Virus record (IMG/VR): IMGVR_UViG_3300025141_000711
Span: 1-24,610 of that record
Length of the DNA stretch: 24,610 bases
From: a virus
Direction: 5' to 3' (one strand)
How positions within the stretch are numbered: the first letter of the stretch is position 1; each line of letters opens with the position of its first letter. This document shows, one piece after another, positions 1 to 24,610 of the stretch. The translations under genes and the position numbers were made by a program. The notes under the pieces are model-generated. The model saw nothing but the letters and a program-made list of their open reading frames with translations, did not search any database and was not told the DNA's origin.

Positions 1-1602
1 CCATCGTCGCAGGCAACTGCCACCCTTATTGAGCTTAACTCTAATATTGACTACCGCGCCCGGGGCATACACCTCACCTGCGACGACGGCAACGAGGAGT
101 GGTTTGCTGGTGTTCCATACCCCGGCGCAAGATATCAAATAGGGTTTGATGGGACCAACGGGAAGCCATGGCGAATCGCGAGTTCATCATTCGATATACT
201 AGAAAGTGGAAAGGTCGGCATCGGCACAGCCGGCGTCCCCGCCGCAAAACTTCACGTAATAGATACTGGAGAAGTAATGAGGCTTGGTTATGATGCAAGC
301 AATTGCACCATTTTTAATATTAGTTCGGACGGAACATTGGCTCTGACAACGAATACTGCCAGCGCGGACCTCAACCTCTACCCCGCTCATATATTGAGGC
401 TTGGTACCCAATATACCGATAATGTATATATCGGACGTACGGACGACTCAACCAGCGATACTATCATATACGGAGGAACTTCTGGGGCAGAAGTAATGAG
501 GATAGACGGGAGTGCGGATAGTGTCGGCATTGGCACGTCGTCGCCTTCGAAGAAGTTACATGTTTCGGGTAGCAACGCCGACGCCAGTATTCTTGTAGCA
601 TCAGATGCAGCAGCTATAGAGTTATATCCCGCCGGCGGCCCGGCGCTCAGGTTCGGCACACCAGCCTCCCCATACTCCCAGCAGATCTACGGGACCTACT
701 TGGGCAGACACCAGATTCAACTCGTCTCAAACCTCGATTTCCAGATTTCTGGCGCCTTGGGGGGAGTCGGCTATTACTTTGATCAGTCGGAGGGCAATGT
801 CGGCATCGGAACAGCGTCGCCCAGCTCGAGCTTCGCTCTTGATATTCCAGTATCTGCTTCTACCGTAAGAATGGGACGCCTTGAATTAGGTGCGTGGCCC
901 AACTCGACGGACTACGGGTTTATAGGGCATAGTTATCAAGAACATCATGGCTCCGGCAAGCACTTGACCTATAACATCTTAATTGGCTCAGCTGGGGATC
1001 TAAGTTTAAACTCTGTTGCTGGTGAAGATATGTATTTCAGGATTGGTGCCGTAGTAAAGGCTGCTCTTGATAGCAATGGTTTCTTTAGTATTGGGCCCAA
1101 CGCAGGATACGATTGGGCCCCAACGTCTCTCTTACATCTTTCCTCTTCTAATGATGCCATGATACTAATGTGTCACGATACACAACAAAATCCTGTATTG
1201 GCAGTGACGGGCTCCGGCCGTGTAGGCATCGGCACCTCTTCACCCACTTCTACTTTTGAAGTAAGCGGCTCGCAGGCCGGAAATTATACAGCCATTACTG
1301 ATGACATAACGTTAAATGAAACCCACTACATAGTAGATTTTACTGACACCGATGATGCCACCGTAACTCTTCCAGCTGCTAGCGGAGTTACCGGAAGAAC
1401 ATATCACATTTTGACTACCGGCAACAGCGAATCGTCCTGGACCCTCACGATTGACTCCAACGGCGGTCAGTTTATGGGTTCCAATCAGGACTCGGGCCCA
1501 GAGGATTCAATCGAAATCGATGGTAGCTCCCAAAGCGTTACTCTTCTGAGTACTGGTACGTATTGGTTTATTTTAACAGACAACAGGCAGCAGGGACACT
1601 AG
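1..1602 (+). CDS. Tail fibre / adhesin-like structural protein, 5' end outside window
   Basis: The frame is open from base 1, so this is the last 533 residues of a longer protein; the internal ATG at 277 is not the true start. Four copies of a motif of the form (K/S/N/R)VGIGT-(A/S)-x-P begin at bases 211, 520, 796 and 1219, two of them followed by KLHV(S/I). Such repeats are common in long phage tail fibres and bacterial adhesins, where they mark boundaries of beta-structured fibre units. The protein is rich in Gly, Ser, Thr and Asn, as in fibre shafts. The last ~100 residues (from about base 1290) change character to a compact, beta-rich stretch (THYIVDFTDTDDATVTLP) that may be the terminal head domain; no Ser/Lys-dyad S74-type chaperone is evident. 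It precedes the head genes and is likely part of the host-recognition apparatus, but the receptor cannot be guessed. Family is inferred from composition and motif, not from a search. Confidence 0.75.
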   Translation, partial: PSSQATATLIELNSNIDYRARGIHLTCDDGNEEWFAGVPYPGARYQIGFDGTNGKPWRIASSSFDILESGKVGIGTAGVPAAKLHVIDTGEVMRLGYDASNCTIFNISSDGTLALTTNTASADLNLYPAHILRLGTQYTDNVYIGRTDDSTSDTIIYGGTSGAEVMRIDGSADSVGIGTSSPSKKLHVSGSNADASILVASDAAAIELYPAGGPALRFGTPASPYSQQIYGTYLGRHQIQLVSNLDFQISGALGGVGYYFDQSEGNVGIGTASPSSSFALDIPVSASTVRMGRLELGAWPNSTDYGFIGHSYQEHHGSGKHLTYNILIGSAGDLSLNSVAGEDMYFRIGAVVKAALDSNGFFSIGPNAGYDWAPTSLLHLSSSNDAMILMCHDTQQNPVLAVTGSGRVGIGTSSPTSTFEVSGSQAGNYTAITDDITLNETHYIVDFTDTDDATVTLPAASGVTGRTYHILTTGNSESSWTLTIDSNGGQFMGSNQDSGPEDSIEIDGSSQSVTLLSTGTYWFILTDNRQQGH

Positions 1603-1638
1603 AAATCACATCTATTAGTCATTTCCTTATCTTACGAA

Positions 1639-1646
1639 CTATTTAT
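1639..1646 (+). promoter_or_regulatory. CTATTTAT element, possible late-promoter core
   Basis: CTATTTAT lies 32 bases upstream of the scaffold ATG at 1679. The same CTATTTA core is in four other gaps between structural genes. T4 late promoters are TATAAATA and those of T4-like cyanophages CTAAATA, so an AT-rich octamer at this distance is a plausible late-promoter core; this is inference from recurrence and position. CTTATC (1627-1632) and GATAAG (1651-1656) flank it as a weak inverted repeat. Confidence 0.25.
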
Positions 1647-1678
1647 TTTTGATAAGTCATCAGATTTGGAGTAATTCT

Positions 1679-2782
1679 ATGTCTTCACTGTTAGAAGAAG
1701 CTATTGTCGACGCGAAAGCGCTTAAGGATGCCGCCTTGAAAAACGCGGAAACTGCTGTATTGGAGAAGTATTCGTCCGAAGTAAAGGGCGCTTTGAGTAC
1801 ACTTCTGGAGCAAGATGAGATGGGCTTCGGCCTGGAAGAAGGAGCCGAAGATGAGGGCACCGATGCATCTTTTACTGACGATGTCCCCTATGCTTTTCAG
1901 ACTGAAGAATTAGATTCCCCCCCAAAAGATGAATTAATCGAGATCGACTTTGATTCCCTCAAGGCTCGAATTGAAGAAGAGGAAGCCGCGGGCATTGAGC
2001 CTTCGGCCGATTCTTTAATTGATGCCACTTCTGCATTATCTGAAGATAGTCAAACCGAAGACGAGGAAGGGATTATGTCTGCATCTGCAAGCGAAGACGA
2101 GGCCGAACTCGCCGGCTCGTCCGCGCGCACTAATCTAGAAGAAGATGAAGACGAAGATATTGCCCTTACCGAAGAAATGCTTTCCGATCTTATCGAAGAG
2201 TTGGTGGTCGACATGACACCTCGGCCGCAAGGTTGGGCATCTTTGGGCTCCGCCGATAATAGCATTGAGCAAGCCAATAATGATGCAATGGCCGCCGTGC
2301 AGGCAGCGCACCTTAAAGAGGACGAGGAAGAGGAAACAGAGGAAGCCTCCGAGACTGCGTCTGATGTCGTGTCAGATGCCAAACTTTACGAGAGTAAAAT
2401 CAAAGAACTTACATTATCACTAAAGGGGCTATATGCTCTTTTAACTGAATCCAAAAGTCAGCTCACAAAGCTGAACTTGGAAAACGCCAAGCTTGTTTAT
2501 CAAAACAAGGCATTAAGCAGCGCCTCCCTGAATGAGCGACAAAAGAATAAAATTGTCGAAGCTGTTCAATCTGCCAATTCTGTTGAAGAAGCGAATATGA
2601 TTTATGAAACAATTCAAAACGCAGTGGGGATGACGAGCTCTAATAATAGTTCGCGACCACAAACACTTCGTGAAGCAGTTCAAAGACCTGTATCGCTTTT
2701 ACTCAACTCTAAGAAAAACAACGAGGCAACACACGATCCAAAGATGGATCGTATGCTGCGTTTAGCAGGTTTGAATAAATGA
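1679..2782 (+). CDS. Prohead core scaffolding protein, gp22-like
   Basis: A 367-residue protein directly before the capsid gene, the place of gp22 in T4. The frame extends up to 1649, but the ATG at 1679 is preferred: TTTGGAG stands 7-13 bases before it and the protein then begins MSSLLEEAIVDAKALKDAA, an N-terminal helix typical of scaffolds. The centre (about residues 50-230) is extremely acidic, with runs of Glu and Asp; residues about 240-285 look like a coiled coil (heptad Leu); the C-terminal helix ends MDRMLRLAGLNK. Scaffold proteins of this type build the internal core of the prohead and are later degraded by the gp21-family protease; many Leu/Ile-x-Glu sites fit that. The protease gene is not in the window. 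The assignment rests on context, charge and helical character; sequence identity to T4 gp22 would be low. Confidence 0.75.
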   Translation: MSSLLEEAIVDAKALKDAALKNAETAVLEKYSSEVKGALSTLLEQDEMGFGLEEGAEDEGTDASFTDDVPYAFQTEELDSPPKDELIEIDFDSLKARIEEEEAAGIEPSADSLIDATSALSEDSQTEDEEGIMSASASEDEAELAGSSARTNLEEDEDEDIALTEEMLSDLIEELVVDMTPRPQGWASLGSADNSIEQANNDAMAAVQAAHLKEDEEEETEEASETASDVVSDAKLYESKIKELTLSLKGLYALLTESKSQLTKLNLENAKLVYQNKALSSASLNERQKNKIVEAVQSANSVEEANMIYETIQNAVGMTSSNNSSRPQTLREAVQRPVSLLLNSKKNNEATHDPKMDRMLRLAGLNK

Positions 2783-2812
2783 CATTCAACAATAATTATA
2801 GGAGGTTATAAA

Positions 2813-4600
2813 ATGTCTATTGTACAGAAATTAACCGAAGGTATCGTTAATCGCGACCTTTCAGCTGAAGGTGCCGCTCTCATTGCTAAATGGGAGAGTA
2901 CTGGATTGCTTGAGGGTATCGGCGACGACACCAAACGGAACGGTATGGCCCGATTGCTTGAGAACCAGGCAAAAGAGCTGCTCCGTGAGGCCAGTTCGAT
3001 GGCCGCGGGTGGAGATGTTGAGGGCTTTGCTGCCGTCGCATTCCCCCTTGTTCGCCGAGTATTCGGCTCTCTGATCGCCAACGATCTCGTTAGCGTTCAG
3101 CCGATGAGTTTGCCCTCGGGCCTCATCTTCTTCATGGATTTCACCTTTGGTGGAACATATGGCGCGCCCACAGGAAACCGCTTGTCGAATGTGTATGACA
3201 CTTCGCTCTATGGCGGCGGCGCAGTAGCGGCTCAATTAACTGGCGGCGTCGATTTGGGTGGAACTACCCTTTCCAATGCCGAAGTTGGTCCGTATGCACT
3301 CAATAACGGTTACGCGTCTCCGACTGGTTCTGTTTCGGCACAGCTTGTTGTCGTTACTTCCGGATCTGTTGGTGAAGGCGGCATTCTTGTTTTTGATGGT
3401 TATGGTAACGAAGCCTCGGGGATTACGGGAGATAGCAGCTATGCTCGTCAGGGCTTGCTGCAATTTGATGCTGATCTTACGTCCGGTTCGACGTTTGCCG
3501 TCGCCCGCGTGCCGCTGAGCACGTTCCAGGCTGGTGGCATCACCAACGGCCGCATTAATCTGAATGATTTTGTGAGCCTGATGTCGACTGATATTTCTAA
3601 CGCCACTATTTTGCGTCATCACACCCGATACGATCCTTTGACGGGTAGTAACGCTAGCGCACCCGGACTTGTCGTCCTTGCGGTGAGTCGTGCAAACTCT
3701 GCTGGAGCAGGGGCTAGGACTACTGATCAAGTTAGTTCTTCTCTTGGTGGTGGAGCGTTGGCTTGGGAATATGCAATTGAGGACCAGTTCGGTGCTGGAG
3801 GGGCGGTTGGTTCCGTTCTTGCGACCGAAGCCTGGGGTCTTGAGAATGATCCTAACATCCCCGAAATCGACATCAAGGTCGATTCTGTGGCTGTTACGGC
3901 CATCACCAAGAAGCTCAAGGCTAAGTGGACTCCGGAGTTAGGACAGGATCTTAACGCCTACCACAACCTTGACGCTGAGGTCGAGCTTACTCAGATTCTG
4001 TCTGAGCAGATTGCTCTTGAAATTGATCGTGAGATCATGTCGGACCTTGTTAATGGTGCGACGGCCGGTGTTCGTTATTGGTCGCGTACTCCAGGTCAGT
4101 TCCTGAATCGCTCTACTGGTGCTGTTACAGGTGCTGGTTCCTTTACTGGTAATGTGAGCGAGTGGTATGAGACCCTCATTGAGACCATCAATGATGTCTC
4201 GGCTGAAATCCACCGTAAGACTTTACGCGGTGCGGCTAACTTCCTTGTCTGCGGACCTGAAGTTGCCAATCTGCTTGAGTTTACGGCTGGTTTCCGTGCC
4301 AATGTGACTGCTGATAGCGACCGCGGCGACGCGGGTGCTGTAAAGGTTGGTTCGCTTTCTAAGAAGTTCGACATTATTGTCGATCCGTACTTCCCACGTA
4401 CTCTGATCCTTGTTGGACGACGCGGAAGTAGCTTCCTCGAGAGTGGTTATGTGTATGCACCTTATGTGCCGCTGCAGACCACGCCTACGATCTTTGGAGT
4501 AGAGGACTTCGTGCCCCGTAAGGGAGTCATGACCCGCTACGCCAAGAAGATGGTGCGGCCTGACATGTATGGTTTGGTGGTTGTTAAGGCTCTGGTCTAA
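2813..4600 (+). CDS. Major capsid protein, gp23-like
   Basis: A 595-residue protein forming the hexamers of the head shell. A strong AGGAGG is 6-11 bases before the ATG at 2813. Residues 78-110 (FPLVRRVFGSLIANDLVSVQ, then PMSLPSGLIFFMDF) match the highly conserved T4 gp23 block 'RRVFaglIAneIVSVQPMsgPtGLIFa', the clearest T4-family signature in the window. The N-terminal ~59 residues are helical and charged and end in a Leu-Arg-Glu site (E59), suiting removal by a gp21-type protease as happens to gp23 at E65. The body has many small residues and beta segments; the C-terminal part (bases about 3880-4600) again resembles gp23 (VFRADMYG-like end). It is about 75 residues longer than T4 gp23 (521), with the extra sequence probably in a surface insertion around residues 130-300. 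No separate gp24 vertex gene is seen. A terminator follows directly, giving a capsid transcript end. Confidence 0.95.
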   Translation: MSIVQKLTEGIVNRDLSAEGAALIAKWESTGLLEGIGDDTKRNGMARLLENQAKELLREASSMAAGGDVEGFAAVAFPLVRRVFGSLIANDLVSVQPMSLPSGLIFFMDFTFGGTYGAPTGNRLSNVYDTSLYGGGAVAAQLTGGVDLGGTTLSNAEVGPYALNNGYASPTGSVSAQLVVVTSGSVGEGGILVFDGYGNEASGITGDSSYARQGLLQFDADLTSGSTFAVARVPLSTFQAGGITNGRINLNDFVSLMSTDISNATILRHHTRYDPLTGSNASAPGLVVLAVSRANSAGAGARTTDQVSSSLGGGALAWEYAIEDQFGAGGAVGSVLATEAWGLENDPNIPEIDIKVDSVAVTAITKKLKAKWTPELGQDLNAYHNLDAEVELTQILSEQIALEIDREIMSDLVNGATAGVRYWSRTPGQFLNRSTGAVTGAGSFTGNVSEWYETLIETINDVSAEIHRKTLRGAANFLVCGPEVANLLEFTAGFRANVTADSDRGDAGAVKVGSLSKKFDIIVDPYFPRTLILVGRRGSSFLESGYVYAPYVPLQTTPTIFGVEDFVPRKGVMTRYAKKMVRPDMYGLVVVKALV

Positions 4601-4636
4601 ACTGCTATTATAACCTTGACATAAGGTCTAAATAGT

Positions 4637-4667
4637 GAAAGCCCCGTCTCTTTGAGGCGGGGCTTTC
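4637..4667 (+). terminator. Strong intrinsic hairpin after the capsid gene
   Basis: GAAAGCCCCGTCTC (4637-4650) and GAGGCGGGGCTTTC (4654-4667) pair over 14 positions (one T-G wobble) around a TTT loop, followed by TATTTAG. An outer pair, CTAAATA (4628-4634) with TATTTAG (4668-4674), extends the stem past a two-base GT bulge, so the structure is nearly symmetric and could stop transcription from either side. Placed 36 bases after the capsid stop, it probably limits readthrough from the highly expressed capsid gene. Confidence 0.88.
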
Positions 4668-4674
4668 TATTTAG
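4667..4674 (+). promoter_or_regulatory. CTATTTAG element, possible late-promoter core
   Basis: CTATTTAG is 31 bases upstream of the ATG at 4706, a distance like that at 1639 and 6952. It overlaps the right arm of the extended terminator stem, so it may simply be hairpin sequence; promoter function is inferred only from recurrence. Confidence 0.22.
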
Positions 4675-4705
4675 TAATAGTTCTAAAACAGGGAGAGTTT
4701 AATCA

Positions 4706-5977
4706 ATGGCAATACCTAAGTTAAACCCGGGTTCGACCACCAATCTTAATGTATTGGCGGCCACTGGGACCACTTCAAATGTGGGTGCAACTCTTCCTTT
4801 TGGAATCTACGCCGGTTCAGTAACTTTTTTATCCGGTGCAGCAGATCAGGTGGCCTACACTTATAAGAAGTTGGGCGGCGATATTTTAGATATTGAGTTA
4901 GCCGAAGGTAGTGTTTATGCAGCATATGAAGAAGCCGTACTAGAATATTCGTATTTAGTCAATTTACATCAAAGTAAAAATTCTTTATCTAATCTTTTGG
5001 GAGCCACTACGGCTTCTTTTGATCAGGATGGCCAAATTGTAGCCGGCGATGCCCTCTCGGGATCTAATATAGCGCTAAAATATCCTAGATTTGATTATGG
5101 TTTTTCTAGAAAGATTTCTGAAAGAAGTATTACTGAAACGGGCCTCGGAGGAACACTCCCCATTTATTCTGGATCTGTAACCCGACACGCTGGCCAACAA
5201 GATTATAATTTGCAAACCATATTGTCTAGCTCTTCGGCATTAAGTTCTTCGGTTCCTTATTATCAACAAGTCCAGGATAAAAGAGTGATTATTCGAAAGG
5301 TATACTTCAAGACCCCGCGCGCCATGTGGAGATTTTATGGATATTATGGTGGTTTTTCGGTCGTTGGTAACATGAGGACATATGGCCAATATGCTGATGA
5401 TTCTACATTTGAAATTGTCCCAACATGGCAAAATAAACTACAGGCTCAAGCTTACGAAGATGCTTTATGGACAAGGATATCTCATTATTCATACGAAATT
5501 AAAAATAATATGTTGAGAATATTCCCACAGCCTGATGCGACAAGTCCATCACAAATTTGGGTCGAGTTTTCTATTGAACAACAGCATGCCCCATGGGAAG
5601 AGGGTTCTGGGCAACCAAAATCTGGAATTGATGGCATTAATAACATGAATACACTGCCATTTCAGAATATTCCATACGAAAGTATTAACTCAATAGGCAA
5701 ACAGTGGATTCGTCGCTTTGCTCTGGCTTTAACTAAAGAGATTTTGGGTCAAGTGAGGGGTAAATTTGGTGCAATTCCTATTCCGGGAGAATCTGTAACG
5801 CTAAATGCGTCTGATTTATTAACTCAAGCTAAGAATGAACAAGACGCGTTAAGAGAGGAGCTGAAAACCATACTTAACGAGCTTACTTATGCTGAAATGG
5901 CCACGAAGGACTCTACGTTGCAGGATTCCACTGCTAAGGTGCTCCAAAACATCCCAGCCGGCATTTATGTGGGGTAA
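4706..5977 (+). CDS. Probable neck / head-to-tail structural protein
   Basis: A 423-residue protein between the capsid gene and the tail-completion/sheath genes, where T4-type phages carry neck and connector genes (gp13, gp14). GGGAG stands 11-15 bases before the ATG at 4706. Visible traits: a Gly/Ser/Thr-rich first 45 residues, a helical stretch with a tyrosine-rich motif (YAAYEEAVLEYSYLVNLHQS, about residues 70-89), an aromatic central region (MWRFYGYYGGFSVVGNM, about residues 209-225), and a C-terminal helical part (KEILGQVRGKFG, then a Glu/Lys-rich helix at about 370-410). The first helix resembles adaptor or connector subunits that dock under the portal, but no diagnostic motif allows a choice between gp13, gp14 or another virion protein. 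The stop is immediately followed by the next gene, suggesting co-translation. Confidence 0.6.
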   Translation: MAIPKLNPGSTTNLNVLAATGTTSNVGATLPFGIYAGSVTFLSGAADQVAYTYKKLGGDILDIELAEGSVYAAYEEAVLEYSYLVNLHQSKNSLSNLLGATTASFDQDGQIVAGDALSGSNIALKYPRFDYGFSRKISERSITETGLGGTLPIYSGSVTRHAGQQDYNLQTILSSSSALSSSVPYYQQVQDKRVIIRKVYFKTPRAMWRFYGYYGGFSVVGNMRTYGQYADDSTFEIVPTWQNKLQAQAYEDALWTRISHYSYEIKNNMLRIFPQPDATSPSQIWVEFSIEQQHAPWEEGSGQPKSGIDGINNMNTLPFQNIPYESINSIGKQWIRRFALALTKEILGQVRGKFGAIPIPGESVTLNASDLLTQAKNEQDALREELKTILNELTYAEMATKDSTLQDSTAKVLQNIPAGIYVG

Positions 5978-6925
5978 GTGAAGATGGCACCTCGTAGAAC
6001 CGAGAAGAAAATAAAGAATAAAAGCGCTAATAAGCGAAATTATGTGGGTAAGAAAGAAGTCGCCGACAAATTGAGAGAGGTTACATTTTCTCCATCCACT
6101 TTGGAAACTATCGACAGGGCTGTTCTAACATATATTGATGAAGGGTTAAATTTATCTGTTACAACCAATACCGGCTTTAGGAAAGTGCCCGTTTTGTGGG
6201 TTACTTCCGAGAGGTCCTACCAACTAAAACATAATAAAGACCTCCGAGACGGACAGGAAACACTTAAGTTGCCGCTGATGACCGTTAATAGAGCCACTGT
6301 AACGAAGGACCCCGGTTATCGCGGTGCTTTGTACGCTAATTTATATCCTGCTAACGATGAAAAGGGAGGCACCATAGAAATTGCTAGGAAAATCAACCAA
6401 AAAAAGACAGCAGAATTTCAAAATGCGTTCTCAAAAAGAAAATATGGCGTTAAAAAGGATGTAAGGTCAAAAAACTTTAATACTAACGCAAGAAATATGT
6501 CGACCCAGAGGGTGGTTTATGAAACACTTACGATTCCAATCCCGACTTGGGTTAAAATTACCTATGAAGTCACTCTACGGTCAGAATATCAACAACAAAT
6601 GAATGAATTAACTCAACCCTTTATGACGATACCGGGAAATTCTAGAATGCCGGCTCGAATTACTAGTGAAGGACACTATTATGAAGTATTTATTGATGGT
6701 GGTCTTACGAATGACTCTAATCAGGCGGCCCTCGGTATGGAACAGCGTAATTTTGAAACAACAATACCAATTGAGGTTCTGGGATACTTAATTGGAGAAG
6801 GGGATAATCAAGAAAAACCAAAAATTGTTACCCGAGAAAATGCAGTAGAAATAAAGCTCGGTCGAGAACAAACTATTTTTGGGGATATCCCCGAGAATAT
6901 TAAAGATGGTTTTTATAGAGAATAA
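5978..6925 (+). CDS. Tail completion / sheath stabiliser-like protein, gp15-like
   Basis: A 315-residue protein starting at GTG 5978, right after the previous stop; ATG at 5984 is an equally possible start (MAPRRTEKK). The first ~30 residues are very basic. Then come VPVLWVTSERSYQLKHNKDL and TLKLPLMTVNRATV (about residues 68-108) and, later, IPIPTWVKITYEVTLRSEYQQQMNELTQPFM (about 187-217). The order of elements - a value/frame conversion strand, a 'lPlmt' strand, a strand describing a beta-sandwich, and an 'eyqqQmnEl.qPf' helix - is like T4 gp15, which caps the tail end and holds the last sheath ring. Location just before the sheath gene supports this. Recognition is by pattern only; T4 gp15 is 272 residues. 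Confidence 0.55.
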   Translation: MKMAPRRTEKKIKNKSANKRNYVGKKEVADKLREVTFSPSTLETIDRAVLTYIDEGLNLSVTTNTGFRKVPVLWVTSERSYQLKHNKDLRDGQETLKLPLMTVNRATVTKDPGYRGALYANLYPANDEKGGTIEIARKINQKKTAEFQNAFSKRKYGVKKDVRSKNFNTNARNMSTQRVVYETLTIPIPTWVKITYEVTLRSEYQQQMNELTQPFMTIPGNSRMPARITSEGHYYEVFIDGGLTNDSNQAALGMEQRNFETTIPIEVLGYLIGEGDNQEKPKIVTRENAVEIKLGREQTIFGDIPENIKDGFYRE

Positions 6926-6941
6926 TATAATACCATTGACG

Positions 6942-6959
6942 GTAAATAATACTATTTAC
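6942..6959 (+). promoter_or_regulatory. Inverted repeat GTAAATA-ATAC-TATTTAC before the sheath gene
   Basis: A perfect 7-base inverted repeat with a 4-base centre lies in the 69-base gap before the sheath gene. Its right half contains CTATTTAC (6952-6959), 35 bases before the ATG at 6995, the same core as in four other gaps. The AT-rich stem is too weak to terminate transcription alone; a promoter core or a protein-binding site is more likely. Function inferred. Confidence 0.3.
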
Positions 6960-6994
6960 TTAGTAGATTCCGTTATCGAGGGAGAACCAAACGA

Positions 6995-9862
6995 ATGTCA
7001 GTTAAAAATTTCAAATTTGTATCGCCGGGAGTCTTTGTCGATGAGATTGATAATTCTCAGGTCCCACGCGAACCAGGCCCCATCGGCCCAGTAGTTATTG
7101 GCCGCGCAGAAAAGGGCCCCTCCCTCCGACCAGTTGAGGTTACGTCGTTTTCAGATTTTGTTCAGAAATTTGGTACACCAAGTGCCGGCGATTCCGGCAA
7201 TGATGTTTGGCGCACCGGCAACAACAAGACTGCATGTACTTATGGAATGTATGCAGCCCAAGCATATTTAAAAAATAATTCTCCTTTAACCTATGTTCGT
7301 TTATTGGGTGCCCAGACAACTGCTGATGGTGGCCCTACGGCGACTGGCGGCAAGGCCGGTTGGGCACAAACTAACGCATGGGGTCTTTTTATATTTGAGT
7401 CTGGCTCTAGTGGTACCGCTTTAACAGGTGCTTTGGGCGCGATTATATATGCTAATGGTACCGCTTCGCCTGGATTGTCCGGAACTATTGCTTTCGCTCC
7501 CCGCGACGCCGACGACGCGACGCCGATTCGACCCAGCGTGGGGGTTTTCTCGGGCTCACAAGTGCTTATTGGAGACACTGGCACAGAATTCGAATTTAAT
7601 CTGAGAATGCCGGGATATTCAGGCTCCACCCAGGCCGCTGTCTTAAAAACAACACTTAATTTTAGTGAGAACAGTCCGCGTTATATTCGAAAGGTACTAA
7701 ATACCAACCCACAATTAATGAACAGCGGCATCACTAGCGGCGAGACGAGAGTTAATTATTTCTTGGGAGAGACATTTGACCGCCACGTGAAAGCAAACAT
7801 TACCGGAGGTACTCTCAATAAGACATATGCGGCTTTGGTAAAATTATATAGCGCCGGCAGTTCGCTCAACGGAGCTACCTTCTATGGTTCCGCCCAGTCT
7901 GCACAAACCCCATGGATTGTTAGTTGTAATCTGGGATCTGGACAGAAAAACCTATTAAGGTTCCATGCTTTAGATGTACAGGGCGACTGGACTAATAAGA
8001 ATATTAAAATTTCAATTCAAGATATCAAGGTATCATCAAATGATACCACAGATTATGGCACATTTACGGTCGTCGTGCGATCGCTTAGTGATTCAGACAA
8101 CGTTGTAAGAGTTATTGAACAATTTACTAATTGCAATCTTAACCCTAATTCGCTGGATTACGTGGCGCGCAAGGTCGGTGACAAATATCGGCAGTGGTCT
8201 GAGACTGAGAGGCGATACTATGAAACTGGCGATTGGGATAATCGGTCTGATTTTATTCGCGTTGAGGCGGCTTCTGATGTCGATGGTGGTATTTTAAATG
8301 CTAGTTACTTGCCATTTGGTTTCAAAGGAATTACCAAGTGGGCCGATGAGACCTTTACTAGCGGCAGCAACGGCGTCGGCACCGCCAACACCGGTTCGTG
8401 GGTCACTGGCTCTGCGAATAACTGGACTGCGCCAGCAAAAAATCCTGTACCGGAATATTGTATTGGTGCTAATGGCTGGCTAATTCTTAGTGGTACGGCC
8501 GGCACTGACGTTTCATGTAAGCTGTTGTACCCGGCACCTGAGTTGCGCGTTGCTGCTGTTTCTGGCAACTTAAGTGTTAAAACAGATGCCTATTTCGGAT
8601 TCCAGGTTTGGAAGACTAGCGGCGGTACTGTTTTTGATACTTCAACAATTGACATGCTGCGACCTCGCGGCGGTATTGTTGGAAGTATGTTCGCCGGCGC
8701 CTCGTCCGGCGTGCGCGGCACATCAACTGTATTTAGCTTAGATGATGTATCAGGGTCTGGTGTCTGGGCTCAGGGCAATTATGATGCCGGCACGTCTCTC
8801 ACGAGAACAAACGGCCGGGTATCGGGTGTCCTTGATGCTGGTTACGACCGATTCACCGTACCTATGTATGGTGGGTTTGACGGCATGGATATTGGCGAGA
8901 TGGACTCCTTTGCGAATCGAAATATTGGTTCGGCTGATCTAACAAGTTATGAATTTAACTCTTTCCACAGAGCGCTCGATTCGTTAGCGGACCCAGAAGT
9001 GGTCGAGATGAATCTTGCCACAATTCCGGGTTGCACCAATTCTGGTCTGACCTCGAACTTGATTAATATTTGTGAAGACCGCGCAGATGCTCTTGCTATT
9101 ATTGATTTGCCTGATGGCTTATCACCTCGAGAAGAGGGCACATCTGTTAGTAGAAATAACATTGCTAGCACCATTACTTCGGCGGTAAGCAATCTTCGGG
9201 CGAGAGGACTAAACAGCTCTTATGGTTGTTGCTTCTATCCGTGGGTTCGAGCTAGAGACACTATCAGCGGTAATATGCTTTGGTTGCCTCCTTCAGTGGC
9301 CGCTTTGGGTACTTTCTCAAGTTCCCAGCGTAAGACGCAGGTTTGGTTTGCCCCTGCTGGGTTTAATCGCGGCGGACTTACTGAGGGCGCTGCTGGTATC
9401 CCGGTCGTTGATGTGGCACACCAGCTACGACGTAAGGACCGTGATGATCTTTACGCGGCAAACATTAACCCGATCGCGAAGTTCCCGGCTGAGGGTATCG
9501 TAATCTTTGGTCAGAAGACGCTGCAGATCACGCCGTCTGCTCTGGACCGCATTAACGTGCGCCGGCTGATGATTTTCGTGAAGAAGCGTATTTCCCAGAT
9601 GGCGGCAACGATTCTTTTTGATCCCAATGTTCCAACTACTTGGGCACGATTTAAGTCACGCGCAGGGCCGTTTCTTGAGGATGTAAAAACTAATTTTGGT
9701 TTATCGGACTTTAAATTGGTCCTGGACGCCACCTCGACTACCCCTGATTTGATCGACAGAAACATTTTATATGCTAAGATTTACTTGAAGCCAACCAGAG
9801 CAATAGAGTTTATCGCAATTGATTTTAATATCAGCAGAACGGGAGCATCATTTAACGATTAA
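6995..9862 (+). CDS. Contractile tail sheath protein, gp18-like
   Basis: A 955-residue protein beginning MSVKNFKFVSPGVFVDEIDNS, the usual N-terminal strand of sheath subunits that hooks onto the neighbouring subunit, followed by GPIGPVVIGRAEKGP, also typical. The conserved C-terminal domain occupies about residues 780-955: QLRRKDRDDLYAANINPIA, IVIFGQKTL, LDRINVRRLMIFVKKRI and a final strand IEFIAIDFNISRTGASF. The sheath surrounds the tube and contracts at infection. GGGAG is 10-15 bases before the ATG. T4 gp18 has 659 residues; about 300 extra residues here sit in the middle (roughly 130-620), rich in Gly, Ser, Thr and Asn and probably forming surface-exposed domains. It precedes the tube gene, as 18 precedes 19 in T4. 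Confidence 0.95.
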   Translation: MSVKNFKFVSPGVFVDEIDNSQVPREPGPIGPVVIGRAEKGPSLRPVEVTSFSDFVQKFGTPSAGDSGNDVWRTGNNKTACTYGMYAAQAYLKNNSPLTYVRLLGAQTTADGGPTATGGKAGWAQTNAWGLFIFESGSSGTALTGALGAIIYANGTASPGLSGTIAFAPRDADDATPIRPSVGVFSGSQVLIGDTGTEFEFNLRMPGYSGSTQAAVLKTTLNFSENSPRYIRKVLNTNPQLMNSGITSGETRVNYFLGETFDRHVKANITGGTLNKTYAALVKLYSAGSSLNGATFYGSAQSAQTPWIVSCNLGSGQKNLLRFHALDVQGDWTNKNIKISIQDIKVSSNDTTDYGTFTVVVRSLSDSDNVVRVIEQFTNCNLNPNSLDYVARKVGDKYRQWSETERRYYETGDWDNRSDFIRVEAASDVDGGILNASYLPFGFKGITKWADETFTSGSNGVGTANTGSWVTGSANNWTAPAKNPVPEYCIGANGWLILSGTAGTDVSCKLLYPAPELRVAAVSGNLSVKTDAYFGFQVWKTSGGTVFDTSTIDMLRPRGGIVGSMFAGASSGVRGTSTVFSLDDVSGSGVWAQGNYDAGTSLTRTNGRVSGVLDAGYDRFTVPMYGGFDGMDIGEMDSFANRNIGSADLTSYEFNSFHRALDSLADPEVVEMNLATIPGCTNSGLTSNLINICEDRADALAIIDLPDGLSPREEGTSVSRNNIASTITSAVSNLRARGLNSSYGCCFYPWVRARDTISGNMLWLPPSVAALGTFSSSQRKTQVWFAPAGFNRGGLTEGAAGIPVVDVAHQLRRKDRDDLYAANINPIAKFPAEGIVIFGQKTLQITPSALDRINVRRLMIFVKKRISQMAATILFDPNVPTTWARFKSRAGPFLEDVKTNFGLSDFKLVLDATSTTPDLIDRNILYAKIYLKPTRAIEFIAIDFNISRTGASFND

Positions 9863-9907
9863 TTAAATTAAGCCTGGGAGAAAAAAACTCTTACACTATT
9901 TAATTAA
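9859..9907 (+). promoter_or_regulatory. Inverted repeat and CTATTTAA element between sheath and tube genes
   Basis: TTAATTAAAT (9859-9868) and ATTTAATTAA (9898-9907) are perfect 10-base inverted arms around a 29-base loop; the left arm contains the sheath stop codon. CTATTTAA (9896-9903) repeats the core seen in other gaps, 23 bases before the tube ATG. A small GAG-(A)7-CTC hairpin lies in the loop. The stem is all A/T, so it is probably a promoter or RNA-processing site rather than a terminator. Confidence 0.3.
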
Positions 9908-9926
9908 AAACAGGAGTACTAAGCAA

Positions 9927-10517
9927 ATGGCATTTTGGACAAGCGCACTATCAGAACCTAAAAGACAACATAGATTTATTTTAAGGCTTCCGGAACTTAG
10001 GACCTCCAATGGGGAATCAGCGTATGCAGAGTATTTGGCCAAAACAGCCTCAAAACCGTCATATTCTATCTCTGAAGTCCCTCACAAATTTTTAGGCAAT
10101 ACTTTTTATTATCCGGGCACGGTTTCCTGGGAACCGGTCACGGTCCAGTTAATTAACTCTATTGATCCAGACGGAAACCAATTGCTTTATGACGCTTTGT
10201 CACAATCTGGATATTTAATGCCGGATTTACAGAATCTTCGTGTTAATCAGGGTGATGGAAGCATTGCCTCTGGAATTGGAACCGTTAATAAGCGTTCTGC
10301 ACAGCTGGCTTTAGGAAATGTGGAAATCGATGAGCTTACTGGCGAGGGTCAAGTGGTATCTATTTGGACTCTTAAGAATGCTTTTATTACATCGGCTAAG
10401 TTTGGCGACTTAGACTATAGTGGCGATGAGCTTTTAAATATTGATATAACTTTTAGATATGATTGGGCTGCCTATGAACAGGGCCCCGGTTTTGAGATTA
10501 TTCGAAACTTGCAATAA
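9927..10517 (+). CDS. Tail tube protein, gp19-like
   Basis: A 196-residue protein directly after the sheath gene, as gene 19 follows 18 in T4 (gp19 has 163 residues). AGGAG is 10-14 bases before the ATG. The N-terminus (MAFWTSALSEPKRQHRFILR) and the strand order fit: an opening strand with 'RFILRLP', the middle 'YYPGTVSWEPVTVQLIN' strand that forms the tube wall, an LGNVEIDELTGEG turn, and 'ISIDITFRYDWAAYE'-like closing strands ending in a Tyr/Trp-rich C-terminus (NIDITFRYDWAAYEQ). Subunits of this fold stack as hexameric rings forming the DNA-conducting tube inside the sheath. Assignment rests on this pattern and the gene order. Confidence 0.88.
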   Translation: MAFWTSALSEPKRQHRFILRLPELRTSNGESAYAEYLAKTASKPSYSISEVPHKFLGNTFYYPGTVSWEPVTVQLINSIDPDGNQLLYDALSQSGYLMPDLQNLRVNQGDGSIASGIGTVNKRSAQLALGNVEIDELTGEGQVVSIWTLKNAFITSAKFGDLDYSGDELLNIDITFRYDWAAYEQGPGFEIIRNLQ

Positions 10518-10535
10518 TAAGAAAGAAGGTAATGA

Positions 10536-11396
10536 ATGGCTAGGAGAAAGAATTCCGGGCGACTTGGAGTCCCCGAAAACCCCCCCGATAGCAATCCACC
10601 AATAGCAGCGCTAGAAGAAAAAACAGATAATTTATTTTCTTTTGTATTACCCACTGAGTTTGTGGATTTACCTAGCGAGGGATTACAATATAAAGAGGGA
10701 CATGCCCTTCATGGTGTTTCAACCATAGAAATCCGCCACATGACAGCTAAGGAAGAGGACATTCTGTCCTCCGAATCATTGTTGAAGAAAGGTGTCGCTC
10801 TGGATAGATTGCTGCAGTCTGTTGTAGTTGATAAATCTATTCAAGTAAATGAGCTTTTGGTGGGTGATAAAAATGCGTTATTGATAGCAGCGAGAATCAC
10901 TGGCTTTGGACCGCATTATGATGCTTCAGTCACTTGTCCGAGTTGTTATGCGACGGTGCCTCAGAATATTAATCTGGAAGATATTGAAATAAAGAATCTT
11001 GTACTTCCAAGTAACGTTACCCCGACAGAGGATGGCAATTATGATATTTGGATTGAAAAATTTGATTTAACCATAACTGTTCGGTTGCTTAAGGGCTCAG
11101 ACGAGAAAAAGGTGAGTAAGCAAAGAGAAAAACGTCGTAAGTTGAAGCAGCCTGATGCCGATATCACCACTCAACTATCGGCGATTATTGTTGCAGTTAA
11201 TGGACAATCGGAGCCTGACGCTGTTCGGCAGTTTATTGAAATTATGCCTGCCTTGGTTTCTCGCCAAATCCGAGCTGCCTATGACGAATTGGTGCCAAAT
11301 TTAGACTTAACCGTTGATTATGAATGTGAAGCATGTAGTTATGCGGGGAGGGTCGGGCTGCCAATGTCGGCCGAGTTTTTTTGGCCTGGGTCCTGA
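10536..11396 (+). CDS. Baseplate hub assembly / tail chaperone-like protein, gp26-like
   Basis: A 286-residue protein with AAGAAGG before its ATG. Residues 34-75 (FVLPTEFVDLPSEG, then IEIRHMTAKEEDIL) resemble the T4 gp26 family (T4 base plate protein): 'lPskG..y' followed by 'mt..dE.iL.s'. Two CxxC pairs, C134PSC and C264EAC, form a probable zinc ribbon seen in relatives. Residues 190-205 are strongly basic. The first ~30 residues are Pro/Asn-rich and disordered. T4 gp26 (208 residues) is needed to assemble the baseplate hub. The coding end is unusual: TTT TTT TGG (11376-11384) precedes a stop, and an open second frame follows with a conserved-looking helix, suggesting programmed frameshifting as for tail-assembly chaperones of other phages, which also lie just before the tape measure gene, as here. 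Confidence 0.75.
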   Translation: MARRKNSGRLGVPENPPDSNPPIAALEEKTDNLFSFVLPTEFVDLPSEGLQYKEGHALHGVSTIEIRHMTAKEEDILSSESLLKKGVALDRLLQSVVVDKSIQVNELLVGDKNALLIAARITGFGPHYDASVTCPSCYATVPQNINLEDIEIKNLVLPSNVTPTEDGNYDIWIEKFDLTITVRLLKGSDEKKVSKQREKRRKLKQPDADITTQLSAIIVAVNGQSEPDAVRQFIEIMPALVSRQIRAAYDELVPNLDLTVDYECEACSYAGRVGLPMSAEFFWPGS

Positions 11397-11577
11397 CTAC
11401 CAAGAAATCGTATACGAAGAAATATTCGTTCTTAAGCACCATGGCGGCTGGTCGTTTGTAGAAGCATATAGCCTCCCTGTTCAATTACGGCGCTGGTTTG
11501 TCGAGCGCCTCATTAAAGAATTTGAAAATCAGAATAAAGCTATGGACGATGCCCAGCGCGGCGACGGACATAGTTGA
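11314..11577 (+). CDS. Second-frame extension of the gp26-like gene, probably made by frameshift
   Basis: The frame is open from TTG 11314 to 11577, overlapping the end of the gp26-like gene in another frame. The part before 11383 looks like read-through of the other frame; none of the possible starts (TTG 11314, ATG 11320, ATG 11341) has a ribosome site. From 11383 the 64 residues form a credible small domain: GPDYQEIVYEEIFVLKHHGG, WSFVEAYSLPVQLRRWFVER and a charged C-terminal helix. Joining this at the T7 run by a +1 or -2 shift gives a product of about 346-347 residues. Small proteins with the 'GG(W/F)S...LP...RRWfieRL' pattern follow gp26-like genes in other T4-type phages, as I recall. 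Independent translation from an internal ATG cannot be excluded. Confidence 0.6.
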   Translation: MIMNVKHVVMRGGSGCQCRPSFFGLGPDYQEIVYEEIFVLKHHGGWSFVEAYSLPVQLRRWFVERLIKEFENQNKAMDDAQRGDGHS

Positions 11578-11591
11578 TGCGTCTTTTTGTT

Positions 11592-11606
11592 TAAATAACT
11601 ATTTAT
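11592..11606 (+). promoter_or_regulatory. TAAATA-AC-TATTTA(T) symmetric element
   Basis: TAAATA (11592-11597) and TATTTA (11600-11605) are inverted around AC, giving CTATTTAT at 11599-11606. The element is 19 bases before the GTG start at 11626 and again carries the CTATTTA core. Late-promoter or binding-site function is inferred from recurrence. Confidence 0.28.
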
Positions 11607-11625
11607 AAAAAGGGAGAGCAGACCT

Positions 11626-11946
11626 GTGAGCAATTCTACAAAAGTGATTATTGATTTAACTAAAAATCGTTTGACTGAATATGTGTATAATGAGTTTTCC
11701 GATAAAGTAAATAATCTGTTATTGGGACTTTACTATGCCGGTGTCGATGTGCCCGTATCCATCCGCGGTACTCAAAATCAAGTTGAGTCTTTTTTTGATT
11801 CTCTGAAAAAAGAAAAACGATATATGGATAGTTATATGAAACACGGCCTAAATAATAACAAAACTTTAATTGATAAGCATTCACTTGAGAAATCTGTACG
11901 AAGATTTGAAACTGAGACAGGACTGCGCTGGCCCTTTAAAAATTAA
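11626..11946 (+). CDS. Small protein between hub-assembly and tape measure genes, function unknown
   Basis: A 106-residue protein starting at GTG with GGGAGAG 9-15 bases upstream. The start reads MSNSTKVIIDLTKNRLTEYV; a strand/helix mix follows, with a motif VDVPVSIRGTQNQVESFFDSLKKEKRYMDSY (about residues 40-70) that resembles a small alpha/beta domain and may bind a partner, and a C-terminal end with FETETGLRWPFKN. No cysteine, membrane segment or catalytic motif is evident. Its position, directly before the tape measure, suggests a role in tail assembly; a chaperone or wedge component are guesses. No recognised family. Confidence 0.7.
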   Translation: MSNSTKVIIDLTKNRLTEYVYNEFSDKVNNLLLGLYYAGVDVPVSIRGTQNQVESFFDSLKKEKRYMDSYMKHGLNNNKTLIDKHSLEKSVRRFETETGLRWPFKN

Positions 11947-11967
11947 AAAGAAAATGGCCATTAACAC

Positions 11968-14340
11968 ATGACAACGCCCCCTGATCCCAACACCGAGAGC
12001 CCCGACGATCCGGCCCGCCGCCTCGCAGCCCTTGAGCGCCGCCTCGTGATGAAAAGAGAAGAACTCGAGCTTCAGGGCAAGATCAATAGCCAACTGATCG
12101 AAGAGGCCGAGGGCAAGCACAGACTCTCAAAGGAAAATCTAAAGCTTCATCGAGGTCTGCTCGCCAACATGGAGCTTCAGAAACAAGAATTAAAGCTGCA
12201 GATGGAGAAAGGACCGATCACCGACGAGATGCGCGAGCGGCTCAAGCAGCTGACCAAAGATATAGAAGAGAATAAAGAAGCGCTCGAAGAACTTACCAAA
12301 GAGCAGACTAAATATAACCAAGAACTCCAGGCCGGCGAGGCCATTGCTAAGAACTACGGACAAGCACTTTTTGGTCTTAGCGGTGCGTTTAGTAATCTTT
12401 ATACAAAATACATTCCCAAAACCGCCGTGGAGTTTGAGGGGATGTTGAAAAAGATGAAGAAAAACATTACGTCTTTTAAATTTATTACGTCTGCCGCGCT
12501 TAAATTTATTGGCGCTTCATTTAATTTAATGGTCGCTCAAGATAAGGCGACCGCAGCTTTCCAACAAGCCACAGGCGCCGGCGATAAATACAACGACACG
12601 CTATGGGGCATTGAGAGCGCCGCACGTGGCGCCGGCGTTACCATGGATGAGGCCGGCAAGGCCACATTATCTTTATTCAGTACTTATAGGGATTTTACGA
12701 ATCTAAATAAGGAGGAAGCAAAAAGAATTGGTACCACCGTTGCTTTAATGAATGAACTTGGAGTCTCGACCGACACAAGTGCCAAGATTATGGACCAAGC
12801 CACCAAGTCTTTGGGCATGACGTCCGGCGCCGCCGAGCAGATGCTTCTCCAAGTAACGAGTATCGCGGATCAAATCGGCAAACCCTTCTCGGAGGTTGCT
12901 GCAGATTTGGCCTCTGCCGCACCTAAATTGGCATTTTATGGCGAAAATATGATTAATGTATTTAAGCGCCTCGAACAACAGTCAAAATCAACAGGATTGT
13001 CTGTTGATTCTATTTTGGGATTAGTTGGCGAAGGCTTTGATACTTTTGAGGGCGCCGCAACGAAAGTTGGCAAACTCAATGCCATTTTGGGGGGGCCGTA
13101 TCTTAACTCTATCGATATGCTCAACTCATCCGAGGAGGATCGTCTCGAAATTATAAAACAATCGATCGAAGCCGCGGGAGTTCAGTTCGATCAACTCGGC
13201 AAGTTTGAGCAAAAAAACTTTGCTTCCGCTCTTGGAACAGACGTTGATACACTTCGCCGCGCGATGGGCGCCCTGTCAGATGAAGAAGAACTGGAAATGA
13301 TGAATCAAGAGCGATTGGCTCAACTTGCCGCAGAAAGCAAAGATGTAATGGAAGAGCTTAAAAATGCTTTCCGATCGCTCATTCTTGAAAATAAACAACT
13401 GGTTAAAGACGTGAGCGAAGGTGTGTCGAAATTTAGTAAATGGATAAAAGAGAATAAGGAAATGTTGCAAGTGGTTGGAAAACTCACCATCGCATTGGCA
13501 GTGTTTATAAAGGTAGTTCAAATGGGTATGGCGCTGCACAAGCTCGCGCTGGCTGTGAAGGCCGCAAATGGGGCCCTTTGGGCGCTCGCCGCGAATCCAT
13601 GGACGATCGGCATCGCCGCCGCCGTCCTTCTCATTACGGGTCTCGTTATGTGGTTCAAGAAACTCAAAAAATCAGGATATTCTACCAGCGACGCGTTGGT
13701 GGAAATGGGGATGGCGGCGTTGAAATTCCTGGGGCCAGTGCGCTACATCGTCCAAACTGTTATTGAATTAGTTCGTGCTCTCAGTTCAGGCGAGTCCGCC
13801 ATGGGCGCATTTAAGGCGGCCTGGAAAGGCTTCGCGAATTCGTTGACCTTTGGTATAGCTTACAGTGACGACAACGCTGCTTCCTGGGCCAAAACCAAAC
13901 GCCGCGCCCGGGCCGACGAGGCCCTGGCGATGCAAGCAGAAAAAGGTGCTACATGGGACACTAGCGTGGAGGACGGGGTCATTTCGGGTGGTAAAGCCAT
14001 AAAAGTGCACAACAAAGATACTCTCGTAGCCGCCAAGCCGGGGGGCCCACTCCAAAAAATGTTCGGCACCCTGGCCAAGGGCGACGCCAATGCAACGCCC
14101 CTAGGGATGCTACCCGCCGGCGCATTTTTATACCTGGCCGGCCCGATTCTCAAAGAGGCAATCACAAAGCCGCTCCTGTCCGCCCTCGGAGGAGCGGAGG
14201 GCGGGGCTGAAGGCCCCGGCAACTCACCGGATATTAATATTGTTGTAAAGATCGGAGAGAAAGAATTAAATGAGCAGATAATTACAGCATTGAACTCCCC
14301 AGCCGGCGCGGCAATCATAAGTCCGTATGCTCAGAGGTAA
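11968..14340 (+). CDS. Tail tape measure protein
   Basis: A 790-residue protein that would set tail length and guide tube assembly (gp29 role; T4 gp29 is 590 residues). The ATG at 11968 follows the previous gene by 21 bases. Residues about 15-120 are a long, highly charged coiled coil (ELELQGKINSQLIEEAEG, and repeated Lys/Glu/Leu heptads). A central region of alternating helices with Gly/Ala-rich turns follows, including an Asp/Gly motif around residues 205-290. Residues about 498-562 hold hydrophobic helices (LTIALAVFIKVVQMGMALHK; AANPWTIGIAAAVLLITGLVMWF), the membrane-like segment usual in tape measures, which may help cross the host membrane. The C-terminus is Gly-rich then a short Asp-Ile-Asn-Ile-Val-Val-Lys strand. 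The first ~90 bases are GC-rich compared with the preceding gene. Confidence 0.9.
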   Translation: MTTPPDPNTESPDDPARRLAALERRLVMKREELELQGKINSQLIEEAEGKHRLSKENLKLHRGLLANMELQKQELKLQMEKGPITDEMRERLKQLTKDIEENKEALEELTKEQTKYNQELQAGEAIAKNYGQALFGLSGAFSNLYTKYIPKTAVEFEGMLKKMKKNITSFKFITSAALKFIGASFNLMVAQDKATAAFQQATGAGDKYNDTLWGIESAARGAGVTMDEAGKATLSLFSTYRDFTNLNKEEAKRIGTTVALMNELGVSTDTSAKIMDQATKSLGMTSGAAEQMLLQVTSIADQIGKPFSEVAADLASAAPKLAFYGENMINVFKRLEQQSKSTGLSVDSILGLVGEGFDTFEGAATKVGKLNAILGGPYLNSIDMLNSSEEDRLEIIKQSIEAAGVQFDQLGKFEQKNFASALGTDVDTLRRAMGALSDEEELEMMNQERLAQLAAESKDVMEELKNAFRSLILENKQLVKDVSEGVSKFSKWIKENKEMLQVVGKLTIALAVFIKVVQMGMALHKLALAVKAANGALWALAANPWTIGIAAAVLLITGLVMWFKKLKKSGYSTSDALVEMGMAALKFLGPVRYIVQTVIELVRALSSGESAMGAFKAAWKGFANSLTFGIAYSDDNAASWAKTKRRARADEALAMQAEKGATWDTSVEDGVISGGKAIKVHNKDTLVAAKPGGPLQKMFGTLAKGDANATPLGMLPAGAFLYLAGPILKEAITKPLLSALGGAEGGAEGPGNSPDINIVVKIGEKELNEQIITALNSPAGAAIISPYAQR

Positions 14341-14346
14341 ATAGAT

Positions 14347-15126
14347 ATGTCAATAGTAACAGCGAAACAGGAGAATCTACTCAATGCACAACCTTATGAA
14401 AATGAGCATTTTTCTATTCACATCAGCCATCTTCCAACTGGCCAGAAAGTCCAGTTTGATGGATGGGTTACTGGATTTGGAGATAATTTCTCTTCTGACT
14501 GGAAGGGAACTCCCGTATATGGCCGAATGGATGATTTATATACTTTTCAAAAAACAGGACGCAAAATTAGTATCGCTTTCGATGTGGTTGCCCGCGATGA
14601 CATCGAAGCCGCAAACAATCATTATAATCTAAACTTACTGGCTAAGTTTTTATACCCGCTATATTCATCAGATAGCCGCTCTAATAGACAGATTTTAGCT
14701 GCAGCTCCGCTTTTAAGTATGAGTTGGTCGGGACTTGTTAAAAATGCATCGGATAATTCGGAATTAGTGGGGTTCTTACAGGGGTTTAGCTATGCTCCGA
14801 ATTTGGAAGATGGTCAGTTTTTAGTGCAAGACAATGCTGTTCCTGAAAACCCTACAATAATATATCAGAGACACCAAATTCAGTTGGAATATACTGTTTT
14901 GCATACTCATTTAACTGGTTGGGTCAAAGGAACGGACGGTCAGTATCGTTTTGGCAGCAACAACGGAAAGACAGATCTAGTGAATTTTCCACATGCGATT
15001 GGCGGCGAAGCGGATTGGTATAAGTGGAACAATGGCAAAGGTACCACCTTCCACGACAACCAGGCCCTTCCTGCTGAGCAAAGCTTCCAAGAAAGCGCCG
15101 CGCGAAACGCGGATGTGCTGGAGTAA
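14347..15126 (+). CDS. Baseplate / tube-initiator-like structural protein
   Basis: A 259-residue protein starting 6 bases after the tape measure stop; GAGG overlapping that stop may be its ribosome site. Key segment: VQFDGWVTGFGDNFSSDWKG followed by TPVYGRMDDLYTFQKTGRKI and SIAFDVVARD (about residues 35-84). The pattern 'f.a.i..fsd.y...W....vyGRmdp...f..T.R.isl.fdv' is frequent in virion proteins of marine T4-like phages, next to the gp53-like gene, and indicates a beta-sandwich baseplate or tail-tube-initiator subunit related in position to gp48/gp54 of T4. The C-terminal 60 residues contain GEADWYKWNNGKGTTFHD. Exact T4 counterpart is not certain. Operon-like spacing ties it to the next gene. 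Confidence 0.62.
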   Translation: MSIVTAKQENLLNAQPYENEHFSIHISHLPTGQKVQFDGWVTGFGDNFSSDWKGTPVYGRMDDLYTFQKTGRKISIAFDVVARDDIEAANNHYNLNLLAKFLYPLYSSDSRSNRQILAAAPLLSMSWSGLVKNASDNSELVGFLQGFSYAPNLEDGQFLVQDNAVPENPTIIYQRHQIQLEYTVLHTHLTGWVKGTDGQYRFGSNNGKTDLVNFPHAIGGEADWYKWNNGKGTTFHDNQALPAEQSFQESAARNADVLE

Positions 15127-15128
15127 CG

Positions 15129-15470
15129 ATGATGGGAACCAGATACGATGATAGAAGAATATTAAAAAATGATTCTGAGGAATACTCGGGCGTTTTTAAA
15201 GAAAAAAAGGTTAAATATATAAGGCAATATGATACAGCACATTTTAGGTATCCCACGACCGCTGAAATCCAAAGCTTAAATCGACTTATCCATATATGGT
15301 CGACCGGCGATCGCTATTATAAACTAGCCGGTCAGCATTACGGAAATCCTGGATATTGGTGGGTTATAGCTCACTATAATAAGAGACCCACAGAGGCAGA
15401 CGTTCAGCTGGGAGATATGATTTATGTTCCGCTGCCTTTGGAGAAAATTTTAAGCTACGTCATGGATTAA
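15129..15470 (+). CDS. Baseplate wedge protein, gp53-like
   Basis: A 113-residue protein beginning two bases after the previous stop; GGAG at 15119-15122 serves as ribosome site, and the following Met (15132) is an alternative start. The pattern is characteristic: N-terminal 'YDDRRILKNDSEEYSGVFKE' , then VKYIRQYDTAHFRYPTTAEI, then HIWSTGDRYYKLAGQHYGNP-GYWWVIAHYNKRPTEADVQLGD, then a LysM-like end with 'GDMIYVPLP'. The last part looks like a LysM-type carbohydrate/peptidoglycan-binding fold as present in gp53-type wedge proteins, which cross-link baseplate wedges. It is shorter than T4 gp53 (196 residues). Genes of this kind usually sit before the large hub gene. Confidence 0.72.
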   Translation: MMGTRYDDRRILKNDSEEYSGVFKEKKVKYIRQYDTAHFRYPTTAEIQSLNRLIHIWSTGDRYYKLAGQHYGNPGYWWVIAHYNKRPTEADVQLGDMIYVPLPLEKILSYVMD

Positions 15471-15483
15471 GGATTATTAGTTA

Positions 15484-18400
15484 ATGACCCAACCGAATAG
15501 TACAGAGATCATCCGCGAGGAACTCGAGGAGGAAGGCGGTTTTATAGAGCATTGTGTAGATTCGTTTTTGTATGAATTTCTATTAAATAATCATGCTTAT
15601 ACTGGCGGGGAACGGAAAACTGACGAAGACATCGTGGCGTTCATTAATAGTTATGCCCCAACCGACGACGACGGCGTCTCTGTGGGATGGCTGATAGATG
15701 GCCAACAGGTCGAGCTCACCACCGCTGCTATTAAAAACATCCGAAAGGAACTGCGCACAGGCGGTGGAGGCGTCGGGGCCACCAACATGACCAGCGTCAA
15801 TAATAAGTTACTTGATGACTTTAAGAAGTTTTATAGCGAGAACTGGGGCCATACATCAGCTCAAGGCCACACCGGCGACACCGAGGGTCAGACCCAGGTG
15901 GGTTGGGAGGGCCAGCGCAACACCTACTATATGACTCGACTTGATAATATGGCGTCTATTTTTAAAAACGTAGGCGGCGGCCTTCACGGTCCCGACAACG
16001 GGCCGGCCGATTTTAATGAGTGGGATTTGCAGATAGCTATAGCACTTATTGCGAGCACCGGGCTTGTTGGATCCAATATTTCGAGAATCACCGGTGGAAC
16101 GCCATCCGATAAATATATTGAAGTATGTTCCAATACTCGTAGCACTCAAAAAGACCAATGGATTCCTTTGCAACGAATCAGCGCCAAGGCCTACACGGTG
16201 GACGTATCTGAGCGCGCTGACTACGGCGAAAATTACGGCCAGGAAGTCACCGGAACTCAAGATCACGTGAAGTACTCTTACGTCGCGATGAAGGACAGCG
16301 ACATGTCATCGGCCGGCCAATGGAGTCGGGATATACTACACCGGAAACTTTGGCCCCACGTCAATGGCCTGTTCCACGCCGCCGCTGCAGACGGCTGCAA
16401 AAATCAAAGTAAAAAATTGCCCGGGCTCGGTGACTACAAGTCCAACGGCGCAGTTTATATCAACGCGAAGACGCTCCCCACGTACTCCTACGCCGCCCGG
16501 CAACATAATAGTAGGTTTGTTGCGCGCGTTGCTCGTAATTATCAAGAGAAAATTGCTGAGCGCCTCGCGCACCTCCTCGGCGCCGACAGCGGCCTTCTGA
16601 AGGACCTGAAGCGCGAGGTGCAGGGCTTGCCTGGACTCCGGACAAACAGACGGCTGCGCAGGAAAATAGCCGCCCTAGAAGAAGTCGACAACGAGACACA
16701 GAAAAAACTCGCCAAATACAAAAAAAAGCTAAAACCAGTTGATCACCAGTGTTATTTATTAGAAAACATTAAAAAAATCACCGATTTTCAGGAGCGGCAG
16801 GTCACTCGCGCGAGAGGAACCCCATATAAATATATTGGTCGAGTGACTAATTCTGGCCAGTCGGGCCAACCAGGAAATATTGTATCTTATATTAATCATG
16901 GAAATAAAAACACCATTATTGATCAATATTTACAAATTTGCCCCGATGTATATGCTTTTTTGACTCCATATATTAAAATATACCGTGTCGATTATCTTAA
17001 AGATAATCCCCTTAGAGCGTATAAGGAAACTCAAATACCATTTCCTAACTTTATTGATCCGGATGCAATCGAGGGCATTTTGGACGGTAAGTTCGGTCGA
17101 TATCCGGGCGGTGGAATTAAATCTTTCAGTTGGTCCCTAGATGGAACGCAGCCAGCCGCAGTAGAAAATAATATAACAGCAAAGTTACAATTATATTTTC
17201 AGACAGTTCAAGATTTATTTTCATTAAATTATAAATCAGACACGGCCCCTCCCCAGGCCGGCATTCCTAATCAAGCAGGGTATTTGGATTTAATTATAGG
17301 ATCCGGTACTTCTTTTAGAAAGGAAGGAGATCAAATTAAGGCCGCGAAATCTAGGAATTCTGGAGTTTGTCAGGTGAGACATGATATCTATAAAGGAGAG
17401 CATTTTAGAATTAAGGTCTGTGTAGGGTGGAGCGTTCCGCCTGATTTTGAAAATAAAGTTAGTGAGTTTTCTGACCTAGACGCGAAAGAAGCGGGCCACC
17501 TGAAGCGCGCCATCGCGATGGCTAAAACGTCGTTATATTTACAAATAACTACTCATGAACTAACATTTAATGAAGATGGTTCTGTTGATATATCAATAAA
17601 TTATCAGGCAGCTTTATCGGGGATATTAAGGTCGCCAAATGCAGACTTATTTGTAGGAAGCGACAAATATAAAGCTGACAAAAAGGACTTAAATGGCAAG
17701 ATTGATAAGCTACGAAAAGAAATAAAAAGAACTTCAATCGTCGATGCCGGAGCAGGAGGACTGTCGCCCAGGACGCGGGCCGCCGGCGAACAGGACGCGG
17801 ATCGCCTCGAGAAACTGCTCGAAGAAAGAGCAGCCCTAACTAAAAAAGATAAGATGTTAAAATACAAAAAGTTTTTAGGCGGAGTATACGACTCCGGAAA
17901 AGTATATAATCTCCCTGTAGGCCTGGACGCCTGGCAATTCGGCCTTATTAGGGATATGTCGCCGGCCGACCGCGCCGCCGAAGCAGTTCGTAGAAAAAAT
18001 CCAGCCTCTAGTCCTGTCTTGAACCCGCAGCTTGTATCGCTGAGAGAGGCTGACAACCTGGAAGCCGAAGCCCTTGCCGACGCCGCTGCAGCTGCCGAGA
18101 CCGCCGACCCCGCCGGCGAAACCGACGCAATGCGCAGGTACCGGGACGCCATGTCGAATTCCGAAGTCGAAATACAGGATAGGAAGAGCCCCGAGGTGCT
18201 ATATCTGCCGTTTATTTATTTGGGAGATTTAATAGAGGCAATCCTGCAAGATTTGGAATTTCTTACAACTGGAGATAGTTTTCAGCTCTTAATGGGCCAG
18301 ATAGAGATTTTAGATCCTCTTTTGGCATTTCAAATAAGAGAGGTCGTAGTCGCCTGCGGGGGCGAGGATGGCTCAGCCGTGGCTGCACTCGCAGAGATCG

Positions 18401-19341
18401 ATCCTTTAAGATTTACGGGTGTAAATAAAATTGTGTATTCCACGAACATATCTAATCTTCCTATATCGTTAGACTATTTTCAAACATGGTTCACGACAAC
18501 TGTTGTGAAGCCATTAAAAGAGCAATATACGCTTCTTAAGTTTATAAAAGATATCTGCGCAACTCTTATTGCGAAAGCATTTAACTCAAAATGTTTTGAT
18601 GAAAAATTGAAATATCATTTACGCTTTGACACAGCCACATTTAGCTTAGATAAAAAGTTTGCTGGCAAGATGAATATACTACCAAAAGATTTAGCTAAAG
18701 CAAAATTTAACGCCGACAGCACTTCATGCGTCCCCCTGCAAGCCGGCGACGAAGACCAAATACCAGCAGTATTAATATATTCTGTAGATTCAAAACCATT
18801 TACTGGCGATTATAATACCGACCTAAACAATGGTATATACCATTATTTTATGGGAGCTCGTTGTGGTTTAGCAAAAAAGATATCGTTTCATAGAAATGAT
18901 ATGCAATATTATCGTGAGGCGCGCTTGGAAAGGCATGGAGCTTTGGGCGCCGAGCAACTTAGAGAATTGTATTCGGTAAATATTGACATGGTCGGCAACA
19001 CGATTCACAGAAATGGCCAATATATATACGTGGAGCCCATTGGGATAGGGGTAGGTAGTATGAGATCTACCGGAACTCAACCTAATTTGGCAAAACAGTT
19101 GGGATTTGGGGGATATTATATGATAACCAAAGTAGCCAGTGTTGTGTCTATTGCTGGGTTTGATACGACGGTCACCGCGATGCAAGAAGGGATCAATCTT
19201 GAACAGAATAAGATCATCGGCGGGCGCCTCTGGGGCCACGGAGGGGAGCTATACACGGGCACCGACGGCGACCCGCCGAAGATAGGAGAGTCCTATGCTG
19301 AGGACTTACAGACTTATGTTGGCGATCCCCGGGCTTTATAA
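15484..19341 (+). CDS. Giant baseplate hub candidate
   Basis: A 1285-residue virion protein. The region at residues about 490-610 (DVYAFLTPYIKIYRVDY, IPFPNFIDPDAIEGILDG, GGGIKSFSWSLDGTQPAAVE) and the end at about 1185-1230 (IYVEPIGIGVGSMRSTGTQP, LGFGGYYMITKVASVVS) resemble baseplate-hub proteins of T4-like marine phages, where such strands form the ring threaded by the tube (gp27/gpD-like fold). No lysozyme-like active-site segment or LysM domain is evident, unlike T4 gp5. Residues 1-250 are mainly helical and low-similarity; residues about 725-900 are charged, Ala/Arg-rich, GC-rich linkers (for example EAEALADAAAAAETADPAGE) inside otherwise AT-rich coding sequence. The next gene overlaps if its upstream start is used. 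The hub role is inferred; the precise T4 counterpart is uncertain. Confidence 0.62.
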   Translation: MTQPNSTEIIREELEEEGGFIEHCVDSFLYEFLLNNHAYTGGERKTDEDIVAFINSYAPTDDDGVSVGWLIDGQQVELTTAAIKNIRKELRTGGGGVGATNMTSVNNKLLDDFKKFYSENWGHTSAQGHTGDTEGQTQVGWEGQRNTYYMTRLDNMASIFKNVGGGLHGPDNGPADFNEWDLQIAIALIASTGLVGSNISRITGGTPSDKYIEVCSNTRSTQKDQWIPLQRISAKAYTVDVSERADYGENYGQEVTGTQDHVKYSYVAMKDSDMSSAGQWSRDILHRKLWPHVNGLFHAAAADGCKNQSKKLPGLGDYKSNGAVYINAKTLPTYSYAARQHNSRFVARVARNYQEKIAERLAHLLGADSGLLKDLKREVQGLPGLRTNRRLRRKIAALEEVDNETQKKLAKYKKKLKPVDHQCYLLENIKKITDFQERQVTRARGTPYKYIGRVTNSGQSGQPGNIVSYINHGNKNTIIDQYLQICPDVYAFLTPYIKIYRVDYLKDNPLRAYKETQIPFPNFIDPDAIEGILDGKFGRYPGGGIKSFSWSLDGTQPAAVENNITAKLQLYFQTVQDLFSLNYKSDTAPPQAGIPNQAGYLDLIIGSGTSFRKEGDQIKAAKSRNSGVCQVRHDIYKGEHFRIKVCVGWSVPPDFENKVSEFSDLDAKEAGHLKRAIAMAKTSLYLQITTHELTFNEDGSVDISINYQAALSGILRSPNADLFVGSDKYKADKKDLNGKIDKLRKEIKRTSIVDAGAGGLSPRTRAAGEQDADRLEKLLEERAALTKKDKMLKYKKFLGGVYDSGKVYNLPVGLDAWQFGLIRDMSPADRAAEAVRRKNPASSPVLNPQLVSLREADNLEAEALADAAAAAETADPAGETDAMRRYRDAMSNSEVEIQDRKSPEVLYLPFIYLGDLIEAILQDLEFLTTGDSFQLLMGQIEILDPLLAFQIREVVVACGGEDGSAVAALAEIDPLRFTGVNKIVYSTNISNLPISLDYFQTWFTTTVVKPLKEQYTLLKFIKDICATLIAKAFNSKCFDEKLKYHLRFDTATFSLDKKFAGKMNILPKDLAKAKFNADSTSCVPLQAGDEDQIPAVLIYSVDSKPFTGDYNTDLNNGIYHYFMGARCGLAKKISFHRNDMQYYREARLERHGALGAEQLRELYSVNIDMVGNTIHRNGQYIYVEPIGIGVGSMRSTGTQPNLAKQLGFGGYYMITKVASVVSIAGFDTTVTAMQEGINLEQNKIIGGRLWGHGGELYTGTDGDPPKIGESYAEDLQTYVGDPRAL

Positions 19342-20644
19342 CGACATGACAACCTTTAAGTATACTTCAGATCAATTGGAAAACCCGGTGGGAGATAATG
19401 GGTTATCCGCAAGGTCGAAATTTTTTCAGCGAACCATGTACAAAGAAATGATTTACCCTGAAAACTTGACTGTGCCTATTGACACGTGGTATAATAAAAC
19501 CCTGTTTGGACGCGTAGATCGCAGACAAGACACAATCATTGTGCGCAGCGATGAATTAGTGCAGATATCCTATGCGCTGAGGCCAAATATGTATTGTTTA
19601 AATTTTGTTAATGATGCTTTTACAAAATTTGTGGATCACATGAGATTGGCCAATGCTACACAATGCCTAGATCCCAGAGGCAACAGTATGTTTAAAGACC
19701 CTAAAGCAATTTTGGGCTATGTCAATCCAACAGTTGAATGGAATTCCCGCAAGAGCACTGTTATCCAGGCATTCATTAAAACATTTAGAGAGAATAAGCA
19801 AAAACCAATTATAAATTTTAATGATTTTAAAGATCGTTTTATTAGATATTTGAAAATAGCAGCGTCGTCGTTGCCTATAACAAAAACTAATTATTTATTA
19901 ACAAATAGAGTTAGTCCGCTTATAAGTGGGTTGAGCATCGGAATAGCCTCTTCCAACGCTGGCAATGACGCCGTTAAACACACTGACTATATCTCAGATC
20001 CAAACTTTAGTTTTTTTGTTGCGGCTGCAAAAAAATATGGATTTACAGTTAATAAGAATATGCCGTGGATTTTAACGGCTGATTTATTTACGAGTGCTAT
20101 CAAGAGGCATCTAAACTTATATTTGACAGGGCTTGGTGAGCCTATTACAGAAGATAATTTTTTTGATGTTTTTTATAGGCGCGTCTATCTCGACGATTTA
20201 GAAGATTTGAGCAGCTTAATTGTTGAAGCTTATAATAAGTTTGTTACCAAAAAGCCACTTTATCAGGAGGAAAAAATAGTTTATAATCCTCAATGCACAA
20301 ACGTGTTTCAAGTTAAAAATTTTTCTAGGACACCTCTCCCCCCAAACTTCAGCTTGAGTATCGATAGCGAATTGATCGATCTTTATATTGACATAAGAAA
20401 TATAGAATCGGAATACAGCGCCGGCGACGTGTCGCTTATAAAAAAAAGAGCCCGTGTTTTAGCTTCCGACCCGGCCGGCCTCCGCATTGATCGTGTGCTC
20501 CCATATATTAATAATCTGTATTCAAAATACACGTATCCTGTCAATTACGACATTATAAATCCAGATTATTTGCTTGACAAAACCGCGGCCCCTGATATAA
20601 TAGAAACATCAGTCGACATAGCTAAGGCTATTTCGGGCGTTTAA
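19295..20644 (+). CDS. Probable virion protein of unknown function
   Basis: A frame of 449 residues from ATG 19295, which has AGGAGAG just upstream but overlaps the hub gene by 47 bases. The alternative ATG at 19346 begins 4 bases after the hub stop, has no clear ribosome site, and gives MTTFKYTSDQLENPVGDNG, a natural-looking N-terminus (432 residues). The protein is mixed alpha/beta with a Tyr/Asn-rich composition; visible stretches are EMIYPENLTVPIDTWYNKTL, SYALRPNMYCLNFVNDAFTK, a helical middle and a C-terminal repeat of Asp-Ile-Ile-Asn-Pro-Asp-Tyr. No enzymatic motif or membrane segment was recognised. It closes the structural block and probably belongs to the baseplate or virion, by context only. 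Confidence 0.7.
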   Translation: MLRTYRLMLAIPGLYNDMTTFKYTSDQLENPVGDNGLSARSKFFQRTMYKEMIYPENLTVPIDTWYNKTLFGRVDRRQDTIIVRSDELVQISYALRPNMYCLNFVNDAFTKFVDHMRLANATQCLDPRGNSMFKDPKAILGYVNPTVEWNSRKSTVIQAFIKTFRENKQKPIINFNDFKDRFIRYLKIAASSLPITKTNYLLTNRVSPLISGLSIGIASSNAGNDAVKHTDYISDPNFSFFVAAAKKYGFTVNKNMPWILTADLFTSAIKRHLNLYLTGLGEPITEDNFFDVFYRRVYLDDLEDLSSLIVEAYNKFVTKKPLYQEEKIVYNPQCTNVFQVKNFSRTPLPPNFSLSIDSELIDLYIDIRNIESEYSAGDVSLIKKRARVLASDPAGLRIDRVLPYINNLYSKYTYPVNYDIINPDYLLDKTAAPDIIETSVDIAKAISGV

Positions 20645-20666
20645 CTGAAAATTTTTCTTTTAAACA
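20639..20666 (+). promoter_or_regulatory. Inverted repeat in the gap before the polymerase
   Basis: GTTTAA (20639-20644, containing the previous stop) and TTAAAC (about 20660-20665) form inverted arms around the small GAAAA-TTTTTC hairpin. The gap marks the switch from structural to replication genes. An RNA structure or a promoter is possible; the stem is short and AT-rich, so termination is uncertain. Confidence 0.25.
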
Positions 20667-20679
20667 AAAAGGAGTTCTT

Positions 20680-21867
20680 TTGTTATTTCAGCTCTTAGAT
20701 CACAAAAGTGATTGTATTGGCTTCTATGCCGAAAATATTATCAATCCCACCCCTTTGCTGCCAACAGAAGGAAGCACCTGGGAGTACTCGCGTCACCTCC
20801 CGGGCGATTGTTATGAATTGGGGCGCATTTACAGCCACGGAGCGTCCCTTACAACCGTTTGTCCAGAAGAAATGAAGGAGGAGTGGTCTCACATTAAGAA
20901 GACGCTTAAATCGTGCCTCAAAGCCTTCAACACATCGCGGCTTTCATTGGAAGAAAATTGTTTTTATGACGTTCTTCCGGAATATTTTCTTTATGAATAT
21001 CTAGCGGCCAAAAATAAGATCACGGAACACGTTTTGGAGACTTTAGAGCGCCCCGCGAACTATGATTTTATGTATAATCTTGTAGAAATGCTTTCTGATA
21101 TTCGGGCCCGGGCATTAAATATTAAAACTAGTCCAATTCAGCATCTTTTGAGTTCCGTCCGCGGACAAAACTTTCACCGCACATTACAAACAGTCAAGCA
21201 TATTTGTGATTATAACCCTTGGGGTACTATTACGGGGCGCCTTTCAACAAATTCGAATAGTTTGCCAATTCTTACAATGAACAAAGAGTATCGGTCATGC
21301 ATTCAGCCGAAGAATGATTGGCTCGTGGAACTTGATTTTAACGCGGCAGAGTTGAGGGTACTTCTGGCACTTTCTGGAGTAGAGCAGCCCAAAAATGATA
21401 TTCATAGCTGGAATGTAAAGAACATTTTTGATAGTAAGCTTACCCGAGAAGAAGCCAAGGTGAAAACCTTCGCGTGGTTGTATTCTAATAAGGAAAACAA
21501 GGACTTAGAGAGCCTCTACAACAAGAAAATAGTCCGGGATAAGTACTGGGATGGCTTAAAAATCGAGACAGATTATGGTAGAATAATAGAGAATGTAGAT
21601 GAGCACCATGCTCTCAACTACATCGTTCAGAGCACCACAATTGATATGGTGCACGAACAGGCTTACAAAGTCTATGAGCTTTTGAAGGGGAGAAAGAGCC
21701 ACATCGCATTTCTTATTCACGACGCCGTGTATATCGACCTCGCCGAAGAGGATCGCTACGAAATACTAAATTTGCTTGACACGTTCAAGAAGACACGTTA
21801 TAATATGTTCAAGGTTAATGTCTCCGCTGGTAAAAGTCTGGGAGAAATGAAGGAATTAAAATTATGA
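20680..21867 (+). CDS. Compact family-A DNA polymerase without exonuclease domain
   Basis: A 395-residue protein starting at TTG 20680 with AAGGAG five bases upstream. It holds the palm and fingers of family A: TITGRLST at 183-190 (TGRLSS motif), motif A LDFNAAELR with D219 and E224, motif B RxxxKxxxFxxxY as R256, K260, F264, Y268, a Q317 near 'N..vQsttiD' (313-322), and motif C I346-H347-D348-A349. The two catalytic aspartates D219 and D348 remain, but the motif-C Glu after them is Ala and motif-B Gly after Tyr is Ser. The gap between motifs A and B is 37 residues (49 in E. coli Pol I) and between B and C about 88 (124 in Pol I), so the fingers are compact. No 3'-5' or 5'-3' nuclease domain fits. 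T4 itself uses family B; a separated family-A polymerase occurs in Rhodothermus phage RM378. It overlaps the next gene by 4 bases (ATGA). Confidence 0.88.
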   Translation: MLFQLLDHKSDCIGFYAENIINPTPLLPTEGSTWEYSRHLPGDCYELGRIYSHGASLTTVCPEEMKEEWSHIKKTLKSCLKAFNTSRLSLEENCFYDVLPEYFLYEYLAAKNKITEHVLETLERPANYDFMYNLVEMLSDIRARALNIKTSPIQHLLSSVRGQNFHRTLQTVKHICDYNPWGTITGRLSTNSNSLPILTMNKEYRSCIQPKNDWLVELDFNAAELRVLLALSGVEQPKNDIHSWNVKNIFDSKLTREEAKVKTFAWLYSNKENKDLESLYNKKIVRDKYWDGLKIETDYGRIIENVDEHHALNYIVQSTTIDMVHEQAYKVYELLKGRKSHIAFLIHDAVYIDLAEEDRYEILNLLDTFKKTRYNMFKVNVSAGKSLGEMKELKL

Positions 21868-22082
21868 AGAACAATGTGATAGATATAAAGGCAGCTAAGC
21901 ATCATATCGCGTCACCGAAGCGTGCCATCACCCCGATCGATGGTGTCTCAGGATACATCAGACTGGAAATTATCGGGGTCTTAGAGGAGTGCGCGCTAGC
22001 ATTTGAGTGTGACTACCAAGAATTGACCGTTGGTGATGTGTTAGAGTATTTGGTGGCCCGGGAAGAAGAGCGTCGGCGATGA
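21864..22082 (+). CDS. Small protein, coupled to polymerase and MazG-like genes, function unknown
   Basis: A 72-residue protein whose ATG overlaps the polymerase stop (ATGA) and whose own stop overlaps the start of the next gene (ATGA), so it is translated as part of the same chain. The N-terminus is basic and His-rich (DIKAAKHHIASPKRA), the second half a helix ending in EEERRR. No motif was recognised; a small nucleotide-metabolism or replication partner is only a positional guess. Confidence 0.7.
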   Translation: MKNNVIDIKAAKHHIASPKRAITPIDGVSGYIRLEIIGVLEECALAFECDYQELTVGDVLEYLVAREEERRR

Positions 22083-22402
22083 GTGAGAAGAAACGCTATA
22101 ACAAACTCGTCCGCGACCGCATCCCCGAAATTATCGAGGAAGCCGGGAAGGACTTTAGTGTCCGACAAGAGCAAGGAGACCGTCTCAAGGATTATGCGCT
22201 GCGCAAACTTCAGGAGGAAGTAATGGAATTCGTAGAGAACCCTTGCGCCGAGGAAGCAGCTGACATTATGGAAATAATGAATTTTATTTGCCATCGACTT
22301 GGCATCCACGAACATACGATCTTGGCTGAGCACACCGTGAAACACGTCACCCGCGGCGGATTTGATATGGGTTTTATTTTGGAATGGGTTGAAGAAAAAT
22401 GA
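22079..22402 (+). CDS. MazG-like nucleotide pyrophosphohydrolase
   Basis: A 107-residue protein with the start KRYNKLVRDRIPEIIEEAGK, a hallmark of the 'phosphoribosyl-ATP pyrophosphohydrolase-like' branch of the all-alpha NTP-PPase (MazG) superfamily. The metal-binding acids are in place: K43-L-Q-E46-E47-x2-E50 in the first helix and E58-E59-x2-D62-x2-E65 in the next. The C-terminal RGGFDMGF (92-99) matches the 'rGgF..g' end of these proteins. Such enzymes hydrolyse nucleoside triphosphates to monophosphates; in phages they may remove aberrant nucleotides or alarmones or help adjust dNTP pools. The ATG overlaps the preceding stop and the TGA overlaps the next ATG (ATGA both times), so it is co-translated with its neighbours. 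Substrate unknown. Confidence 0.88.
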   Translation: MSEKKRYNKLVRDRIPEIIEEAGKDFSVRQEQGDRLKDYALRKLQEEVMEFVENPCAEEAADIMEIMNFICHRLGIHEHTILAEHTVKHVTRGGFDMGFILEWVEEK

Positions 22403-23241
22403 TAATTGTGGGTCTCGGCAACGCCGGCGGCAATATTGCGAGGGCTTTTTCAAAGTATCCGCAATATACGACCATTAGTATCGACACCACTAAGGAAGCA
22501 GATATTACAATTAGAAAAAGGGCTAGCCACGAAGAGTATGATACTCATTTCCCCAATTTGAAAAAGAAACTTAAATTTTTTAACAGTGATATACTACTCG
22601 CCGTTGCGGGCTCCGGCAAAATATCGGGAGGCGTTCTAAGACTCCTGGAGCAGCTAAGGACAAACCGGGTTACGGTGCTCTACATTCAGTCCGATCTTTC
22701 AATGGCCAGTGAAATACAAAAAATACAAGAGAAAATCGTTAAAAATATCTTGCAAGAATATGCTCGTTCAGGTATGATAGAAGCAGTCTGGTTGGCAGAT
22801 AACCAGATGATTGAGAAAGGAATCGGCGCTGTGCCAATTATGGGATACTACGATGTACTTAATCAGGCAGTTGTTAATACAATTCATATGATTAACGTAT
22901 TTAGAAACTCAGAGCCGGTCATAGGCAATTTTATCGAGCCCTCAGAGCTAAGTCGGATTGCCACCATTGGCGTACTCGATATCGAGCAATCAACAGAAAA
23001 GTGGTTTTTTGACTTGACAAACGCGCGTGAGGTGGTATACTACTATGGTATCAATGAGATCGAGCTTAAGGAAGATGGAACTTTGTTCAACATAATAACA
23101 GATTATGTCAAATCCCAGTTAGACGATAATGTTAATGTTTCATACGGAGTGTTTAAAACCACCTATGACCAGAAATATTGTTATTGCATTAAGTATTCAT
23201 CTATGGTACAATCATTTTTAGACGATCAGGATATTAGCTGA
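22399..23241 (+). CDS. Divergent FtsZ/tubulin-like protein
   Basis: A 280-residue protein overlapping the MazG-like stop (ATGA). The order of elements follows FtsZ: strand plus T1-like loop G5-LGNAGGN (5-12); a second strand ISIDTT ending in an acid, D29; the 'DILLAVAGSGKISGG' strand with a Gly-rich loop at 70-78 in place of the GGGTGSG tubulin signature; then VTVLYIQSDL (91-100), a long helix, WLADNQMIE (131-139) where FtsZ has 'vIPNDrLl', a helix YYDVLNQAVVNTI (150-162), and NFIEPSELSRIATIG (177-191) at the place of the catalytic T7 loop NxDFADVR, with E180 and E183. FtsZ/PhuZ/TubZ polymerise with GTP and position DNA or divide cells. The Gly-rich loop has lost one glycine/threonine set, so GTP use needs checking. 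A Rossmann-type NAD-binding protein is the main alternative. It sits beside gp32, suggesting a link with DNA replication or compartment. Confidence 0.62.
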   Translation: MIIVGLGNAGGNIARAFSKYPQYTTISIDTTKEADITIRKRASHEEYDTHFPNLKKKLKFFNSDILLAVAGSGKISGGVLRLLEQLRTNRVTVLYIQSDLSMASEIQKIQEKIVKNILQEYARSGMIEAVWLADNQMIEKGIGAVPIMGYYDVLNQAVVNTIHMINVFRNSEPVIGNFIEPSELSRIATIGVLDIEQSTEKWFFDLTNAREVVYYYGINEIELKEDGTLFNIITDYVKSQLDDNVNVSYGVFKTTYDQKYCYCIKYSSMVQSFLDDQDIS

Positions 23242-23245
23242 TCGT
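23222..23245 (+). promoter_or_regulatory. Hairpin at the end of the tubulin-like gene, in the gp32 leader
   Basis: ACGATCAG (23222-23229) pairs perfectly with CTGATCGT (23238-23245) around loop GATATTAG; the right arm contains the tubulin-like TGA stop and the outer TTAG/CTAA can extend it. It lies 30 bases before the gp32 ATG. No T run follows, so it is unlikely to be a terminator. T4 gp32 controls its own translation through a structure in its leader, so a similar operator here is a possibility, inferred. Confidence 0.4.
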
Positions 23246-23275
23246 ACTCTAACCCAACTATGAAAGGAAAATAAA

Positions 23276-24046
23276 ATGGGTATTAATTTAGACAAGATGC
23301 GAGACAAGCTCGCTAACCTTCGAGGAGACGGAAACTCAGATTCAGTGTTCTGGCGCCCCGAGGACGGGGAACAGACTATTCGCATCGTGCCGACGGCCGA
23401 TGGGGACCCCTTCAAGGAGATGCATTTTCATTATAATGTAGAAAAGGGGGGCTTTTTGTGCCCCAAACGCAACTACGGCGACGCATGTCCCGTTTGTGAA
23501 TTCGCCTCGCAGCTTTGGCGCGAGGGAGTCGATAACAACGATGATCACAGCAAGAAGACTGCAAAGTCTCTTTTCGTGCGACAGCGCTTTTTCAGCCCCG
23601 TGATGGTTCGCGGTGAGGAAGAGAAGGGTGTGCGTGTATGGGGTTATGGCAAGACTGCCTACGAGAACCTCTTGACGCTCGTGCTTAATCCGGAGTATGG
23701 TGATATCACCGATACCGAAGCAGGCACGGATCTCACAATGACCTACGGGAAGCCACCAGGCGCTTCCTTCCCACAGACGAAGCTTGTGCCTCGTCGCCGG
23801 TCATCCCCGCTATGCGAGGACTTGACGCCCGAGAAGTGCGTCGAACTCCTAGACAGCATCCCAGATTTTGGGGGCCTATTTGAGCGAAAGACGACTTCAG
23901 ATGTCCAGAATATACTGGATAATTTTGTTCACTCCCAGGTCGAAGACCCGGAATCAGTGAGCAGCGAGACCACGAAGTATGGAAAGACCACGGACAGCGA
24001 AACCAACGCTGTCGACCAAGCTTTCGCAGAGTTAGGGTCTCTTTAA
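23276..24046 (+). CDS. Single-stranded DNA-binding protein, gp32-like
   Basis: A 256-residue protein with a basic start (MGINLDKMRDKLANLRGDG) and AAAGGAAAA before the ATG. The zinc-binding cluster typical of gp32 is present: H50 and H52 (MHFHYN), C62 (FLCPKR) and C71-PV-C74 (ACPVCEF), close to T4's H64/C77/C87/C90. Conserved Trp/Phe/Lys stretches follow (ENLLTLVLNPEYGDITD and the DLTMTYGKPPG turn). The C-terminus ends in SETNAVDQAFAELGSL, an acidic/hydrophobic tail that in T4 recruits replication proteins. Shorter than T4 gp32 (301). It coats unwound DNA during replication, recombination and repair. A conserved hairpin follows 10-40 bases downstream, and a leader hairpin precedes it. No family-B polymerase or clamp is in view; the partner polymerase may be the family-A gene upstream. 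Confidence 0.92.
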   Translation: MGINLDKMRDKLANLRGDGNSDSVFWRPEDGEQTIRIVPTADGDPFKEMHFHYNVEKGGFLCPKRNYGDACPVCEFASQLWREGVDNNDDHSKKTAKSLFVRQRFFSPVMVRGEEEKGVRVWGYGKTAYENLLTLVLNPEYGDITDTEAGTDLTMTYGKPPGASFPQTKLVPRRRSSPLCEDLTPEKCVELLDSIPDFGGLFERKTTSDVQNILDNFVHSQVEDPESVSSETTKYGKTTDSETNAVDQAFAELGSL

Positions 24047-24056
24047 GTCCCCCCCA

Positions 24057-24086
24057 CAGGGAGGCACAGGGTTATCAGGTGTCTCA
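24057..24086 (+). repeat. First copy of a conserved hairpin, between gp32 and the Hc1-like gene
   Basis: CAGGGAGGCACAGGG-TTATCAG with closing GTGTCTCA. GAGGCAC (24061-24067) pairs with GTGTCTC (24079-24085; one G-U wobble) around loop AGGGTTATCAG. The same element recurs at 24305-24333 with a compensatory change. There is no T run; the next gene's ribosome site (AAGGAAG) follows 7-13 bases later. Confidence 0.75.
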
Positions 24087-24103
24087 TATAGAAAGGAAGA
24101 ATT

Positions 24104-24292
24104 ATGACTACTGAAACCAATCGTCTAGAACAACTGATTACACTCCTTGAGGAAACTCGGGCCGATCACGATAAGTTCTTTACTAGCGGCAACAACGCCG
24201 CAGGAACGCGTCTTCGTAAAACTATGCAGGAAGTGAAGACGCTAGCTCAGGCACTCCGCGTCGAGGTCCAAGACACCAAAAACGCAGAGTAA
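24104..24292 (+). CDS. Hc1 (histone H1-like) family DNA-binding protein
   Basis: A 62-residue protein with AAGGAAG upstream of the ATG. LEQLITLLEETRADHDKFF then TSGNNAAGTRLRKTMQEVKTLAQALRVEV: the 'GNxAAGtRlRk.mqE.K.lAq.lR' pattern (residues about 29-55) is that of the Hc1-type histone-like proteins of Chlamydiae and many Bacteroidota, as I know them. The usual lysine/alanine-rich C-terminal tail is missing, so only the folded helical hairpin remains. It probably binds DNA and may pack or protect phage or host DNA. Located right after gp32 and separated by a conserved hairpin. The stop TAA is the loop of a CAGAG/CTCTG hairpin (24285-24297). Confidence 0.7.
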   Translation: MTTETNRLEQLITLLEETRADHDKFFTSGNNAAGTRLRKTMQEVKTLAQALRVEVQDTKNAE

Positions 24293-24304
24293 CTCTGACA
24301 GCCG

Positions 24305-24333
24305 CAGGGAGGCCCGGGGATACAGGGGCCTCA
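24305..24333 (+). repeat. Second copy of the conserved hairpin, downstream of the Hc1-like gene
   Basis: CAGGGAGGCCCGGGGATACAG and closing GGGCCTCA. GAGGCCC (24309-24315) pairs with GGGCCTC (24326-24332) around GGGGATACAG. Compared with 24061-24085, an A-T pair has become C-G on both sides at once, and a G-U has become G-C, which supports selection on the RNA (or DNA) structure. No T run follows; the next ATG is 28 bases later. Confidence 0.75.
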
Positions 24334-24360
24334 CACTTATCAAATAGAAGGGAATAAAAA

Positions 24361-24528
24361 ATGAGTGAAGAAGAAAAGATGTTGCAAATGCTGAAGGCAA
24401 TTGATGATAGTAATATTGACTATGAGCATCCCATTTGGGAGCGGTCAATCAAAGAGGGGTTCCACGATGAGCTGCAAGATTTTGCAGCCTCATGTATGTT
24501 GCGCCCGGGAAGTACGGAGGGAATTTAA
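24361..24528 (+). CDS. Small acidic protein, function unknown
   Basis: A 55-residue protein too short for most gene lists. GAAGGGAATAAAAA precedes the ATG at 24361, which gives a ribosome site. It begins MSEEEKMLQMLKAIDDSNID, with an acidic helix, then a Trp (HPIWERSIKEGFHDEL) and ends CMLRPGSTEGI. No motif was recognised. Intact stop (TAA) and a ribosome site, then the next gene two bases after, support that it is real. Confidence 0.65.
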   Translation: MSEEEKMLQMLKAIDDSNIDYEHPIWERSIKEGFHDELQDFAASCMLRPGSTEGI

Positions 24529-24530
24529 AA

Positions 24531-24610
24531 ATGGGTGATTTTATTAAGAAGTTGCGAGAGCTGGGCGTCGAGGACGACGGCACTGTGACGTTGAATTATA
24601 GTGAGGGCTG
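24531..24610 (+). CDS. Start of a small gene, cut by the window end
   Basis: ATG at 24531 with GGAGGG 9-14 bases upstream, two bases after the previous stop. The visible part is MGDFIKKLRELGVEDDGTVT, then LNYSEG. The 3' end is outside the window; function unknown. Confidence 0.6.
   Translation, partial: MGDFIKKLRELGVEDDGTVTLNYSEG

Follow-up and report, generated by a model that had tools for sequence, protein, structure and literature searches.

Gene content of the locus

The window, by which we mean the whole stretch of 24,610 nucleotides of viral DNA analyzed here, harbors a gene whose 280 aa product is predicted to adopt the tubulin/FtsZ fold. It is embedded in a set of replication genes. 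The genes at the locus and the parts of the encoded protein are as follows:

20680..21867, + strand: short family-A DNA polymerase, 395 aa (PF00476, E 1.8e-16); found in 69 of 74 loci
21864..22082, + strand: small ORF, 72 aa; found in only 5 of 74 loci
22079..22402, + strand: MazG-like ORF of the all-alpha NTP pyrophosphatase type, 107 aa; found in 49 of 74 loci
22399..23241, + strand: predicted tubulin/FtsZ-fold gene, 280 aa, ATG start, no internal stop
22405..22434, + strand: T1 nucleotide-binding box IVGLGNAGGN, residues 3-12 (aligned with the FtsZ G box by hhalign)
22483..22485, + strand: D29 at the end of S2 (T2 region), 93% conserved
22606..22632, + strand: T4 phosphate loop AGSGKISGG, residues 70-78, altered relative to GGGTGSGA
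22750..22773, + strand: end of helix H5, LQEYARSG, residues 118-125, the block with the highest conservation in the family
22789..22815, + strand: S6/T6, WLADNQMIE, residues 131-139, with N135 as guanine-contact residue (aligned with FtsZ IPNDKLL by hhalign)
22846..22905, + strand: central helix H7, YYDVLNQAVVNTIHMINVFR, residues 150-169 (DSSP on the model)
22906..22956, + strand: T7 region (residues 170-186), lacking H8 and any conserved acid (DSSP on the model)
22957..23199, + strand: C-terminal (activation) domain, residues 187-267, within the CetZ alignment of residues 1-275
23218..23238, + strand: acidic C-terminal tail LDDQDIS, predicted to be disordered (pLDDT below 50 for residues 274-280)
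23276..24046, + strand: gp32-like single-strand DNA-binding protein (PF08804, E 1.4e-14; phrog_1192, E 1.3e-21)
24104..24292, + strand: histone H1-like (Hc1) protein, 62 aa (PF07432, E 4.3e-19)

The initial annotation had described the gene as coupled by ATGA to a MazG-like gene and placed directly before gp32. Both statements are correct: the start overlaps the 107-aa ORF by 4 bases, and a gap of 34 bases separates the gene from gp32. The motifs it quoted (GLGNAGGN at 5-12, SIDTT with D29, AGSGKISGG at 70-78, WLADNQMIE at 131-139 and NFIEPSELSRIA at 177-188) are also where it had placed them. Two of its labels call for comment. The name MazG-like is backed by an invariant EExxE...ExxD pattern, but the Pfam matches to MazG-like and dUTPase_2 are weak and none exceeds the cut-off. 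The term T4-type operon fits the virion genes and gp32, but the polymerase is a short family-A enzyme. We found no tblastn match for this polymerase at E 1e-5 among 50,697 phage records.

The gene order is shared by 74 non-redundant loci, in which baseplate genes are followed by the family-A polymerase, the MazG-like ORF where present, the tubulin gene and gp32, with RecA-like, 5'-3' exonuclease and DnaB-like genes further downstream. The start of the tubulin gene overlaps the preceding gene in nearly all loci. In 18 non-redundant loci that start adjoins or overlaps the end of the polymerase gene (-16 to +1 bases); elsewhere the two can be as much as 2.3 kb apart, with other genes in between. 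A few further features of these genomes were recorded along the way. The short 395-aa polymerase is typical of the tubulin-carrying lineage, and the Hc1-type gene after gp32 also occurs in about 19 related loci. In the tail sheath protein of the window (955 aa, 6995-9862), matches to the phrog_23 profile (496 positions) are spread across the full length, which suggests large inserts.

Predicted fold and sequence relatives

An AlphaFold2 model built from the 74-member alignment reached a pLDDT of 92.6 and a pTM of 0.90. Its order of strands and helices resembles that of FtsZ and tubulin and includes a 20-residue H7. The modeled C-terminal domain consists of strands 187-194, 199-202 and 209-219, a helix at 229-239 and strands 245-254 and 260-267. 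When the model was compared with the PDB by Foldseek, the 50 best matches were all FtsZ, CetZ or TubZ structures (E 4e-12 to 1e-10, Foldseek probability 1.00). VIA-align gave a Z of 24.9 for CetZ (2.7 A, 253 residues, model residues 1-275), followed by TubZ with 22.8 (271 residues), FtsZ with 22.5 and tubulins with 21.5. The superfamily was unchanged for a second model, that of the member L319, which is 30% identical to the window protein (pLDDT 94.7, Z 24.1 for CetZ). Among the predicted viral structures of BFVD, the best match was A0A6J5RW92 (E 2.6e-12), with tubulin/PhuZ-type proteins next at weaker scores. This uncultured Caudovirales protein is annotated as FtsZ; at 452 aa and 15% identity, it is a separate protein.

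Plain sequence searches return little of this relationship. None of the families in PHROGs, Pfam and NCBIfam claims the protein, all matches being below the cut-off or due to chance. The Pfam Tubulin profile PF00091 matches 2 of 22 members (best E 0.019) and scores above the gathering cut-off in none of 10 contigs, while phmmer and hmmsearch against the PDB reach CetZ at E 0.8-2.6 only. The top Pfam match of the window protein is in fact TrkA_N, with an E of 0.0026 that is under the curated cut-off (3e-4 within the family). An ordinary NAD(P)-binding Rossmann protein of this type, similar to FtsZ in nothing but the glycine box, would explain that match, but it would not account for a model in which both tubulin domains align over residues 1-275 with a Z of 24.9 and in which all top PDB matches belong to the tubulin superfamily. 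We reject the Rossmann reading at the level of the predicted structure and regard its chances as negligible.

Comparison of profiles was more informative. In local hhalign alignments (global ones were not useful), the family profile scored 35.6 against PhuZ, compared with 14.9 +/- 2.5 (maximum 22.4) for 100 column-shuffled controls, and 27.6 against FtsZ, compared with 15.0 +/- 2.3 (maximum 23.3). PhuZ thus had the best profile score among the phage and FtsZ comparisons made; the PhuZ references were taken from phage records, as a PhuZ scan of the viral contigs gave no match. The alignment with FtsZ is collinear from the G box through H7. Curated cut-offs are not reached by plain HMM searches, but the profile-profile scores are above chance and point to homology with FtsZ and PhuZ.

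The initial annotation had suggested structure prediction and a structure-based search as checks on its proposal of a divergent FtsZ/tubulin-like protein. Both bear the proposal out, and neither of the outcomes it had named as contrary was found: the predicted fold is not of the plain Rossmann type, and the best match lies within the superfamily. Judging from the models, the protein is almost certainly a strongly derived member of the tubulin/FtsZ superfamily and would found a third phage tubulin family, separate from both PhuZ and TubZ. The protein does not fit the sequence features of FtsZ, and membership in PhuZ or TubZ is unsupported. It should be given a family name of its own.

Relatives are common in IMG/VR, where single-protein and profile scans returned 54 and 39 sequences and the largest scan at least 597. 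Members were aligned in steps of 22, 74 and finally 183 distinct sequences, the most distant sharing 28% identity with the window protein. In close pairs, dN/dS ranges from 0.03 to 0.16; the tubulin-fold protein is therefore under strong purifying selection. Outside this collection the gene is absent from all sets tested: besides the named families, these are 50,697 phage records, in which tblastn with four family members matched nothing, and 84,980 species genomes, in which a family scan found no relatives.

Conserved and lost motifs

The 183 aligned members show which parts of the nucleotide pocket are retained. The T1 glycines are nearly invariant (G5 99%, G7 99%, G10 97%), and so are the two guanine-contact asparagines (N135 in T6, 95%; N155, which lies near the guanine in H7, 96%). 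In the T4 loop, conservation is 97% for G71, 85% for G73, 86% for S76 and 80% for G77, and the signature GGGTG[TSA]G was not found in any of the 183 members. Reading the GSGK of the window protein as a P-loop was rejected, as only 20% of the members have K74. The T3 glycine loop has been lost; E45 (94%) and Y47 (96%) are found in that region. H8 is missing as well: in both models (window protein and L319), H7 leads to S7 without an intervening helix.

An E-containing T7 loop had also been proposed, with E180 as the acid. This part of the proposal does not hold for the family. Position 180 carries E in no more than 24% of the members and position 183 carries E or D in 69%, which leaves a catalytic T7 loop unsupported. 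E172 also varies (E or D in 67%), no acid is fixed between residues 170 and 186, and even N.[DE]..[DEQ], a loose form of the T7 signature NxDxx[DE], occurs in only 2 of 183 members. The doubt that the initial annotation had cast on GTP hydrolysis, on the other hand, now has support at the level of the family, from the altered T4 glycine motif, the lost T3 loop and H8 and the lack of a conserved T7 acid.

The most invariant positions are new ones, namely Q119, R123 and S124 in H5 (100%) and H163 (99%) and N166 (96%) in H7, where H163, M164 and N166 occupy the far end of the helix. The end of H5 and the lower part of H7 probably point away from the nucleotide and toward the next subunit of a filament, a placement derived from the strand and helix topology rather than from inspected coordinates. 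This block is retained even in a subclade with degraded nucleotide motifs (L306, L311, L313, L316, L317 and L319; for example L319 5197-6057 and L316 5185-6009). Its members carry sequences such as GIGNASSAI and GASMSSIYSL and have D29 replaced, and they keep LQ[EQ]Y[AT]RSG and the H7 motif. The tail LDDQ[DE]I[SG] is kept in the clade of the window only and is missing from the rest of the tubulin family. It is possibly a short binding peptide.

A core gene of one viral lineage

The initial annotation had treated the gene as a single odd case. We gathered loci by the polymerase alone or by gp32 alone, without using the tubulin gene, and took the best 80 loci per query. The tubulin gene was located between polymerase and gp32 in all 121 loci holding both. 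These loci contain 99 distinct tubulin genes, 94 of which were absent from the earlier tubulin-based set. Because only the best 80 loci per query were taken, this result covers one lineage and not all T4-like phages. Within one large, probably Far-T4-like lineage of uncultured viruses, the tubulin gene is a strict core gene. Contigs without a tubulin match mostly end near gp32 or the polymerase. A possible exception is the truncated contig L352 (1-1230), on which other genes precede gp32 and there is no tubulin gene within 1.2 kb upstream.

In comparisons of the major capsid protein, cyanophages score behind an uncultured phage, Flavobacterium phage immuto, Mel-JY01 and RM378, which give the best records. 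Judged by capsid and gp32, the isolates closest to the window are Flavobacterium phage immuto and Microcystis phage Mel-JY01, in which the polymerase, small ORFs, gp32, RecA, exonuclease and helicase are similarly ordered, without a tubulin gene. The family profile found no match in Mel-JY01, in the Far-T4 reference RM378 or in phiKZ. A 428-aa gene before gp32 in Mel-JY01 was considered as a counterpart and dropped, as it has no tubulin motif and the profile finds nothing in that genome. Far-T4-like phages have been linked to Bacteroidetes/Flavobacteriales hosts (PMC7198788, PMC13037479). The Far-T4 papers in the open-licence literature searched do not mention tubulin or FtsZ; an earlier description elsewhere is possible.

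These findings suggest that, in the phages of this lineage, a tubulin-fold protein belongs to the regular complement of genes for copying DNA. This third group of phage tubulins is environmentally common and resides in T4-like viruses, and it has been missed completely by sequence annotation. It is fixed in a replication operon and is built without the usual GTPase parts. With this group it can be tested directly whether DNA replication can be organized by a tubulin fold and what role the fold has once hydrolysis is lost.

Possible role in replication

From the fold, the gene order, the selection and the kept and lost motifs, that is, from prediction and comparison, we infer nucleotide binding, assembly, static filaments and a role in organizing replication. 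Translation of the gene, which lies immediately before gp32, is probably coupled to that of the phage polymerase or of the MazG-like enzyme. In the branch of the window it most likely binds a guanine nucleotide. Subunits would stack head to tail, the invariant H5/H7 face (Q119, R123, S124, H163, N166) meeting the next subunit. GTP hydrolysis is expected to be slow or absent because the T7 acid, H8 and the T3 loop are missing. Stable short filaments or oligomers could then form instead of a dynamic spindle. There is a precedent in PhuZ, whose residue D190 lies in the T7 loop. This residue is catalytic in 201phi2-1 (PMC4244570), and a D190A mutant does not hydrolyze GTP, yet it polymerizes, with a lower critical concentration and static filaments (PMC4244570). 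By analogy, a protein without T7 acid, H8 and T3 is expected to tend toward static behavior. Such assemblies may gather or anchor the polymerase, gp32, the RecA-like protein, the 5'-3' exonuclease and the DnaB-like helicase together with the phage DNA. We favor a replication-gathering assembly because the place of the gene among replication genes is fixed; the operon position in itself shows co-regulation, not function. The persistence of the H5/H7 face where nucleotide motifs decay is counted for an assembly face. The same degenerate subclade suggests that some members can do without nucleotide binding, and a model of GTP-driven assembly is the weaker for it. It also counts against this explanation that no neighboring gene was identified as a TubR-like partner. 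As a whole, this chain of nucleotide binding, static assembly and organization of replication is our best explanation, to which we give somewhat less than an even chance.

Several other functions are conceivable. The protein could be a replisome subunit, that is, a fixed accessory of the short polymerase or of gp32 (for processivity or loading, for example) that forms no filaments. In a stronger form of this idea, it is an obligatory part of the replication machine that partners a minimal family-A polymerase and gp32 through its new near-invariant face, with GTP dispensable in one branch; if true, the tubulin fold would be used outside the cytoskeleton, partition and cell division. The universal order of polymerase, tubulin and gp32, the 18 loci with the tubulin start at the polymerase end and a face that outlives the nucleotide motifs all fit such a subunit. 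So does the result that the T4-type sliding clamp profiles (PF02916, PF09116) have no match in seven, perhaps partial, contigs of 106-194 kb (L104, L107, L059, L126, L112, L084, L132). However, polymerase and tubulin can be separated by intervening genes, the nearest isolates have an otherwise similar operon without tubulin, and N135, N155 and the G box are kept in most members although they would be superfluous in a pure scaffold. We consider the accessory subunit rather unlikely, and its obligatory form no less so.

An antagonist of host FtsZ is less likely still. A non-catalytic mimic with an FtsZ fold, an altered T4, no T3 and no T7 acid could cap or poison host FtsZ through its conserved lower face, as a T7-type face without hydrolysis might do, and so block division. 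A gene for host takeover, however, should belong to the early, variable genes, whereas this one occupies a fixed place between polymerase and gp32 at every locus, and the identity to FtsZ is only about 10-15%. A PhuZ-like dynamic spindle that centers phage DNA by GTP hydrolysis and dynamic instability could invoke the best profile score, which is that of PhuZ, and the largely kept nucleotide pocket. Against it, the family has no conserved T7 acid, no H8 and no GGGTGSG, nor does it have the long PhuZ-type C-terminal extension (280 versus 327 aa), and we regard such a spindle as improbable, more so than the antagonist.

Comparison with known tubulin systems

TubZ resembles the new protein in fold, as its Z over 271 residues shows, although the TubZ chains in the PDB are longer (about 380-410 aa). 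It is known from Bacillus plasmids and one Clostridium phage, whereas the genes described here are located in a replication operon. Partition by TubZ needs TubR and a centromere (PMC7950403), while none of the neighbors here (polymerase, MazG-like ORF, gp32) was identified as TubR.

CetZ of archaea is the best structural match, but the identity is at most 16% and it comes from another domain of life and another context. phmmer aligns the protein weakly with CetZ2, with the DN and YD-N motifs matched up. CetZ2 retains a glycine-rich T4 loop in this alignment (GLGGGSGSGG), unlike the new family. With FtsZ, the protein shares the two-domain fold and an identical order of G box, T4, T6 Asn and H7; in addition to the low identity, it differs in having no GGGTGSG, T3 loop, H8 or FtsA/ZipA-type tail.

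PhuZ of the phiKZ-like jumbo phages is likewise a phage-encoded protein of the tubulin/FtsZ fold. The start motifs of the two are similar (GGAG-N-IG ... IDTS in PhuZ, GLG-AGCNIA ... ID in the new family). The new family differs from PhuZ in its position in a replication operon, in its length (280 aa, against 327 aa for PhuZ of phiKZ) and in having neither H8 nor a conserved T7 acid. The long C-terminal extension of PhuZ is required for its three-stranded filament; the new protein ends at residue 280 with a disordered tail of 7 residues in its place. PhuZ of phiKZ matches 179 phage records and the new family none. The two may nevertheless have a distant common origin. Asesino, a nucleus-forming phage, is described as lacking PhuZ (PMC11724907), whereas the gene of the new family is present in every testable locus of its lineage.
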